From positions 1 to 64,000 of the forward strand of contig MAAN01000011.1 of NCBI GenBank assembly GCA_002163135.1: a stretch of DNA of 64,000 bases, in the 5' to 3' direction. The stretch comes from Alphaproteobacteria bacterium 46_93_T64. GTDB lineage: Bacteria; Pseudomonadota; Alphaproteobacteria; Sneathiellales; Sneathiellaceae. A model generated the notes under the pieces. That model was not told the DNA's origin, ran no database searches, and saw only the letters and a program-made list of their open reading frames with translations. Position numbers and translations under genes: made by a program. Positions 1-64,000 of this stretch are shown here, piece by piece; the first letter of the stretch is position 1; every line of letters starts with the position of its first letter.

Positions 1-936
1 AACCGGATTTCCAGGTAATCCAACAAATGCTGTGCCTTTAATTTGGCCCAAAGCCAACGGGCGTCCGGGCTTTATCGCAATTCGCCAAAAATGAAGACTT
101 CCCGTCGCTTCGATAGCGCTTTTAACATGATCTTCGTCTCCCATGGACACACCACCGGATGTGATAACCAGATCACTTTCCTTGGCAGCCTTTACGAGCG
201 TATCACGAAGAGTCCCATACGTATCGGGTACGATACCAAAATCTTTAACGATACAGCCGTATTTGCGAAGTAAGGCCGACAACATATAGCGATTGCTGTC
301 GTAAATGCTCCCAAACGGGAGGGCATCTCCCGGGTTTTCTAGTTCATCACCAGTGGATAGAAGCGCTATCCTGATTTTCTTGAAAACAGGTATTTCAAGC
401 TTTCCGATACAGGCGAGATGTCCGATTTCCTGTGGCCTTAAAGACGTTCCTTTGTTGAGGACAAGACTACCTGCTTTAATATCTTCCCCGGCAAAGCGCC
501 TGTTTACACTTTGAGTTAATCCTCGAGGCATTTCTACTTTGCCATCAAACTCTGAAATGTCTTCGATCATCGCAATGCTGTCACAACGGTCGGGCATTGG
601 CGCGCCTGTGAAGATTTTGACGCATTGGCCCTCTGTAAGGCTGCCAGAATAAGGCTTACCTGCGGCACTTCTCCCTGCTACTTCGAATTTTCGATCATTT
701 TGATTTTCGTAGTCGGCATGCCAGAAAGCGTATCCATCCACAGCAGAGTTATCTGCCGGAGGTACAGGAAACAGAGCATACATATCCTCTGCTAAAATTC
801 GTCCGCTTGCATCTTCAAGGTTCACAATTTCAGTGTCGGTAATCTGCAGGATATTTTTTGTTATTTCTGCTCGCGCTTCATCAACTGCCAGCATGTCTTC
901 AATGTTTGAAAAGCAGTCATTTGGTAAACGTTTCAT
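1..936 (-). CDS. moeA: Molybdopterin molybdenumtransferase MoeA, 3' end cut by window edge
   Basis: Inserts molybdate into adenylylated molybdopterin, the last common step of molybdenum cofactor synthesis, in the cytoplasm. The first 312 codons are present, reading to the edge without a stop. Visible MoeA signatures are PPADNSAVDGYA at residues 59-70, a central STGDEL, ITSGGVSMGDEDHV, IKPGRPL and GLPGNPV at the cut end; about 90-100 C-terminal residues (domain IV) should lie outside. The ATG at 936 directly follows the TAA of mobB (stop and start abut), so the two are very likely co-transcribed and translationally coupled. The family assignment is firm; only the C-terminus is unseen. Confidence 0.95.
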   Translation of the reverse strand, partial: MKRLPNDCFSNIEDMLAVDEARAEITKNILQITDTEIVNLEDASGRILAEDMYALFPVPPADNSAVDGYAFWHADYENQNDRKFEVAGRSAAGKPYSGSLTEGQCVKIFTGAPMPDRCDSIAMIEDISEFDGKVEMPRGLTQSVNRRFAGEDIKAGSLVLNKGTSLRPQEIGHLACIGKLEIPVFKKIRIALLSTGDELENPGDALPFGSIYDSNRYMLSALLRKYGCIVKDFGIVPDTYGTLRDTLVKAAKESDLVITSGGVSMGDEDHVKSAIEATGSLHFWRIAIKPGRPLALGQIKGTAFVGLPGNPV

Positions 937-1440
937 TTACCGATCCTCAAGCCCGCATGTCATGATTATGAAGGCTGCAATTGCTGATACGTCGTTTAAA
1001 TCAAGTAGGGGCAATTCGGTTTTGATGTCGTTCCGGTCAGTTGCTACTGCAATAACGGTTGGGTCACTTTTGTAGAGAGGCTCTGTATCATTGTCGTTTC
1101 TGATGATTTCAATTTTTCGAAAATCTTCTTTCTTAAAACCCTCAATTAGTAGGATATCAACAGGGGACATTTTCTCTATCAATTCGGTAACCGATAGTTC
1201 GTCATCATCTATGTTTTCACTCATTAGAGCCCAGCGAGTTTTCGAGGAAATTAAGACCTCTTTTGCACCTGCTTCACGATGGCGAAAACTATCTTTTCCC
1301 GGATGATCCACATCGAATTTATGATGGGCATGTTTAAGTGTTGAAACACTAAAACCCTTGTCGATCAAGGCAGGTATCAAATTCTCTAATAAAGTGGTTT
1401 TACCGTTACCGCTCCAACCCGAAATACCAATAACTTCCAT
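937..1440 (-). CDS. mobB: Molybdopterin-guanine dinucleotide biosynthesis adapter MobB
   Basis: MobB binds GTP and assists MobA in attaching GMP to molybdopterin, giving the bis-MGD cofactor. The 167-residue protein opens with a strand and the P-loop GWSGNGKTT at residues 8-16, followed by KHAHHKFDVDHPGKDSFRH, which is typical of the family, and ends with LLIEGFKKE, the conserved acidic region. I chose the ATG at 1440 because GAGGAAG lies a suitable distance upstream and the start sits two bases after the pgsA stop; an in-frame ATG at 1458 would add six residues and overlap pgsA. It is the middle gene of a pgsA-mobB-moeA run. No mobA is in view. Confidence 0.93.
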   Translation of the reverse strand: MEVIGISGWSGNGKTTLLENLIPALIDKGFSVSTLKHAHHKFDVDHPGKDSFRHREAGAKEVLISSKTRWALMSENIDDDELSVTELIEKMSPVDILLIEGFKKEDFRKIEIIRNDNDTEPLYKSDPTVIAVATDRNDIKTELPLLDLNDVSAIAAFIIMTCGLEDR

Positions 1441-1441
1441 T

Positions 1442-2008
1442 TCAGGTGTCTTCCTCAACTAACATATGTTTCAGGCCTAAACGTAAATAGTCGTAACCGG
1501 TCCATACAGTCAGTAACCCAGCTATCCAGAGAAGAATATCACCCACAAGTAACGCATTAAATTCAGCCGGCCCTGCCGGCCCTACTAACAAGAAGCAGAG
1601 TGCAAATATCTGAGCAGCGGTCTTCCATTTTGCAAGCTTGCTGACAGGCATTCCGATCCGTAATTCTGCTAAAAATTCACGTAGACCTGATACCATGATT
1701 TCTCTGCAAAGGATAATTACCGCAGGGATCATACTCCAATCACTGATCCTGCCCACACCAACCAAAAAAAGTAATGTAGCAGCAACCAGTACTTTATCGG
1801 CTACTGGATCAAGGAAACGGCCAAGATTAGAGGTTTGCTTGTTTCGCCGCGCAAGATAACCGTCAAAAAAGTCAGTTATTCCGGCCGCAACAAAAAGGCC
1901 CAGCGGGACCCAACTGGAGGCCTCCCCAGGAAGATAGAAAGACGCTAGCAGTAAAGGAATAACAGCTATCCGTGAGAGCGTAAGTAGGTTTGGCAGACGA
2001 AGTAGCAT
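1442..2008 (-). CDS. pgsA: CDP-diacylglycerol--glycerol-3-phosphate 3-phosphatidyltransferase
   Basis: Makes phosphatidylglycerol-phosphate, the committed step to acidic phospholipids, at the inner membrane. The 188-residue protein carries the CDP-alcohol phosphotransferase signature: DGYLARR, then after eight residues GRFLDPVADK, giving the D-G-x2-A-R-x8-G-x3-D-x3-D pattern. Several hydrophobic segments fit a six-helix membrane enzyme. The ATG at 2008 is preferred over an ATG at 2059 since AGGAA lies about eight bases before it and the protein then begins LLRLPNLLTLSR, as in other PgsA proteins. It follows uvrC by 78 bases; uvrC-pgsA is a common alphaproteobacterial pair. Confidence 0.95.
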   Translation of the reverse strand: MLLRLPNLLTLSRIAVIPLLLASFYLPGEASSWVPLGLFVAAGITDFFDGYLARRNKQTSNLGRFLDPVADKVLVAATLLFLVGVGRISDWSMIPAVIILCREIMVSGLREFLAELRIGMPVSKLAKWKTAAQIFALCFLLVGPAGPAEFNALLVGDILLWIAGLLTVWTGYDYLRLGLKHMLVEEDT

Positions 2009-2086
2009 GCCCTGGTTCCTAGTGTTTGGTGGCTGAAAGACGAGGAGTAGTATAGGCAAGGCAAATGATGAGCGATAGCGGTCAAA

Positions 2087-4009
2087 TTAACTTTCTTCAT
2101 GAAAAAAATCAAAGATGGTTTGTGCCAATGTTTTTGACACGCCCTCAACTTCTTCCAAATCCGCCAAAGCAGCACTTTCAACACCTTTTGCAGATCCGAA
2201 GTGGTTGAGTAGTGCCTTCTTTCGTTTGCCGCCAATACCCTGGATCTCATCAAGTGGTGACTTCCCAATCGCTTTAGAGCGCTTGGCACGATGTGTTGTG
2301 ATCGCAAAATGATGAACTTCATCTCGAAGGCGTTGCAGGAAATATAACGTGGGGTCTTTTTCAGGGAGCGAGAAAGGTGGTTTTCCGGGAACAAAAAACC
2401 TCTCACGCCCTGCATTCCTGTCGGGTCCCTTGGCGATCCCTGCAAGGACTACATCTTTGATGCCGAGATCTTTGAAGACGTCTATTGCAGCATTTAGCTG
2501 GCCCAATCCGCCATCAACTAAAACTAGATCTGGCCATAATTCTCTGGAGCCAGACGTCTCTCCCTGTTTGTCGGGATCTTCTTTTTGTAATCTCGAAAAC
2601 CGGCGAGTTAAAACCTCGCGCATCATGCCATAATCGTCCCCTGGCGTGAGGGCAGCGTCTTTGATGTTGAACTTACGGTATCCCTTTTTATCGAAACCTT
2701 CCGGTCCTGCAACGATAAGGGCTCCTACTTGATGTGTGCCTGAAATGTGGCTGTTGTCATATACTTCGATGCGACGTGGGGTTTCTTTCATCTCAAATAA
2801 CGTTCCAACCGCCTCAAGCAACTGACGCTGCGTGGCATTTTCTGCCATCCTGCGGGAAAGCGCTCCTCTAGCGTTTAGAATTGCGTGCTCCAACATTTCC
2901 TTTTTAGGCCCCCGCTTGGGGGTGGAAAGCGATATCTTTTTCTCTGCAGCAATGGACAGGGCTTCGGCCAGAAGTTCAGACTCAATCGGCATATGGCTTA
3001 CCCAAATGTTTTTGGGCGCTGGTCTGCTGTCATAGAATTGCCCAATGAAGGCACTTAGAATGTCCTCTGGACCTTCCTCGCGAGTATGTGTTGGGTAATG
3101 GGCCCTGTTTCCCAAATTCTGTCCTGAACGGATGAAGAAAACCTGTACACAGGTTTGGCCACCTTCCTGATGGGCAGCAATGACATCAACCTCGTCAATG
3201 TTTGGAAGGTTGATGGTTTGCTTGGACTGGATGTGTGCCATGGCTTTCAAACGGTCGCGAAGGACAGCAGCCTGTTCAAAATCCAGTTCATCACTGGCTG
3301 ATTGCATTTTTTGTGCAAGGCGCTTCTGCAATTCGTGGCTTTTTCCAGAAAGGAACGCACGGGCCTCTTCTACAACGACTTGATAGTCTTCTTGAGAGAT
3401 ACGATCCACGCACGGCGCAGAACATCGTTTGATTTGATATTGCAAGCAGGGTCTCGTACGGGTTTCAAAGTCAGAATCGCTGCAAGAGCGGAGAGGGAAC
3501 AGGCGTTGGAATGTCGCGAGGGTTTCGTTTACAGCACCGGCAGAGGCGAAAGGGCCGAAATATTCGCCCTTTTTGCTGCGACCTCCCCGATGTTTTGTAA
3601 TCTGTGGCCATTCATGATCGCTGGTGATCAGTATGTAGGGGAATGACTTGTCATCCCGCAGAATAATATTGTAACGGGGTTTTAGCTTTTTAATCAGGTT
3701 CGCTTCAAGAAGAAGCGCTTCTACTTCTGTATGGGTTGAGACAAACTCCATGGCATGGGTCAGGGAGACCATGCGCATAATTCGTGCCGATTGCCCGGTT
3801 GCTTTTGTGTAGCTGATAACCCGTTTTTTGAGATTTTTAGCTTTGCCGACATAAAGCACTTGTTCGTTCGCATCTAGCATTCTGTAAACGCCAGGCGTTC
3901 CCGGCAGCGTTCTTAGAAACCGTTTGATTACATTGGCGCCGCGTTCAAAAGGGGATTCGTGCTTTTCGAGTATTGATTCTTCCATGTCGTCGTCGATTCC
4001 GATAGTCAC
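2087..4009 (-). CDS. uvrC: Excinuclease ABC subunit C
   Basis: UvrC makes both incisions around a DNA lesion in nucleotide excision repair after loading by UvrA-UvrB. At 640 residues it is of normal length. Domains in order: GIY-YIG nuclease at about 35-115 (GTPGVYRM, LYVGKAKNLKKR), a Cys-rich stretch (CLQYQIKRCSAPCV, about 185-200), the UVR motif that binds UvrB (about 225-260, DELDFEQAAVLRDRLKAM), an RNase H-like nuclease domain (YDNSHISG, LVLVDGGLGQLNAA), and a C-terminal helix-hairpin-helix pair (IQGIGGKRKKALL, VEGVSKTLA). A second ATG at codon 8 is possible. uvrB is 4.6 kb away on the same strand, but other transcription units lie between. Confidence 0.97.
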   Translation of the reverse strand: MTIGIDDDMEESILEKHESPFERGANVIKRFLRTLPGTPGVYRMLDANEQVLYVGKAKNLKKRVISYTKATGQSARIMRMVSLTHAMEFVSTHTEVEALLLEANLIKKLKPRYNIILRDDKSFPYILITSDHEWPQITKHRGGRSKKGEYFGPFASAGAVNETLATFQRLFPLRSCSDSDFETRTRPCLQYQIKRCSAPCVDRISQEDYQVVVEEARAFLSGKSHELQKRLAQKMQSASDELDFEQAAVLRDRLKAMAHIQSKQTINLPNIDEVDVIAAHQEGGQTCVQVFFIRSGQNLGNRAHYPTHTREEGPEDILSAFIGQFYDSRPAPKNIWVSHMPIESELLAEALSIAAEKKISLSTPKRGPKKEMLEHAILNARGALSRRMAENATQRQLLEAVGTLFEMKETPRRIEVYDNSHISGTHQVGALIVAGPEGFDKKGYRKFNIKDAALTPGDDYGMMREVLTRRFSRLQKEDPDKQGETSGSRELWPDLVLVDGGLGQLNAAIDVFKDLGIKDVVLAGIAKGPDRNAGRERFFVPGKPPFSLPEKDPTLYFLQRLRDEVHHFAITTHRAKRSKAIGKSPLDEIQGIGGKRKKALLNHFGSAKGVESAALADLEEVEGVSKTLAQTIFDFFHEES

Positions 4010-4027
4010 TTTGGCAGGGTTGCTGAA

Positions 4028-4056
4028 AGGTTATCCTGAGAAAACTCAGCTAACCT
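4028..4056 (-). promoter_or_regulatory. Inverted repeat in the uvrC leader
   Basis: AGGTTA at 4028-4033 pairs with TAACCT at 4051-4056, and CTGAG at 4036-4040 with CTCAG at 4045-4049, around an AAAA loop; one small asymmetric bulge interrupts the stem. It lies 19 bases upstream of the uvrC start codon. No U-run follows it on the minus strand, so it is not an ordinary terminator. It could be an operator or a leader-RNA structure; the sequence alone cannot decide. Confidence 0.5.
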
Positions 4057-4137
4057 CCTTATACAAAAGCAACATTAGAACTCTCCATTTATGCTAAAAG
4101 TCTTGTTTTGCAGTATTTCGACACTATCCACCGATCT

Positions 4138-4146
4138 TGTGGATAA
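4138..4146 (-). promoter_or_regulatory. DnaA-box sequence TTATCCACA
   Basis: The minus strand reads TTATCCACA, an exact match to the consensus DnaA-binding nonamer. Only one perfect copy is present in this gap, with weaker relatives nearby (TATCCACC at 4125-4132). A single box could be a regulatory DnaA site for uvrC or chance. The region lacks the clustered boxes and gene neighbours of a replication origin. Confidence 0.35.
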
Positions 4147-4395
4147 CTGTGTGTGTAAGTGGATGACACATAGCTCTATGCCAGACAAAACCTACACCTT
4201 CAACTTTCTGCCTAATTTATAGGCATATTTGTAAGTCATTGTTTTAGTTGCCATTTACAAATGTCAAGAACCTCTTTTGATGAAAGTGCCATATATTTCT
4301 ATTTTTTTGTGCGATTTTTGTGTTGCTTTTTGTTGCTGTGTACAACTGCATACCAATTAGTAGTCGAAATCCATGTTTTGGGAGGTTTTTGAGAT

Positions 4396-4809
4396 TTATT
4401 GTCTAATTCGGGTGATCTCTACGCCTACGCTTCCAGCGCCGGAAACTGCTTGTAATTTTTCAACCTTCACAACAGCAGAAATAGTCCGCTGATTCTCAAG
4501 ACAAATATCGGCGACTTTCTCAGCAAGTGTTTCAACTAAGTTAATATGTTCCTCTTTTACAAGATTTTTTATGGCGTTGGCGATTGTCTCGTAACAGACC
4601 ACGTTGTGGTAATCATCTTGAATGGGGCCAATATGGTCCAGAACAGTGAGTGAGATATTTAACCTCACAGGTTGTTTCTTAGCTTTTTCGTGATCATAGA
4701 TGCCAATAAGCATATCCACGAGCAGGTCATTAATAAAAACACGGTGCGTTGCTTTTGCCTCATCGGTGATTGGAAGGGGGGCAACGTTATTTCGATCTAT
4801 TGTGTTCAT
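4396..4809 (-). CDS. folB: Dihydroneopterin aldolase FolB
   Basis: Splits 7,8-dihydroneopterin to 6-hydroxymethyl-dihydropterin and glycolaldehyde in folate synthesis. The 137-residue protein has the family core: THRVFINDLLVDMLIGIYDHE near the N-terminus, VRLNISL, the conserved Tyr-Glu of VCYETI, LVETLAEKVAD, and a C-terminal VKVEKLQAVSGAGSVGVEI. I prefer the ATG at 4809 because GAGG lies nine bases upstream; an in-frame ATG at 4818 overlaps the preceding SDR gene. The stop of that gene and this start are one base apart, so translation is likely coupled. Confidence 0.92.
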   Translation of the reverse strand: MNTIDRNNVAPLPITDEAKATHRVFINDLLVDMLIGIYDHEKAKKQPVRLNISLTVLDHIGPIQDDYHNVVCYETIANAIKNLVKEEHINLVETLAEKVADICLENQRTISAVVKVEKLQAVSGAGSVGVEITRIRQ

Positions 4810-4810
4810 T

Positions 4811-5563
4811 TTACTCATCCTCGATTGCAGCAGACGATGGCAGATGTTGACCACCGTCCATTGCAATAAATTCACCTGTAATTGACGAAGCGTCTAACAA
4901 GAATGCGACACCTTTTGCAATTTCGGTTGCTGTTGCCCCATGTTGTAGTGGAACCTGACGGCATTGTCGTTCGAATTGCTCTTGGCTTTGTCTCTTGCTG
5001 GCGAGTGTCGGGCCGGGGCCAATAGCGTTTACACGTACTGTTGGTGCCAAAGACATGGCACTGGTTTGCGTGAAAGTCCAAAGCGCAGATTTACTAAGCG
5101 TATAGGACACGAAATCTGGGCCTAGATTAAGGACCCTCTGGTCGACAATATTTATTATATTACTATTATTAAAATGCTCCAGATCTGGCTGCAATGCAAA
5201 TGCTTGGGTTAGGAGCATAGGCGCAAGCAGGTTCGTATCCATATGGCGGGTGAAGCTGTCTTTTGTGAGATTCTGCACATCATCTGGTTCAAACAAGGAA
5301 GCGTTATTAATAAGGCAATTAATTGGACCTAACGATTGCCTTGCTTGTTCGAATATGCCGCCTACTTCCTCTGAGATTGCTAGATTTCCCTGAACTAGGA
5401 TCGCGCGTGATCCCATAGCAGAAATTTCGCGTTGTAGAACTTCGGCGTGTTGGTGTGACTCGTTAAAGTGAAGGGCAATATTCCATCCCTTTTGGCCAAG
5501 TTCAAGGGCAATAGCACGGCCTATGCGTTTGCTGGCACCAGTTATCAACGCGTTCTTGTTCAT
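4811..5563 (-). CDS. Short-chain dehydrogenase, FolM / pteridine-reductase-like
   Basis: An NAD(P)-dependent SDR of 250 residues. It shows the cofactor loop TGASKRIGRA at the N-terminus, NNASLFEPDD after strand 4, and the catalytic Y-x3-K in SYTLSKSA. The Arg in the TGxxxR loop and the NNASxF block resemble dihydromonapterin reductase FolM and trypanosomatid pteridine reductases rather than FabG. Tight coupling to folB supports a role in reduced pterin or folate metabolism; this role is inference. The ATG at 5563 has GAGG six bases upstream and is preferred to one at 5575. Confidence 0.85.
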   Translation of the reverse strand: MNKNALITGASKRIGRAIALELGQKGWNIALHFNESHQHAEVLQREISAMGSRAILVQGNLAISEEVGGIFEQARQSLGPINCLINNASLFEPDDVQNLTKDSFTRHMDTNLLAPMLLTQAFALQPDLEHFNNSNIINIVDQRVLNLGPDFVSYTLSKSALWTFTQTSAMSLAPTVRVNAIGPGPTLASKRQSQEQFERQCRQVPLQHGATATEIAKGVAFLLDASSITGEFIAMDGGQHLPSSAAIEDE

Positions 5564-5628
5564 GCGAAGCCTCAATCAGCTTGGATTTTTTTCTGCCCTG
5601 TTTAACGTTCAAAGCAAGTTTTAGATCA

Positions 5629-6603
5629 TTACATCATAGCAACGGAATAGACGCCAGATATACCCATAAATTGCGAAAGAACATAGGCTAGGTAGGAGAT
5701 AAAGAGAAATCCACCGAGAGCCCGGCCAATTGGTTTTTTGAGATGAAATATCAGAATCAAAAGTGCAGAAGCTGCTAGCATAAAGAACAAATCAAAGTGC
5801 AAAATTTGCTCTGGTGCAGCTATTGGCGTGACCATAGAGGTTACCCCAATAATACCAGTAATATTGAAGAGATTTGATCCCAGTACGTTGCCAATGGCAA
5901 CATCACCATGTCTGCGGAAGGCTGCAATGAGGGAGGTTGCGAGCTCTGGCAATGACGTTCCCAGTGCGACAAGTGTCAGCCCGATAATTTCTTCTGAAAC
6001 ACCTGCTTCTGTTGCGATACTAACGGCGCCGGTCACCAAGAGGCGGGAGCCAATAACTAAACCAATAAGCCCAGAGATTATGAAGAAGCCACTCACCCAG
6101 AGTGTTTTTGGCATATTTTCTTCATATTCTTCAAGCGCTTCATCAGCGGAAAGGTCGCCTTCTTTTCTAGCACGTCTATAGGCCAAATAGATAATAACAG
6201 TAAGCATGATGACCAGTAGGAGGCCTTGCCAGAACGCGATAATACCTGTCCATGCAAGAACGGTAAAAAGAAGCGAGCCACTGATTACGATCAGGCTGTC
6301 CCTGAAAGCTGATTTACTATCACAAGTTAACGGATAAATAAGAGCAGGAGCTCCCAGCACCAACAAAATGTTCGCGATATTGCTGCCCACAACATTACCA
6401 ACTGCGATACCTGGAGCACCATCCAGTGCAGCCTGTATACAAACGACAAGCTCAGGTGCAGACGTTCCAAAAGCAACAATTGTGAAGCCAATTAACAGTT
6501 TTGAAATATTAAAATGTTCGGCTAAAGCAACGGCGCCTCTTACCAGCAGTTCCCCACAAACTAGCAATAAGATTAAACCAGCGGCGACTTGTAGATACAT
6601 CAT
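5629..6603 (-). CDS. Calcium/sodium antiporter, CaCA family (YrbG-like)
   Basis: A 324-residue inner-membrane cation exchanger. The two alpha repeats are clear: GTSAPELVVC with GNVVGSNIANI in the N-terminal half, and GTSLPELATS with GNVLGSNLFNI in the C-terminal half, which carry the acidic ion-binding residues. A charged loop (EGDLSADEALEEYEEN, about residues 145-165) divides them. About ten hydrophobic helices can be traced. Length and motifs match bacterial YrbG proteins, usually annotated as calcium/sodium antiporters; the ion actually exchanged is not shown by sequence. It stands alone, 53 bases downstream... of no gene on its own strand that overlaps it, with folM-like on the same strand following. 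Confidence 0.92.
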   Translation of the reverse strand: MMYLQVAAGLILLLVCGELLVRGAVALAEHFNISKLLIGFTIVAFGTSAPELVVCIQAALDGAPGIAVGNVVGSNIANILLVLGAPALIYPLTCDSKSAFRDSLIVISGSLLFTVLAWTGIIAFWQGLLLVIMLTVIIYLAYRRARKEGDLSADEALEEYEENMPKTLWVSGFFIISGLIGLVIGSRLLVTGAVSIATEAGVSEEIIGLTLVALGTSLPELATSLIAAFRRHGDVAIGNVLGSNLFNITGIIGVTSMVTPIAAPEQILHFDLFFMLAASALLILIFHLKKPIGRALGGFLFISYLAYVLSQFMGISGVYSVAMM

Positions 6604-6785
6604 GCCGTCTTTTTACCTTGCCACTTCATTTAGCTTCCTTTTACTTATCCGCATACATTCTGAAAACGGACCAGAGTGTATATAGACACGGCACTCGAGC
6701 AGTAAAAGAGGAAAAACCGTTAATGGGGGAAATTAGTGTTCGTGCTGTTGCATTTTCTGAATTGAGAAGGTTGGTATAACAGGGA

Positions 6786-7712
6786 TTAAAAACGCTTCCT
6801 GATTTTGTAACCATTTTGTTCAAGAAGTGCCAATACTCCTTCTGTGCCGGGAAGATGCAAGGCTCCTATAGCAACGAAAGTGCTGTTTTTTGCGAGCTCA
6901 GGAAGCATTCGTGCTGCCATAGTGTGATTGCGCTGGATGATGAGCTGATATGTCATGAAATCGTTGAGCTCTGGGCTAAGTGATTTTAAGCTCTCTTCCA
7001 TTTCGCAAAAAATCCAACCTGTTCTACCTGCGATATAGTGCGCCGTGAGTTTTTCGAGTTCATAATCAAGATTTGGAAATTCTTTTATGGCTTGATCCAA
7101 AAGCTCCAGTTGAACCTTCCTAGGCAGGTTATCAAACAAGCCAAGCTGTTCAACCACTTTCTCTAAAGCAAAAACAGGCTTGCCTCTGGCACGGGCAGTT
7201 TTTTCAAGCTCCCGGTCAAGAAGCGTCAATTGGGTGCTCTGTTTATGGCGAGGTTGTGGGGGCTGTGACAAAATAGAAGCCGCTGCCCAGATCTTGAAGC
7301 GATCTAAAACCGCCGCAGGTATGCCATATTTTGATGCAATTTCACTAAGTTCGGCGAACCGCGCTGCACCAGTGGAAGTTTTTAGAGATTGTCCGTGAGG
7401 CGCGAGCATCAGCGAACGGCTTTCTTGTATGCTCCGCTCGCTTAGTGTTGTTTCGAGAATGAAAGCGGCGCTGCCATTGAACGCTTGCATAACGATGCCG
7501 GGCAAATGAAGTATTCTCGGGTCTTTCGAATGCATGGTTCCAAAAATGAAGCTTTTAGGCTGTCCCTGTTTGCTAACCTCCCAGAGCTTACCGTGGTCAT
7601 AGGGACGGGATTCGCAATTGTCGGGGCGCGTCGAAGCTGCAAAAGCAGGATTTAGAAACAGAGACAGGCAAAGTATAAGTAGGAATTGTCTGAGTGATTT
7701 CGTTACTTGCAT
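6786..7712 (-). CDS. TraB/GumN family secreted protein
   Basis: A 308-residue protein with an N-terminal signal peptide (hydrophobic LLILCLSLFLNPAFAA ending at about residue 26). The mature part has the two short motifs that mark the TraB/GumN family: FIFGTMHSKDPR near the start and FVAIGALHLPGTEG near the C-terminus, each with a conserved Gly and His. The family is related to erythromycin-esterase-like and Tiki-type proteins that may be metal-dependent hydrolases, but the role of the bacterial secreted members is unknown. It diverges from modA with 124 bases between the starts. Confidence 0.85.
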   Translation of the reverse strand: MQVTKSLRQFLLILCLSLFLNPAFAASTRPDNCESRPYDHGKLWEVSKQGQPKSFIFGTMHSKDPRILHLPGIVMQAFNGSAAFILETTLSERSIQESRSLMLAPHGQSLKTSTGAARFAELSEIASKYGIPAAVLDRFKIWAAASILSQPPQPRHKQSTQLTLLDRELEKTARARGKPVFALEKVVEQLGLFDNLPRKVQLELLDQAIKEFPNLDYELEKLTAHYIAGRTGWIFCEMEESLKSLSPELNDFMTYQLIIQRNHTMAARMLPELAKNSTFVAIGALHLPGTEGVLALLEQNGYKIRKRF

Positions 7713-7836
7713 TAGGGGCCTCGAAATGGTGAATTATATTGCTAATTAGTCTGATGAATAAGACGGACAACATCAATGTTTAGTTTTGCAGCCTAAAAAT
7801 CAAAGAATAAAGTAGCCGGAAATTGTCGAAAGTTGG

Positions 7837-8622
7837 ATGAAGGTGCGCATTACTAACATTAATAGATGTTTTCAACTGTTGTTGGTTGGATTTTTGCTAT
7901 GTGAACAAGCCGCGGCATCTGAATCTCAGCCTCTTATGTTTGCTGCTGCAAGCACCACAAGTCCAGTTACCGAAGCAATTGAAGATTTTAAAAATTCTAC
8001 AGGCCTAAATATCACAGTTTCGTTCGCAGCCAGCTCGACGTTGGCCAAACAAATTTATGCGGGGGCCCCCGCAGGACTTTTTTTGTCAGCAAACAAAAAC
8101 TGGATGGACTACCTCAAGGTAGAAAAACTTCTTTTACCAGCCAGTAGAAGAGCATTTTTGACAAATGAATTGGTTTTAGTATCGGCCGATCAACATCGTT
8201 CGTTCAATTCCTCGATGAGCCTTGAAGAGCTGCCGGAATTAATTGGAAGTGATCGACTGGCAATTGCAGATCCAGATCATGTACCCGCCGGGATTTATGC
8301 AAAGCAGGCCCTTGAATATTTTAAGGTTTGGGAAGAAATCCGACCTCGCCTCATTCGTCAATCTGATGTGAAAGGCGCCTTGGCAATGGTTTCTCGGGGG
8401 GAAGTGTCCTATGGAATTGTGTACTTAACAGACGCTATGTTACTTGAAAACATTCAAACAGTTGCAAAAATTCCATCCGTTGCACATTCAGATATCGAAT
8501 ATACAATTGCGCTTGTCGGCGAGCACCCATCGCCAGTGATAACTAAATTTTATGAGTTTTTGCTTTCAGAAAAAGGAACGCTCATTTTCGAAAAATATGG
8601 ATTTACTAGATTAAGAGAATAA
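7837..8622 (+). CDS. modA: Molybdate ABC transporter substrate-binding protein ModA
   Basis: Periplasmic binding protein for molybdate, 261 residues, with a signal peptide (residues 1-27, CEQAAAS at the end). The mature N-terminus LMFAAASTTSPVTEAIEDF and the segment FAASSTLAKQIYAGAP with ISANK-like LFLSANKNWMD are the ligand-binding blocks of the ModA family; DPDHVPAGIYAKQAL and YGIVYLTDA follow in the expected order. No modB or modC permease/ATPase gene adjoins it, so it is an orphan here and must work with components elsewhere. It converges on uvrB with a five-base gap. Confidence 0.92.
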   Translation: MKVRITNINRCFQLLLVGFLLCEQAAASESQPLMFAAASTTSPVTEAIEDFKNSTGLNITVSFAASSTLAKQIYAGAPAGLFLSANKNWMDYLKVEKLLLPASRRAFLTNELVLVSADQHRSFNSSMSLEELPELIGSDRLAIADPDHVPAGIYAKQALEYFKVWEEIRPRLIRQSDVKGALAMVSRGEVSYGIVYLTDAMLLENIQTVAKIPSVAHSDIEYTIALVGEHPSPVITKFYEFLLSEKGTLIFEKYGFTRLRE

Positions 8623-8627
8623 CAATA

Positions 8628-10778
8628 TCATTTTCTGGCAGTCTGACCTTTGAGAGTTTTACCGCTCCCCAATTTGCCAGCTGTTGATCTACCCGTAGGC
8701 TGGCCTTGTCCGCCGATGCCCAGTTCTTTGTCCTGAAGCTTCTTGATTTCATCTCTCAGGCGTGCGGCCTCTTCAAATTCAAGATCAGCAGCCGCTGCTT
8801 TCATACGTTTCTCGAGTGCTGCAATATGCGTTTTGAGGTTTCCGCCGACCATTTGATTGGTGCCATCGAGGCCAAGATCAATGTCATGATGATCCTGCTC
8901 GTAGACACTAGCCATAATGTCACCGATATGTTTCCGAACTGATGCGGGGGTGATGCCGTGCTCTTTGTTGAAAGCTTCCTGTTTGGCTTGGCGGCGTTTA
9001 GTCTCGCTTAACGCCCGCTCCATACTTCCAGTAATCTTGTCGGCGTATAGAATGACTCGGCCATCTACATGGCGCGCTGCACGCCCAATTGTTTGAATAA
9101 GAGACGTTTCAGAACGTAAGAAACCTTCTTTATCCGCATCCAAAATTGCAACCAATGCGCATTCAGGAATATCCAAGCCTTCACGCAACAGGTTGATTCC
9201 TACTAGAACATCAAAGGTTCCGAGCCTTAAGTCCCGAATGATTTCAATGCGTTCTAGGGTATCAATATCCGAATGAAGGTAGCGGACTTTAATACCGTTC
9301 TCATGAAAATATTCGGTGAGATCTTCTGACATTTTCTTTGTCAGCGTTGTGACAAGAACACGCTCCCCTTTGGCTGCGCTGGCTTTGCATTCAGCCATCA
9401 AGTCGTCAACCTGTGTTTCAACCGGCCGTATATCGCAATCTGGATCTGTAAGTCCCGTCGGGCGAATGACTTGTTCTGAAAATGAGCCGCCTGTACGCTC
9501 CAATTCCCATTTGCCGGGCGTTGCCGAAACAAACAGGCTTTGGGGGCGCAATATATCCCATTCTTCAAATTTCAACGGTCGATTGTCTTTACACGACGGC
9601 AGTCTGAAGCCAAAATCTGATAAGTTTGTTTTGCGGCTGGCATCGCCTTTATACATCGCGCCGAGTTGACTAACAGTAACGTGACTTTCGTCGACCATAA
9701 GCAGGGCATTGTCTGGCAAGTATTCAAAAAGAGTGGGCGGGGGATCGCCGGCATCTCTTCCTGATAAATAACGGGAGTAATTTTCGATGCCTGCACAAGC
9801 GCCGGTAGCTTCCATCATTTCCAGATCGAAAGTTGTTCTTTGTTCAAGGCGCTGAGCTTCCAGCAGTTTGTTCTGAGCGTCAAACTCAGACAATCGCTGT
9901 TTTAACTCTTCTCTAATTTTTCCCTGAGCTTGGCGAAGCGTAGGTTTTGGCGTTACATAATGACTGTTGGCATAAATGCGTACTTCGTCCAGCTTGCCCG
10001 TTTTATGCCCGGTAAGCGGATCAAATTCGGTAATTTCTTCTAATTCGTTACCGAACAAAGATAAGCGCCATGCTTGATCTTCCAAATGGGCAGGGAAGAT
10101 TTCAATGGTATCGCCGCGCGCCCGGAATGTTCCGCGTGTAAAGCTGGCGTCGTTTCTACGATATTGAATTTCAACAAGTTTTTTAAGAAGCGCTTGACGC
10201 TCAATATTATCACCCTTTTTAAGGTGAAGTGTCATCTCACTGTAGGTTTCAACAGAACCGATACCGTAAATGCAAGAAACTGATGCTACAATGATGACGT
10301 CGTCGCGTTCCAAAAGTGAGCGTGTGGCTGAATGGCGAAGGCGGTTAATCTGCTCGTTTATAGATGCGTCTTTCTCAATATAGGTATCGGTCCGCGCGAC
10401 GTAGGCTTCTGGTTGATAATAGTCATAATATGAGACGAAATACTCAACCGCATTATTAGGGAAGAAGGATTTCATCTCTCCATAAAGCTGGGCTGCCAAT
10501 GTCTTGTTATGGGCGAGAATAAGTGCAGGGCGTTGCAGCTTTTCAATGACCTTGGCCATTGTGAAGGTTTTGCCTGAGCCGGTTACGCCAAGAAGAACCT
10601 GATCTTTGTCACCATTAGCAATGCCTTGGCAAAGCTCGGCGATAGCTTGCGGTTGGTCACCGGCAGGCTCAAATTCTGAGACAACTTCGAAAGGGATTCC
10701 ACCATGGATCTTGTCCGGGCGTTTTGGCCTGTGCGGTACGAAGATGTCGGATGTTTCAGTTTTGTTCTCTGTCTTCAT
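8628..10778 (-). CDS. uvrB: Excinuclease ABC subunit B
   Basis: Damage-verifying helicase-like subunit of nucleotide excision repair. At 716 residues it is somewhat longer than the E. coli protein. Visible features: Walker [11 protein letters not shown] near residue 64, the damage-probing beta-hairpin region [11 protein letters not shown], the DESH box, helicase motifs [16 protein letters not shown] and QTIGRAARH, and a C-terminal UVR domain ([17 protein letters not shown]) that contacts UvrC. Past the UVR domain it has a basic, Gly-rich tail of about 30 residues. The N-terminal 25 residues before the conserved IPFEVVSEF are variable, so the start could be a few codons later. Confidence 0.97.
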
Positions 10779-10879
10779 AGCCCGTTTATAAGCATTTTTA
10801 TAGGGAATGCCAGTTCAAAAATGTGAGGTGGGGCCATTTTTAGCACTCAGTGGTGCGAAGATTTTGAAATCTCAAAGGT

Positions 10880-10932
10880 GCCATCTGAAGGGAAACCAAC
10901 GGACAGGAAGGTTTTGCGGTGCTTCAGATGGC
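10880..10932. repeat. Long inverted repeat downstream of the DUF1127 gene
   Basis: GCCATCTGAAG at 10880-10890 is the exact reverse complement of 10922-10932. Inside the 31-base loop a second pair, AAACC and GGTTT, can nest, giving an extended hairpin. It lies 12 bases past the DUF1127 stop and about 100 bases upstream of uvrB, both on the minus strand. No U-run follows on the minus strand, so it may be an mRNA 3'-end or processing structure rather than a simple terminator. Confidence 0.55.
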
Positions 10933-10943
10933 TTGGGAACTTA

Positions 10944-11171
10944 TTATTGCTGCCAGAAAGGTTTGCGTAGTTCAGCTGAGATTTCAGTGGCGGTTAATCC
11001 CATGTCGGACAAGTTTTCTTTGTCTAGATTGGCCAATTGGCTGCGCATGCTTGCGCGCTCTTGCCAAACCAACATTGTGTGGGTCATAGTAGCAAGGAGG
11101 CCATGCTTCTTCGTTGCTGTACCTGCTGTGAAGGGGCTTGTTTCTGTGCATTTAAAAGTTTTTGTTGTCAT
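10944..11171 (-). CDS. DUF1127 small protein
   Basis: A 75-residue protein whose C-terminal 45 residues match the DUF1127 (YjiS-like) pattern: W-Q-E-R-A, MRSQLANLD, LSDMGLTATE and a final E-x-x-KPFW. In alphaproteobacteria such Arg-rich short proteins are RNA-binding or phosphate/stress related. The ATG at 11171 has AAGGAG six bases upstream and is far better than the longer reading from 11249. It is divergent from the LysR-type gene at 11319. In Rhodobacter a DUF1127 gene is linked to the CcsR small RNAs; here similar RNAs lie about 6 kb away, not adjacent. Confidence 0.85.
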   Translation of the reverse strand: MTTKTFKCTETSPFTAGTATKKHGLLATMTHTMLVWQERASMRSQLANLDKENLSDMGLTATEISAELRKPFWQQ

Positions 11172-11318
11172 GGATCTCTCCTTTCCAGATTGAGTTGCCG
11201 TTTTTAGCGGCTGTATGTTTTCAGTTTCGATAAGTAGTTTTTCGCTCAAAAATGAGTTGATGACAAACGATTGTTTCTAATACAGTGTGTTAGAAAAACT
11301 AATGTGAGTTGGAGCCGT

Positions 11319-12236
11319 ATGATGAAACTTCCTCCCTTGAATGCGCTGCGAGCCTTTGAAGCTGCGGCTCGGCACCTTAGTTTTTCGAAAGCTGCGGATG
11401 AGCTCGCTGTAACACCGGCTGCAGTAAGTCACCAAATTAAAGGCCTTGAAGAATGGTTGGGTATCCCATTATTTCGACGTTTAAATCGTTCTGTGATGCT
11501 CAGCGATGAAGGTCAATCCTATCTTGTTGGTATTCGCGAGGGGTTGGAGGCCATAAATGGTGCGACTGAAAAATTATTGCAGCAAGGCGCTAGCGGCTCA
11601 TTAACTGTCAGTACTTTACCTTCATTTGCGGTTCGCTGGCTTCTTCCACGCCTAAGCAGGTTCCGTGAAAAACATCCCGATATTGATGTCAGGCTTTCAG
11701 CCAATGAACATATCACCGACTTCAGAAAGGAAGATGTTGATATGGTCATTAGGTACGGGAGTGGTCCGTACCCGGGATTGCATTCTGAATTGTTTATGAA
11801 CGAGGATAGTTTGTTTCCTGTTTGCAGCCCTGCTTTGCTCAAAGGGAAGCACCCTCTTCGCCATCCTGAAGATCTCGTCCACCATACATTATTGCATGAT
11901 GACTTGCGGATAGACTGGGAAACGTGGCTCTCTGCGGCAGGCTTGAAAGGTATTGATCCCCGTAAAGGGCCAAGTTTTAACGATTCATCAATGGTGCTGA
12001 TGGCGGCGATGGCGGGGCAAGGGGTTGCTCTTGGAAGAAGTACGCTTGCGGCAGAAGATCTAGCTGAAGGTCGGTTGGTGAAGCCGTTCGATATGGAGTT
12101 GAAGGCTGGAAGTGCGTATCACATAGTCTGTCCAATGGAGCAGGTCGACCGGCCGCATATTATTGCCTTTAGGGATTGGTTATTTGAAGAAGCGGAAGAT
12201 GACCCGGGTCGTTTTATGTCTACACCAAATGACTGA
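11319..12236 (+). CDS. LysR-family transcriptional regulator, GcvA-like
   Basis: A 305-residue DNA-binding activator/repressor. The N-terminal winged helix-turn-helix covers residues 5-65 (LNALRAFEAAARHLSFSKA, VSHQIKGLEEWLG, LFRRLNRSV), followed by a linker helix and a periplasmic-binding-like effector domain (SGSLTVSTLPSFAVRWLLP, VDMVIRYGSGPYPGL). The pattern is closest to the GcvA subgroup. Two ATGs stand in tandem at 11319 and 11322, with GGAG four and seven bases upstream, so either may be used. It diverges from the DUF1127 gene and is followed 177 bases later by aspartate aminotransferase, but neither is proven as its target. Confidence 0.88.
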   Translation: MMKLPPLNALRAFEAAARHLSFSKAADELAVTPAAVSHQIKGLEEWLGIPLFRRLNRSVMLSDEGQSYLVGIREGLEAINGATEKLLQQGASGSLTVSTLPSFAVRWLLPRLSRFREKHPDIDVRLSANEHITDFRKEDVDMVIRYGSGPYPGLHSELFMNEDSLFPVCSPALLKGKHPLRHPEDLVHHTLLHDDLRIDWETWLSAAGLKGIDPRKGPSFNDSSMVLMAAMAGQGVALGRSTLAAEDLAEGRLVKPFDMELKAGSAYHIVCPMEQVDRPHIIAFRDWLFEEAEDDPGRFMSTPND

Positions 12237-12401
12237 ATTGTTAAAATTCAATGCTCGGATGTGATATTGGTGTTGCACAGATCGCCCAACTTGAACGGAA
12301 ATACATCTAAAAATCCGGCTTGCCTATTGCAACACAATAAAGAGAGGCGTAGCGTGGCGCTTGCTATTTTGGCACCCTTATAACATCACCATATTTTTTG
12401 A

Positions 12402-13616
<1,215 letters not shown>

Positions 13617-13637
13617 AAAACATCTCATAGTTTATGT

Positions 13638-13677
13638 AAAAGGCGACCGATGATTCGGTCGCCTTTTCTTTTTGTGT
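13638..13677 (+). terminator. Intrinsic terminator after aspartate aminotransferase
   Basis: A perfect 13-base stem (AAAAGGCGACCGA at 13638-13650 with its complement at 13655-13667) closes a TGAT loop and is followed by CTTTTTTTG. The A-run on the left also makes it look functional on the minus strand, but no minus gene ends here. Confidence 0.9.
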
Positions 13678-13820
13678 ATTGAATTACAGACTGCCAGTTT
13701 TTATTTTCTTAGTGTTTCCTGCAAAAGGCATTGCTTTAGGCCTCTGGAATAGATTTTTTCTTGCGCTATATTCCAATCGGATGGAACATTAGAAAATTCT
13801 AACAGAACTGGAGGCGCGGT

Positions 13821-15845
13821 ATGAGCTTGAAAAAGCCGGCAGGACCTCGCAGCATTGCGCTGATCGGTCCGTACTCAAGCGGTAAAACGACCTTACTTGA
13901 ATCATTTTTGCACATTTGCGGTGAAGTCGACCGGAAAGGAAAAGTAACTGACGGTACTTCCGTTGGGGACAGCGCCAAGGAAGCGCGAGATCGACAAATG
14001 AGCGTAGAGGTAAACTCCGCTCATTTTTCGTTTATGGGGGATGATTTTTTTGTTCTCGACTGCCCGGGATCTGTTGAGTTTCTGCAAGAGAGCAAGAATG
14101 CACTTATCGGGGTGGATGCTGCCATTCTGGTTTGCGAACCTGACCCTGATAGAAATGTCACACTTTTGCCTCTCCTCAAAATATTGGAGCAAACAGACAC
14201 TCCTACATTTATCTTTGTGAATAAAATTGATAGAGCCAAAGGCACGATCCACTCGTTGTATCAGTCCTTAGAAGAAGTCTCTAACCGCGACCTGGTTCTG
14301 CGTCAGGTGCCAATTATTAAAGATGGTATCGTTTCAGGATATGTGGACCTCGCATCAGAGCGTGCATATGTCTACAAGGAAGGTCAGCCGTCCAAGGTGA
14401 TAGACATGCCCCCGGAAGTGGCGGAGATGGAGGGAACTTCTCGCTTTGCAATGTTGGAAACGTTGGCAGATTACGATGATCATCTTATGGAAGAAATTCT
14501 AGAGGATATCGAACCAGAGCGCGAAGAAGTATATGAATTGCTTCAGCAGGATCTACAAAAGGGTTTCGTTGTCCCTGTTTTCCTCGGAGCTGCGGAAAGT
14601 GAATTTGGTGTCCGGCGCTTACTAAAGGCATTGCGACATGAAGTGCCCTCCAACGGGGATACCGTAAAACGTCTGAAACTTAATATTGGTGAGGGTATCC
14701 CTGCGGCCCAAGTTTTGAAAACCTATATGTCTGCACAAGGTGGAAAGCTGTCTCTTTGTCGTGTTTGGTCAGGAAAATTTGAGGACGGCGAAACCTACAA
14801 TGTTGGTAGGATTGCTGGGATCCTTAAATTACAAGGAGCAAAATCACAAAAGGCGAACTCTGCAATCGCTGGTGAAATTGTGGCTTTCGGGCGTATGGAT
14901 AGTCTGCATACAGGAGACGTTGTTCATAGCGGCGCGAAAATATCCATGTCAAAAGCCCTTTTGTTGGAGCCGGTATTCGATTTCTCACTTTTTGCAGAAA
15001 AGCGTGAAGAAGACGTGAAACTGAGCGCTGCCCTTGGGAAGATAAGCGAAGAAGATCCATCTTTGATCGCCGAACAAAGGCAGGAAACACAGGAATTGCT
15101 TTTAAAAGGGCAGGGAGAGATCCATCTTCGTGTCGCGCTGGAACGACTGCGTAATAAGTATGGGCTTTCAGTTCAATCTAAAACACCAAAAGTGGCTTAC
15201 CGCGAGGCTATTCGAAAGGGAATAGTCCATCATGCTCGCTTTAAAAAACAAAGTGGCGGGCATGGTCAGTTTGGAGATGTTAAGATCGAGATTAAACCGC
15301 TAGCAAGGGGTGAGGGTTTTGAATTTCACCAAAACGTAGTAGGTGGTTCCGTGCCGAAACAATATATTCCGGCTGTTGAGCATGGTGTGCGCGACTATCT
15401 TGTCGAAGGCCCGCTAGGTTTTCCGGTTGTCGATTTGTCTGTGACATTGCTCGATGGACAGCATCACGCGGTTGATAGCTCCGAAAACGCGTTCAGATCA
15501 GCTGCGCGAATAGCGATGAGTGAGGGAATGCAGAAATGCTCTCCTGTTTTGCTGGAGCCCGTTTGCAAGGTTGAAGTTGCCATGCCGTCTAGTTTTACAT
15601 CTCGGGTGACCGGAATAGTGAGCAGTCGTAGAGGCCAGATTTTGGGTTTTGACGCGCGAGAAGGTTGGATCGGTTGGGAAGTTCTTAGTACAATGATGCC
15701 AGAGCAAGAGCTTAGGAATCTGATCATTGATTTGCGATCTGTGACGCAAGGTGTGGGGACATACAGCGCCAGCTTTGACCATCTGCAGGAGCTGACAGGA
15801 GCCTTGGCAACAAAAATTGTCGAACAAACCGGAGTGGAACATTAG
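13821..15845 (+). CDS. Elongation factor G-like GTPase (EF-G paralogue)
   Basis: A 674-residue translational GTPase with the EF-G domain order: GTPase domain (P-loop GPYSSGKTTL at 17-26, G4 NKID), beta-barrel domain II, and domains III-V (AYREAIRKG, GGHGQFGDVKIEI, FPVVDLSV, LEPVCKVEVAMP). Its G2 segment reads ARDRQMSVEV rather than RGITI, and G3 is DCPGSVEF at 80-87, with Ser84 where EF-G has the catalytic His. It is about 25 residues shorter than canonical EF-G, which is presumably encoded elsewhere beside rpsG and tuf. GGAGG precedes the ATG by six bases. Function of this paralogue group is unproven; ribosome binding with slow or altered GTP hydrolysis is inference. Confidence 0.88.
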   Translation: MSLKKPAGPRSIALIGPYSSGKTTLLESFLHICGEVDRKGKVTDGTSVGDSAKEARDRQMSVEVNSAHFSFMGDDFFVLDCPGSVEFLQESKNALIGVDAAILVCEPDPDRNVTLLPLLKILEQTDTPTFIFVNKIDRAKGTIHSLYQSLEEVSNRDLVLRQVPIIKDGIVSGYVDLASERAYVYKEGQPSKVIDMPPEVAEMEGTSRFAMLETLADYDDHLMEEILEDIEPEREEVYELLQQDLQKGFVVPVFLGAAESEFGVRRLLKALRHEVPSNGDTVKRLKLNIGEGIPAAQVLKTYMSAQGGKLSLCRVWSGKFEDGETYNVGRIAGILKLQGAKSQKANSAIAGEIVAFGRMDSLHTGDVVHSGAKISMSKALLLEPVFDFSLFAEKREEDVKLSAALGKISEEDPSLIAEQRQETQELLLKGQGEIHLRVALERLRNKYGLSVQSKTPKVAYREAIRKGIVHHARFKKQSGGHGQFGDVKIEIKPLARGEGFEFHQNVVGGSVPKQYIPAVEHGVRDYLVEGPLGFPVVDLSVTLLDGQHHAVDSSENAFRSAARIAMSEGMQKCSPVLLEPVCKVEVAMPSSFTSRVTGIVSSRRGQILGFDAREGWIGWEVLSTMMPEQELRNLIIDLRSVTQGVGTYSASFDHLQELTGALATKIVEQTGVEH

Positions 15846-15942
15846 TCTTTCACGAATTTTCACAGACTATTGATTTGAGTTATGTGTCATGTCGTTCCAA
15901 CTTTAGGATGGAGAAATTCATCACAAGGGTTGGAACAGGCGC

Positions 15943-16917
15943 ATGTTAATCAAAATTCGAAAATCTTGGGAAATCTCGGAGAATGAAACACTTTCTGAAT
16001 CGCAATATGTCGGCAGGAGAGATATTCTCAAAACAATGGGGCTTGGTGGCCTGATGGCGGCTAGCTCGGGACTGTTTGGAAATAGTATTGCAAATGCGGC
16101 TGGTGCCGATCCAAGCGCACATCTGTATCCAGTGAAGCGAAATGAAGCCTATGTTGGCGGACGCCCTCTCACACCTGAAGATATAGCAACCACATACAAT
16201 AATTTCTATGAATTTGGATCTCACAAAAGTATTTCCAAGGCTGCGCAAGCGCTGAAGTTAAGGCCGTGGACAGTGACGATCGATGGTCATGTTGAAAAAG
16301 AACAAACCCTTGATATTGACGATCTGCTTTCCAAAATGCCGCTAGAAGAACGTGTCTACCGCCACCGCTGTGTTGAAGCATGGTCCATGGTTGTTCCATG
16401 GAGTGGTTTCGCGCTCAAAGATCTTGTCGCACTTGCTGCTCCAACGTCAAAAGCCAAGTACCTGGTCATGCAGACATTTCAAGATAAAGACGTTGCACCC
16501 GGTCAACGCCAGTTCTGGTATCCGTGGCCTTATACTGAAGGGCTAACCATTGAAGAGGCAACGAACGATCTTGCTTTCATGGTTACAGGCTTATATGGAA
16601 AACCACTGCCAAAACAAAATGGCGCCCCGTTGCGTCTGGCAGTTCCATGGAAGTATGGTTTCAAGCAGATAAAATCTATTGTTCGCTTTACATTCACTGA
16701 AGAGCGGCCAAAGAGTTTCTGGCAAGAGCTCAACGGGAATGAATATGGTTTCTGGGCAAATGTTAATCCAGAAGTACGCCACCCTAGGTGGACACAAGCG
16801 ACAGAGCGTGATCTCAGAACAGGAACTAGAATTCCTACTCAGTTCTACAATGGGTATGCGGAAGAGGTTGCTGACCTTTATAAGGTGCTTGGAAAAACAG
16901 AGCGTCTCTTTATGTAG
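15943..16917 (+). CDS. msrP: Protein-methionine-sulfoxide reductase, molybdenum catalytic subunit MsrP
   Basis: Periplasmic molybdopterin enzyme that repairs oxidised methionines in envelope proteins. The 324-residue precursor has a Tat signal (RRDILKTMG with the twin Arg at 25-26, then a hydrophobic stretch to about residue 50). The molybdenum-ligating Cys143 lies in YRHRCVEAWSMVVPW; FWYPWPYTEGLT, PLRLAVPWKYGFKQIKSI and the ending EVADLYKVLGKTERLFM are as in YedY/MsrP. The membrane haem partner MsrQ, often the next gene, is absent: the downstream DNA instead carries small-RNA genes on the opposite strand. Its need for molybdenum cofactor links it to moeA, mobB and modA in this window. Confidence 0.94.
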   Translation: MLIKIRKSWEISENETLSESQYVGRRDILKTMGLGGLMAASSGLFGNSIANAAGADPSAHLYPVKRNEAYVGGRPLTPEDIATTYNNFYEFGSHKSISKAAQALKLRPWTVTIDGHVEKEQTLDIDDLLSKMPLEERVYRHRCVEAWSMVVPWSGFALKDLVALAAPTSKAKYLVMQTFQDKDVAPGQRQFWYPWPYTEGLTIEEATNDLAFMVTGLYGKPLPKQNGAPLRLAVPWKYGFKQIKSIVRFTFTEERPKSFWQELNGNEYGFWANVNPEVRHPRWTQATERDLRTGTRIPTQFYNGYAEEVADLYKVLGKTERLFM

Positions 16918-16930
16918 ATTGTTCTTTCCC

Positions 16931-17060
16931 AAAAAAAACCAGCCTCAAAAGAGGCTGGCAAGTTTAACAGGGAGGTTTGCCATCAAATGGCAGGTGCCCA
17001 CACTGGGAAATATAGAGCACCTTACGATCTTGCGATCGAAGGAAGCAGGGTGTCCCGCTA
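16931..17060 (-). ncRNA. Small RNA A, anti-Shine-Dalgarno (cuckoo-like) family
   Basis: Read on the minus strand: a hairpin CGATC-GCAA-GATCG (17022-17036), a hairpin GGTGC/GCACC (16993-17021) with UUUCCCAGU in its loop, a hairpin TGCCAT/ATGGCA (16978-16992), the linker CCTCCCTGTTA (16965-16975), and an intrinsic terminator with an 8-bp stem (CCAGCCTC/GAGGCTGG, 16939-16958) and eight U residues (16931-16938). The linker and terminator are nearly identical to those of RNA B. The 5' end is a guess. The upper loop has lost the full CCTCCC seen in B and C. Hairpins with CCUCC-rich loops are what is described for alphaproteobacterial cuckoo RNAs; that membership is inferred from memory, not searched. 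Confidence 0.75.
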
Positions 17061-17138
17061 TCCTGTTCTACATGTAGTGAGGAAAAATTCTGTTCGTACT
17101 GAAAATCCAGAATACCTGCTATGCGTTTTGTGCATATC

Positions 17139-17286
17139 AAAAAAAACCAGCCTCAAAAGAGGCTGGTAAGTCTAACAGGGAGGTATACCGTCCGAAGACG
17201 GTATTGCCACTTGCAACTGGGAGGAAGGCAAGTGGCAAAGAATATCGATAAGGGGGGTCGATATTCAGTCAATGCTGCAGTGCAGC
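17139..17286 (-). ncRNA. Small RNA B, anti-Shine-Dalgarno (cuckoo-like) family
   Basis: The best-formed member. On the minus strand: hairpin 1 GAATATCGA/TCGATATTC with a loop containing CCCCCC (17240-17266); hairpin 2, ten base pairs (17205-17237), with CTTCCTCCCAGTT in the loop; hairpin 3, eight base pairs closed by a UUCG tetraloop (17185-17204); the linker CCTCCCTGTTAGA (17171-17183); and a terminator CCAGCCTC/GAGGCTGG with eight U residues (17139-17166). A 13-base palindrome (17274-17286), also found before RNA C, marks the probable 5' boundary. All loops and the linker expose pyrimidine-rich sequence able to pair with Shine-Dalgarno sites. Exact ends need mapping. Confidence 0.82.
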
Positions 17287-17346
17287 GTTGATGATTGAAA
17301 TATAGCCAGAAATAATTTATTTGCCACTTATTTTTTTGCAGTGCAC

Positions 17347-17365
17347 CCATGCATTTGATGCATGG
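17347..17365 (-). repeat. Perfect hairpin between small RNAs C and B
   Basis: CCATGCAT (17347-17354) and ATGCATGG (17358-17365) form a perfect 8-bp stem around three bases. On the minus strand it lies 50 bases past the RNA C terminator and about 60 before RNA B. No U-run follows directly. It may be a promoter-proximal operator or a processing site if C and B are co-transcribed. Confidence 0.45.
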
Positions 17366-17414
17366 CATAATTTGTCTGCAAAGTTTTTATTTTTTCAGGC
17401 GCAAGCTTCTAGCC

Positions 17415-17570
17415 AAAAAAAAGGCCAGCTTATTGGGATAAGCTGGCCTAAAACTAACAGGGAGTCATGTCAAAAATGTCATGACGGCCACTTGTATCTG
17501 GGAGGAAATCAAGTAGCTCTGTTTACGAAAATTGGGAGACTGTCGTAAACAGGTAGCGCTGCAGTGCAGC
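17415..17570 (-). ncRNA. Small RNA C, anti-Shine-Dalgarno (cuckoo-like) family
   Basis: Minus-strand order: a 10-bp hairpin CTGTTTACGA/TCGTAAACAG (17519-17552) with TCTCCC in the loop; a hairpin ACTTG/CAAGT (17490-17514) with TTTCCTCCCAG in the loop; a short hairpin GTCATG/CATGAC (17464-17485); the linker CTCCCTGTTAG; and a terminator with an 11-bp stem (GGCCAGCTTAT/ATAAGCTGGCC, 17423-17448) and eight U residues (17415-17422). The architecture equals that of RNA B although stem sequences differ, which argues for selection on structure and loop sequence. The same 13-base palindrome as in B lies at 17558-17570. Confidence 0.8.
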
Positions 17571-17700
17571 AATCTATGAACAGTTTTTAGCAAATAAAAG
17601 GGTGTGTTGAGTAGAAGAATAAACACAATGCCGATATGCGTTTCATGCATGGCTAGCGAAGGATCACCTTTGCGCCACTTAATTGGGACTTTGAAATTAC

Positions 17701-18591
17701 CTAAAAAGCAGACTCTGACATTTTTCGAATAAGGAAATCACGGAAGATCGTTACCCGTTTTGATTTTCTAAGTTCTTCTGGATAAACATAATATGCATCA
17801 AATATTGGCCCTTCCGTTTCAGGAAGCACGCGAACAATACCAGTCTGACCCTGAGTTATATAATCAGGTAAACTTCCGATCCCGAGGCCACTTTGTATGG
17901 CGAGCAGAAGCCCATACACATTATTCACTTTAAAAAGTGGCGTTATGTCTCTGTTGTATTCTTTAAGAGAGTCGAGGATCCAATTGACGTTAGAAATGTT
18001 TGAAGGAGCCTCATCCCCATAGACCAAGATTTTGCGGCTAGCTAAATCCTGCATGGTCGTAGGGGCATCATTTTTCTCTACATACTCAACTGACGCATAT
18101 AGATGGTGCCGTACCGTCATTAGTTTGCGCATGATGAGGTCAGGTTGAACGGGTTCACGCAATCGAATTGCCACATCCGCTTCCCGCATACCCAGATCAA
18201 GCTCGCGATCGGCCAGTATTAAATTAACGGTTATATCAGGGTAGAGCTCCAGAAATTCCCGAATGCGTGGGGTCAACCAGTTTGAACCCAAGCCAACAGT
18301 CGCGGTCACTTTTATCTCGCCAGAAGGTTTGTCTTTGCTGTCCATGAGCATAGCTTCTGTCATGGCCAGTTTAGCGAAAATCTCATGGGCGGTATTGTAG
18401 AGAAGGTCCCCTTGTTCAGTAAGTTTTAGTCCCCGTGCATGACGATGGAATAAAGGTAACTTGAGGCTGTCTTCAAGCGCACTAATTTGGCGGCTGACGG
18501 CTGATTGGCTTAAATGGAGTGTCTCGCCGGCATGTGTAAAGCTGCCAGCCTCTGCCACGGCATGAAAAATGCGTAATTTGTCCCAATCCAT
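17701..18591 (-). CDS. LysR-family transcriptional regulator
   Basis: A 296-residue LysR regulator: winged helix-turn-helix at residues 3-62 (LRIFHAVAEAGSFTHAGETL, AVSRQISALEDSL, LFHRHARGL), then an effector domain (GEIKVTATVGLGSNWLTPRI, DVAIRLREPVQPDLI, SGLGIGSLPDYI). The reading frame extends to a TTG at 18627, but MDWDKLRIF from the ATG at 18591 is the standard LysR beginning. It sits downstream of trxB on the same strand, separated by a terminator, so it is probably transcribed alone. Its regulon is unknown; the tandem small RNA genes lie directly downstream on the same strand. Confidence 0.88.
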   Translation of the reverse strand: MDWDKLRIFHAVAEAGSFTHAGETLHLSQSAVSRQISALEDSLKLPLFHRHARGLKLTEQGDLLYNTAHEIFAKLAMTEAMLMDSKDKPSGEIKVTATVGLGSNWLTPRIREFLELYPDITVNLILADRELDLGMREADVAIRLREPVQPDLIMRKLMTVRHHLYASVEYVEKNDAPTTMQDLASRKILVYGDEAPSNISNVNWILDSLKEYNRDITPLFKVNNVYGLLLAIQSGLGIGSLPDYITQGQTGIVRVLPETEGPIFDAYYVYPEELRKSKRVTIFRDFLIRKMSESAF

Positions 18592-18708
18592 ATCAGCTGT
18601 GCCCCCGCTCGCGTTATCTGATAGCAAATTCGTTAAAAAGCGCGATCACTTTTCCAACAGATAGGGAGCAGAGTATATAGATACAAAGTTTTTTTCTAGA
18701 AGGAGTTG

Positions 18709-18741
18709 AAAAAAGAGGCGATAATTATTGAATATCGCCTC
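18709..18741 (-). terminator. Intrinsic terminator after trxB
   Basis: On the minus strand GAGGCGATA (18741-18733) pairs with TATCGCCTC (18723-18715), loop of nine, followed by TTTTTT (18714-18709). It begins 10 bases after the trxB stop codon and separates trxB from the LysR gene. Confidence 0.88.
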
Positions 18742-18751
18742 AATTGGTATC

Positions 18752-19690
18752 TTATTCGGCCAGAAATTTTTCCGCTTCAAGTGCGGACATACAGCCAGTG
18801 CCCGCCGCTGTGACGGCTTGGCGGTAGATTTTGTCCTGGACATCGCCGCAGGCAAAAATACCGGGTAGGTTTGTTGCTGTGGAGTCAGGTTGGGTGATCA
18901 AGTATCCCTCATCATCCATATCCAGTGTTCCTTTGAACAACTCAGTGTTGGGGCTATGGCCGATGGCAATAAAGACACCATGGACGCTGATATCAGTAGT
19001 CTCGTCTGTTTTGACATTTCTAATGCGCGCGGCCGTCACACCAAGTGGTGCCTCATCGCCGAGAACTTCTTCGAGAACACTGTCCCAGACGACTTCGATT
19101 TTCGGATTTTTGTGCAGCCGTTCGATGAGAATTTTTTCGGCACGGAATTGGTCACGGCGGTGAACGATTGTTACCTTGTCTGCGTGATTTGTAAGATAAA
19201 GAGCTTCTTCAACTGCCGTATTGCCACCACCAATTACGAGCACCTCTTTACCGCGATAGAAGAAACCATCACATGTGGCGCATGCTGAAACACCAAAGCC
19301 CATAAATTTTTCTTCTGAAGGAAGACCCAACCATTTTGCTGCGGCACCAGTGGAAATGATGATGCTGTCTGCGATGTAAGTGGCACCTGAATCAGCTGTC
19401 GCTACATAGGGGCGTTGTGACATATCGACATTTGTAATGACATCATGATGGATGATGGTTCCAACATTTTTGGCTTGTGCTTCCATTTGTTCCATCAACC
19501 ATGGGCCTTGGATCGGATCTGCAAAGCCAGGGTAGTTTTCGACATCTGTTGTAATAGTGAGCTGCCCGCCGGGCTGAATACCATGTACCAAAATCGGATT
19601 TAATGAGGCACGTGCTGCATACACTGCTGCTGTACAGCCTGCAGGTCCCGATCCGATTATTAGGACATTGGTTTTATAAGTTTCAGCCAT
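18752..19690 (-). CDS. trxB: Thioredoxin-disulfide reductase
   Basis: NADPH-dependent FAD enzyme that reduces thioredoxin in the cytoplasm. The 312-residue protein has the FAD-binding GSGPAGCTAAVYAARA near the N-terminus, the redox pair in SACATCDGFFY (about 135-140), the NADPH-binding GGGNTAVEEALYL, the Arg pair of HRRDQFRA, and the C-terminal FAD block GIFACGDVQDKIYRQAVTAAG. AGGAG lies about six bases upstream of the ATG. It follows the ELM1-family gene on the same strand. Confidence 0.97.
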   Translation of the reverse strand: MAETYKTNVLIIGSGPAGCTAAVYAARASLNPILVHGIQPGGQLTITTDVENYPGFADPIQGPWLMEQMEAQAKNVGTIIHHDVITNVDMSQRPYVATADSGATYIADSIIISTGAAAKWLGLPSEEKFMGFGVSACATCDGFFYRGKEVLVIGGGNTAVEEALYLTNHADKVTIVHRRDQFRAEKILIERLHKNPKIEVVWDSVLEEVLGDEAPLGVTAARIRNVKTDETTDISVHGVFIAIGHSPNTELFKGTLDMDDEGYLITQPDSTATNLPGIFACGDVQDKIYRQAVTAAGTGCMSALEAEKFLAE

Positions 19691-19826
19691 CTAACGCTCC
19701 TGATAATTGCGGTGGTTATTCCCGCTGTTTGGACCGTTTATTTATTATGGGTCGGCATGGCATGCAAGAGGGAGATGGAAAAACCGTGACGATACCAACA
19801 GAAATGCTTGGAAAACATCAGGGGTA

Positions 19827-20795
19827 TCAGAGATGTTTTTCAATGATTAGAGCGGCAATGCGCTCCGTTTCGCTGAGTTTTGGCGGCGTCCACTTCTCCA
19901 GTTTCCCTGTAAATGGTTTCGTATGGGAAAGGGATTTCATTTTCTCGTGGAAATGACGGAATTTACGATTTCCACCAGAAAGCTCATAAATGAGAACTTG
20001 TTTACCGGCTGTGCAGGCTTCACACACCATATTTACAGAATCGGCCGTAACAATGACATGGTCAGCTTTGTCGAGAAACGCGAAGTACGGATTGTTTTCA
20101 CCACCTGACCAAAGGATGTGAGGAAGTTCTCTTAATGCTTCCTTTAAGATGTTTTCATTTTCTGCGCCGGTTCGCCGAGACGTCGTGACAAGAAAAAAAC
20201 AAGATGACTGGTCATGTAAATCTTTTAGTTTCTGGCAAAGATCACGCATGACTTGCGGTGTAATGTCGTAGCAGCGATTGCTGCCACCGACCAAGACAGT
20301 CACAACAGGGGCGGTAATATCCTTAAGGTCTTTTTCAAACTTCCGAGCTTCGGCTTTCAATTTTTCATTCGTTATTCGGGTGAGGGAACCATGACTAACC
20401 AATACATTCTTTCCGCGAAGTTTGTCATGGTCCGGTACGACAACCAGATCAAAATTCGTTGCATTCGTATTTGGTGTCTGAATATGAACAGTGAAGGTTT
20501 TTCCAGCACTTGCCCGCTTGATTGCGACACTCATCGGAATGGCTTGCCGGCCGCATGTAATTAGAAGATCTGGCCAAGGGGCATTCAGGTTATCGCCCGC
20601 GCCAAGCAATTGAGATAACGGGTTAATCCATAAATATGGAGGAAGCCACTTCCACGGTTTCTTGGTTTGAATGCGTTTGATTGTCGGATCAAATCCCATC
20701 GTTTCAGCAAGGCCAATGCATTGGTTTTCCATTCCCGCACTGCCATCTGTCACCACCCAACAGCTTCGGGTTTCAGTATGTACTGTTGATGGCAT
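19827..20795 (-). CDS. ELM1 / GtrOC1 family (DUF1022) protein
   Basis: A 322-residue protein that begins CWVVTDGSAGMENQCIGLAE, the hallmark of the mitochondrial-fission-ELM1 family (PF06258). Further conserved blocks are WPDLLITCGRQAIPMSVAIKR, VVVPDHDKLRGKNVLVSHGS, TVLVGGSNRC and VTADSVNMVCEACTAGKQV; the layout is that of a GT-B type nucleotide-sugar-binding fold. Bacterial members have no established reaction; a glycosyltransferase-like role at the envelope is inference. It precedes trxB with 136 bases between and diverges from the Lrp-type gene. Confidence 0.85.
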   Translation of the reverse strand: MPSTVHTETRSCWVVTDGSAGMENQCIGLAETMGFDPTIKRIQTKKPWKWLPPYLWINPLSQLLGAGDNLNAPWPDLLITCGRQAIPMSVAIKRASAGKTFTVHIQTPNTNATNFDLVVVPDHDKLRGKNVLVSHGSLTRITNEKLKAEARKFEKDLKDITAPVVTVLVGGSNRCYDITPQVMRDLCQKLKDLHDQSSCFFLVTTSRRTGAENENILKEALRELPHILWSGGENNPYFAFLDKADHVIVTADSVNMVCEACTAGKQVLIYELSGGNRKFRHFHEKMKSLSHTKPFTGKLEKWTPPKLSETERIAALIIEKHL

Positions 20796-20952
20796 GGGCT
20801 CGGTTCTCGCGTCACTAGTGTTAGTCTATGGCACTATTCAGTCTCTATCCGTCAGGTCAAGCCTTTTAATTCTTGTTAAACACGATACTAGCACTTGGAG
20901 TCTGGTCAGCGTTGTAATAATGTTGCGTAGAATAGACAGGTGGAGGTAATGT

Positions 20953-21438
20953 ATGCAACGAGTGAAACTCGATGATATTGATCGGCGAATTTTGCACGAT
21001 CTTCAGGGAAATGGGCGGATAACCAACGTAGAGCTAGCGAAAAACGCTGGTATTTCAGCGCCTCCATGCTTGCGGCGTGTACGGGCATTAGAAGAATCCG
21101 GATACATTGAGGGCTATCACGCGCAACTTCATTCCGAAAGTCTGGGCTTTGGCGTAACAGTGTTTGCTTTAGTGGGACTGCAAAGTCAGGCAGAAGCAGA
21201 TTTGAAGGCTTTTGAAGAAAAAGTTCAGAACTGGCCCTTGGTACGCGAATGCTTCATGTTGGCCGGTGAAAATGACTTCATTCTAAAAGTTGTTGCGAAA
21301 GATTGGGACGCTTACCAGCAGTTTTTGACCCATGAATTGACCTCAGCACCGAATGTGGAGCATGTAAAAACATCGCTTGGCATTAGAGTTTCAAAGTTCT
21401 TGCCGGGTGTTCCCGTTGATCTTGAAAATAACGGATGA
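20953..21438 (+). CDS. Lrp/AsnC-family transcriptional regulator
   Basis: A 161-residue feast/famine regulator. The N-terminal helix-turn-helix (LDDIDRRILHDLQGNGRI, ELAKNAGISAPPCLRRVRAL) is followed by the RAM ligand-binding domain (ALVGLQSQAEADLKAFEEKV, CFMLAGENDFILKVVAKD). GGAGG lies six bases before the ATG. Such proteins form octamers or dimers and sense amino acids. The divergent ELM1-family gene and the downstream acyl-CoA synthetase are possible targets, without proof. Confidence 0.92.
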   Translation: MQRVKLDDIDRRILHDLQGNGRITNVELAKNAGISAPPCLRRVRALEESGYIEGYHAQLHSESLGFGVTVFALVGLQSQAEADLKAFEEKVQNWPLVRECFMLAGENDFILKVVAKDWDAYQQFLTHELTSAPNVEHVKTSLGIRVSKFLPGVPVDLENNG

Positions 21439-21504
21439 AGCTCAGCTAACTTGCATTCAGCATTCGATGTCACGTGTGTTTTAATTTAGATATGAGGCTT
21501 GTTT

Positions 21505-23124
21505 ATGAGTAAGTATGAGAACGGATTGGGCGCCAACCCGGCAAACTATATGCCGCTCACTCCCCTTGATTTTTTGGAACGTTCGGCAAGTGTTTATCCA
21601 AATCACACTGCGATGATCCATGGTAACTGGTCTTATACTTACTCTGAATTTTATGATCGGTGCCGGCGACTAGCAAGTGCGCTCATCAGTCAAGGTATTG
21701 GCAAAGGCGACACCGTTTCGGTAATGGCACCGAATGTGCCTGCTCTACTTGAGGGCCATTTCGGAGTACCTATGACGGGTGCGGTGCTAAATGCACTCAA
21801 TACACGCCTTGATGCTGAGACAATTGCTTTTATTCTTGATCATGCAGAATGCAAAATTCTGATCACCGATTGTGAATATTCAGATATCATTTCAAAAGCG
21901 CTGGAAATTGCAAAAGTTTCTCCATTGGTAATTGATATCGATGACCCGCTTGCCGAGGGTGGTTCACTAATTGGTGACATGACGTATGAGGCTTTTCTGC
22001 AAACTGGAAATGCCGAATTTAGGTGGCAAGGACCCGAAGACGAATGGCAGGCGATTTCGCTGAATTATACGTCGGGGACAACCGGCGACCCTAAGGGGGT
22101 TGTATATCATCATCGAGGCGCCTATTTGGCTGCCACTGGAAATACCATGTCCTGGAACATGCAAAAGCACCCAGTCTATTTATGGACATTACCAATGTTC
22201 CATTGCAATGGCTGGTGTTTTCCGTGGACTATTACTGCCGTTGGTGGGACGCATGTTTGTTTGCGGAAGGTAGATGCTGACCCAATTTACGATGCGATGG
22301 AAAGATACAATGTTGATCATATGTGCGGTGCACCAATTGTGCTGTCGATGTTAATTAACACAACGGATGAGAATAAAGCGAAGGCTTCCAAAGGGATTAA
22401 AGTCATGGTTGCCGCGGCCCCGCCGCCAGCTCCGGTATTGGCTGAGATGGATGTTATGGGCTTTGACGTTACCCATGTTTACGGTCTGACAGAATGCTAT
22501 GGCCCGTCCGTCTTTTGCGATTGGGATAACTCTTGGGATGAGAAAAGTGTCGAGGACCGCGCGGCTTTAAAGGCCCGGCAAGGTGTCCGTTACCATGCTC
22601 TTGGCGGATTAGAGGTAATGGATCCGGAAACCATGGAACCTGTTGAACGTGATGGCACGACAATGGGTGAGGTTATGATGCGTGGCAATATGGTCATGAA
22701 GGGATATCTCAATAATCCAGCCACAACAGAAGCTTCATTGAAAGACGGCTGGTTTCATACTGGCGACTTAGGTGTTTTACATGAGGATGGATATCTGGAA
22801 CTCAGGGATCGCTCCAAGGATATCATAATTTCAGGTGGCGAAAACATCTCAACTATTGAAGTGGAAGGCGTACTCTTTAAGTATCCAGCGGTACTGGATG
22901 TGGCAGTTGTCGCGCGTCCTGACGATAAATGGGGAGAAACACCTTGCGCGTTTGTTATGCTTCGTGAGGGCGCAGAAGCAACCGCAGCCGAGCTTATTAG
23001 TTTTTGTCGGGATAATATGGCGCATTTCAAGTGCCCAAAAACTGTTGTCTTTGATGACCTGCCCAAGACATCGACGGGCAAAGTGCAAAAGTTTGTTTTA
23101 AGAGAGCGGGCGAAGAACCTATAA
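21505..23124 (+). CDS. AMP-forming acyl-CoA synthetase (DmdB-like / medium-chain)
   Basis: Activates a carboxylic acid to its CoA thioester via an acyl-adenylate. The 539-residue protein has the ANL motifs in order: SLNYTSGTTGDPKGVVYHHR (P-loop-like A3), the A5 VYGLTECYGPS, GWFHTGDLG (A7), LRDRSKDIIISGGENIS (A8) and LPKTSTGKVQK with the A10 lysine. The HHRGAYLAATGN and HCNGWCFPW segments resemble methylmercaptopropionate-CoA ligases (DmdB) and related enzymes of marine alphaproteobacteria, but the substrate cannot be fixed. I use ATG 21505, seven bases after GAGG; an in-frame TTG at 21499 is less likely. Confidence 0.9.
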   Translation: MSKYENGLGANPANYMPLTPLDFLERSASVYPNHTAMIHGNWSYTYSEFYDRCRRLASALISQGIGKGDTVSVMAPNVPALLEGHFGVPMTGAVLNALNTRLDAETIAFILDHAECKILITDCEYSDIISKALEIAKVSPLVIDIDDPLAEGGSLIGDMTYEAFLQTGNAEFRWQGPEDEWQAISLNYTSGTTGDPKGVVYHHRGAYLAATGNTMSWNMQKHPVYLWTLPMFHCNGWCFPWTITAVGGTHVCLRKVDADPIYDAMERYNVDHMCGAPIVLSMLINTTDENKAKASKGIKVMVAAAPPPAPVLAEMDVMGFDVTHVYGLTECYGPSVFCDWDNSWDEKSVEDRAALKARQGVRYHALGGLEVMDPETMEPVERDGTTMGEVMMRGNMVMKGYLNNPATTEASLKDGWFHTGDLGVLHEDGYLELRDRSKDIIISGGENISTIEVEGVLFKYPAVLDVAVVARPDDKWGETPCAFVMLREGAEATAAELISFCRDNMAHFKCPKTVVFDDLPKTSTGKVQKFVLRERAKNL

Positions 23125-23215
23125 AATCGCACCCAAATTGGTGTTATCGCTTTATTAACCAAAAATGATACATGCTTGCCTCCTTTGGAACTTTCTCCAC
23201 CTAAGGGGGTGACGT

Positions 23216-23485
23216 ATGACACACTATCTGGTTACGGAAGAAGATCCGTCAGGGCAAAAACTTGAAGATGTCCTCGCAATGATCCGATCCGATATCATTC
23301 ATCGCTGTACGCGGATCACGGATGATAGCCGAGGTGAAGCGCAAGCGGTCTTATCCAACAATATGAAGATCCTTAATCTGCTAACAGATGCTGTCGATCT
23401 TGCCATGGACAGTACCAGAATTCTGGATAAAGCATTTGGTCCCAGTCAGGCTGGTAAGGGTGGGCCGCCGCGGATCGGAAATTGA
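23216..23485 (+). CDS. Conserved-looking small protein of unknown function
   Basis: I do not recognise this 89-residue protein. It has a strong AAGGGGG ribosome site seven bases before the ATG and codon use like its neighbours, so it is probably real. It is soluble, with a central predicted helix region (SRGEAQAVLSNNMKILNL, TDAVDLAMDSTRIL) and a Gly/Pro-rich tail (GKGGPPRIGN). No Cys, no signal peptide, no membrane segment. It lies between an acyl-CoA synthetase and a convergent hydrolase gene, which does not suggest a job. Confidence 0.65.
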   Translation: MTHYLVTEEDPSGQKLEDVLAMIRSDIIHRCTRITDDSRGEAQAVLSNNMKILNLLTDAVDLAMDSTRILDKAFGPSQAGKGGPPRIGN

Positions 23486-23502
23486 TCGCGGCAACCCGTG
23501 CT

Positions 23503-24291
23503 TTAAAGAAATGATATCATAGCAGCGCGAACATCTTGCGCTTTCTCTATCATTTGCATGTGACCGCAATTTTCAAGAATTACAGTTTTTGAGCTTTCGA
23601 CGGCCTGAATAAGCTTTTGAGCCGCGCGCGGATGAGTCATCATGTCTTTGTCGCCCAAAATAAACAAAGTCGGGCAGGTTAGATTTTTTGCAGCCTCAAA
23701 TCCACCTTCGTAGCCGCTACAAATAGACAAGCCCTTATATAACGTTCCGTCGCCAGATTTTTCAACGGTGCGAAGCGCATTTCCAATCATCCAAAGACCA
23801 GGTACTTCTGACGCTCCCATATGTGAGGGGCGAGCATGTGACCAGTCTATCATCATGTGATAGGCAGACGGATCGTTTGCTTCGGCTTTGTTTAGGAAGT
23901 CTTCCCCAACCATCATCGGGAAAGCGACACCAATCATGACAAGTTTTGAAACTCTATCAGGGTAACGCCCTGCAGCTGATAATGCCGTCAGAGAGCCCAT
24001 GCTATGGCCAACAAGGGTCGCAGCTTCAATTCCGATAGCATCCATAAAGGCAACAACCCAATCGGCCATCGCATCGATGCTTGATGGTATTTCTCCGCCG
24101 CTTTTTCCATGACCGGGTAAATCCAACGCAAAGACATTGAAACCGTGATGGGCAAAGTATCTGCTTTGAAGAGACCATGCGGTATGATCCATTGCGGCAC
24201 CATGCAAAAACAGCATAGTGGGTTTTGATTTATTAAACTCTTGCCCGCCTGTTGCCGCAAAAAGAGGCGTGTTGTTTACTGTTATAATCAT
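23503..24291 (-). CDS. Alpha/beta-fold hydrolase
   Basis: A 262-residue hydrolase. The nucleophile elbow GHSMGS is in the middle of the first half, an oxyanion segment LHGAAMDHTAW near the N-terminus, an acid in FILGDKDMMTHP and the catalytic His in ENCGHMQMIEK near the end, so the Ser-Asp-His triad is complete. The substrate is unknown; esterase, thioesterase or haloperoxidase-like lipolytic activity is possible. It begins 13 bases after the metY stop, on the same strand, so it is probably the second gene of a metY operon. Confidence 0.85.
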   Translation of the reverse strand: MIITVNNTPLFAATGGQEFNKSKPTMLFLHGAAMDHTAWSLQSRYFAHHGFNVFALDLPGHGKSGGEIPSSIDAMADWVVAFMDAIGIEAATLVGHSMGSLTALSAAGRYPDRVSKLVMIGVAFPMMVGEDFLNKAEANDPSAYHMMIDWSHARPSHMGASEVPGLWMIGNALRTVEKSGDGTLYKGLSICSGYEGGFEAAKNLTCPTLFILGDKDMMTHPRAAQKLIQAVESSKTVILENCGHMQMIEKAQDVRAAMISFL

Positions 24292-24304
24292 AATGTTCCC
24301 CTAT

Positions 24305-25621
24305 TCACGCAGCGTTTGCTTTTTCAGCAATTTTGCCGGCGGCTCTCAGGCCAAGTTTCAGATCCTTGATAAGATCGTCTGCATCTTCGATACCAACTGA
24401 AAGCCGGATCATACCTTCTGAAATACCCGCATTAATTAACGCTTCTGCATCCATTTGCTGATGCGTTGTGGATGCTGGATGAATAACAAGGCTTTTTGCA
24501 TCTCCAACATTAGCGAGATGCGAGAAGACCTGCAATTGGCCGATAAAGGCTTTGCCGGCGTCACGGCCGCCTTTCACAGTAAAACTGAAAATAGAGCCAC
24601 ACCCTTTTGGAAGGAGTTTCTTTGCCAGTTCATGATCTGGATGTTCTTCCAATTCCGGATATGACACTGTTTCAACCGCATCGTGCGTTTTAAGGAAGGC
24701 GATTACCTTCCGTGCATTTTCAACATGCTTTTCCATTCGAATTGAAAGTGTCTCAACGCCTTGCAAAATTTGGAACGAGTTGGTTGGGCTGATGCAGGCG
24801 CCAAAATCACGGATGCCTTCAGTTCTTGCCCGCATGAGAAAGGCGAGGGGACCAAATTCTTCCTCATATTTAATGCCATGATACCCTTCATAAGGTTCCG
24901 TCAATGTCGGGAATTTGCCGCTTTTCGCCCAATCGAAGTTTCCGCCATCAATCAAAGCACCGCCCATGGCAATTCCATGACCACCAAGAAACTTCGTTGC
25001 AGAGTGCATAACAAGATCGGCGCCGTGTTCAATTGGACGGCAGAGATACGGTGTTGCAAATGTATTGTCCATTAATAATGGAATTCCCGCGGCATGTGCA
25101 ACTTCGGAAACTTTCTCAATGTTAGTAACTTCAAGGCCGGGATTGCCAAGCGTCTCAGAAATCACAAGACGAGTTTCGTCTTTGATCGCCGCCTTAAACG
25201 CGTCGACATCTCGCGGATTGACAAAAGTTGTCTCAATGCCAAAGCGCGGCATTGTGTGTTTCAAAAAGTTATAGGTTCCGCCGTACACAGATTGAGAGCA
25301 GACGATATGGGCGCCCGTACTCATCAACGTTACAATCGCTAAATGCATGGCAGCATGCCCAGATGCTGTGCAAAGTGCGCCAACACCGCCTTCAAGGCTG
25401 GCAAGTCTTTCCTCCAACACTGCGGTCGTCGGGTTTGAAAGCCGAGTATAGATGTGGCCGGTTGTTTCCAAGTTAAAAAGAGACGCGGCGTGATCGGCAT
25501 CTTTGAAGACATAGGATGTCGTTTGATAGATAGGGACCGCACGTGCCCCTGTAACCGGATCAGGTTGCTGCCCTGCATGAAGGCTTAAAGTGTCGAATTT
25601 GAGGAAATTAGGATCGGCCAT
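24305..25621 (-). CDS. metY: O-acetylhomoserine sulfhydrylase / aminocarboxypropyltransferase
   Basis: PLP enzyme that makes homocysteine from O-acetylhomoserine and sulfide, feeding methionine synthesis. The 438-residue protein begins with FDTLSLHAGQQPDPVTGARA and IYQTTSYVF, has YTRLSNPTT (substrate Tyr/Arg), ETLGNPGLEV, LMDNTFATPYLC and the PLP lysine in HSATKFLGGHG, ending with LIRLSVGIEDADDLI, all standard for the Cys/Met metabolism family and of MetY length. ATG 25621 has GGGAG seven bases upstream; a TTG at 25627 is the only longer choice. A promoter and a leader hairpin lie upstream; no known SAM riboswitch was recognised. Confidence 0.94.
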   Translation of the reverse strand: MADPNFLKFDTLSLHAGQQPDPVTGARAVPIYQTTSYVFKDADHAASLFNLETTGHIYTRLSNPTTAVLEERLASLEGGVGALCTASGHAAMHLAIVTLMSTGAHIVCSQSVYGGTYNFLKHTMPRFGIETTFVNPRDVDAFKAAIKDETRLVISETLGNPGLEVTNIEKVSEVAHAAGIPLLMDNTFATPYLCRPIEHGADLVMHSATKFLGGHGIAMGGALIDGGNFDWAKSGKFPTLTEPYEGYHGIKYEEEFGPLAFLMRARTEGIRDFGACISPTNSFQILQGVETLSIRMEKHVENARKVIAFLKTHDAVETVSYPELEEHPDHELAKKLLPKGCGSIFSFTVKGGRDAGKAFIGQLQVFSHLANVGDAKSLVIHPASTTHQQMDAEALINAGISEGMIRLSVGIEDADDLIKDLKLGLRAAGKIAEKANAA

Positions 25622-25753
25622 ATGCAAGCTCCCTTGTTTACTTAGATTGTGTTTCGGGCAAGCTATACTGGCAAGAAGACAAGGTCCAGACTAATCGCAT
25701 TGGGAGCGGTCGGAGAATTTGGATGTCTTTGGATATATTGGGAGAATTAAGAG

Positions 25754-25780
25754 AGGGGGCTGCCTTTACAAGCGCCCCCT
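25754..25780 (-). promoter_or_regulatory. GC-rich hairpin in the metY leader
   Basis: AGGGGGC (25754-25760) and GCCCCCT (25774-25780) form a perfect 7-bp stem with a 13-base loop, about 130 bases upstream of metY within its predicted leader. Only a weak U-tract follows on the minus strand, so it may be a pause, attenuator or structured leader. I compared it with the SAM-II and SAH riboswitch consensus from memory and saw no match. Confidence 0.5.
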
Positions 25781-25830
25781 TCAATATTATTTTGATACCT
25801 CAACCTGTCAAACTTGACCTGTTGCGAGAG

Positions 25831-25859
25831 ATAAAACTCTGATTCCGAGGAAGAGTCAA
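25831..25859 (-). promoter_or_regulatory. Predicted sigma-70 promoter for metY
   Basis: On the minus strand TTGACT (25859-25854), a 17-base spacer and TTTTAT (25836-25831) form a good vegetative promoter. Transcription would start near 25824, leaving a leader of about 200 bases before metY. Confidence 0.5.
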
Positions 25860-25920
25860 GGCCGAGTGTTACAAAAAGTAATAATTTTGGTGATTCAAGA
25901 CCCAATTTTTTATTCTAAAG

Positions 25921-26013
25921 AAAAAAAGAGCCGCCAAAGCAGGCGGCTCAAGTCAACAGGGAGGCGTCAAACAGATTGGATGAGATCCAATCAGCAACCC
26001 GACGCGGGCTGCT
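25921..26013 (-). ncRNA. Small RNA D, dispersed member of the CCTCCC-linker family
   Basis: Minus-strand order: hairpin AGCAGCCC/GGGTTGCT (26013-25993) with loop GCGTC; an 8-bp hairpin GATTGGAT/ATCCAATC (25992-25974); the linker CCTCCCTGTTGA (25964-25953); and a strong terminator GAGCCGCC/GGCGGCTC (25949-25928) followed by seven U residues. It shares the linker and overall plan of RNAs A-C at 17 kb but has only two hairpins before the linker and no CCUCCC loop. It lies between the DUF1192 gene and metY, both on the same strand; CCTATAAAT about ten bases upstream could be its -10 element. Confidence 0.75.
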
Positions 26014-26150
26014 AATAAAGTAATTTATAGGCATTTTATTAAATTACAATTAACGCATACACGATTTTTACTGAAATTCCAAGATTAACGGAGATTATTT
26101 CTAGGTTAATTGGTCTTATTTAGTACTTTTGGTTTGTTGCATGATCTTAT

Positions 26151-26333
26151 TCAGGACTTAAAAATACTTTGTGCAGCGTTTTGAGCTTTACGTTTCGTTT
26201 CAATGATCCGATGAACTTTTTCGATTTCAGCATTTAGATCGATTATATAACTTTCCAATTCATCCACAGACATTACAGAAAAATTTTGTGGCTGACCGCT
26301 AAAAATGGGGGTTTCGTCCTCTTCGCTTGTCAT
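26151..26333 (-). CDS. DUF1192 family small protein
   Basis: A 60-residue protein matching the alphaproteobacterial DUF1192 pattern: a conserved core MSVDELESYIIDLNAEIEK followed by a basic helix (HRIIETKRKAQNAAQSIF). It is probably a short coiled coil. Its function is unknown. The gene is divergent from the quinone oxidoreductase gene, an arrangement I recall as common in this class. Confidence 0.8.
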   Translation of the reverse strand: MTSEEDETPIFSGQPQNFSVMSVDELESYIIDLNAEIEKVHRIIETKRKAQNAAQSIFKS

Positions 26334-26458
26334 TTTTTCATTCCTTCATATGCTAGACATCCAATTCATGATGCTGACTAGACAGCCGGGCGCCTGTTAT
26401 GTCACATCAAGAATAGCAGCAGAATCAATATAAAAGAAAAAACCGTTTGGAGAAAAGA

Positions 26459-27457
26459 ATGACTTCACTGCCCACAGAAATGACTGCAATTGAAATTAGA
26501 GAATTTGGCGGCCCAGAAAATTTGGTCCCAACGACAAGGCCAGTTCCGAGCCCGGCGATGGATGAAGTGCTGATTAAAGTTAGCGCTGCAGGAATTAACC
26601 GACCAGATGTGTTGCAGCGTATGGGAGCGTATGCTCCGCCTCCAGGAGCATCAGATCTTCCCGGACTTGAAGTTGCCGGTACTATCGTGGCCACAGGCGA
26701 AGGAGTGTCCCGTTTCAAAGTTGGAGATTCAGTTTGCGCGCTTGTTGCGGGTGGTGGTTATGCTGAATATTGTGTCGCGCCAGCTGTCCAGTGTTTGGCG
26801 GTTCCCGACGGCTATGACATGATTAAAGCCGCAGCTGTGCCAGAAACATATTTTACGGTTTGGACAAATGTGTTCGATCGGGGCCGTTTGCAGGGCGGGG
26901 AGACCTTTCTTGTACATGGCGGTGCCAGTGGAATAGGGACAACTGCGATCCAGCTTGCAAAAGCTTTTGGCGCGCGTGTTTTCGCAACAGCATCAACAGA
27001 TGAAAAATGCCGGGAGATTGAGGCATTAGGAGCTGAACGCGGCATTAATTACAAAACAGAGGATTTTGTTGAAGTGGTTAAGAGCCTGACTGATGGACAG
27101 GGTGTTGATCTTATTTTGGACATGGTTGGTGGTGATTATATTCAGAGAGATATTTCTGCTTTGGCTGTAGAAGGAAGGCTTGTCTTTATCGCATTCTTGG
27201 GCGGGGCGAAGGCAGAAGTGAATTTTGCACCCGTTATGTTGAAAAGGCTAACGATAACCGGTTCAACATTACGTCCACAATCTATTCAGGCTAAATCTGA
27301 AATCGCGCAGAAACTGGAAGAAAAAGTATGGCCGTTGCTTAATGCTGGGACTGTGAAACCCATTATTGACAGCGTATTTGACCTTACCGATGCAGCAAAA
27401 GCTCACGAGAGGATTGATGATTCCTCTCATATTGGAAAGATTGTTCTGAAGGTCTAA
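26459..27457 (+). CDS. NAD(P)H-quinone oxidoreductase, PIG3/QOR family
   Basis: A zinc-free medium-chain reductase of 332 residues that uses NADPH to reduce quinones or enones. It has the GroES-like N-terminal domain (VLIKVSAAGINRPDVLQRMG, PPGASDLPGLEVAGTIVATG) and the Rossmann domain (LVHGGASGIGTTAIQLAKAFG), then VDLILDMVGGDY and a C-terminal TLRPQS that fits the PIG3 subgroup. Start at ATG 26459 is supported by GGAG six bases upstream; the in-frame TTG at 26447 is not needed. The next gene is the DUF1013 regulator. Confidence 0.9.
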   Translation: MTSLPTEMTAIEIREFGGPENLVPTTRPVPSPAMDEVLIKVSAAGINRPDVLQRMGAYAPPPGASDLPGLEVAGTIVATGEGVSRFKVGDSVCALVAGGGYAEYCVAPAVQCLAVPDGYDMIKAAAVPETYFTVWTNVFDRGRLQGGETFLVHGGASGIGTTAIQLAKAFGARVFATASTDEKCREIEALGAERGINYKTEDFVEVVKSLTDGQGVDLILDMVGGDYIQRDISALAVEGRLVFIAFLGGAKAEVNFAPVMLKRLTITGSTLRPQSIQAKSEIAQKLEEKVWPLLNAGTVKPIIDSVFDLTDAAKAHERIDDSSHIGKIVLKV

Positions 27458-27574
27458 TCTGAGTGCAGCATATATTGTGCTTTACTGCCTAGACTTTAGA
27501 GGCTTTTTCAGCCATATATGCTGTTAAGAAGTGTTAGGACGATCGCAGATGCGATGGTCAATTAAGGAGAGATT

Positions 27575-28339
27575 ATGTCAACGCCTTTGATGCCAAAAGC
27601 GACAGCAGTCTGGCTTATTGATAATACGACGTTGTCCTTTGGACAAGTAGGAGCGTTTTGCGGGCTTCATTCCCTTGAAGTGCAGGGAATTGCGGACGGC
27701 GAAGTAGCTGTTGGTATTGTTGGGCAGGACCCGATTTCAAACAGACAACTATCTCAGGAAGAGCTGGATCGTTGTCAGGCTGACCCTAAGGCACGTTTGC
27801 AATTAAGTAAGCCTGTTGCCGATGTTCCTCAACCACGTCGTCGTGGAGGTCGGTATACGCCTGTTTCAAGACGCGGTGATCGCCCTGATGCAATCTCGTG
27901 GTTGATTAAGTTCCATCCCGAATTGTCGGATGCTCAAATTGGTAAACTTGTCGGTACGACAAAGACTACAATTACGGCTGTTCGTGAGAAAACGCACTGG
28001 AACGCTCAAACGATTAAACCGCGGGATCCGGTTAGCCTAGGAATCTGCACGCAGATGGAGCTGGACGAGTTCGTGAAGAAGTCAGCTCATTTGCGCAATG
28101 ACGAGAATACAGACAAGCTCATAGAAGAAGTAGCTGCTGCGGTTGCCGCAGATGCTGCAGCTGTTCCATTAACGGCTTATGAGCGAAAGAAACAGGAATT
28201 TCAAAAAGAAGAAATTTATGATCATCGCGCTGAAGCAGAAGCTGTGTTTGGGAAATCAAATAAAGTTGCCGACGAGAAGAAAAGCAGAGCGGAAGCGGTC
28301 AAGAATTTTCAAGATCTGTTTAAGTCAAACGACGAGTAA
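27575..28339 (+). CDS. trcR: DUF1013 cell-cycle transcriptional regulator (TrcR family)
   Basis: A 254-residue protein whose first 200 residues match DUF1013: MPKATAVWLIDNTTLSF, QVGAFCGLHSLEVQGIADG, RRGGRYTPVSRRGDRPDA, AISWLIKFHPELSDAQIGKL, and GTTKTTITAVREKTHWN, the last region having helix-turn-helix character. DUF1013 proteins are named TrcR and placed in the alphaproteobacterial cell-cycle circuit. The C-terminal 70 residues are charged and Ala-rich, probably helical. GGAG lies seven bases before the ATG and a strong terminator follows. Confidence 0.87.
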   Translation: MSTPLMPKATAVWLIDNTTLSFGQVGAFCGLHSLEVQGIADGEVAVGIVGQDPISNRQLSQEELDRCQADPKARLQLSKPVADVPQPRRRGGRYTPVSRRGDRPDAISWLIKFHPELSDAQIGKLVGTTKTTITAVREKTHWNAQTIKPRDPVSLGICTQMELDEFVKKSAHLRNDENTDKLIEEVAAAVAADAAAVPLTAYERKKQEFQKEEIYDHRAEAEAVFGKSNKVADEKKSRAEAVKNFQDLFKSNDE

Positions 28340-28366
28340 AGATCTTGAGTTAATTTGATTTAAAAG

Positions 28367-28398
28367 AAAGCCGTGCTTAATTGTCACGGCTTTTTTTT
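28367..28398 (+). terminator. Intrinsic terminator after the DUF1013 gene
   Basis: AAAGCCGTG (28367-28375) pairs with CACGGCTTT (28385-28393) and eight T residues follow. It starts 28 bases after the stop codon. Confidence 0.9.
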
Positions 28399-28493
28399 GT
28401 CCGTAAAGTCGAAATAGCGCAAAACCAGGTGCATTCGGTGCCGAAGTATTACTATGCTAACAGGATAATTGCTGATTAAGGGGAACATGTTAC

Positions 28494-30395
28494 ATGGCCA
28501 CATATGAAGAAGATTACGCACGCTCTTTAAACGATCCAGAAGGATTTTGGGCAGACGCTGCGAAAGATATTTCATGGTTTAAGACGTGGGATCGTGTTTT
28601 AGATAACGACAATAGTCCTTTCACTAAATGGTTCGCTGGGGCGGAACTCAATACCTGTTATAACTGCTTGGATCGTCATGTAGAGGCTGGTCGCGGATCA
28701 CAGGATGCGCTGATCTATGATAGCCCAATGACCGGTAAAGTCGAAAAATATACCTACAGTGCTCTAACTGAAATCGTGGCGCGTTTCGCTGGTGGTATGC
28801 AAAAGCTAGGCATTAAAAAAGGCGACCGTGTCATTATTTATATGCCGATGGTTCCAGAAGCGGCAATCGCGATGCTTGCTTGCGCGCGTATTGGGGCTAT
28901 TCACTCGGTAGTTTTTGGTGGTTTTGCAGCAAATGAATTAGCGACAAGAATTGATGACGCTAAACCAGTTGCAATGATTGCCGGATCTTGTGGTCTGGAG
29001 CCCGGACGGGTCGTTGAATATAAACCGCTTTTGGATGAAGCAATCAGACTGTCGACCCACAAGCCCAAACATTGTGTCATTCTGCAGCGGCCTGAAATCA
29101 CTGCGAGCATGGTCGATGGGCGTGATGTTGACTGGCAAGTGCTAGCATCAAACGAAGAACTGGCGGAATGCACTCCTGTTGCCGCAACTGATCCGCTTTA
29201 TGTCTTGTATACATCTGGGACAACGGGTGTGCCAAAGGGCGTAGTTCGTGACAATGGTGGTCATGCTGTTGCATTAAAATGGTCAATGAAGAATATCTAT
29301 AATGTTGATCCCGGAGATATTTTTTGGGCTGCGTCAGATGTTGGCTGGGTTGTCGGGCATTCCTATATTGTCTACGCGCCTTTATTACATGGTGCCACGA
29401 CGATTTTGTTTGAAGGAAAACCGGTGGGAACGCCAGATGCTGGGACTTTCTGGCGCGTTATTCAGGACCATAAAGTTTCGGTTTTGTTTACGGCACCAAC
29501 TGCATTCCGGGCTATAAAACAACAAGATCCAGAAGGAAAATTAATTGCTGATTATGATATCAGTCATTTCAAAGCATTATTTCTAGCAGGCGAGCGTGCC
29601 GATCCAGACACGATTATCTGGGCACAGGATACATTGAAAGTACCTGTTCTTGATCATTGGTGGCAAACAGAATCCGGGTGGCCAATGGGCGCCAACTGCG
29701 CTGGATATGGAATTAAGCCAGTTAAACTTGGTAGTCCGACCCATGCTGTCGCGGGATATGACATTCGCGTTGTTAGTGAAGAAGATCCAAGTATTGAAAT
29801 GCCAAAAGGGAAAATCGGTGTAATTGCAGTCAAGCTGCCATTGCCGCCGGGCACCCTGCCCACACTTTGGGAAAATGATGCCGGTTTTATTACGTCCTAT
29901 ATGGAAGAGATACCCGGTTATTACAAAACAGGAGACGCCGGATTTATTGATGAAGAGAATTATCTATTCATCATGGCGAGAACCGATGACATCATCAACG
30001 TTGCGGGACACCGTCTCTCAACGGGTGGTATGGAGGAAGTTCTAGCTGGTCACAGAGATGTGGCAGAGTGTGCGGTGCTTGGTGCCAAAGATGCTTTGAA
30101 GGGACAGACGCCTCTTGGTTTAGTGGTCTTAAATGCAGGAGTGGATCGCCCGGACGCAGACATTGTTAAAGAACTGGTGTTACTGGTTCGAGAAAAAATT
30201 GGCCCAGTTGCCGCGTTTAAAGAGGCGATAGTCGTAAAACGTCTACCTAAGACAAGATCTGGAAAAATTTTGCGAGGTGTTGTGAGAAAAATTGCGGATG
30301 GAGAACCATTCAAGGCTCCGGCGACCATCGATGACCCCGTGATATTGGATGAAATAACTGAGGCACTGGCTTCTATCGGTTATCCAAAAAGCTAA
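28494..30395 (+). CDS. prpE: Propionyl-CoA synthetase (acetyl-CoA synthetase family)
   Basis: AMP-forming ligase of 633 residues that activates propionate (and often acetate). Signatures: ACS N-terminal domain (FWADAAKDISWFKTW, WFAGAELNTCYNCLDRH), P-loop-like YTSGTTGVPKGVVRDNGG, WAASDVGWVVGHSYI, the A5 WWQTESGWPM, YKTGDAGFIDEENYLF, RTDDIINVAGHRLSTGGMEE, and KTRSGKILRGVVRKI with the A10 lysine that is a target of acetylation. The RDNGGH segment and length match PrpE rather than AcsA. It is a single transcription unit bounded by terminators. Confidence 0.92.
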   Translation: MATYEEDYARSLNDPEGFWADAAKDISWFKTWDRVLDNDNSPFTKWFAGAELNTCYNCLDRHVEAGRGSQDALIYDSPMTGKVEKYTYSALTEIVARFAGGMQKLGIKKGDRVIIYMPMVPEAAIAMLACARIGAIHSVVFGGFAANELATRIDDAKPVAMIAGSCGLEPGRVVEYKPLLDEAIRLSTHKPKHCVILQRPEITASMVDGRDVDWQVLASNEELAECTPVAATDPLYVLYTSGTTGVPKGVVRDNGGHAVALKWSMKNIYNVDPGDIFWAASDVGWVVGHSYIVYAPLLHGATTILFEGKPVGTPDAGTFWRVIQDHKVSVLFTAPTAFRAIKQQDPEGKLIADYDISHFKALFLAGERADPDTIIWAQDTLKVPVLDHWWQTESGWPMGANCAGYGIKPVKLGSPTHAVAGYDIRVVSEEDPSIEMPKGKIGVIAVKLPLPPGTLPTLWENDAGFITSYMEEIPGYYKTGDAGFIDEENYLFIMARTDDIINVAGHRLSTGGMEEVLAGHRDVAECAVLGAKDALKGQTPLGLVVLNAGVDRPDADIVKELVLLVREKIGPVAAFKEAIVVKRLPKTRSGKILRGVVRKIADGEPFKAPATIDDPVILDEITEALASIGYPKS

Positions 30396-30415
30396 TTACA
30401 AAAGACGATAGAAAT

Positions 30416-30440
30416 GGCACCATAAGTTGGTGCCGTTTTT
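30416..30440 (+). terminator. Intrinsic terminator after prpE
   Basis: GGCACC (30416-30421) and GGTGCC (30429-30434) form a 6-bp stem with a 7-base loop, followed by GTTTTT. It lies 21 bases past the prpE stop, between prpE and the convergent GST gene. Confidence 0.75.
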
Positions 30441-30445
30441 CACCT

Positions 30446-31120
30446 CTAATTTAATGGTGAAGATGACTTCATCAGACCTGATAGGTATGAATTCCTGTCT
30501 TTAAGGAATGTCGTAAGCCTTTGTGAATATCCGTTTGGTGTTGCTGTTACCACAGACGCTCTTTTTGAAACAAGAGCCCGCCAAGACTGGATTTTTTCCA
30601 GATCTGTCAATATCCCGAAATCTGCTATTTGGTCGAAGGCGTCAAAATATCTAAAAACAGTCGCCCATACGCCATCAATTAGCTGGAAGCTCTTTCCATC
30701 GAAATAAGGTCCTGAAACTTCTTGTTCAACTTTCGTGAATTTAGCGCGAAGTTGTTTAGTCTTTTCCTTAAACTCAGTTTCTGTTGGGGCACTATAAAAT
30801 CCACCAATGACATTCAGTGTATCTGATGCAAAGGTAATCCAAGCGCGGTGCCTTGCCTTTTGCAACGGGGATGAGGGGTACAGTGAGTTTGGTGTCACTT
30901 CGTCCAGATAGTCAGCAATTACCTGACTTTCAAACAAAACCGCTTCATCTGATATGAGAAGTGGGACTTTACCTAGAGGCGATATATCCGAAAACCATTC
31001 AGGCTTGTTCGCCAGATCAATATAGGTCCGCTTATAGGGGATGTTCTTCTCTGATAAGATAATTGCGGCGCGTTGAACGTAAGGGCATAAGTGGTGGCTA
31101 ATTAACTGAAGTGAAGACAT
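30446..31120 (-). CDS. Glutathione S-transferase family protein
   Basis: A 224-residue GST. The thioredoxin-like domain starts LQLISHHLCPYVQRAAIIL, with a Cys-Pro-Tyr motif like omega-class/lignin-type GSTs, and contains PLGKVPLLI and the glutathione-contacting ESQVIADYLDE; an all-helical C-terminal domain follows. The frame extends upstream to 31237, but the ATG at 31120 has AAGGA eight bases before it and begins the conserved fold. The gene diverges from a MarR regulator, with operator-like repeats between, so it is probably under MarR control. Confidence 0.88.
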   Translation of the reverse strand: MSSLQLISHHLCPYVQRAAIILSEKNIPYKRTYIDLANKPEWFSDISPLGKVPLLISDEAVLFESQVIADYLDEVTPNSLYPSSPLQKARHRAWITFASDTLNVIGGFYSAPTETEFKEKTKQLRAKFTKVEQEVSGPYFDGKSFQLIDGVWATVFRYFDAFDQIADFGILTDLEKIQSWRALVSKRASVVTATPNGYSQRLTTFLKDRNSYLSGLMKSSSPLN

Positions 31121-31136
31121 AAGTATCATCCTTAAA

Positions 31137-31156
31137 ATATATGCAATTGCATGTAT
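31137..31156. promoter_or_regulatory. Palindromic operator-like site 1 (GST/MarR intergenic)
   Basis: A near-perfect palindrome centred at 31146/31147 (TATATGCAATTGCATGTATA; one mismatched pair). It overlaps the expected promoter of the GST gene. The right part, GCAATTGCATGTATATT (31143-31159), recurs with one change 42 bases away. MarR proteins bind such 16-20 base palindromes as dimers. Confidence 0.7.
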
Positions 31157-31172
31157 ATTTAGATCGAAAGCG

Positions 31173-31201
31173 TTGAATGTCAATGCAAATGCATGTATAT
31201 T
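31173..31201 (+). promoter_or_regulatory. Promoter of the marR gene with overlapping operator site 2
   Basis: TTGAAT (31173-31178), a 17-base spacer and TATATT (31196-31201) form a good promoter. The second operator copy, GCAAATGCATGTATATT (31185-31201), covers the spacer and -10 element, which fits autorepression. Transcription would begin about seven bases on, at or next to the ATG at 31208, giving a leaderless message. Confidence 0.6.
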
Positions 31202-31207
31202 GTCAAA

Positions 31208-31651
31208 ATGATAAAACCAAATGATGCGACGGTCCAAGTTTGGACGCGGCTTTTAAGGCTTAATAAAATTGCACTTAAGCGAGTAGAGGGAATTCTTAAG
31301 AAAGAAAAACTCCCTGCTTTGTCGTGGTACGATATATTGTTAGAGCTTGAGCGAGCAGGGGCCGAAGGATTACGACCATATGAGTTGGAAGAGGTAACAT
31401 TGCTTCCTCAATATGGGGTGTCTCGTATTCTGGAGAAAATCGAGAAAGCGGGTTATTTGCAGCGTCTAACTTGCGATGATGACGGACGGGGGCAGTCTGT
31501 TGTCATCACAGACGCTGGACTGAAAATGCGTCAGAAAATGTGGTCCGTTTACAGCGCTGCAATTGAGGAGGTAGTTGGTACAAACCTCAATGAAGCTGAA
31601 GCCGCTACCTTATCAGGACTTCTTAAGGACTTAATATCGAAGCAATCCTGA
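31208..31651 (+). CDS. MarR-family transcriptional regulator
   Basis: A 147-residue winged-helix repressor. The DNA-binding part reads LPALSWYDILLELERAG, GLRPYELEEVTLLPQYGVSR and ILEKIEKAGYLQRLTCDDDG-R-G, with the conserved Asp-Asp-Gly-Arg of the wing, flanked by dimerisation helices. The frame can start at ATG 31193, but that codon lies inside the predicted -10/operator; ATG 31208 is preferred and has no Shine-Dalgarno site. It likely represses itself and the divergent GST gene and responds to a small electrophile or phenolic ligand; the ligand is inference. Confidence 0.9.
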   Translation: MIKPNDATVQVWTRLLRLNKIALKRVEGILKKEKLPALSWYDILLELERAGAEGLRPYELEEVTLLPQYGVSRILEKIEKAGYLQRLTCDDDGRGQSVVITDAGLKMRQKMWSVYSAAIEEVVGTNLNEAEAATLSGLLKDLISKQS

Positions 31652-31673
31652 TACTTGCCAGCTAGGATAAATC

Positions 31674-31714
31674 AAAAAATAAAACGACCCCGCAGAAGTT
31701 AATCTGCAGGGTCG
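31674..31714 (-). terminator. Intrinsic terminator after greA
   Basis: On the minus strand a 12-bp stem (CGACCCTGCAGA with TCTGCGGGGTCG, one mismatch; 31714-31685) is followed by TTTTATTTTTT (31684-31674). It starts 25 bases past the greA stop and may also serve the convergent marR gene. Confidence 0.85.
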
Positions 31715-31738
31715 GAAAGTAGTGATTAAGCGATAATA

Positions 31739-32212
31739 TTAGATGAATTTTACGTCCAAGACTTCATAGGCTTTGGAGCCGCCTGGTGTTATAACTTCAA
31801 TGCTGTCACCTTGCTCCTTATTAATAAGAGCACGGGCTAGAGGGGCCGACAAGGAAAGAAGTCCTTGTTCAATGCTACTCTCATCTTCACCAACAATTTG
31901 GTAGGTGGTTTCTTCATCCGTGTCTTCATCAACAAGCAGTACCGTTGCGCCAAACTTAATTTGGTTTCCGGTAATTGCTGCAACATCGATAATCTCGCTG
32001 CGGCCTAGTTTATCTTCAAGTTCGGCAATGCGTCCCTCAATAAGAGACTGCTGTTCTTTAGCTGCAGAATATTCAGCATTCTCAGATAAGTCGCCGTGTT
32101 CACGTGCGGTGGCAATAGCCTGAATAACCGAAGGGCGCGCGTGTCCCTTTAGTTGTCTTAATTCTGCTTCCAGCTTAGCATGGCCACCGGCCGTAATTGG
32201 TAGTCTTTCCAT
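31739..32212 (-). CDS. greA: Transcription elongation factor GreA
   Basis: Rescues backtracked RNA polymerase by stimulating transcript cleavage. The 157-residue protein has the N-terminal coiled coil (GGHAKLEAELRQLKGHARP) with the acidic tip REHGDLSENAEYSAAKEQQ that reaches the active site, and the C-terminal FKBP-like domain (FGATVLLVDEDTDEE, SPLARALINKEQGDSIEV). Length is normal. It follows carB on the same strand by 93 bases, a common alphaproteobacterial neighbourhood. Confidence 0.97.
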   Translation of the reverse strand: MERLPITAGGHAKLEAELRQLKGHARPSVIQAIATAREHGDLSENAEYSAAKEQQSLIEGRIAELEDKLGRSEIIDVAAITGNQIKFGATVLLVDEDTDEETTYQIVGEDESSIEQGLLSLSAPLARALINKEQGDSIEVITPGGSKAYEVLDVKFI

Positions 32213-32305
32213 CGAAATCTCATATTACGTCTGAACGTAATTTCTCATTAGTAATGCCATATAATTAATTAGCATATATAAAATCAAAGTTTAAAGCTCA
32301 AGGAG

Positions 32306-35300
32306 TTAACAATAGGATTGAAGTGGATAGACTTCAAGTGTCCCTGTCCTAATTTTTTCAATTGCCATTGCAGAGGCTCGCGCACCAGCAATAGTCGTTG
32401 AATAGGGTGTCTTCATCACGAGTGCAGTGTGGCGGATGTCATAACTGTCTTTCAGTGCCTGAACGCCTTCCGTCGTGTTGATAACCATCGAAATATCACC
32501 GTTTTTCATCAAATCGACGATATTTGGACGTCCTTCCATCACTTTGTTGACCTTAGAAACATTCAATCCCTCACTTGAAAGATATTCAGCCGTTCCTGAG
32601 GTGGAGACGATTTCGAAACCGAGTTCCAATAGCTTGGCCGCGACATCTTTCACCAGTATTTTGTCTCTATCTTTAACCGAGATAAAGACTTTTCCGCCAG
32701 TCGGCAGGGTAACGCCAGCAGCCAATTGAGCTTTAAGGAATGCAGATGCGAAGTCCTTATCGATGCCCATGACTTCACCTGTTGAACGCATTTCTGGTCC
32801 CAAGATAACATCAACACCGGGGAAGCGATTAAACGGAAACACCGCTTCTTTTACTGTGACGTGGGATTGTTTTCTGTCGACAAGATTAAAAGATGCCAGT
32901 TTTTCGCCAGCCATAATTCTAGCAGCAATTTTTGCGATCGGATAGTTAATGCTCTTGGCAACAAAGGGGACAGTCCGGCTAGCCCGTGGGTTCACTTCCA
33001 GAATGAAAACGGTGTTATCTTTGATGGCAAATTGAACATTCATAAGGCCAATTACGTTGAGCTCGAGTGCAAGCGCATGAGACTGACGACGTATTTCCGC
33101 AATCATGTCTTCCTTCAAAGTGTATGGCGGTAGGGCACAGGCACTATCACCTGAGTGAATGCCAGCTTCCTCAATATGCTCCATAATACCGGCGACAAAC
33201 ACATCCTCGCCGTCGCATAAGCAATCTACATCCACTTCAATCGCGTTTTGGAGATAGCTATCTACCAGTACTGGCGTATCGCCTGAAACTTGAACAGCTT
33301 CGTGCATGTAGCGATCCAACTGTGTTCCATCGCGCACGATTTCCATGGCTCGGCCACCCAGAACATATGAGGGGCGCACTACAACGGGGTAGCCAATTCT
33401 TTCAGCAATTTCGAAGGCATCTTCCACAGAGCGTGCGATGCCATTTTCAGGTTGAAGGAGCTTCAATTTATGAAGCATCTGCTGAAAGCGTTCCCGATCT
33501 TCTGCCAAATCGATAGCATCAGGTGATGTTCCCAAAATCGGAATACCCGCAGCTTCGAGACCTGCGGCGAGTTTCAATGGCGTCTGACCACCAAACTGTA
33601 CGATTACACCGTGAAGTGTACCGTTTGATTGCTCTTTGCGTAACACTGCGAGCGTGTCTTCAACGGTAAGAGGTTCAAAATACAGTCGATTTGCCGTGTC
33701 GTAGTCTGTTGAGACAGTTTCGGGGTTACAGTTGACCATTATGGTTTCGTAGCCAGCCTCTTCGAGGGCATAGGCTGCATGTACACAACAATAGTCAAAT
33801 TCGATCCCTTGACCGATCCGGTTTGGACCTCCACCAAGAATGGCCACTTTTTTCCGATCAGACGGATGCGCTTCGCAAACAGCTGGATCCCATTCATTCC
33901 CTTCGTATGTGGAATAAAGGTAGGGTGTTTTAGATGTGAATTCGCCGGCGCATGTATCAATACGTTTATAGACGGGAAGCACATCAAGGCTCTGGCGAAG
34001 ATCAAATACTTCAGCCGTTGTTTTGCCAGAAATTTCTGCAAGCCGATCGTCAGAGAAGCCCATTTTCTTAAGGGTAAGAAGACCACTCTTCTGGGTAGGA
34101 AGACCTTTTTCGCGAACGGCTTCTTCAAGTTGAACCAGCGTTTCAATCTGCCCGACGAACCAAGGTTCGTATTTACTGGCGGCTTGAATTTCTTCAAGAC
34201 TAAGGCCAGCACGGAAGGCTTGTGCAATGTTCAGCAGGCGATCTGGAGTTGGTTGAGCCAGAATATTTAGGATACCCTGTTTGTCGTCACCGATTTCTTG
34301 TTCATTAAGTCCGGTTAAACCTGTTTCGAGTGAACGGAGAGCCTTTTGCATGGATTCCGCAAAAGTACGGCCAACGGCCATGGCTTCACCAACAGATTTC
34401 ATGGCTGTCCCCAAGGTGGCTTCAGCTCCCGGGAATTTTTCGAAAGTGAAACGAGGGATTTTAGTGACAACATAATCGATTGTAGGCTCGAACGATGCAG
34501 GTGTTACACCTGTAATGTCGTTATCCAATTCGTCGAGTGTGTACCCCACAGCCAGTTTCGCAGCAATTTTAGCAATCGGGAAGCCCGTCGCTTTCGACGC
34601 AAGGGCACTAGAGCGCGATACCCGTGGGTTCATCTCAATGATGATCAAACGACCATTTTCGGGGTTCACGGCAAACTGAACGTTTGATCCACCTGTTTCC
34701 ACGCCAATTTCCCGAAGAACAGCAATGGAAGCGTTTCGCATGACCTGATATTCTTTATCAGTCAATGTGAGGGCAGGGGCAACCGTAATGGAATCGCCTG
34801 TATGGACACCCATTGGGTCCACGTTCTCAATAGAGCAAATAATGATGCAGTTATCCGCTTTGTCACGGACAACTTCCATTTCATACTCTTTCCAGCCAAC
34901 AATGCTTTCTTCAATCAACACCTCTGTTGTTGGAGAAGCGTCGAGGCCTGAAGTCACAATCGTTTCGAATTCTTCGCGATTGTAAGCAATGCCGCCGCCT
35001 GTGCCACCCATTGTGAATGAGGGACGAATAATGCAGGGAAGTTTAACTTTTTCAAGAGAATGCCACGCTTCTTCCATATTGTGCGCAACAGAGCTAAGCG
35101 GCATATCCAGTCCGATTTTCCGCATAGCGTGTCTGAATTTGTCGCGATCTTCCGCTTTTTCAATCGCTTCCTGATCCGCACCAATTAATTGGACGCCTAG
35201 ACGATCTAACGTTCCGCGATCAGCAAGTGCAAGTGCTGTATTCAACGCAGTTTGGCCACCCATAGTTGGTAGCAACGCATCTGGTCTCTCTTTTTCCAGG

Positions 35301-35530
35301 ATTTTTTCGACTACATCGGGCGTAATGGGCTCAATATACGTCGCATCAGCTTGTTCAGGGTCTGTCATAATCGTTGCAGGATTGGAGTTCACCAGAATGA
35401 CCCGGTACCCTTCTTCTTTCAACGCTTTACAGGCTTGTGTTCCTGAGTAGTCAAATTCGCAGGCTTGACCAATAATGATCGGCCCTGCGCCTATGATCAT
35501 AATGGACTTTATATCGGTACGTTTAGGCAT
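32306..35530 (-). CDS. carB: Carbamoyl-phosphate synthase large subunit
   Basis: Synthesises carbamoyl phosphate from bicarbonate, ammonia (channelled from CarA) and two ATP, for arginine and pyrimidines. The 1074-residue protein shows two homologous ATP-grasp halves: [22 protein letters not shown] begins the first (split here: [21 protein letters not shown]), [20 protein letters not shown] the second; an oligomerisation domain lies between (about 400-550), and a C-terminal MGS-like allosteric domain (about 935-1074) ends the protein. Its ATG lies within the last codons of carA (8-base overlap), showing translational coupling. Confidence 0.97.
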
Positions 35531-36698
35531 TGGCGTCCACCATATCTACAAAACGTTGAAAAAGGTAATGGCTGTCTTGCGGGCCGGGGCTCGCTTCTGG
35601 ATGATATTGCACAGAGAAAACGGGTTTCCCATCAAGGCTTAAGCCTTCAACTACTCCATCAAACAGCGATTTATGAGTTTCTGTCACGCCGTCCGGCAGG
35701 CTTTCGCGTTTTACAACAAAACCATGATTTTGTGATGTAATCTCGACCTTACCCGTTATCAGGTCTTTAACTGGCTGGTTTGCACCGCGGTGGCCTTGTT
35801 TCATCTTCATGGTTTCAGCGCCAACAGCAATCGCAAGCATCTGATGACCTAGACAAATGCCAAACGTTGGGATACCGCTTTCGATACATTGCTGAATAAC
35901 GGGGACAGCATATACACCCGTTGCAGCTGGATCGCCGGGCCCGTTTGCCAGGAAAATACCATCCGGATTGTGGGACATGATATCTTCAAAGCTGGCGTTT
36001 GCCGGTACAACTGTAATCGAGCAGCCCAAGGATGCAAGGCAACGAAGAATGTTCTTTTTGACACCGTAATCAACGGCGACAATATGCCGTTTAGGCGATT
36101 CAAGTTCGCCAAAACCTGTGGTCATTTCCCATTGGGTTTCATTCCAAGAATAGGCTTCCTTACAGGAAACATCTTTTGCAAGGTCCATGCCTTCAAGACC
36201 TGGCCAGTCTGCAGCGAGCTTTTTTAAAGCGTCTAGATCGAAATTTCCGGAAGGGTCATGTGCAATGACACCGTTTGGTGCGCCAGTTTCGCGGATTAGA
36301 TGTGTCAGCCGTCGCGTATCAACACCCGATATACCGATTAGGTCGCGCGATTTAAGCCAGTCATTCAAATCACCGGCGGCGCGCCAATTGGCAGGGCCAG
36401 TGATATCAGCGCGTATGATCAGGCCATTTGCTGCGATGCCATCGGTTTCGATGTCTTCGTCGTTAAAGCCGACATTTCCGATGTGGGGGAAAGTGAAGGT
36501 AATCATCTGTCCGGCAAAAGAAGGATCAGTTAGACTTTCCTGATAGCCGGTGATGGAAGTATTGAAGCATACTTCACCTGATGTGTTCCCGGTTTTTCCA
36601 ACGCCGAAGCCGTGGAAAACCGTTCCGTCACTTAACACTAGCACTGCGGTCGCTGTCCGTGTGCTGTGCAAATCTGCTGCATTAATTGATTTAGACAT
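35523..36698 (-). CDS. carA: Carbamoyl-phosphate synthase small subunit (glutaminase)
   Basis: Hydrolyses glutamine and supplies ammonia to CarB. The 391-residue protein has the CarA N-terminal domain ([35 protein letters not shown]) and a class I amidotransferase domain with the catalytic Cys in [10 protein letters not shown] and His/Glu in [10 protein letters not shown]. It heads the carAB operon and diverges from yqeY with a 214-base gap holding both promoters. Confidence 0.97.
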
Positions 36699-36912
36699 GC
36701 CAATAGGGACCCCTTGCGATAAGCGCTGGGCCGCAATCCTTTTACCGATATAGATATTGACGCGGGAACATAGGGTAAAGATGGCACTTCGTCAAGTTCT
36801 TGATGCTAAAAATTTCCCTTTAATAACAATGACTTATAGGAAAGTTTTGGTTTGCTAAATATGGAGGTCTGGGGTATTATGTTCGCTTTCTTTGGCTACT
36901 ATTTAAGTGATT

Positions 36913-37371
36913 ATGCTACGTATTAGATTAAAAGACTCGTTAAAAGACGCAATGAAATCAAAGGATAAGCGGAAACTTTCCACTTTGAGATTGATCTTGG
37001 CGACACTCCATGACCGGGATATTGCTACCCGGGACAAGGGAGGCGAAGAGGGAATCGGCGACGATAAGATTCTTCAGATGTTGACCACAATGGTTCGCCA
37101 GAGGCGCGATTCTATCGCCGCCTATGAAGAAGGCGGACGTATTGATCTTGCGACATCAGAGCAGGAAGAGATCGATATCATTTCTGAATATTTACCCAAG
37201 CAATTTGGGGAAGACGAAATGAACCAAGCAATCGATGAGATCATTGCTGCTGTCGGTGCCGAAGGCCTGAAAGACATGGGTAAGACTATGGGGGCCTTAA
37301 AAAGCAAATATGCTGGCCGTATGGATTTTGCAAAAGCGAGTGCTCTTGTTAAGTCTGCATTAGGTGCTTAA
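36913..37371 (+). CDS. yqeY: GatB/YqeY-domain protein
   Basis: A 152-residue protein consisting of the YqeY domain: helical N-part (LKDSLKDAMKSKDKRKLSTL), KMVRQRRDSIAAYEEGGR-like segment, EEIDIISEYLPKQ and the C-terminal mini-domain (LKDMGKTMGALKSKYAGRMD) similar to the tRNA-contacting tail of GatB. Its role is not settled; tRNA-dependent amidotransfer or translation-linked functions are proposed from the GatB similarity. GTG 36907 is an alternative start; neither has a clear ribosome site. It leads yqeY-dnaG-rpoD, the macromolecular synthesis cluster. Confidence 0.92.
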   Translation: MLRIRLKDSLKDAMKSKDKRKLSTLRLILATLHDRDIATRDKGGEEGIGDDKILQMLTTMVRQRRDSIAAYEEGGRIDLATSEQEEIDIISEYLPKQFGEDEMNQAIDEIIAAVGAEGLKDMGKTMGALKSKYAGRMDFAKASALVKSALGA

Positions 37372-37434
37372 ACTCTCTGACGTTTTCTGCTGCAGAAACT
37401 GGAAAGTTTGGCAAGACGCGTTTAGAGGGTAAAA

Positions 37435-39324
37435 ATGGCCTTTTCACCGCAATTTCTGGATGAAATTAGAAACCGGGTAAGTTTATCAGAACTTATTGGC
37501 CGGCGGACTAAGCTTGTCAAAAAAGGGCGAGAATATTCAGGTCTCTGTCCTTTCCACAATGAAAAATCTCCCTCTTTTACAGTAAATGAAGAAAAGGGTT
37601 TCTATCATTGTTTCGGCTGCGGGGTGCATGGGGATCAGGTGGAGTTTGTTAAGCAAACTGAAGGCTTGAGTTTCCGGGACACGATTGAACGACTGGCCGA
37701 TATGGCAGGTCTTGCCATGCCGGTTGAACGCCCGGAAGAACGTGCGCGACAAAAACAGGCGGCGACCCTTCATGAAGTGATGGAAGTTGCTGCAACATGG
37801 TTTTCAAGCCAACTCTCGACACAAACAGGCTCGGGGGCTCGAAGTTATCTCGATCGCCGGCAGGTCTCCAATGAAGCGCGGCAGCAATTCCGTCTAGGGT
37901 TTGCGCCCTCTTCAAGATCTGCGTTGAAGGAGGCCTTGCTTGCACGGGATATTTCTGAGGCTTTGATGATTGAGGTAGGCCTTATCATCCGCCCAGAGGA
38001 TGGCCGTCCGACCTATGATCGTTTTCGCGATCGCCTAATGTTTCCAATTGCAGATAGACAAGGGCGCGTGATTGCTTTTGGTGGCCGTGCTCTAGGAGAT
38101 GCACCAGCGAAATATCTTAATTCTCCGGATACCCCGCTTTTTCATAAAGGGAATGTCCTTTACAATATGGCGTCAGCCAGACGAAAGGCCTTCGATACCG
38201 GGCAAATCGTAGTCGCTGAAGGCTATATGGATGTCATTGCGCTAGCGGAGGCAGGGTTTGAGCACGCTGTTGCTCCTCTTGGAACTGCGATTACGGAAGA
38301 TCAACTCCGAATTTTGTGGCAAATGGCGCCAGAGCCGATCATGTGTCTGGATGGTGACAGTGCTGGTTGGCGGGCGGCGCTTCGGGCAGCTGAACGCGCG
38401 TTGCCTTTTTTGAAGCCCGGTTTTTCTTTGCGATTTGCGATTTTGCCTGAAGGTGTGGATCCTGACGATTTGATCCGCTCTCACGGGGCGTCTGCCATGG
38501 GGGAGATCATATCGAAGGCCTTACCGCTTTCTGAGCTTTTATGGCGCAAGGAAATGCAGGAACATAAACTGGAAACGCCAGAACAGAAAGCGGCCTTTCA
38601 AACGGCATTAGTTGATATCACGCAACAAATGCAGGATCAGACTGTTCGCGGATATTATCAGCAGTACTTTAAAGATCGTCTTTGGACTTGGAACCGGGAG
38701 CGGAAAGAGACGTCTCGACCGAAGTTTCAGAAAGGGCGTAAAGATGACCGATTCGGGCGATTCGCGAATCAAAATAGAGAATCAGGCTATAAAAAGGGAT
38801 TGATTGGGGCAAAACCGGTAGGCCTTAAGTGGGGGCGCGGAGAGCAGTTGTTGATACAAGGAGTCCTCAACCACCCAGAAATCCTAGATAGTTACTTCGA
38901 GGCTTTTGCTGCGCTTCAGCTTTCATCTGGCAACCTTGACAGACTACATCGTGCAATCATAGAAGTTGCTACTTCCGAATCAGACCTTGACTACGAAGGC
39001 ATGAAGCACCATTTATCCAACCGTGGACTATCTGATCTGTGTAATAGGTTGGAGCAGTCAGCTGGAGGAGCTTTGGATTGGTTCGTGACCAGAGAAGCTG
39101 CACTGGAAGATGCAACGAAAGGGTGGCTACATTTACTAGCACGTCAGAAACGCGAGTTACTGAATGTTGAAGTAAAAGTAGCACAAGAATTATTTGGTAA
39201 TGAGGCGACACGTCAAAATCTCGACCGCTTGACACTTGCTACGAAGGCTCTGCTAGAGGCAGAGGGGACTGAAGCGGATCTTGAAGGTTTTGGAATTGCC
39301 TCGGGTAGAGAAACCGGTTTTTAG
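37435..39324 (+). CDS. dnaG: DNA primase
   Basis: Lays RNA primers for replication. In the 629-residue protein the N-terminal zinc-binding domain has Cys38, His41, Cys59 and Cys62 (LCPFHNEKSPSF, YHCFGCGVHGD). The catalytic core carries the RNA-polymerase basic region (DRFRDRLMFPI, VIAFGGRAL) and the TOPRIM block IVVAEGYMDVIAL with ECLDGDSAG-like MCLDGDSAGWRAALRA. The C-terminal DnaB-contacting domain is diverged, as usual. It lies between yqeY and rpoD with short gaps (63 and 65 bases). Confidence 0.97.
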   Translation: MAFSPQFLDEIRNRVSLSELIGRRTKLVKKGREYSGLCPFHNEKSPSFTVNEEKGFYHCFGCGVHGDQVEFVKQTEGLSFRDTIERLADMAGLAMPVERPEERARQKQAATLHEVMEVAATWFSSQLSTQTGSGARSYLDRRQVSNEARQQFRLGFAPSSRSALKEALLARDISEALMIEVGLIIRPEDGRPTYDRFRDRLMFPIADRQGRVIAFGGRALGDAPAKYLNSPDTPLFHKGNVLYNMASARRKAFDTGQIVVAEGYMDVIALAEAGFEHAVAPLGTAITEDQLRILWQMAPEPIMCLDGDSAGWRAALRAAERALPFLKPGFSLRFAILPEGVDPDDLIRSHGASAMGEIISKALPLSELLWRKEMQEHKLETPEQKAAFQTALVDITQQMQDQTVRGYYQQYFKDRLWTWNRERKETSRPKFQKGRKDDRFGRFANQNRESGYKKGLIGAKPVGLKWGRGEQLLIQGVLNHPEILDSYFEAFAALQLSSGNLDRLHRAIIEVATSESDLDYEGMKHHLSNRGLSDLCNRLEQSAGGALDWFVTREAALEDATKGWLHLLARQKRELLNVEVKVAQELFGNEATRQNLDRLTLATKALLEAEGTEADLEGFGIASGRETGF

Positions 39325-39389
39325 ATGAATTTGTCATCCTGCATGTAACCTGTTGGTTATTGTGTCAGGAGTTCAGGAGTTAGTTCTAT

Positions 39390-41423
39390 ATGGCTACAAA
39401 AAGCGCAGAGGCAGTGGAAGCTCCCGATCAGCGGGAAGACTCGCCAGATAGCCCATTGATTGATGCTTCACAAGCAGCAGTTAAGAAGATGTTGAGTAAG
39501 GCGAAAGAAAAAGGATTTGTCACTTTTGACGAATTGAACGCTGTCTTACCTCAAGATCAAATGTCTTCAGAGCAGATTGAAGATACGATGTCGTTGTTGT
39601 CTGAGATGGGCATTAACGTGGTCGAAAACGAAGAAGCCGCAGAAGAGGCCTCTTCCGAAGAAGGAGCTGTAAGTCCAGCTGAGGAAACTGCGGTTGAGAA
39701 GGCTCCAGAGAAAACCACAACAACAGGTGACCGGACAGATGACCCGGTAAGAATGTATCTTCGCGAAATGGGCACGGTTGAACTGTTGTCTCGTGAAGGT
39801 GAAATTGCGATCGCCAAGCGCATTGAAGCTGGTCGTGGTAAGATGATCGGCGCAATTTGTGAAAGTCCGCTAACCATTCGGGCCATCCTCAATTGGCGTG
39901 AGCTGATGCTGCAAGAGCAACTTCTTCTTCGCGATGTGATTGATCTGGACGCGACTTACGGTGCTGGCGCTGCAGCTGAAAAGGCTTTGCAAGAAGGCTT
40001 CGATGAGGAAAGCGATGACGACGTGCCTGCAGCAGACCTTACAGCTGAGGGTGAAGAAGAAAACAAAGAAGAGAACTCTGAGGAAACAGCAGAGGTCGAT
40101 GAAGAAGGCAATCCTGTTCGCCGCGAGGAGGAAGAGGAAGAAGCCGAAGAAAATACTATGTCTTTGGCGGCTCTTGAAGAAACTCTTAAACCACAGGTTT
40201 TCGAACGCTTCGATGAAATCGCAAAAACATATAAGAAACTTCACAAGCTGCAAGAAGCTCGTTTAACGGCGGCTCTTGAGAATGATGTCGTTCCAAAAGC
40301 ACAGGAAAAGAAATACGATAAGCTGAAAAGCGAATTGGTTAAATTGATGGACGATGTCCATTTGACCAATAATCGGATCGAAGCACTTGTTGATCAGTTG
40401 TACGGAATTAATCGCCGCTTGATGAGCCTTGAAGGTAAATTGCTGCGTCTGGCCGAACGTCATAAAGTAACGCGTGTAAGTTTCCTTGAAAACTACTTTG
40501 GTTCTGAACTTGATCCAAATTGGACCGATAAAGTTGGGAAACTTAAAGCAAAAGGCTGGAAAGATTTCACAGAAACCGAGTTTGATAATATTAACGAAAC
40601 TCGCGGTGAAATTATCAAAATTTCTTCAGAGTTCGGTATGCCTATGAACGAATTCCGGCGCATTGTTGGAACAGTGCAAACCGGAGAACGTGAAGCTGGT
40701 CGCGCCAAAAAAGAAATGGTTGAAGCCAACCTGCGCTTGGTGATTTCAATCGCCAAGAAATACACAAACCGTGGACTGCAATTCCTGGATCTTATTCAGG
40801 AAGGTAATATCGGCTTGATGAAAGCCGTTGATAAGTTTGAATATCGTCGTGGTTATAAATTCTCTACTTACGCGACATGGTGGATCCGTCAGGCAATCAC
40901 GCGTTCAATCGCTGATCAGGCGAGAACAATCCGTATTCCAGTGCATATGATCGAAACGATCAATAAATTGGTTCGGACGTCTCGTCAGATGCTTCACGAA
41001 ATTGGCCGCGAGCCAACACCTGAAGAATTGGCCGTAAAACTTGGCATGCCGCTTGAAAAAGTGCGGAAGGTCATGAAAATTGCCAAAGAACCTATCAGTC
41101 TGGAAACACCAATTGGTGACGAAGAAGACAGCCATCTTGGTGATTTCATTCAAGATGAAAATGCGGTTCAACCGCTTGATGCTGCGATCCAGTCCAATTT
41201 GCGTGAAACGACCACTCGGGTGCTGGCGTCCTTGACGCCACGTGAAGAGCGGGTTCTGCGTATGCGTTTTGGTATTGGCATGAATACAGACCATACTTTG
41301 GAAGAAGTTGGTCAGCAGTTTTCTGTGACACGCGAGCGTATTCGCCAGATTGAAGCGAAAGCGCTTCGTAAGCTCAAGCATCCAAGTCGCTCACGTAAGC
41401 TTCGTAGTTTCTTGGATACATAA
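39390..41423 (+). CDS. rpoD: RNA polymerase sigma factor RpoD (sigma-70)
   Basis: Primary sigma factor, 677 residues. Region 1.1 is at about 24-95 ([19 protein letters not shown]), region 1.2 at about 115-150 ([20 protein letters not shown]), then a non-conserved insert with a highly acidic stretch (about 205-255). Region 2 includes [15 protein letters not shown]-like [19 protein letters not shown] and the -10 reading helix [14 protein letters not shown]. Region 4.2 ends the protein with [20 protein letters not shown], which reads the -35. A strong terminator follows. It is the last gene of the yqeY-dnaG-rpoD cluster. Confidence 0.98.
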
Positions 41424-41444
41424 GTTCGAAAAGATCTCGATTTT

Positions 41445-41478
41445 AAAAAGGGCGGAGCTTTGGCTTCGCCCTTTTTTT
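41445..41478 (+). terminator. Intrinsic terminator after rpoD
   Basis: A long stem (AAAAAGGGCGGAGC at 41445-41458 with GCTTCGCCCTTTTT, one G-U pair) closes a TTTG loop and runs into seven T residues. It overlaps the stop codon of the convergent NTF2-like gene and may end both transcripts. Confidence 0.92.
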
Positions 41479-41926
41479 ATGTCCGGTAACCTCGTCCCGC
41501 ATAGTCATAGCCATGCAATTCCCGGTTTTCTGGCTTCTGCAGGTAGAAATTATTGTGATAAGATCTGATTTCTTGGATTTTGTCTCCTTTGAAGACGTAC
41601 CACTCACTGCCGCGTAAAATCTCCTCCACGCCCGTACCTGAGGGAACCCACGCCATACTCCACTCAATGACAGCCTCTGGCTCCTGAACGATGATATGAT
41701 CCAGTGTCCAGTTAGCTTGTGTTCTAGGGCCTATCTTGTTCCAATAGTTTGCGAGCGCGTCGGCACCAATTACCGGTGCGTGATCTACAAAATAATGAAC
41801 GACATCGTCGGTAAATGTGGATTTCATTAGGTCTACATCCGCTGTATTACACCCTTGATAATACGTTCGGATGATATCCGCGTAAGGGTGACCGGTTGCT
41901 GTGCGGGAAAATTCTGAAGAGGACAT
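41477..41926 (-). CDS. NTF2-like / SnoaL-fold protein
   Basis: A 149-residue protein with the cone-shaped NTF2-like fold pattern: helix DIIRTYYQGCNTADVDLM, then FTDDVVHYFVDHAPVIGADA, VIEWSMAWVPSG and EWYVFKGDKIQEIRSYHN, as in the nuclear transport factor 2/SnoaL family. Members are isomerases, hydratases or ligand-binding proteins; the substrate is not predictable. It is a monocistronic gene convergent to rpoD. Confidence 0.8.
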   Translation of the reverse strand: MSSSEFSRTATGHPYADIIRTYYQGCNTADVDLMKSTFTDDVVHYFVDHAPVIGADALANYWNKIGPRTQANWTLDHIIVQEPEAVIEWSMAWVPSGTGVEEILRGSEWYVFKGDKIQEIRSYHNNFYLQKPENRELHGYDYAGRGYRT

Positions 41927-42082
41927 GTGATGCTCACGTTATTATTCTAAGTTGACTTAAGTGTTCCTGAAATTTGATATAGGTACAAGCCAAATCCATA
42001 AGTGGAATATATTTTGCAAGAAATCACTTTCGCCAATTGCATCTTTTAGCTGAACAGGTTAAATAATCACGATTACAGGATT

Positions 42083-42110
42083 TGAAACGTTAGACGTGAT
42101 GTCTACAACT
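42083..42110 (+). promoter_or_regulatory. Likely promoter of the tRNA gene
   Basis: TTGAAA (42083-42088), a 16-base spacer and TACAAC (42105-42110) stand just upstream of the tRNA; the start site would fall a few bases before 42118. This is a moderate match only. Confidence 0.35.
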
Positions 42111-42117
42111 CAATGCG

Positions 42118-42193
42118 GGCCTGTAGCTCAGTTGGTTAGAGCCGACCGCTCATAACGGTCTGGTCGCAGGTTCGAGTCCTGCCGGGCCCACCA
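42118..42193 (+). tRNA. tRNA with anticodon CAU (elongator Met or Ile2)
   Basis: 76 bases with encoded CCA. Acceptor stem GGGCCTG/CGGGCCC (one U-G pair), D arm AGCTCAGTTGGTTAGAGC, anticodon stem GACCG/CGGTC with loop CTCATAA, and T arm CGCAGG-TTCGAGT-CCTGCC. The first base pair is normal and the anticodon stem lacks three G-C pairs, so it is not the initiator. CAU with this loop fits either elongator tRNA-Met or the tRNA-Ile whose C34 is changed to lysidine; sequence inspection alone cannot separate them. Confidence 0.93.
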
Positions 42194-42200
42194 TTATTCT

Positions 42201-42249
42201 AAAAGCCTCTTGGATTTCAGTAATATACTGATCCAAGGGGCTTTTTGTT
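42201..42249 (+). terminator. Intrinsic terminator after the tRNA gene
   Basis: AAAAGCC-T-CTTGGAT (42201-42215) pairs with ATCCAAG-G-GGCTTTTT (42231-42246); a smaller CAGTA/TACTG pair sits in the loop. T-rich sequence follows. Confidence 0.85.
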
Positions 42250-42311
42250 TTTAAAGTGGTACACAATGAATTTCGTCTTCTGTTCAATTAGTAAACAGAA
42301 ACGAGGCATCA

Positions 42312-44144
42312 TTAAGCGGCTTTGATATTTCTCAAAAATTCTTCTACTTCGCTGCGTAAAGTCTGAAAGCGATCTGTTAGATCTCTCGAGGCGGTGAGGA
42401 CTTCGATGGAGGCTTCACCGGTCTGCTTTGATCCCGTTTTAACCGTATCAATGCTTTGCGATACGTTCTGAGTACCTGAAGCTGCTTCTTGTACGCTCCG
42501 GCTAATCTCATTTGTCGCGACTCCTTGCTCATCTACTGCTGACGTGATCATTATGGCAATATCGTTCATTTCGGAGATCGTTTTTCGAATGCCTTCGACG
42601 GCCCCGACGGCATTTTCAGTTGATCCTTGAATTGCACTGATTTGAGCGCTGATATCCTCAGTTGCCTTCGCTGTTTGGCTGGCAAGATTTTTAACTTCGG
42701 ACGCCACGACCGCAAATCCTTTGCCGGCTTCACCGGCGCGTGCGGCCTCGATTGTGGCGTTCAGTGCCAACAGATTTGTCTGGCCGGCGATGTCATTGAT
42801 CAGATCAACTACGTCACCAATCTTCTGAGCAGCATCCGCGAGTTGGCTAATGGTATGCCCCGTAGCATCTGCGGCGCCAACAGCCTTCCTTGAAATTTCG
42901 GCCGACTGAGTAACATGACCACCGATTTCTGAAATGGAGGCAGAAAGTTCCTCCGTCGCACTCGCCACGGTCTGTACGCTGGCGGTTGCCTGCTCCGCCG
43001 CTGCCGCGACAGTGACACTCGTTTTCCCATTCTGCGAGGCCAATTCTGACATGGATTTAGACGATGCTTCCATTTGAGAGGAACTCGCTGCAACGATATT
43101 TAGAATTCCCTCAATGGTATTGGAAAAATCTGATGTTAAGGTGTTTACGTGCGCTTCACGGGCCTCGCGCTTGCTATTTTCCTCAACCTCGCGCTGACGT
43201 TCCGCATCTTTCGCCGCATTTTCGCGCTGCCTATCAATTTCGTCCCGTTCTTGCTGTCTAATAGCAGAGGCTTTTTCTTCTTCTTCAAGCCGGATGTTCT
43301 CGATGGCACTCTCTTTAAAGACTTGCAGTGCGTTGGCCATTTGACCTATTTCGTTGGTTAAGCCAACTGACGGCACATCGACATCAATGTTTCCCGTTGC
43401 CAATTCCTTCATTGTCGCTGTCATCTGATTAATCGGGCGGAGAAGAGAGCGGATTAGAAGAAAAGCAATAATGAGGCCGAAGGCGACTGCTGCTATTGCG
43501 GATGCTTGCAACACAAACACCGCATGATGTTCGTCTTCTTCGACTTTCAGCAGGGCCGCTTCCATGTAATGCTCAATTTCCTTCAGCGCAACTTCAAGTT
43601 CTTTGTCTATCACTTCCTGTTGATGTTCGATATTCTCGATGATCGCGTTTGACGGGAGCTTGTTGTTCTTCCTGACAAGCTGAAGGGCCTGTTCTGCGAG
43701 CACTTCATACTCAGAGTGTTCAGCTTCGATGTTTTTCAAGACACCCAGCAATAAATTAAACTCGGCTTTGTCCAATTCGGTATGGGCTGTTGTGATCGAA
43801 CTCGCTAAAATAGCTTCAACTTCCACGATCTCCTTTTCAACTTTATGACCTAAGTCAGAAAAGTTGCCCTGCAACGCTTTAAATTGCTCCTTCAGGCTGT
43901 TGTCTTTGGCCATCCGTGCGCCCACAGCAATAGACTGCTCAAATAGAATTGCTTGCTCCAGTTGATGGATCGTGAGCGTCGTTAATTTTTCTGTGATGGG
44001 CATATCCCGTTCGGCAATATCTTCAATTTCGGTGCCGATGGACTTCATTTCAATGATACCAATAAAAGAAACGCTTACTGTAATAAGCAGAAGAAGTGCC
44101 GCTAGGCCATAAATCTTCTGAGAAATACTCATATTCGCTACCAT
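42312..44144 (-). CDS. Methyl-accepting chemotaxis protein
   Basis: A 610-residue receptor. First membrane helix at about 10-32 (IYGLAALLLLITVSVSFIGI), a helical periplasmic sensor of about 170 residues rich in Glu and Leu (four-helix-bundle type), second membrane helix at about 207-230 (IAAVAFGLIIAFLLIRSLL), a HAMP domain (PINQMTATMKELATGNIDVD), a charged coiled coil with repeated RQQERDEID-like segments, and the signalling domain whose hairpin tip reads INDIAGQTNLLALNATIEAA. A second ATG at codon 5 is possible. No other che genes are near, so it is an orphan receptor; its ligand is unknown. Confidence 0.94.
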   Translation of the reverse strand: MVANMSISQKIYGLAALLLLITVSVSFIGIIEMKSIGTEIEDIAERDMPITEKLTTLTIHQLEQAILFEQSIAVGARMAKDNSLKEQFKALQGNFSDLGHKVEKEIVEVEAILASSITTAHTELDKAEFNLLLGVLKNIEAEHSEYEVLAEQALQLVRKNNKLPSNAIIENIEHQQEVIDKELEVALKEIEHYMEAALLKVEEDEHHAVFVLQASAIAAVAFGLIIAFLLIRSLLRPINQMTATMKELATGNIDVDVPSVGLTNEIGQMANALQVFKESAIENIRLEEEEKASAIRQQERDEIDRQRENAAKDAERQREVEENSKREAREAHVNTLTSDFSNTIEGILNIVAASSSQMEASSKSMSELASQNGKTSVTVAAAAEQATASVQTVASATEELSASISEIGGHVTQSAEISRKAVGAADATGHTISQLADAAQKIGDVVDLINDIAGQTNLLALNATIEAARAGEAGKGFAVVASEVKNLASQTAKATEDISAQISAIQGSTENAVGAVEGIRKTISEMNDIAIMITSAVDEQGVATNEISRSVQEAASGTQNVSQSIDTVKTGSKQTGEASIEVLTASRDLTDRFQTLRSEVEEFLRNIKAA

Positions 44145-44634
44145 TTTTATCCGTCCCTTACTTTTGGCCTATACTTTATGGCGTAAGAGTTAAGGGCGAA
44201 AAGTTAATTTTTAACTAACCGTCTATTTAATGCGGAAGGCCTCACAATACATTAGTAATACTCAATAAAGTGATGAAAAGGGTTCACAACGGTTGTTTGC
44301 ATAGGCTTAATACCAGTACTACTACCATTATTGAGCTATTAATAATCATTATTAAAAATTTAAATCAGAGGCAATATACCTAGTTGCTATTGAAACACAG
44401 GCATTAATAGGCGTGAAAATCGGGATATTTATATTTCGGTTTTGTACTATTCGCGGAATAATTGGCGGCAATATGGTCAACATCTGTATTTTTCTTCTGA
44501 CCCCAATAATTCTAGTATTTCTTGCCATGAGTATTTTTGCTGGTGGAAAAATTATTATAAATGTCCATTCAGTCTTCCATCGATCGTCATGTTTGTGAAA
44601 GCACTGATGCATTTGCAAGAAGACAGGAAACACA
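44145..44634. other. Intergenic region between the chemotaxis receptor and MAPEG genes
   Basis: 490 AT-rich bases between divergent genes. They should hold both promoters. The one clear structure is a palindrome TTAATAAT-C-ATTATTAA at 44339-44355, eight-base arms around one base. A 61-codon frame from GTG 44413 encodes a hydrophobic peptide but has no ribosome site, and I do not call it. Confidence 0.5.
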
Positions 44635-45015
44635 ATGGTATTTGAAATCACAGCGACATACGCAGCAGCTCTAGGCATTCTAACAGCTGGACTTGGGTTC
44701 GCCACCGTTATCATGCGAGCGAAGTCAAAGGTATCTTGGGGGGATGGTGGTAATTTAAGTCTACAACGAGCCATTCGCGCTCATGGCAACTTAATTGAAT
44801 ACATGCCTATATTCCTCATCCTTTTGGTGATTTTAGAAAATTCTGGGACCTCTGCTGGATGGCTTCACATACTTGGCGCTGTCTTTCTGGGTGGTCGCTT
44901 AGTTTCAATCATATATTTCTGGATTTCACAGAAATTTTCTCTGCGTGTCATTGCTCTTTGGGGAGCTGTGCTACCTATTGTGGCGGGCTCGGTTCTATTG
45001 CTAATGCCGTCATAA
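44635..45015 (+). CDS. MAPEG-family membrane protein
   Basis: A 126-residue four-helix membrane protein of the MAPEG family (microsomal glutathione transferase-like). The family motif is visible as LQRAIRAHGNLIEYMPIFL after a first helix (AAALGILTAGLGFATVIM), followed by LHILGAVFLGGRLV, ISQKFSLRVIALWGAV and a last helix. AGGAA lies six bases upstream. It starts a three-gene run with the YciI-like and ECF sigma genes (31-base gap, then a 4-base overlap), so it is probably under the same control. Confidence 0.88.
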   Translation: MVFEITATYAAALGILTAGLGFATVIMRAKSKVSWGDGGNLSLQRAIRAHGNLIEYMPIFLILLVILENSGTSAGWLHILGAVFLGGRLVSIIYFWISQKFSLRVIALWGAVLPIVAGSVLLLMPS

Positions 45016-45046
45016 TATTACAAACTGAAATTAAAGGATCACATTA

Positions 45047-45400
45047 ATGCGTTATACATTTCTTCTTTATACCGACCCTGCAGACATTGCCGATCGCACT
45101 CCGGAAGATTGGCAGACCGAAAAGCAAGCTTATGGTGCCTATATTGGTGCACTAAAGGCGGCAGGAGTATTTGTCGATACAGATTGGTTACAACCTGTAC
45201 AAACGGCAACAACAATTTCCCTCAAATGCGGCAGTAAACAAGTTCAAGATGGCCCATTTGCAGATACGAAAGAGACTTTGGGTGGATACTTCGTGGTCGA
45301 CGTCGCAGATTTGGATGTCGCCATGGCATGGGCAGAAAAATGTCCAGCGGCAAAATCAGGAAAGGTCGAAATCCGAGCTTCGGCCCTTGCCACGGAATGA
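45047..45400 (+). CDS. YciI/DGPF-domain protein
   Basis: A 117-residue protein of the YCII-related (DGPF) family. The name-giving motif is QDGPFADTKETLGGYFVVD, preceded by MRYTFLLYTDPA and a conserved EKQAYGAYIGALKAAGVFV helix. Such proteins form ferredoxin-like dimers. In ECF42 loci one or more DGPF proteins accompany the sigma factor and are part of the regulon. Its stop overlaps the sigma gene start (ATGA). Confidence 0.9.
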   Translation: MRYTFLLYTDPADIADRTPEDWQTEKQAYGAYIGALKAAGVFVDTDWLQPVQTATTISLKCGSKQVQDGPFADTKETLGGYFVVDVADLDVAMAWAEKCPAAKSGKVEIRASALATE

Positions 45401-46593
45401 TTGATGCACCTCGCGCTGCTGAAATTGCAGCGCGTGACTCCTACGGCCGAATTCTTGCTTACCTTTCCGCACGCACGCACGACATCGCTTCAGCAGAAGA
45501 TGCATTGGCGGATGCCTTTGCAAAGGCACTGACCAACTGGCCAAAAAAAGGGGTTCCTAGTAACCCTGACGCTTGGCTGCTGACTGTTGCTCGTAATCGC
45601 CTGACAGATCGCCAACGGCATACAACTAAATTCCCAACAGTAAGTGAAATACCAGATATACCCGCTCCTGATCTAAATAACGGCTCACTTGAAGATCAAA
45701 GACTTTCGCTTCTCATGGTATGTGCTCATCCCGCAATCGCAGCTGATTTACATACACCTCTGATGCTACAAATAGTTTTGGGAATTGAAGCCAAGATTAT
45801 AGCGCAACTCTTTTTGATGCCTCCAACGGCTCTTTCCAAACGCTTGGTCCGGGCTAAAGCAAAAATCCGTGATTCTGGTATTCCGTTTCACATTCCGGAT
45901 GCAGAGAATTTGCCTGAACGAAGCAATGCAATCTTAGAGGCTATCTACGCTTTGCATTCCCATGATTGGTTGGATCCGGCCGATGGAATGGGTGAAGAAG
46001 CTCTCTATTTGGCTAATCTGATGTGTAAGTTTCTACCAAATGAAGCTGAAGTTTTCGGTTTGTCGGCATTGATTGCATTTAGTCATGCCCGCAGAACGGC
46101 AAGAGTTGTCGACGGCGTTCTGGTTCCAATTGAACAGCAGAACACGGAGGACTGGGATGACGATTTGATTTCCTATGGCAATCGTCATCTTAATCATGCC
46201 TACGGCCTCGCTTCTATCGGCCGCTTTCAAATTGAAGCTGCAATTGAATCTGTTCATTTGTCCAGAAAAGAAACGAGAACTACCAATTGGGACGCGCTAA
46301 ATAAGTTGTTCCATGCCCATCTCAAGTTTGCCCCCTCAGCTGGGGCGGCTGTTTCGCAAGCTGTTGTGACTGCTAACTTACATGGGGCAGAAGCGGGACT
46401 CAAAACTCTCGATAAATTGGAGCAGCAGGTCGGAACTGGATTTCAGCCCTTGTGGGCGGCGCGAGCCGAGTTGCTTTCGCGTTCTGGTCAAATGGAAAAG
46501 GCATTCGAGTGTTATGACAAAGCCATATCTCTGGCGACGCATGTCCCTGTCATTCGGTTTTTGAAAAACAAGCAGGCAAAACTCATATTATGA
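45397..46593 (+). CDS. ECF42-type RNA polymerase sigma factor with C-terminal TPR-like extension
   Basis: A 398-residue extracytoplasmic-function sigma factor. Sigma region 2 covers about 10-75 (YGRILAYLSARTHDIASAED, DAFAKALTNWP, PDAWLLTVARNRLTDRQR), region 4 about 100-170 (IVLGIEAKIIAQLFLMPPTA, LSKRLVRAKAKI), followed by a long C-terminal helical domain with tetratricopeptide-like repeats (DUF6596 type). ECF42 factors have this extension, lack a classical anti-sigma factor and sit next to DGPF genes, exactly as here. The ATG at 45397 overlaps the preceding stop; the frame extends to 45328 inside that gene without cause. Confidence 0.9.
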   Translation: MIDAPRAAEIAARDSYGRILAYLSARTHDIASAEDALADAFAKALTNWPKKGVPSNPDAWLLTVARNRLTDRQRHTTKFPTVSEIPDIPAPDLNNGSLEDQRLSLLMVCAHPAIAADLHTPLMLQIVLGIEAKIIAQLFLMPPTALSKRLVRAKAKIRDSGIPFHIPDAENLPERSNAILEAIYALHSHDWLDPADGMGEEALYLANLMCKFLPNEAEVFGLSALIAFSHARRTARVVDGVLVPIEQQNTEDWDDDLISYGNRHLNHAYGLASIGRFQIEAAIESVHLSRKETRTTNWDALNKLFHAHLKFAPSAGAAVSQAVVTANLHGAEAGLKTLDKLEQQVGTGFQPLWAARAELLSRSGQMEKAFECYDKAISLATHVPVIRFLKNKQAKLIL

Positions 46594-46714
46594 AAATTGT
46601 ATCCTAGCCGTGCAATTGGCACCTTTGGTTATCTTATTTTATCTCTGAGAGCCTCATCGGGTGTTTTTCCGACGAGACCCGACTAAATCGTACCAATGTT
46701 GAAAATTGTCTGGA

Positions 46715-47830
46715 TTAAGGTAAGGGCGTTGTTGCATAGAGATTTACGCGAATGCCGCCGTGAGAGAAGGGGGTTGCCGTCGCGGTAAAGGGGAGGCCAG
46801 TAGCCTCAGCAAGGTTGCTGGAATTTGTTACAAGTCCAACGCGCCAACCTGAAAAACGACCCAGAAGGCTGTTCCCCAGTGACTGATACAACGGGTAGAG
46901 TTTTTTTGCTTCACCGATCCGAATACCATAAGGCGGATTAATGATGACGAGGCCTGGAGGCCCTTCCGGTGGTCTAAGTTCAGTGATGGTTTGTCTGTTG
47001 AATTCAGTGAGATGGGTAATTCCGGCCCGTTTGGCATTCGCGCGTGAGCGTTTAATTGCCCCTTCATCACGATCAAACCCATAGAAACGAAAATCTGAAT
47101 TTTTGTTGGGCGCATCGATCTTTAAATTTTTCCAGCGCGCTTCATCAAATGTTACCAATTTCTCAAATGCAAATTTCCGAGATCGCCCCGGCTGTAATTC
47201 TGTCGTAATTTCCGCGGCTTCCATTACAAAGGTTCCGGACCCGCACATGGGGTCAATTACGGGCATTTGCCCTCTATATCCGCATCGGCGCAGTAAAAGC
47301 GCCGCGAGTGTTTCTCGCATGGGAGCTTTGTTAAGGGCTTCTTTGTGTCCGCGGATATGTAACCCTTCGCCAGAGCTATCGACGCTGATGGTACAGAGAT
47401 CTTCAAAAATCCGGACCTTGATACTGATGTCGGCATCGGGGGATGTTGGGATACCCGCTTCTTCGGTCAGCGCCCGCTCAATTCGTTCTTGAGCTGCCTT
47501 TTTATGATAAATGCGCGACTTTCGGCTCATCACCTCAACTCGAACAGGAACATCCGGACGTAAAAAATCGCGCCATGGAAAACGTCGAGCCCTTTTATCT
47601 AATTGCGCAAGATGGACGGCATGAAAGGATCCTAAGCGAACGAGAATTCGGCTCGCACCTCTCATTTCAAGGTTTGCGCGCCACACATCTTCCCAGCTAC
47701 CGTTAAAAACCACGCCTCCCTTAATCCGCGTCAGATTTTCAAATCCTCTCTCGCGGGCTTCTTCAAAAAGAGGTGGCTCTAGTCCTGGGATGGTGACTAG
47801 CAGTATTTCCAGTTCGTTTTCATTGGTCAT
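46715..47830 (-). CDS. THUMP-domain rRNA methyltransferase (RlmL N-terminal/YpsC-like)
   Basis: A 371-residue class I methyltransferase acting on 23S rRNA guanine N2 (m2G2445-type by homology with the N-terminal half of RlmL). The N-terminal part holds a ferredoxin-like and THUMP RNA-binding module (VRVEVMSRKSRIYHKKAAQE, SVDSSGEGLHIRGHKEALNK), the catalytic part has VIDPMCGSGTFVMEAAEI for AdoMet and LVIINPPYGIRIG, the N-P-P-Y motif for base methylation. The C-terminal second methyltransferase of enterobacterial RlmL is absent, as in many bacteria. Confidence 0.9.
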   Translation of the reverse strand: MTNENELEILLVTIPGLEPPLFEEARERGFENLTRIKGGVVFNGSWEDVWRANLEMRGASRILVRLGSFHAVHLAQLDKRARRFPWRDFLRPDVPVRVEVMSRKSRIYHKKAAQERIERALTEEAGIPTSPDADISIKVRIFEDLCTISVDSSGEGLHIRGHKEALNKAPMRETLAALLLRRCGYRGQMPVIDPMCGSGTFVMEAAEITTELQPGRSRKFAFEKLVTFDEARWKNLKIDAPNKNSDFRFYGFDRDEGAIKRSRANAKRAGITHLTEFNRQTITELRPPEGPPGLVIINPPYGIRIGEAKKLYPLYQSLGNSLLGRFSGWRVGLVTNSSNLAEATGLPFTATATPFSHGGIRVNLYATTPLP

Positions 47831-48043
47831 CGTGCATATCTACTGTTTTGTGATGTCGGCGTCGATGTTTTTTAGAATGTGATGTGTCGCGGGCGTCTTT
47901 CGCGCGAATTTTATTGCCCATACTTTTGAGCCGAGAGTTAGAATTAGAATATTATAAACCTTTACGGGTTATCGTTCAAATTAGGGTAAATATTGAGCGA
48001 TTAGTGGCCCCCCTGTATTAGGTATGAAGGAAAGCACCTTAAA

Positions 48044-49828
48044 TTGCGTCGCATCCATTCTGAGACAAAAAAAACAGACTATTGGATTTTTACTTTTGTT
48101 GGCATAGCTGCCACTCTAATAGTAGTGGTTGCGGGTCTATTTTTGTACACTGAAGAGACTCTTACAGAATTTGAAGCCGCCATACCGGAAGAGGTGTTGT
48201 TGCAGGCCCAAGTTCTGGAAGAAGCAGTTGTTCAGATTGCTGATAGCATTGTAGATTTGGAGCAATCCATACCAGAGGAAAGATTGGGGTCGTTCGGACG
48301 TGCACGAGAAAACCTGAATTTGGTTCATTCCAAAATCGACAAAATGTCGCGGGCATTTCCAGAGACTGAAGGACCCAAGGTTTACGAGCCGAGAATGCTA
48401 TCAAAATTGCTTTTGGATGATATCGCATATGTGAACGGCGTTATTGAAGAAAATAGGGCCGGCAACGAACAGAATACTTTTATCAAGATCGTTCGGCGAT
48501 TTTATTTGATCCGAGAGAATATCCAAGCCTTAAGAGATCGCTTCGATTTTTTCGTAATGGAGCGACTTACACCTCAAAAAGCGAAAATGCAGACGGTAAG
48601 AGCGGAATTAAGGATCTCCTTTATTGTCATCGTTATTTTCGTTCTAGCGTTGATATACACTGCCTATCGTCGATACCAATTCGGGCGCGCGTTGAACGAG
48701 ACTAAATTACAATATCAGAGATTGTATGAAAACGTAAATGAGGGTGTTTTCCAATTTGATATGACGGGAAATTTACTTGCAAGTAACCCGGCTCTTGCTC
48801 GTTTGCTTGGGTATGAAAGTAGCGACGAACTAATAAATTCCGTTAAAAATGTTGCCGATGAAGTCTATGTGAATGACAAAATGCCGAGAAAGCACTTAAA
48901 AATGCTTTCTGCTGGAACGGCGCTTTCCAATGAAGTCCATCGATGGCGGCGCAAGGATGGCTCCCTTGTCTGGGGAGCAATCAGTGCGCACACAGTTTAT
49001 AGTGAAAAGGGCAAACCTCATCATATTGAAGGTACATTTACTGATATGAATGATAGGGTTATTGCTGAACTTGGATTACGCAAAGCGAAAGAAACCGCCG
49101 AACTTGCTAATCGAGCTAAATCCGAATTTCTTGCGAATATGAGCCATGAATTACGGACACCTCTAAATGCGGTGATTGGATTTTCTGAAATCCTCAAAAC
49201 CGAGGCTTTCGGTAGTCTGGGGCATGAAAATTATAAGGAATATGCGACAGATATTCACTCTGCCGGCGAGCATCTGTTGCAGGTTATTAATGATATTCTG
49301 GATGTTGCAAAAATTGAAGCAGGGCAAATGCAACTCTATGAGCGTGAAATCAACATTAAAGATTTAGTCCTGTCCAGTTACAGAATGTTATCTGTCCGTG
49401 CTGTTGGAGCGGAGATAGAACTAGCAGAAGATATTCCCGACGACTTACCTACCATATTTGCAGATGAAACCCGTGTGAAACAGATTTTTGTAAATCTGAT
49501 CTCTAACGCCGTTAAATTTACTGAAGCAGGAGGCCGCATTACTGCTACCGTAATTTTGAATAACGAAGGTGGGCTTTCCGTGAAAGTCATTGATACGGGC
49601 ATTGGAATATCCGAGAAGGATATAAATCATGTTCTGTCCAGATTTGGTCAGGTGCAATCTACATATGCCCGTACTAATGAAGGAACAGGATTAGGGTTGA
49701 CGCTTGTACAGCTTATTGTCGAGTTGCATGGTGGTACTTTTGAATTGCAAAGTGTTGTTGGTGTCGGGACTACTTGCACAGTGAATTTTCCGGCAGAGCG
49801 GCTAAAATCTCTACAAAATGCGAGCTGA
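48044..49828 (+). CDS. PAS-domain sensor histidine kinase
   Basis: A 594-residue membrane kinase. Two membrane helices at about 12-34 (IFTFVGIAATLIVVVAGLFL) and 185-206 (ISFIVIVIFVLALIYTAY) bracket a periplasmic helical sensor. A PAS domain follows (about 225-345: LYENVNEGVFQFDMTGNLLA, PHHIEGTFTDMNDR), then the dimerisation/phosphoacceptor helix with His368 in NMSHELRTPLNAVIGFSEIL, and an HATPase domain (N box QIFVNLISNAVKFT, G boxes VIDTGIGISEKD and GTGLGLTLV). The start must be TTG 48044, since an in-frame stop lies at 48002 and no ATG intervenes; GAAGGA is about 12 bases upstream. No response regulator adjoins it. Confidence 0.9.
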   Translation: MRRIHSETKKTDYWIFTFVGIAATLIVVVAGLFLYTEETLTEFEAAIPEEVLLQAQVLEEAVVQIADSIVDLEQSIPEERLGSFGRARENLNLVHSKIDKMSRAFPETEGPKVYEPRMLSKLLLDDIAYVNGVIEENRAGNEQNTFIKIVRRFYLIRENIQALRDRFDFFVMERLTPQKAKMQTVRAELRISFIVIVIFVLALIYTAYRRYQFGRALNETKLQYQRLYENVNEGVFQFDMTGNLLASNPALARLLGYESSDELINSVKNVADEVYVNDKMPRKHLKMLSAGTALSNEVHRWRRKDGSLVWGAISAHTVYSEKGKPHHIEGTFTDMNDRVIAELGLRKAKETAELANRAKSEFLANMSHELRTPLNAVIGFSEILKTEAFGSLGHENYKEYATDIHSAGEHLLQVINDILDVAKIEAGQMQLYEREINIKDLVLSSYRMLSVRAVGAEIELAEDIPDDLPTIFADETRVKQIFVNLISNAVKFTEAGGRITATVILNNEGGLSVKVIDTGIGISEKDINHVLSRFGQVQSTYARTNEGTGLGLTLVQLIVELHGGTFELQSVVGVGTTCTVNFPAERLKSLQNAS

Positions 49829-49831
49829 GAA

Positions 49832-50440
49832 TTAGGCGAGCAGGTTTGATTGCCAAACCGAGATGCCAACAATCAAAATCATAAGCGTTGCAAGCCCCCG
49901 ATTGATCCACATAAGTGTTGTCCGGGAACTTACTAACCTGTTCAGGAGATCTCCTCCGTAACACCACATGGAGTTTAGGATCAGGCCCAAAATCTGGAAA
50001 ATCGACTGAATAATCAGGAATTGAACCAGAGGATCCAGAGTTGGAGTGGAAAACTGGGCATAGGCGGTAATCAGCATAGCCCATGCTTTTGGGTTTAGTG
50101 GATGAATTAAGACCCCTGACCAGTAGCCAGCTTTTGCATTTCCCTGACCAGAATTTGGTGCTTGGAACGCAATTTTATACGCCAGATATATGATATAGGC
50201 GGCAGACAGGATCAGGAAGGTAATTCTCATGGCTGGGAAAAGCTCAAAAAGAGTGCCAAGTCCCGCTGCGACGCCTACACCAACAAGGAAAAACCCGCTA
50301 TTCGTTCCCAAAAGAAAGGGAATAGAACGACGATAGCCATATGTCGCACCTGCAGCCATTAATGCCATGTTGGCAGGACCCGGGGATCCGATCATTGATA
50401 CGGCAAATAAAATGATAAGCAGGATTGTGTCTATAGGCAT
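49832..50440 (-). CDS. LysE-family amino acid exporter
   Basis: A 202-residue membrane exporter of the LysE/RhtB type with five to six hydrophobic helices. The family signature is SMIGSPGPANMALMAAGATYG near the N-terminus, split by the conserved G-x-P-G-P; LGTNSGFFLVGVGVAAGLG and WSGVLIHPLNPKAWAML follow. AAGGA lies seven bases before ATG 50440; the frame runs back to 50494 but has no support. It diverges from a MocR-type regulator with palindromic repeats between, implying regulation by it and export of an amino acid that the regulator senses. Confidence 0.88.
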   Translation of the reverse strand: MPIDTILLIILFAVSMIGSPGPANMALMAAGATYGYRRSIPFLLGTNSGFFLVGVGVAAGLGTLFELFPAMRITFLILSAAYIIYLAYKIAFQAPNSGQGNAKAGYWSGVLIHPLNPKAWAMLITAYAQFSTPTLDPLVQFLIIQSIFQILGLILNSMWCYGGDLLNRLVSSRTTLMWINRGLATLMILIVGISVWQSNLLA

Positions 50441-50471
50441 GTACTTTTCCTTGATACAAAGAGTAGGACAA

Positions 50472-50527
50472 TCTATATTGTATCTATATTGCACTCGTCA
50501 AAGGGAGTATTGTACTAGATACAATAT
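50472..50527. promoter_or_regulatory. Operator-like repeats between lysE-type and MocR-type genes
   Basis: An 11-base direct repeat (TCTATATTGTA at 50472-50482 and TCTATATTGCA at 50483-50493) is followed by a perfect inverted repeat TATTGTA-N5-TACAATA (50508-50526). ATATTGTATC (50475-50484) also recurs inverted as GATACAATAT (50518-50527). Direct plus inverted repeats are the pattern of MocR-type binding sites, and these lie over both promoters. Confidence 0.7.
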
Positions 50528-50536
50528 GGTTCGTTT

Positions 50537-51919
50537 ATGAAAACTACTGAAATTGTCACGATGGTTCAGGAGAAAATTGCAGCAGGCATTTTAAAGCCGG
50601 GCGAACGATTACCTACTCACAGGGATATGGCGTGGGATCTTAAATGCAGTGTTGGAACAGTTACGCGTGCTTACGGCGAATTAGAGCGGATTGGGATAAC
50701 TTATGCTCATGTGGGAAGAGGGACGTTTGTCGCATCAGGGGAAACTGTCGACGAGAATGGACGGAGGAACCCTCTTTGGCATTTTGAACAGATACAAAAT
50801 CAGATATTTGCACCGACTGACCTTTCGCTAAATAGATTTTATCACCCTGATAGCGGAAAAGCATTCACCCAGGGCTTTCAAGTATTGGCTGACCGTCAAC
50901 CTCAACCAGAATATCGGGACTATATTGATACAAGAGGGCGGGCAGAAGATTTGAGTGCAGCGGAGAAATGGTTGAAACCGCTAATTGGTCATGTGGAGAC
51001 TGAAAATATAATTGTAACGCAGGGAGCTCAATCAAGTCTTTACCTCACGATGTCAGCTTTGACTAAGCCAGGTGACACAATTGCGACAGAAGCGTTTGGA
51101 TATCCTGGTATCAAAGCGGTGGCTCAGGATATCGGTGTAAAATTGCAAGCCATTGAGATGGATGATTACGGGATGCTACCCGAAGCTTTTGAAGCTGCAG
51201 CTAAGCGCGCACGCGTTCGTCTCCTTGTCACTGTTCCGACAAACCATAATCCAACGGGAACGACCCTCCCGATGGAGCGGCGACGTGAAATTATTCGCAT
51301 CGCGCTTGAGCATAATATCCCGATTGTAGAGGATGGTGTTTACGCGCCGTTTCATGATAAGTGCGTTTCTACCTTTTGGGAAATTTGCCCTGAAAACAGT
51401 ATTTTCCTTACGAGCTTTTCGAAGGTATTTAGCCCTGGAATTCGTGTCGGGTATGTCGTGGCACCCATGAGATTTATGCCGAAATTGGTTTCGAGTATGA
51501 CCGCTATCAACTGGATGACGTCTCCGATCACATTGGATTTGATAAACCAACAATTAAAAAGCGGCGTAGTGCATAAACATCGTGATGATTTAATTATTGA
51601 AGGCGGTGTTCGTTTTTCAATGGCTAAGGAAATTCTGGGGCCGTGGATTTCCGCGACGCAGATTGGCCAAGAGCAGTTTTTGCCGCATTTATGGGTTAGG
51701 TTGCCTATCTCAATTTCTCCTAGCGAATTTATCGAACAAGCACGTGCACGCGGAATAGCACTTATTGGTGGAGATCGGTTTGCAATGAACAGGCATTTGG
51801 ATGATCACTATATCCGTGTTTGTTTGATGGCGGTGCCGGAGATAAAACATCTAGAGTCAGCTTTGTTTATTTTGGCGGACTTATTATCGACAAGCGATGT
51901 ACAGCCGCTCATTTCTTAA
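50537..51919 (+). CDS. MocR-type regulator: GntR helix-turn-helix fused to aminotransferase domain
   Basis: A 460-residue regulator. Residues 1-70 form a GntR winged helix (MVQEKIAAGILKPGERLPT, WDLKCSVGTVTRAYGELERI, HVGRGTFVAS); from about 120 a class I aminotransferase domain follows (NIIVTQGAQSSLYLTMSALT, VTVPTNHNPTGTTLPMERR, EDGVYAPFHD) with the probable PLP lysine in TSFSKVFSPGIRVGY. These proteins bind PLP or PLP-amino-acid adducts and act as activators or repressors. The divergent LysE exporter is the obvious target. The start ATG 50537 has no strong ribosome site. Confidence 0.92.
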   Translation: MKTTEIVTMVQEKIAAGILKPGERLPTHRDMAWDLKCSVGTVTRAYGELERIGITYAHVGRGTFVASGETVDENGRRNPLWHFEQIQNQIFAPTDLSLNRFYHPDSGKAFTQGFQVLADRQPQPEYRDYIDTRGRAEDLSAAEKWLKPLIGHVETENIIVTQGAQSSLYLTMSALTKPGDTIATEAFGYPGIKAVAQDIGVKLQAIEMDDYGMLPEAFEAAAKRARVRLLVTVPTNHNPTGTTLPMERRREIIRIALEHNIPIVEDGVYAPFHDKCVSTFWEICPENSIFLTSFSKVFSPGIRVGYVVAPMRFMPKLVSSMTAINWMTSPITLDLINQQLKSGVVHKHRDDLIIEGGVRFSMAKEILGPWISATQIGQEQFLPHLWVRLPISISPSEFIEQARARGIALIGGDRFAMNRHLDDHYIRVCLMAVPEIKHLESALFILADLLSTSDVQPLIS

Positions 51920-51971
51920 CTATCTGCAGGGATCTCTTGACACCGCGCCGCGTTAAAGTGAGTTTGTGGCT

Positions 51972-52913
51972 ATGACAAAAAAATCTATAATACTTGATTG
52001 TGATCCTGGGCAAGATGATGCGGTAGCCATCTTGCTGGCGCTGGCCTCTAAAGATGATATCGACGTGCTTGGTATCACAACGGTGGCAGGAAATGTGCCA
52101 TTGAACCTGACTGAAAGTAATGCGCGCCGGATCTGCGAATTGGCAGGAAGGTCAGACATTAAAGTTTTCGCAGGTGCAAGTCAGCCGTTGATGAGAAAGC
52201 TGGTCACTGCAGAATGGATTCACGGAAAAACAGGTATTGATGGCGCGGATCTACCTGATCCTTCGATGGCCTTGCAAGAGGCGCACGCAGTGAGCTTTAT
52301 TGTAGAGACATGTTTGGCAGCGGAAGACAGCTCAATAACCATCTGTCCCATTGGCCCAATGACCAACGTGGCACTGGCGATGATGCAATCACCGCAAATT
52401 ATTCCGAAAATTCGTGAAATTGTGTGCATGGGCGGTGCTGTGAAGGAGCTTGGGAACACGACGCCTGCTGCTGAGTTTAACATCTATGTCGATCCGCAGG
52501 CGGCGAAAGTGGTGTTGGAGTCAGGAGTTCCCTTTACAATGATGCCTCTGGATGTGACCCATAAGGCCTTAGTGACACCGGCTCGATTGCAGAATTTCAA
52601 GGATCTGAATTCTCCTGTTGGAAACGCATGCGGTGGTATGCTCGATTTTTTCAATCGCTTTGACATGACCCGTTATGGATTTGACGGTGGTCCGCTGCAT
52701 GATCCTTGTGTAATTGCCTATTTGATCGATCCAGAAATCTTCAGCGGACGCAAAGTCCATCTTGATATCGAGGTCACGTCTGAATTAACAATGGGGCAAA
52801 CAGTCGCGGATTGGTGGGATGTAGAAGAGAAAACGCCAAATGCTTATATCTGCGATGATCTCGATTCTGACAGATTCTTTAAACTTCTCACATCAAGGTT
52901 GGCACTTCTTTAG
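51972..52913 (+). CDS. Inosine-uridine preferring nucleoside hydrolase
   Basis: Hydrolyses the N-glycosidic bond of ribonucleosides for base salvage. The 313-residue protein has the family's calcium-binding N-terminal motif DCDPGQDDAVAI, TTVAGNVPLNLTESNAR, ITICPIGPMTNVALAM, MGGAVKELGNTTPAAEFNI and the C-terminal LHDPCVIAYLIDP with the catalytic His-Asp. An in-frame GTG at 51966 is an alternative start. The gene overlaps the DUF454 gene's stop by four bases in convergent fashion. Specificity (purine versus pyrimidine) cannot be read off. Confidence 0.92.
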   Translation: MTKKSIILDCDPGQDDAVAILLALASKDDIDVLGITTVAGNVPLNLTESNARRICELAGRSDIKVFAGASQPLMRKLVTAEWIHGKTGIDGADLPDPSMALQEAHAVSFIVETCLAAEDSSITICPIGPMTNVALAMMQSPQIIPKIREIVCMGGAVKELGNTTPAAEFNIYVDPQAAKVVLESGVPFTMMPLDVTHKALVTPARLQNFKDLNSPVGNACGGMLDFFNRFDMTRYGFDGGPLHDPCVIAYLIDPEIFSGRKVHLDIEVTSELTMGQTVADWWDVEEKTPNAYICDDLDSDRFFKLLTSRLALL

Positions 52914-53332
52914 CCGACCTTCTCCTCACTGGGAATAGCGCTTGGTCTGGTGGTAATGAAAATTGCGCCGATTGCCATGAAGCCTAGCATTGCCGACAGG
53001 CCGTACCAGGGTGTTTGTGTGAGAGAAATCACTAGTGTTGCACTGGCAGCCATTGAGGAGAGCGCGATAATCTTTGCACGCATGGGGATAATTCCGTATT
53101 TTTCCCACGCTTGTAAGGGTGGCCCAAATAGGCGGTGATTGAGTAACCAGTAATGAAATCGTTCGGATGATTGGGAAAAAGCCCACAGGGCGATCAAAAG
53201 AAAAGGCGTTGTTGGCAATACCGGCAGCACTACGCCAATTGCGCCAACGGCGACGAAGAACCAGCCGACCATCTGAAGTAAAATTTTTCGTTTTTGTCTT
53301 CTCATAAGCCTCTGCTTTGAAATGCTGTCCAA
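52910..53332 (-). CDS. YbaN/DUF454 family membrane protein
   Basis: A 140-residue inner-membrane protein of the DUF454 family. Recognisable block: GAIGVVLPVLPTTPFLLIAL, which holds the conserved L-P-x-L-P-T-T-P-F, then ALWAFSQSSERFHYWLLNH and a further pair of membrane segments (IALSSMAASATLVISL, LSAMLGFMAIGAIFI). Function unknown. It is monocistronic, with a long AT-rich gap behind it. Confidence 0.88.
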   Translation of the reverse strand: MDSISKQRLMRRQKRKILLQMVGWFFVAVGAIGVVLPVLPTTPFLLIALWAFSQSSERFHYWLLNHRLFGPPLQAWEKYGIIPMRAKIIALSSMAASATLVISLTQTPWYGLSAMLGFMAIGAIFITTRPSAIPSEEKVG

Positions 53333-53564
53333 TCCAGTAGGAAAGCTGTTTGTAATCTAACCTCTTGTTCTCTGGGTTTCAATGGAACAAGCAATTGATC
53401 TCAAAAACACCCAATTTCGACAATCAACGTTGATTTCTTGGATTTAGTTTCGTGTCAAGGATAGAAAGTTTTTTTTCTTTGTCAGTGTGTTGGAGTGCAC
53501 AAAGTTGACAAAATATCACTAAATAAAATGCGTTTTAGCAAAGCTAAACAACAGCTTAAGGTTG

Positions 53565-53594
53565 ATGTTTGTTTTATGCCAAACATTTTTTTTT
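53565..53594 (+). terminator. Terminator-like hairpin in the ABC-operon upstream region
   Basis: ATGTTTG (53565-53571) and CAAACAT (53580-53586) make a weak 7-bp stem with an 8-base loop, followed by nine T residues. TTTTAGC-AAA-GCTAAA (53533-53546) forms another hairpin just upstream. Since no protein gene ends here on the plus strand, this could end a short untranslated RNA starting after TTGACA at 53505. Confidence 0.4.
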
Positions 53595-53639
53595 ATAAGA
53601 ATTCCTGATTTATATCGGCGTTGAGATGAATCTTTTATG

Positions 53640-53669
53640 TTGAATTTTATTATAAATGAAAATTATACT
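53640..53669 (+). promoter_or_regulatory. Predicted sigma-70 promoter of the ABC transporter operon
   Basis: TTGAAT (53640-53645), an 18-base spacer and TATACT (53664-53669). Transcription from about 53676 would leave a leader of some 165 bases before the binding-protein gene. Confidence 0.45.
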
Positions 53670-53842
53670 CTTTTAGCTTAGGTCGCTAATAAGGGATGAA
53701 AAGAAATAATACAAAATTCTCTTACTCATTTAGGGAATATGTAAACTCTACAACAAAATGCTTTTCATAAATAATGAAGCCCAAATAATAATAATAGACC
53801 TAGCGGATAAATCAGGCGTTTTAGCCCCAACGGGAGGAAAAA

Positions 53843-55087
53843 TTGAAAATTAAATCCACGATTATTGCAGGTGCAGCATTGGCAACTTTGTCTGCGTTCG
53901 CTGCTCAAGCTGCTGATACTATTAAAATCGGCTTTATTGATCCGCTTTCAGGTCCATTCGCTGCAACAGGTACTAATGGCCTTGCGCAATTCCGTTATGC
54001 TGTTGACGAGCTTGTCAACAAAAAGGGCGGTGTTTTGGGCGGAACTGAATTTGAAATTGTTGCTTATGACAACAAAATTAGTCCAAAAGAAAGCCTCATT
54101 CAGCTGAAGCGCGCTATTGGTGAAGGTGTTCGGTACATCGCTCAGGGCAACAGCTCTGGCGTTGCCAATGCTCTGACAGATGCGATCAAAAAACACAACA
54201 AACGTAATCCAGATAACCGCGTTCTATTTCTGAACTATTCAGCGGTTGATCCTGCTCTTACAAACGCAAAATGTAACTTCTGGCATTTCCGTTTTGATGC
54301 CAATGCTGACATCAAAATGAACGCTCTGACTGATGTGATCAAAGTTAAAAAAGACATCAAGAAAATTTACTTGATTGGTCAAGATTACTCATTCGGTAAA
54401 TCTGTTGCTGCCGCAGCGGTGAGGTTCCTTAAGGAAAAACGTCCAGATGTTGTGATTGTGGGCAATGAGTTGCACCCAATTGGTAAAGTGAAAGACTTTA
54501 CACCTTACGCGACTAAAATTCGTGCGTCTGGCGCTGATGCGGTTATCACTGGTAACTGGGGTGCTGATATGATCGGCCTTGGTAAAGCTATTGGTGAAAC
54601 TGGTTTGGATGTTCCGATTTACACTTACTATGCAGCCAATGACGGTATTACAAAAACCATCGGCGCTTCTGGTAAAAACAAAATCCGTTTGGTTCATGAA
54701 GGTCCATTGAACCCACCAAGCAGCGCGGCATATGAGGCATATCACAAAGGGTTTAAAGCTAAAAATCCAGAGAAAGATATTTCTCAGTTCCGTATTGCAA
54801 ACACAGTTCAAATGCTTGCAGCTGCGATTGAAAAAGCGGGTAACGCGCAACCAATCAATGTCGCTAAAGCGTTGGAAGGTATGGAATTCACATCACTACA
54901 TGGTGAAACTTTGACAATGCGTGCGGAAGATCATCAAATGATCCAGCCGATCCATATCTCAGTTCACACAGACGAAGGAATTACTTTCGACTCTGATAAT
55001 TCAGGTTATGGTCTTTCTACTGAAACAACAGTAGCAGCAGCAGATACTGCACTGCCTACAACCTGTAAAATGAAACGCCCTATGTAA
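53843..55087 (+). CDS. Branched-chain-amino-acid-type ABC transporter, substrate-binding protein
   Basis: A 414-residue periplasmic protein with a signal peptide (LATLSAFAAQAADT, cleavage about residue 23). The mature part begins IKIGFIDPLSGPFAATG and continues VAYDNKISPKESLIQLKR and FLNYSAVDPALTNAKCNFWH, the type I periplasmic binding fold of the LivJ/Peripla_BP_6 group. Translation starts at TTG 53843, since GGGAGG stands at a perfect distance and no ATG is near. A stable inverted repeat follows before the permease gene, a layout that usually keeps the binding protein in excess. The ligand is unknown: amino acids, amides and aromatic acids are all carried by such systems. Confidence 0.92.
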   Translation: MKIKSTIIAGAALATLSAFAAQAADTIKIGFIDPLSGPFAATGTNGLAQFRYAVDELVNKKGGVLGGTEFEIVAYDNKISPKESLIQLKRAIGEGVRYIAQGNSSGVANALTDAIKKHNKRNPDNRVLFLNYSAVDPALTNAKCNFWHFRFDANADIKMNALTDVIKVKKDIKKIYLIGQDYSFGKSVAAAAVRFLKEKRPDVVIVGNELHPIGKVKDFTPYATKIRASGADAVITGNWGADMIGLGKAIGETGLDVPIYTYYAANDGITKTIGASGKNKIRLVHEGPLNPPSSAAYEAYHKGFKAKNPEKDISQFRIANTVQMLAAAIEKAGNAQPINVAKALEGMEFTSLHGETLTMRAEDHQMIQPIHISVHTDEGITFDSDNSGYGLSTETTVAAADTALPTTCKMKRPM

Positions 55088-55106
55088 TATAGTGCGATTT
55101 GTTATT

Positions 55107-55140
55107 GGACTGTCTGAATTTAATTCAGGCAGTCCTTCTT
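55107..55140 (+). terminator. Intercistronic hairpin between binding-protein and permease genes
   Basis: GGACTGTCTGAATT (55107-55120) pairs with AATTCAGGCAGTCC (55122-55135, one G-U) and is followed by TTCTTT. It is a likely partial terminator or mRNA-stabilising hairpin that lowers permease and ATPase expression relative to the binding protein. Confidence 0.7.
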
Positions 55141-55193
55141 TACGCGGGCTCTTGCCTGTATTTATCTAATCTTGTGTATAAGAGATTCAATCA

Positions 55194-56144
55194 ATGTTTG
55201 AATTGATATTCTTTTCCCTTCTCAATGGGATTGTCACAGGGCTCCTTCTCTTCATGTTAGCAAGCGGTCTTACGCTTATTTTCTCCATGATGGGTGTCCT
55301 GAATTTCGCGCATGCCAGCTTCTATATGCTGGGTGCTTACGTAGCCTATACAATCAGTTTATATCTTGGTTTTTGGGTTGGTCTAATTGTCGCGCCACTG
55401 GTTGTTGGAGTGTTGGGGGCCGTCGTTGAAAGATATGGGCTTCGGCATGTTCATCGCTGGGGACATGTTGCGGAACTGATTTTCACATTTGGTCTGGCGT
55501 TCCTGATCGAGGAAATAGTCCAGTTTATTTGGGGGAAAGATACGAAAGCTTATCATGAACCGGAAATTTTACAGTTTCCACTGTTCACGTTCTTCGGGCA
55601 GAATTTTCCCGCCTACAAAGCTTTCATGCTATTGATCTCAATTGGTATTTTCATTGCACTTCTTCTAGTTCTGACACGTTCGCGTATTGGTTTGATTATT
55701 CAGGCAGCGATTACGCGTCCGAATATGACGGCGATGCTCGGACATAATGTCCCACTGGTCTTTATGGGTGTGTTTGGAATGGGTTGTGCGCTCGCCGGCT
55801 TGGCTGGTGTGATTGCAGGTCCCGCACTTGGCACCTTCCCAGGTATGGCAGTTGTGCTCGGCAGCATTGTCTTTGTGATCGTTGTTGTCGGTGGCCTTGG
55901 ATCACTAGGAGGAGCTTTTATTGCCTCTTTGTTGATCGGATTGCTCCAAACATTTGCCATCGCGCTGGACTATTCAGTCAGCGATATTCTTGTAGCTTTT
56001 AATATTACGACGGATGCGGAAAGCGCATTTAGGGATTTGTGGACTTTGTCTTTGCCACAAATTGCACCGATTTTGCCTTACCTTCTACTCGTGTTGATCT
56101 TGATCTTCCGTCCAACAGGCTTGTTCGGGAAGCGTGAATCATGA
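55194..56144 (+). CDS. livH: Branched-chain amino acid ABC transporter permease, LivH type
   Basis: A 316-residue inner-membrane permease with about eight helices. Typical LivH blocks: SLLNGIVTGLLLFMLASGLT, LTLIFSMMGVLNFAHASFYM, VVERYGLRHVHRWGH, MTAMLGHNVPLVFMGVFGMG, and IVFVIVVVGGLGSLGGAFIA near the end, the coupling region to the ATPases. Its stop overlaps the livM start by four bases (ATGA). Confidence 0.93.
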   Translation: MFELIFFSLLNGIVTGLLLFMLASGLTLIFSMMGVLNFAHASFYMLGAYVAYTISLYLGFWVGLIVAPLVVGVLGAVVERYGLRHVHRWGHVAELIFTFGLAFLIEEIVQFIWGKDTKAYHEPEILQFPLFTFFGQNFPAYKAFMLLISIGIFIALLLVLTRSRIGLIIQAAITRPNMTAMLGHNVPLVFMGVFGMGCALAGLAGVIAGPALGTFPGMAVVLGSIVFVIVVVGGLGSLGGAFIASLLIGLLQTFAIALDYSVSDILVAFNITTDAESAFRDLWTLSLPQIAPILPYLLLVLILIFRPTGLFGKRES

Positions 56145-57439
56145 GTGATATTGCAAAAGTACAAAACGCGGTTATGTCCGCTTCGTTTCTCAAACGGTTT
56201 GGGCCATGGTTGCTTCTCGCGCTTGGGTTAATAGTTCTGCCGTTCTTTTTTAGCAGCAACATTGCCGTCTACACCATGAACCTCATGGGAATTTTCATTA
56301 TCTTTGCCTTGAGCTACAATATGTTGCTGGGGCAAGGTGGAATGCTTTCCTTTGGTCATGCTGTGTATTTCGGTTTAGGTGGCTTCATGTCAGTTCATTT
56401 CATGAACTATATCGAAGCTGATATTTTTGTTGTTCCAGTGGTCATCGTACCAATTTTTGGTGGTCTTATTGGGTTGCTTTTCGCCGTCATTGTAGGAAGC
56501 TTTTCTACACGGCGTGCCGGAACAGTATTTGCGATGATCTCCCTAGGGATTGGTGAACTAATTGCATCTTGCTCCTTGATCTTCGTTGCATTCTTTGGCG
56601 GTGAAGAAGGAATAAGCGCTGATCGCACAATGGGCCCAGAGGTTATGGGTGTGGACTTCGCTCAAGACATCGAAGTTTATTATCTAATCGCTGTTTGGGC
56701 CTTTATTACCATTGCATTGATGTATCTATTCTCGCGGACTCCAATGGGCCGTATGGCAAATGCAGTTCGGGACAATGATGAACGAATTGAGTTTATCGGT
56801 TACAGCCAGCGTAAGGTGCGCTTTATCTCGTTCTGTGCGTCAGGCTTCTTTGCTGGCATCGCGGGCGGCTTATTCGCTATCAATTTTGAAATTGTAACTG
56901 AAGAAAATCTGAATGCTTTGACATCCGGTGTGGTGCTGCTGATGGCCTACATTGGTGGTGTGGGCTTCTTTGTTGGTCCGATCGTCGGGGCGGTTGTCTT
57001 CACTCTCCTTCAAACTTTGCTGAGCAATTATACTGAAATTTGGCAACTTTATGTGGGCGTTTTGTTCGTTTCGACTGTTATGTATGCGCCGCAAGGTCTT
57101 ACGGGCCTTATTGCCATGCACATTCCAGCGTTTAAAATGAAGAGATTAAGAGTGCTTGCTGTACCGTATGTCCGTGCAGGTATTCCAACACTTCTCTTAT
57201 TGGCTGGCATCTCGGGATTCCTTGAAACGATCCATCATGTTCGTTCTGCGGCCGTTGGTGAGACAACAATGTCTCTGTTAGGTATTGAATTTGATACGCA
57301 TACAATTATGCCGTGGATAATTATCGCAGTTCTTGTAGTTGTTGGTGGTTACCTTACTAAAACTCAAATGCCGCAGTTGCGGGAGGCTTGGGATGAAGCA
57401 AACGCGCCTTTAAAATCAGATGAAGGAGGAGCCTCATGA
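56141..57439 (+). CDS. livM: Branched-chain amino acid ABC transporter permease, LivM type
   Basis: A 432-residue permease, the second membrane subunit. It shows LSYNMLLGQGGMLSFGHAVY and YFGLGGFMSVH in the first half and GVVLLMAYIGGVGFFVGPIV in the coupling loop. It is about 80-100 residues longer than a minimal LivM, the extra part being a C-terminal hydrophobic segment pair (FLETIHHVRSAAVGE, MPWIIIAVLVVVGGYLTK) with a short loop and a charged tail. Overlaps livG by four bases. Confidence 0.92.
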   Translation: MSDIAKVQNAVMSASFLKRFGPWLLLALGLIVLPFFFSSNIAVYTMNLMGIFIIFALSYNMLLGQGGMLSFGHAVYFGLGGFMSVHFMNYIEADIFVVPVVIVPIFGGLIGLLFAVIVGSFSTRRAGTVFAMISLGIGELIASCSLIFVAFFGGEEGISADRTMGPEVMGVDFAQDIEVYYLIAVWAFITIALMYLFSRTPMGRMANAVRDNDERIEFIGYSQRKVRFISFCASGFFAGIAGGLFAINFEIVTEENLNALTSGVVLLMAYIGGVGFFVGPIVGAVVFTLLQTLLSNYTEIWQLYVGVLFVSTVMYAPQGLTGLIAMHIPAFKMKRLRVLAVPYVRAGIPTLLLLAGISGFLETIHHVRSAAVGETTMSLLGIEFDTHTIMPWIIIAVLVVVGGYLTKTQMPQLREAWDEANAPLKSDEGGAS

Positions 57440-58191
57440 GTTCTGCTATTAAACTTGATGAGCTTCGGAAAAGCTTTGGTCCGACAGAAATTATTCGGGG
57501 TGTAAATCTTGACATCAAAAAAGGTGAACGGCACGCGATTATTGGCCCAAATGGGGCAGGTAAATCGACATTGTTCCACCTTATCAGCGGGCGCTACAAT
57601 TTGTCTGGTGGGCATGTTTCACTGAACGGTGAGGAAATTAGTAATTTGCCGCCGTATGAAATCTACCGAAAAGGATTATCCCGTAGTTTTCAGGTGACTA
57701 ATATTTTCCCGATCTTGAGCGTTTTTGAAAATGTTCGTTGTTCTCTGATGTGGTCAGAAGATTACAAATACTCTTTTTGGCATCTTGTTGATCGTGAAAG
57801 AAAATTGAACGATCGGGCTGCTGAAGTGCTTGAGGAAATTGGCCTCACGTCACGCCAACATGTCCCAGCAGGTGTTTTGACATACGCTGAGCAAAGGGCC
57901 CTTGAAATTGGCCTGGCCGCTGCTGGTGGAGCGGATGTGATTATGCTTGATGAGCCAACCGCGGGTATGAGCCATTCTGAAACGGATCAAGCGATTGAGC
58001 TTATCCGTAGGATCACAGTAGGCAAAACGCTTGTGATGGTTGAGCATGACATGGGAGTCGTTTTCGATCTTGCGGATCGCATATCGGTTCTGGTGTATGG
58101 TGAAATTATTGCGACGGACACTCCGGAAAACATCCGGAATAATAAAGCCGTGCAAGAGGCCTATTTAGGGGTGGAAGCCGAACATGCTTAA
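57436..58191 (+). CDS. livG: Branched-chain amino acid ABC transporter ATP-binding protein, LivG type
   Basis: A 251-residue ATPase with normal nucleotide-binding motifs: Walker A GPNGAGKSTLFHLISG, Q-loop and LivG-typical SRSFQVTNIFPILSVFENV, the signature region reading LTYAEQRALEIGLA in place of LSGGQ, Walker B IMLDEPTAGMS and the H-loop VMVEHDMGVVFDLADRI. Overlaps livF by eight bases. The degenerate signature is usual for LivG subunits. Confidence 0.93.
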   Translation: MSSAIKLDELRKSFGPTEIIRGVNLDIKKGERHAIIGPNGAGKSTLFHLISGRYNLSGGHVSLNGEEISNLPPYEIYRKGLSRSFQVTNIFPILSVFENVRCSLMWSEDYKYSFWHLVDRERKLNDRAAEVLEEIGLTSRQHVPAGVLTYAEQRALEIGLAAAGGADVIMLDEPTAGMSHSETDQAIELIRRITVGKTLVMVEHDMGVVFDLADRISVLVYGEIIATDTPENIRNNKAVQEAYLGVEAEHA

Positions 58192-58879
58192 AGTAAAAGA
58201 TTTGAACGCGTATTATGGTAAAAGTCATATTCTGCAAGGCGTCAATTTCAATGTAAATGAAGGTGAAATCGTATCGCTTCTTGGCCGCAACGGTGTCGGG
58301 CGCTCGACCACAATTAAAACCATTATGGGTGAAGTTCCACCGCATGGATCGATTGAGTTCCGCGGTGAAGAAATCGCTGGTATGAAAGAACATGAAATTG
58401 CCAATCGTGGCCTTGGATATGTTCCTGAAAACCGGGATGTTTTCGCCGGTTTGACTGTCCGCCAAAATTTGATTTTGGGTATTAAGGACATGAAAAAAGA
58501 AGGCCGCTGGAAAATGGAAGACATGTTTGACATGTTCCCAAATTTGAAGCAACGCGCGGATGTTGATGCTGGAGTTCTGTCAGGCGGCGAGCAGCAAATG
58601 CTAACCATGTGCCGAACTCTGATGGGGGATCCGGATTTGGTTATGATTGACGAGCCAACTGAAGGGTTAGCCCCGAAAATTGTGACACAGGTTGCTGAAT
58701 TGCTTTCAGAAATTGCAAGACGTGGTGTTTCCATTTTGCTTGTTGAGCAAAAATTGGCCATTGCTCTTAAGATTTCTCATCGTCTTTATGTGATGGGACA
58801 TGGGCATATGGTGTATGAGGGCACACCAGATGAACTGAAAGAGAATGAACAAGTCCGTAAGGAATGGTTAGAAGTCTAA
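58184..58879 (+). CDS. livF: Branched-chain amino acid ABC transporter ATP-binding protein, LivF type, Walker A Lys replaced by Arg
   Basis: A 231-residue ATPase, last gene of the operon. It has the LivF signature LSGGEQQMLTMCRTLMG, Walker B LVMIDEPTEGLAP and the H-loop LLVEQKLAIALKISHRL. The Walker A reads GRNGVGRSTT, with CGC (Arg40) at 58301-58303 where nearly all ABC ATPases have Lys. The codon is unambiguous in the sequence. The rest of the protein is intact, so the change is either tolerated in this subfamily (I recall similar GRS variants in other proteobacterial LivF-like proteins) or makes one of the two sites weak. Confidence 0.92.
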   Translation: MLKVKDLNAYYGKSHILQGVNFNVNEGEIVSLLGRNGVGRSTTIKTIMGEVPPHGSIEFRGEEIAGMKEHEIANRGLGYVPENRDVFAGLTVRQNLILGIKDMKKEGRWKMEDMFDMFPNLKQRADVDAGVLSGGEQQMLTMCRTLMGDPDLVMIDEPTEGLAPKIVTQVAELLSEIARRGVSILLVEQKLAIALKISHRLYVMGHGHMVYEGTPDELKENEQVRKEWLEV

Positions 58880-58901
58880 CTTAACAAGCGTTCCAATTAC
58901 G

Positions 58902-58946
58902 GGCGGTGCGAAGCATTTAAAGCTTCGCACCGCCTTTGTTGTTTTT
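58902..58946 (+). terminator. Intrinsic terminator after livF
   Basis: A perfect 13-bp stem (GGCGGTGCGAAGC at 58902-58914, complement at 58922-58934) with loop ATTTAAA is followed by TTTGTTGTTTTT. It closes the transporter operon 22 bases after livF. Confidence 0.92.
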
Positions 58947-59035
58947 AAGGTGATTTTTAACGTATAAAGAACCCCAAAATAAGAAACGGGGCACCAAGAC
59001 CGAATTGTAGACGTATTTTGAGCATGAGGCGATAA

Positions 59036-62000
59036 ATGAGCAAGACCCAAACTCAGGTAACATTGGATGATAAATATGAATTGGAAGACGGGCAGGTATT
59101 TATTACCGGCACTCAAGCTCTGGTTCGTCTGCCTATTATGCAACGCCAAAGAGACGATGCCGCTGGATTAAAAACGGGCGCGTTTATTTCAGGTTACCGT
59201 GGCTCACCGCTGGGTCTTTATGATCAGAGCTTGTGGAAAGCAAAGCTGTTTCTCAAAAATAACGACATTCATTTCCAACCGGGTGTGAATGAGGATTTGG
59301 CTGCAACGAGTATTTGGGGAACACAACAGCTACATTTGTCAGGTAAATCTGACTATGACGGCGTATTTGGCATTTGGTACGGTAAAGGCCCGGGCGTAGA
59401 TCGTTCAGGCGATGTGTTCAAGCATGGCAACATGGCTGGAACGTCTGAGCATGGTGGCGTTCTTGTTCTAATGGGTGATGATCACACTGCAAAGTCTTCT
59501 ACTGTTGCGCATCAAAGTGAACAGGCCCTTATTGCTTCCATGATCCCTGTATTAAATCCTGCAACCGTGCAGGAATATCTGGATTACGGTTTATATTCCA
59601 TTGCTATGAGTCGTTACAGCGGCTGCTGGGTGGGGATGAAATGTTTAACTGATACCGTCGAGAGTTCTGCGACTGTTGATGTGTCCAAAGACAGAGTTCA
59701 GGTTAAAATCCCTGATGATATCGAAGTACCTGCAGGTGGTGTCTATCTACGCTGGCCGGATAATGCCGTAGTTCAGGAAGAAAGACTGCTCCGTCATAAG
59801 TTGCCGATGGTTGAAGCTTTTCTCCGTGCAAATAAACTGGATCGTGTCACACAAGACAGCAAGCAACGGAAATTTGGTATCGTAACGACAGGCAAGTCGT
59901 GGTTGGACGTACTGCAAGCTTTGAATGATCTTGGCATAAATGAAGAATATGGCGAGCAGATTGGCTTGTCAGTTTATAAAGTCGCCTGTACTTGGCCGTT
60001 GGAGCCTTCGGGTTTGAAGGAATTTGCTGAAGGTCTGGACGAAATCCTTGTGATTGAAGAAAAACGCAGCCTGATTGAAGAGCAGGCTGCACGTATTCTG
60101 TACGATTTAGAAAAGCGGCCACGTCTTGTTGGTAAAACAGATGAAAAGGGGCAGTTGCTACTTCCTTCTGACGGTGAATTGACGCCAAAACTGGTGAGTG
60201 CTGCAATCGCATCGCGCTTACGCCTTCGTGACTTGCCAGATGACATTAAGAATGGCATCAGTGTTGCCGAAGCAAATGACAGCGGCAATACAATGCCTGC
60301 GGCTCCTGTAACTCGCTCTCCCTGGTTCTGTTCTGGGTGTCCACATAACTCATCAACGAATGTACCTGAAGGAAGCCGTGCGATGGCCGGAATTGGGTGT
60401 CATACGATGGCGGTTTATATGCCAAACCGGCGCACACAAACTTATACACACATGGGAGCGGAGGGGGCCAACTGGATTGGTCAGTCTCCTTTCACTAATG
60501 AGGAGCATATCTTCCAGAATTTGGGAGATGGAACCTATTACCATTCAGGTTTGATGGCTATTCGGGCCGCTGCCGCGGCGGATGTGAATATAACCTACAA
60601 AATTCTCTTTAATGACGCTGTGGCCATGACAGGGGGTCAGCCTTTTGACGGCCCCTTAAGCCCATGGCTAATCAGTAAACAGATTGACGCTGAGGGCGTT
60701 AAAAAAATCTACGTGGTGACAGACGAGCCTGACAAATATGAAAGCGGAACTGACTGGGCACCTGGGGTTACAATTCACCACCGAGATGATCTGGATAAAG
60801 TGCAGCGTGAATTGCGTGAGATAAAAGGCGTTACGGTCCTTATCTACGATCAAACTTGTGCTGCTGAAAAACGTCGCCGCCGTAAGAGAGGGACTTTCCC
60901 AGATCCAGCTAAACGGGCCTTTATCAATGATGCAGTTTGCGAAGGCTGCGGTGATTGCGGTTTGGCGTCAAACTGTGTGTCGGTTAAGCCTTTGGAAACT
61001 GAGTTTGGCCGCAAACGGGAAATTGACCAGTCTTCATGTAATAAGGACTTTTCATGCGTTAAAGGCTTTTGCCCAAGTTTTGTAACGGTAGAAGGCGGTG
61101 GATTAAAAGCGCCTGAGAAGCAAGACGTCTCCTCTACAGATATTGATGTGATGAACCCTGCTGCGGGTGTTGCCGAGCCGCAATCGCCGGTTATTAATGG
61201 CTCCTATAATATACTGGTTACCGGCATTGGCGGTACGGGTGTTGTGACTGTCGGTGCCCTACTAGGTATGGCCGCCCATCTAGAAGGGAAAGGGGCCTCT
61301 ATCCTTGATCAGACTGGTCTTGCACAGAAAAATGGCGCTGTAATGAGCCATGTTCGGTTGACGCAGAAAGCTGCTGATCTTGGTGGAACACGTATCCCTA
61401 ATCGCCAGACGGATTTGGTTCTGGGTTGTGATTTGGTGGTTGCTGCAAGCAAGGACGCATTGGAAAGTTATGGTCTCGGTCGAACTCGGGCAATCGTAAA
61501 TGATTACCTGGTTCCTGTGGCAGCTTTCACACTCGCGCCTGATCTTGCCATGGACCGGGAGACATTAAGCCAGCTAGTCGCCGATAGCATTGGACGTGAA
61601 AAATCTGAATTTATCAGTAGTACGAAACTGGCGACAGCGTTGATGGGGGATTCCATTGCTGCTAACTTGTTCTTACTCGGCTATGCCTTCCAGAAAGGGA
61701 CTATCCCACTGTCTCTTTCCGCGATCGTGCAAGCTATTGAGCTTAATGGTGTTGCTGTTGACGCTAACAAACGTAGTTTTGCATGGGGACGTAAGGCTGC
61801 AGATAATTTGGAGCAAGTAAGCGCTATTGTACTACCATCGACAGATGAAAATGACGGGGAAGCCTTAACTCTCAATGAGAAAATCGAAGTACGTGTGAAC
61901 TCTCTTACAGAATATCAGAACATGCGATATGCAAAACGTTACACGCGTTTGGTTGAACAAGTTCGAGCATCTGAAGCAAGTGTAGATGCAGGATCTGAGG

Positions 62001-62527
62001 TGCTAACCGAAGCTGTCGTCCGATATTTCCATAAGCTTATGGCTTATAAAGATGAGTACGAAGTTGCTCGCCTTTATACGGATGGAACGTTTGCAAAGAA
62101 AATTGCGGATCAGTTTGAAGGAGACTTTAAGTTGAAGTTCCATTTAGCGCCGCCAATTTTCGCAAAATCTAACCCAGAAACCGGGCATTTGATCAAGAAG
62201 GAGTTCGGGCCATGGATGATGCGCAGTTTTGCAGTTCTTGCTAAGTTTAAATTCCTGAGGGGATCAGTTCTTGATCCGTTTGCGAAAACAGAAGAACGCA
62301 AAAAGGAAGTTGCTTTGATCGGTGAATATGAAGCGACTGTTCTCGAAATGCTTAAATCACTATCCTCAAATAATCTGGCATTAGCGACTGAAATTGCAGA
62401 AGTGCCTGAGCATATTCGTGGGTTTGGTCATGTGAAAGAAAAGCATTTGAAAGCTGCTGAAGCAGAACGGGAAAATCTGGTGACGCGTTATCGGAATGGC
62501 GACAACCAAACTTTAGCTGCCCAATAA
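59036..62527 (+). CDS. Indolepyruvate:ferredoxin oxidoreductase, fused subunits
   Basis: A 1163-residue fused 2-oxoacid oxidoreductase that decarboxylates aryl (or branched-chain) 2-oxoacids to acyl-CoA with reduction of ferredoxin or another acceptor. The N-terminal pyrimidine-binding part starts LEDGQVFITGTQALVRLPIM, YRGSPLGLYDQSLW; the TPP/Mg region holds CSGCPHNSSTNVPEG (Cys432, Cys435), IGCHTMAVYMP and GAEGANWIGQSPF. A cluster of cysteines follows (CEGCGDCGLASNC from Cys635, then SSCNKDFSCVKGFCPSFV) for an Fe-S cluster, and the C-terminal gamma-like domain begins ILVTGIGGTGVVTVGALLGM. The start has GAGG six bases upstream. Flanking ABC transporter and hydratase genes suggest amino acid catabolism. 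Confidence 0.93.
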   Translation: MSKTQTQVTLDDKYELEDGQVFITGTQALVRLPIMQRQRDDAAGLKTGAFISGYRGSPLGLYDQSLWKAKLFLKNNDIHFQPGVNEDLAATSIWGTQQLHLSGKSDYDGVFGIWYGKGPGVDRSGDVFKHGNMAGTSEHGGVLVLMGDDHTAKSSTVAHQSEQALIASMIPVLNPATVQEYLDYGLYSIAMSRYSGCWVGMKCLTDTVESSATVDVSKDRVQVKIPDDIEVPAGGVYLRWPDNAVVQEERLLRHKLPMVEAFLRANKLDRVTQDSKQRKFGIVTTGKSWLDVLQALNDLGINEEYGEQIGLSVYKVACTWPLEPSGLKEFAEGLDEILVIEEKRSLIEEQAARILYDLEKRPRLVGKTDEKGQLLLPSDGELTPKLVSAAIASRLRLRDLPDDIKNGISVAEANDSGNTMPAAPVTRSPWFCSGCPHNSSTNVPEGSRAMAGIGCHTMAVYMPNRRTQTYTHMGAEGANWIGQSPFTNEEHIFQNLGDGTYYHSGLMAIRAAAAADVNITYKILFNDAVAMTGGQPFDGPLSPWLISKQIDAEGVKKIYVVTDEPDKYESGTDWAPGVTIHHRDDLDKVQRELREIKGVTVLIYDQTCAAEKRRRRKRGTFPDPAKRAFINDAVCEGCGDCGLASNCVSVKPLETEFGRKREIDQSSCNKDFSCVKGFCPSFVTVEGGGLKAPEKQDVSSTDIDVMNPAAGVAEPQSPVINGSYNILVTGIGGTGVVTVGALLGMAAHLEGKGASILDQTGLAQKNGAVMSHVRLTQKAADLGGTRIPNRQTDLVLGCDLVVAASKDALESYGLGRTRAIVNDYLVPVAAFTLAPDLAMDRETLSQLVADSIGREKSEFISSTKLATALMGDSIAANLFLLGYAFQKGTIPLSLSAIVQAIELNGVAVDANKRSFAWGRKAADNLEQVSAIVLPSTDENDGEALTLNEKIEVRVNSLTEYQNMRYAKRYTRLVEQVRASEASVDAGSEVLTEAVVRYFHKLMAYKDEYEVARLYTDGTFAKKIADQFEGDFKLKFHLAPPIFAKSNPETGHLIKKEFGPWMMRSFAVLAKFKFLRGSVLDPFAKTEERKKEVALIGEYEATVLEMLKSLSSNNLALATEIAEVPEHIRGFGHVKEKHLKAAEAERENLVTRYRNGDNQTLAAQ

Positions 62528-62545
62528 AAATGTAGGAAACAGATT

Positions 62546-62579
62546 ATGAAAGTTGGCAGCTAATCCGGCCAACTTTCAT
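62546..62579. repeat. Perfect 12-bp inverted repeat between IOR and hydratase genes
   Basis: ATGAAAGTTGGC (62546-62557) is the exact reverse complement of 62568-62579, with a 10-base spacer. No T-run follows, so it may stabilise mRNA ends or act as a weak terminator. Confidence 0.55.
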
Positions 62580-62613
62580 TTGGTGAATAACAATAATTAG
62601 AAAAGGAAAAACC

Positions 62614-63417
62614 ATGTCTACTGATATTCTAGAAAAATTTGAAAATGGTGTTGCAACTCTAACTTTTAATCGTCCTGAGGCGCGCAATGCTCTGACAAGG
62701 GCAATGTTCGATTATCTTTTGGAGGCATTGCCAAGATTAAGTGCAGATCCGTCTGTTCGGGTGGTCGTTTTAACCGGAGCTGGCGGTGCTTTTTGTGCTG
62801 GCGGTGACGTAAAAGGATTTGCCGCGAAAGCAGATGGTGAAGCAAGCAACGCGTATGACTTTAATCAAAAAGTGGATGATATTCGCGCGCGCATGGAAGT
62901 TAGTCGTTTTCTTCATGAAATGCCTAAGCCAACCATTGCTGCCATTCCGGGGCCAGCAGCAGGCGCAGGGCTTTCAGTTGCACTCGCGTGTGATATGCGC
63001 ATTGCAGTTGATACAGCAAAAATAACAACAGCATTCTCGAAAATCGCATTGTCTGGTGATTTCGGTGGATCCTATTTTCTGACCAAGCTGGTCGGAACAG
63101 CGAAAGCACGTGAACTTTACTTTACTGGCGAAGTTCTAACCGCAGCCAAAGCTGCAGATCTAGGGATCGTAAACAAAGCTGTGCCTGCAGATGTATATGA
63201 AGCTGAAGTTGAAAAATTCGTTGCCTCTGTTGCAGCGCTCCCAACCATTGCTCTAGGCTTTATGAAAAAGAACCTGAACAAATCTCTTCATTCTGATTTA
63301 GGCGAAGTTTTGGATTGGGAGTCAGTACACATGATTTCTACATTTGATACAGAAGATCATAAAGGGGCTGCAAAAGCCTTTGTTGAGAAAAAAGCACCGG
63401 TTTTTAACGGTCGCTAG
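62614..63417 (+). CDS. Enoyl-CoA hydratase/isomerase family protein
   Basis: A 267-residue crotonase. It has the oxyanion-hole loops VLTGAGGAFCAGGDVKGFAA (residues about 50-70) and AIPGPAAGAGLSVALACDMR, and the segment ALSGDFGGSYFLTKLVGTAK with Asp where the second catalytic acid is expected. This resembles CaiD/PaaG-like enzymes more than the classical EchA, which has Glu pairs. Likely acts on an enoyl-CoA produced in breakdown of the acid made by the upstream oxidoreductase; this is inference. AAAGGA lies about six bases upstream. Confidence 0.88.
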   Translation: MSTDILEKFENGVATLTFNRPEARNALTRAMFDYLLEALPRLSADPSVRVVVLTGAGGAFCAGGDVKGFAAKADGEASNAYDFNQKVDDIRARMEVSRFLHEMPKPTIAAIPGPAAGAGLSVALACDMRIAVDTAKITTAFSKIALSGDFGGSYFLTKLVGTAKARELYFTGEVLTAAKAADLGIVNKAVPADVYEAEVEKFVASVAALPTIALGFMKKNLNKSLHSDLGEVLDWESVHMISTFDTEDHKGAAKAFVEKKAPVFNGR

Positions 63418-63440
63418 GATTGAATGTATACACTGATTAT

Positions 63441-63473
63441 TGATGCTGAAACAAAACCTATGATTCAGCATCA
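63441..63473 (+). terminator. Hairpin after the enoyl-CoA hydratase gene
   Basis: TGATGCTGAA (63441-63450) and TTCAGCATCA (63464-63473) form a perfect 10-bp stem with a 13-base loop, 23 bases past the stop. No T-run follows, so it may be a factor-dependent terminator or 3' stabiliser. Confidence 0.45.
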
Positions 63474-63659
63474 GTAATTCACGAAGCTAACTACAATAGA
63501 AAATTAGTTATTCATTTTTTCGATGTATTCGGTGTTATGAGATTTTCTCTAAAGTTGAATAAGTAGTGAGCCTGTCGTAACTATTGGGCAGTCTTTGCTA
63601 GTTTTTACTAAATAGGACGTTATATATTAGTATATTGCTTATATGTGCGGAGTATCGTT

Positions 63660-64000
63660 ATGCGTTTGGTCGATGGCTTGAAGGTATTGGGCTCTTTGGT
63701 TTTTACGGTAATTCTATTTGTAGTTCCAGTTCATGCAGTGGCAGTACCTGTCATGTGTACATTTGGGGATGAATTGTATCCCGACGGCACTGCTGCAGAT
63801 CTTACAACGTCCACAGATTGCGAAGTTCATCTAGGTATCAACGATACCGAGGCAAATGTTGCTACTGTGGATCCGTTCGGGATCACTGATTGGGTTCGTG
63901 CCGACAAGATTGCAGGTGGCGATGGTGACGGTGAGTTGGACTTAAGTGGCGTTGCCGTTGATGTTAATAGCGGTACATGGTCAATCGCCGACTTCAAAGG
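63660..64000 (+). CDS. Secreted protein of unknown function, 5' part only (PEP-CTERM-like?)
   Basis: The frame opens with ATG at 63660, CGGAG seven bases upstream, and stays open for 113 codons to the window edge. It has a clear signal peptide (about residues 1-26: LKVLGSLVFTVILFVVPVHA). The mature part contains two Cys (MCTFGDE, STDCEVH) and WVRADKIAGGDGDG, DLSGVAVDVNSGTWSIADFK, a pattern I associate with PEP-CTERM/VPxxP sorting-signal proteins, in which the C-terminal sorting motif would lie beyond the edge. That identification is tentative. Confidence 0.6.
   Translation, partial: MRLVDGLKVLGSLVFTVILFVVPVHAVAVPVMCTFGDELYPDGTAADLTTSTDCEVHLGINDTEANVATVDPFGITDWVRADKIAGGDGDGELDLSGVAVDVNSGTWSIADFK

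Follow-up and report, generated by a model that had tools for sequence, protein, structure and literature searches.

A conserved array of three AbcR-type small RNA genes at the trxB-lsrB locus of Sneathiella, with candidate LsrB and PhaR sites

In the genome of a Sneathiella, the DNA between msrP and a LysR-type regulator gene carries an array of three small RNA (sRNA) genes. Judged from the sequence, the array is a conserved and covarying three-gene set that is AbcR-type by place and by covariance model, and lies outside the Rfam ar15 definition. We consider it probable that the three units are genes for AbcR-type trans-acting sRNAs at the trxB-lsrB locus, activated by LsrB, with the second and third (B and C) repressed by PhaR, and that their products act as anti-Shine-Dalgarno (anti-SD) repressors of nutrient-uptake mRNAs. 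Below, the window is the whole stretch of DNA that was analysed, 64 kb in length.

The 3' neighbour of the array is msrP (15943-16917, plus strand), which is convergent with it. On the other side lies the gene of the LysR-type regulator (17701-18627, minus strand; HTH_1 and LysR_substrate domains), for which no NCBIfam equivalog above its cut-off was found among the best 25 matches. Directly upstream of this gene on the same strand is a thioredoxin reductase gene, named TrxB by homology and synteny (18752-19690, minus strand; Pfam Pyr_redox_2, 7.5e-52). As the original prediction had described, the interval holds three units on the minus strand, and in each of them hairpins and a linker are followed by a strong terminator. 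Unit C (17415-17580) has hairpins at 17519-17552, 17487-17517 and 17464-17485, a linker at 17454-17464 and a terminator at 17422-17449. Unit B (17139-17294) begins with a 5' hairpin (17269-17291), followed by H1 (17240-17266, with a C6 loop), H2 (17205-17237, with CCUCCC at 17219-17224), H3 (17185-17204, with UUCG), the linker (17168-17184) and the terminator (17146-17167). Unit A (16931-17065) has hairpins at 17025-17038, 16992-17022 (UCCC loop) and 16979-16991, a linker at 16960-16976 and a terminator at 16938-16959. Putative 5' ends were placed from a -10-like hexamer CTAAAA (17585-17590) for unit C, from CTATAT (17300-17305) for unit B and from CTACAT (17072-17077) for unit A; drawn in this way, the units extend further upstream than originally predicted, with additional hairpins and promoter sites. 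Each unit has one copy of the linker CUCCCUGUUA, and the 64 kb window contains no other exact copy; the same is true of CTCCCTGTTA. Four terminator-like sites were found on both strands of 16700-17900, where 1.2 were expected.

Each unit folded better than all of its 200 shuffles, with z scores of -9.5 for B, -8.4 for C and -5.8 for A (folded from 17070). The predicted CCUCCC was present in a hairpin loop of both B and C, and the UUCG and C6 loops were present in B. Covariation, which had been named beforehand as a check, was counted for unit B only. When 51 units of all types, defined by pattern and without the unit C of one locus (L016, with Ns), were first aligned, the hairpins aligned poorly and the consensus fold retained the terminator alone; for this reason type-B units were used. 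In 22 genomes the unit B fold paired 97.7% of the cells of the type-B units, and two-sided changes were found at 25 of 45 pairs; none of 500 shuffles was as high on either value. One measure out of five, further pair types, did not exceed the shuffles in these 22 genomes (303/500). Helix 1 of unit B was paired in 95.4% of cells, with its innermost pairs invariant. These results support the claim of tandem anti-SD-type RNA genes whose loops are conserved while their stems change. A protein-coding reading of the interval was rejected, as its six small ORFs had no Pfam match at E ≤ 0.01 and the covariation of unit B favours RNA; the interval had also been predicted to lack protein genes.

By DNA search the region was recovered from 23 of 24 genomes of the genus, own genome included; the one genome without it (G010) is 65% complete. 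Loci were taken from 22 relatives in this genus, to which S. glossodoripedis and S. chinensis belong. A covariance model of the unit B core, R1, was built from Sneathiella units only. It scored 112.7 bits on unit B, a value not independent of the model since unit B is part of it, 56.4 bits on unit C (17416-17519) and 63.1 bits on unit A (16930-17023). The B unit of one locus (L034) is outside R1, having been missed by the linker pattern. On the 22 relatives' loci R1 gave 65 matches, namely 64 array units and one weak match on the opposite strand (L016). Three units were present in 20 of the 22 and two each in L021 and L035, the contig of the latter beginning within the array; with the window included, 21 of 23 arrays have three. 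Spacing is also kept: the distance from the start of C to that of B is 253-314 bases (388 in the Ns-containing L016), and from the start of B to that of A 204-245 bases. In a tree of 62 units, drawn without L016 and L035, type B formed one group (99/99; the bootstrap had not fully settled). Mean identity was 77% within B, 61% within C and 56% within A, as compared to 53% between types. In Sneathiella the array has trxB-lsrB upstream in all 21 cases where the contig reaches that far, and a convergent msrP downstream in 23 of 23. Over the genome that holds the window R1 matched, at E ≤ 1, the three units and a separate BjrC1505 gene at 25921; weak paralogues may have escaped, because 150 of 932 candidates were scored.

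The gene order places the array among AbcR loci. In Agrobacterium trxB-vtlR/lsrB is accompanied by tandem abcR1 and abcR2, and in Sinorhizobium abcR1 and abcR2 adjoin lsrB (excerpts of PMC7486931 and PMC8844928). The order trxB-lsrB-sRNA therefore makes the LysR-type regulator the LsrB/VtlR orthologue by position, and puts the array in the place of AbcR. A search for the LysR protein in named genomes gave 157 relatives, and the best 80 of these were examined as LsrB loci; in 77 of the 80 TrxB directly preceded LsrB in the same orientation. Over the window and these loci (998 kb) R1 gave 64 matches at E ≤ 1. Among the 60 outside the window, 58 shared the strand of LsrB and lay no more than 3 kb downstream of it; the other two were on the opposite strand there (L059) or elsewhere (L041). 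By locus, such a same-strand match lay downstream of LsrB in 47 of 80, consisting of 4 Sneathiella loci and 43 of the 76 others, with none at the remaining 33 of 76 at E ≤ 1; at E ≤ 0.01, 21 of the 76 had a match. The Oceanibacterium matches were strong (76 and 72 bits). Many others were weak singly, so it is the shared position that carries the argument. In this Oceanibacterium locus (L043) three LysR-type dyads but two R1 units were seen within 1.5 kb downstream of LsrB, and a third, diverged unit may be there. When R1 matches are counted regardless of place, 26 of the 142 genomes searched in this class, including two Sneathiella, have one at E ≤ 0.001.

In Aminobacter (L090) and Mesorhizobium (L092) the R1 matches coincided, within 2 bases, with genes of the Rfam ar15 family. 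The ar15 model itself (RF02345) had no match over its cut-off in the window and none at 20 relatives' loci; its best score in the own genome was 17.6 bits, outside the array (150 of 178 candidates scored). At nine further LsrB loci besides L090 and L092 Rfam reports no sRNA. Because the ar15 model misses the Sneathiella units, we call them AbcR-type positional orthologues and not ar15 members. With AbcR1/AbcR2 of Sinorhizobium, Agrobacterium and Brucella (alpha-r15, RF02345) they share the place downstream of trxB-lsrB/vtlR, the tandem copies, multiple stem-loops with putative CU-rich anti-SD stretches, the LsrB box and detection by R1. They differ in having three copies, PhaR-like sites and no match to the ar15 model. 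C-rich unpaired stretches are present in all three folds, but their sequence differs from that of S. meliloti AbcR, for which excerpts of the literature give UUCCCCUC as the linker and CUCCUCCC as the loop, in place of CUCCCUGUUA and CCUCCC in Sneathiella.

The upstream regions were compared by counting motifs over 155 bases upstream of each unit as defined by R1, with the mean of dinucleotide shuffles as expectation; as the genomes are related, counts across Sneathiella are not independent. A LysR-type dyad, ATGC-N7-GCAT, precedes each unit on the minus strand. It lies at 17636-17650 before unit C (exact in 21/22 C units, 0.15 expected), at 17349-17363 before unit B (19/23, 0.72 expected) and at 17121-17135 before unit A (8/22, 0.11 expected). 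The LsrB/VtlR box GCAT-N3-TG-N3-T, which is the published motif before abcR1, is found at unit B (minus strand, dyad at 17349-17363 with 17340-17352) and in 23 of 23 B units (1.73 expected); it was exact in 1/22 C units (0.51 expected) and 3/22 A units (0.48 expected). Outside Sneathiella, 32 of 47 units had the box and 7 the exact dyad, against base-shuffle expectations of 0.64 and 0.16. Two further dyads in the window (24202 and 56014) are possible other LsrB sites or chance occurrences.

A second kind of site, TGC-RNY-GCA, resembles the operator of PhaR. Unit C has one copy at its 5' end (17560-17568), and 18 of the 22 C units carry the motif (0.56 expected). At unit B one copy lies just past the putative start (17276-17284), where it is also the loop of the 5' RNA hairpin, and a second lies upstream (17337-17345) and is ambiguous, because it overlaps the LsrB box. 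All 23 B units have the motif (1.78 expected) and 22 of them have two copies (0.12 expected); among A units it was found in 2 of 22 (0.24 expected). The whole window contains seven, three of them in the array. Outside Sneathiella it occurred in 15 of 47 units (0.78 expected from base shuffles), seven times at the position of the downstream B site. The motif falls within that of PhaR/AniA, which in gel shifts binds the S. meliloti mmgR promoter through it (excerpts of PMC12542648). A PhaR gene is present in this genome (162.7 bits). Of 24 Sneathiella genomes 22 gave a match to it, the exceptions being G017 (56% complete) and G008 (98%). In this genome the 200 bases preceding the phasin gene contain three copies of the motif, and two are found close to the start of phaR.

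These sites could also be read without PhaR, in an AbcR-type array controlled by LsrB only, the upstream TGC-N3-GCA being part of the LsrB site and the downstream one part of the 5' RNA hairpin. The overlap of the upstream B site with the LsrB box fits such a reading, as do Ancylobacter, where the LsrB box is followed by a TGC-N3-GCA that lacks the RNY centre, and the high pairing of helix 1 in unit B. However, the downstream TGC-N3-GCA retains RNY at its centre in 40 of 43 cases (B 22/23, C 18/20), a feature required of a DNA dyad but not of an RNA loop; the innermost pairs of helix 1 are invariant, and the motif also stands before the phasin gene. We regard control by LsrB only as unlikely, though worth serious consideration, and PhaR control of units B and C as probable from the pattern of motifs.

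In the scheme that we favour, with LsrB and PhaR both acting, each unit would be transcribed separately and LsrB would activate each through the dyad upstream of it. PhaR (AniA) would additionally repress B and C at the TGC-RNY-GCA operators near the transcription start. In this family in general, polyhydroxybutyrate (PHB) takes PhaR off the DNA. A build-up of PHB would thus remove PhaR and allow B and C to be expressed, and PHB input is a plausible new feature of an AbcR-type locus. Unit A, largely without PhaR sites, would have a different promoter input. The exposed C-rich anti-SD stretches, namely the CCUCCC loops of B and C, the UCCC loop of A and the CUCCCUGUUA linker, would pair with ribosome-binding sites of the GGGAGG type, probably with the involvement of Hfq. 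The resulting block of translation would repress nutrient-uptake mRNAs, for example those of solute-binding proteins of ABC transporters. The several copies had been expected to give additive or graded control. Differential control fits better, because the regulatory sites that distinguish the units are kept throughout the genus and B is a separate lineage, while dosage effects may still occur. In S. meliloti AbcR1 is under LsrB and AbcR2 under RpoH1 (excerpts of PMC8844928), and different sites on three lasting copies likewise point to differential expression over plain dosage.

Another possibility is that the array belongs to a different anti-SD family with a similar 3' module and came to lie at this position by chance. 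Scores below threshold were obtained with suhB/MmgR (alpha-R8, RF00519; 28.5-31.2 bits, cut-off 41), SorY (RF02651; 20.1-36.2, cut-off 111), SorX (RF02784; 18.1-28.8, cut-off 46.6) and BjrC1505 (RF02356; 15.8-18.6, cut-off 50), and membership in all four was rejected. The unit A of one relative (L033 2346-2417, minus strand) did pass the SorX cut-off with 50.4 bits, a hint that SorX, ar15 and the array units may share a 3' module. SorX/SorY and BjrC1505 have the 3'-end CCUCCCUGUU and terminator in common with the array. MmgR/SisA-D have, like the array, an anti-SD stretch ahead of the terminator, and mmgR of S. meliloti is repressed by AniA/PhaR via an operator of the kind seen here (excerpts of PMC12542648); the alpha-R8 10-mer UUUCCUCCCU has no exact copy in the array, only matches with one mismatch. 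Against this possibility, every window unit scored under every cut-off, the trxB-lsrB position is conserved, and the genome holds separate genes over cut-off, for suhB/MmgR on another contig (G000:C7:50674-50750, L145; 42.6 bits) and for BjrC1505 in the window (25921-26050, minus strand; 68.2 bits, with 29.3 bits under R1). We therefore hold membership in such a family to be very improbable. The suhB/MmgR match adjoins prephenate-dehydratase-like and NUDIX-like ORFs (named by eye), and the BjrC1505 gene ends in CCUCCCUGUUGACUUG and a terminator that resemble the 3' ends of the array units.

The link to the cuckoo/CcsR (NfeR1, alpha-r14) RNAs that had been suggested is close to untenable: the array does resemble them in carrying several anti-SD loops on divergent stems (excerpts of PMC10746234), but CCUCCUCCC, present in each of three alpha-r14 hairpins, had no match in the window, ar14 had none at E ≤ 10, and the array sits at another locus, flanked by lsrB and msrP.

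AbcR blocks the translation of transporter mRNAs in reporter tests (excerpts of PMC8844928). In this genome 4 of 15 LivK-type genes, with starts chosen by rule, have GGGAGG at the ribosome-binding position, in comparison to 1 of 105 other starts and 0 of 40 neighbours (p 8e-4); the single control with it is a solute-binding protein gene found by its motif. The excess is suggestive of transporter targets. Predicted duplex energies were stronger at LivK-type starts than at controls (p 9e-4) but no better than for reversed segments. A search for the linker complement (CAGGGAGG, 2-9 bases before ATG) was not enriched, with seven matches and seven for the reversed-pattern control. Six of the seven were open frames of 1-15 codons, and the one real start was that of an SBP_bac_5 protein (C30:18986).

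The signal received by LsrB may also be of another kind. LsrB of A. tumefaciens uses cysteines, and C144 and C273 are common to S. meliloti and B. abortus (excerpts of PMC11975290). The window LsrB has no cysteine and thus no two-cysteine switch, so its input differs from the known redox input. In the best aligned segments, 18 of 21 Sneathiella LsrB proteins had no cysteine and three had one. Among the best 80 of the 157 loci 41 segments lacked cysteine, which puts cysteine redox sensing in question as the general LsrB input.

It is tempting, and at present tentative, to see the locus as a signal integrator in Sneathiella, and probably in Oceanibacterium, Terasakiella and some Rhodospirillales, where LsrB would switch the sRNAs on and PhaR would repress two of the three units depending on the PHB stores. 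The link named for S. meliloti runs the opposite way, AniA being a putative target of AbcR there (excerpts of PMC8844928), whereas in Sneathiella PhaR would act on the sRNAs. Among the matches listed from the open-licence literature no title dealt with PhaR control of AbcR, the PhaR paper (PMC12542648) contains neither 'AbcR' nor 'LsrB', and no paper on small RNA in Sneathiella was found in that literature. If the proposed reading is true, the AbcR system extends beyond the reach of the Rfam ar15 model into further alphaproteobacterial lineages, where a covariance model of the R1 type detects AbcR-type units. A PHB-sensing repressor and a LysR-type activator would then meet on duplicated sRNA promoters, a wiring that is testable, and as part of a signal integrator carbon storage would directly set the level of the repressors of nutrient uptake.
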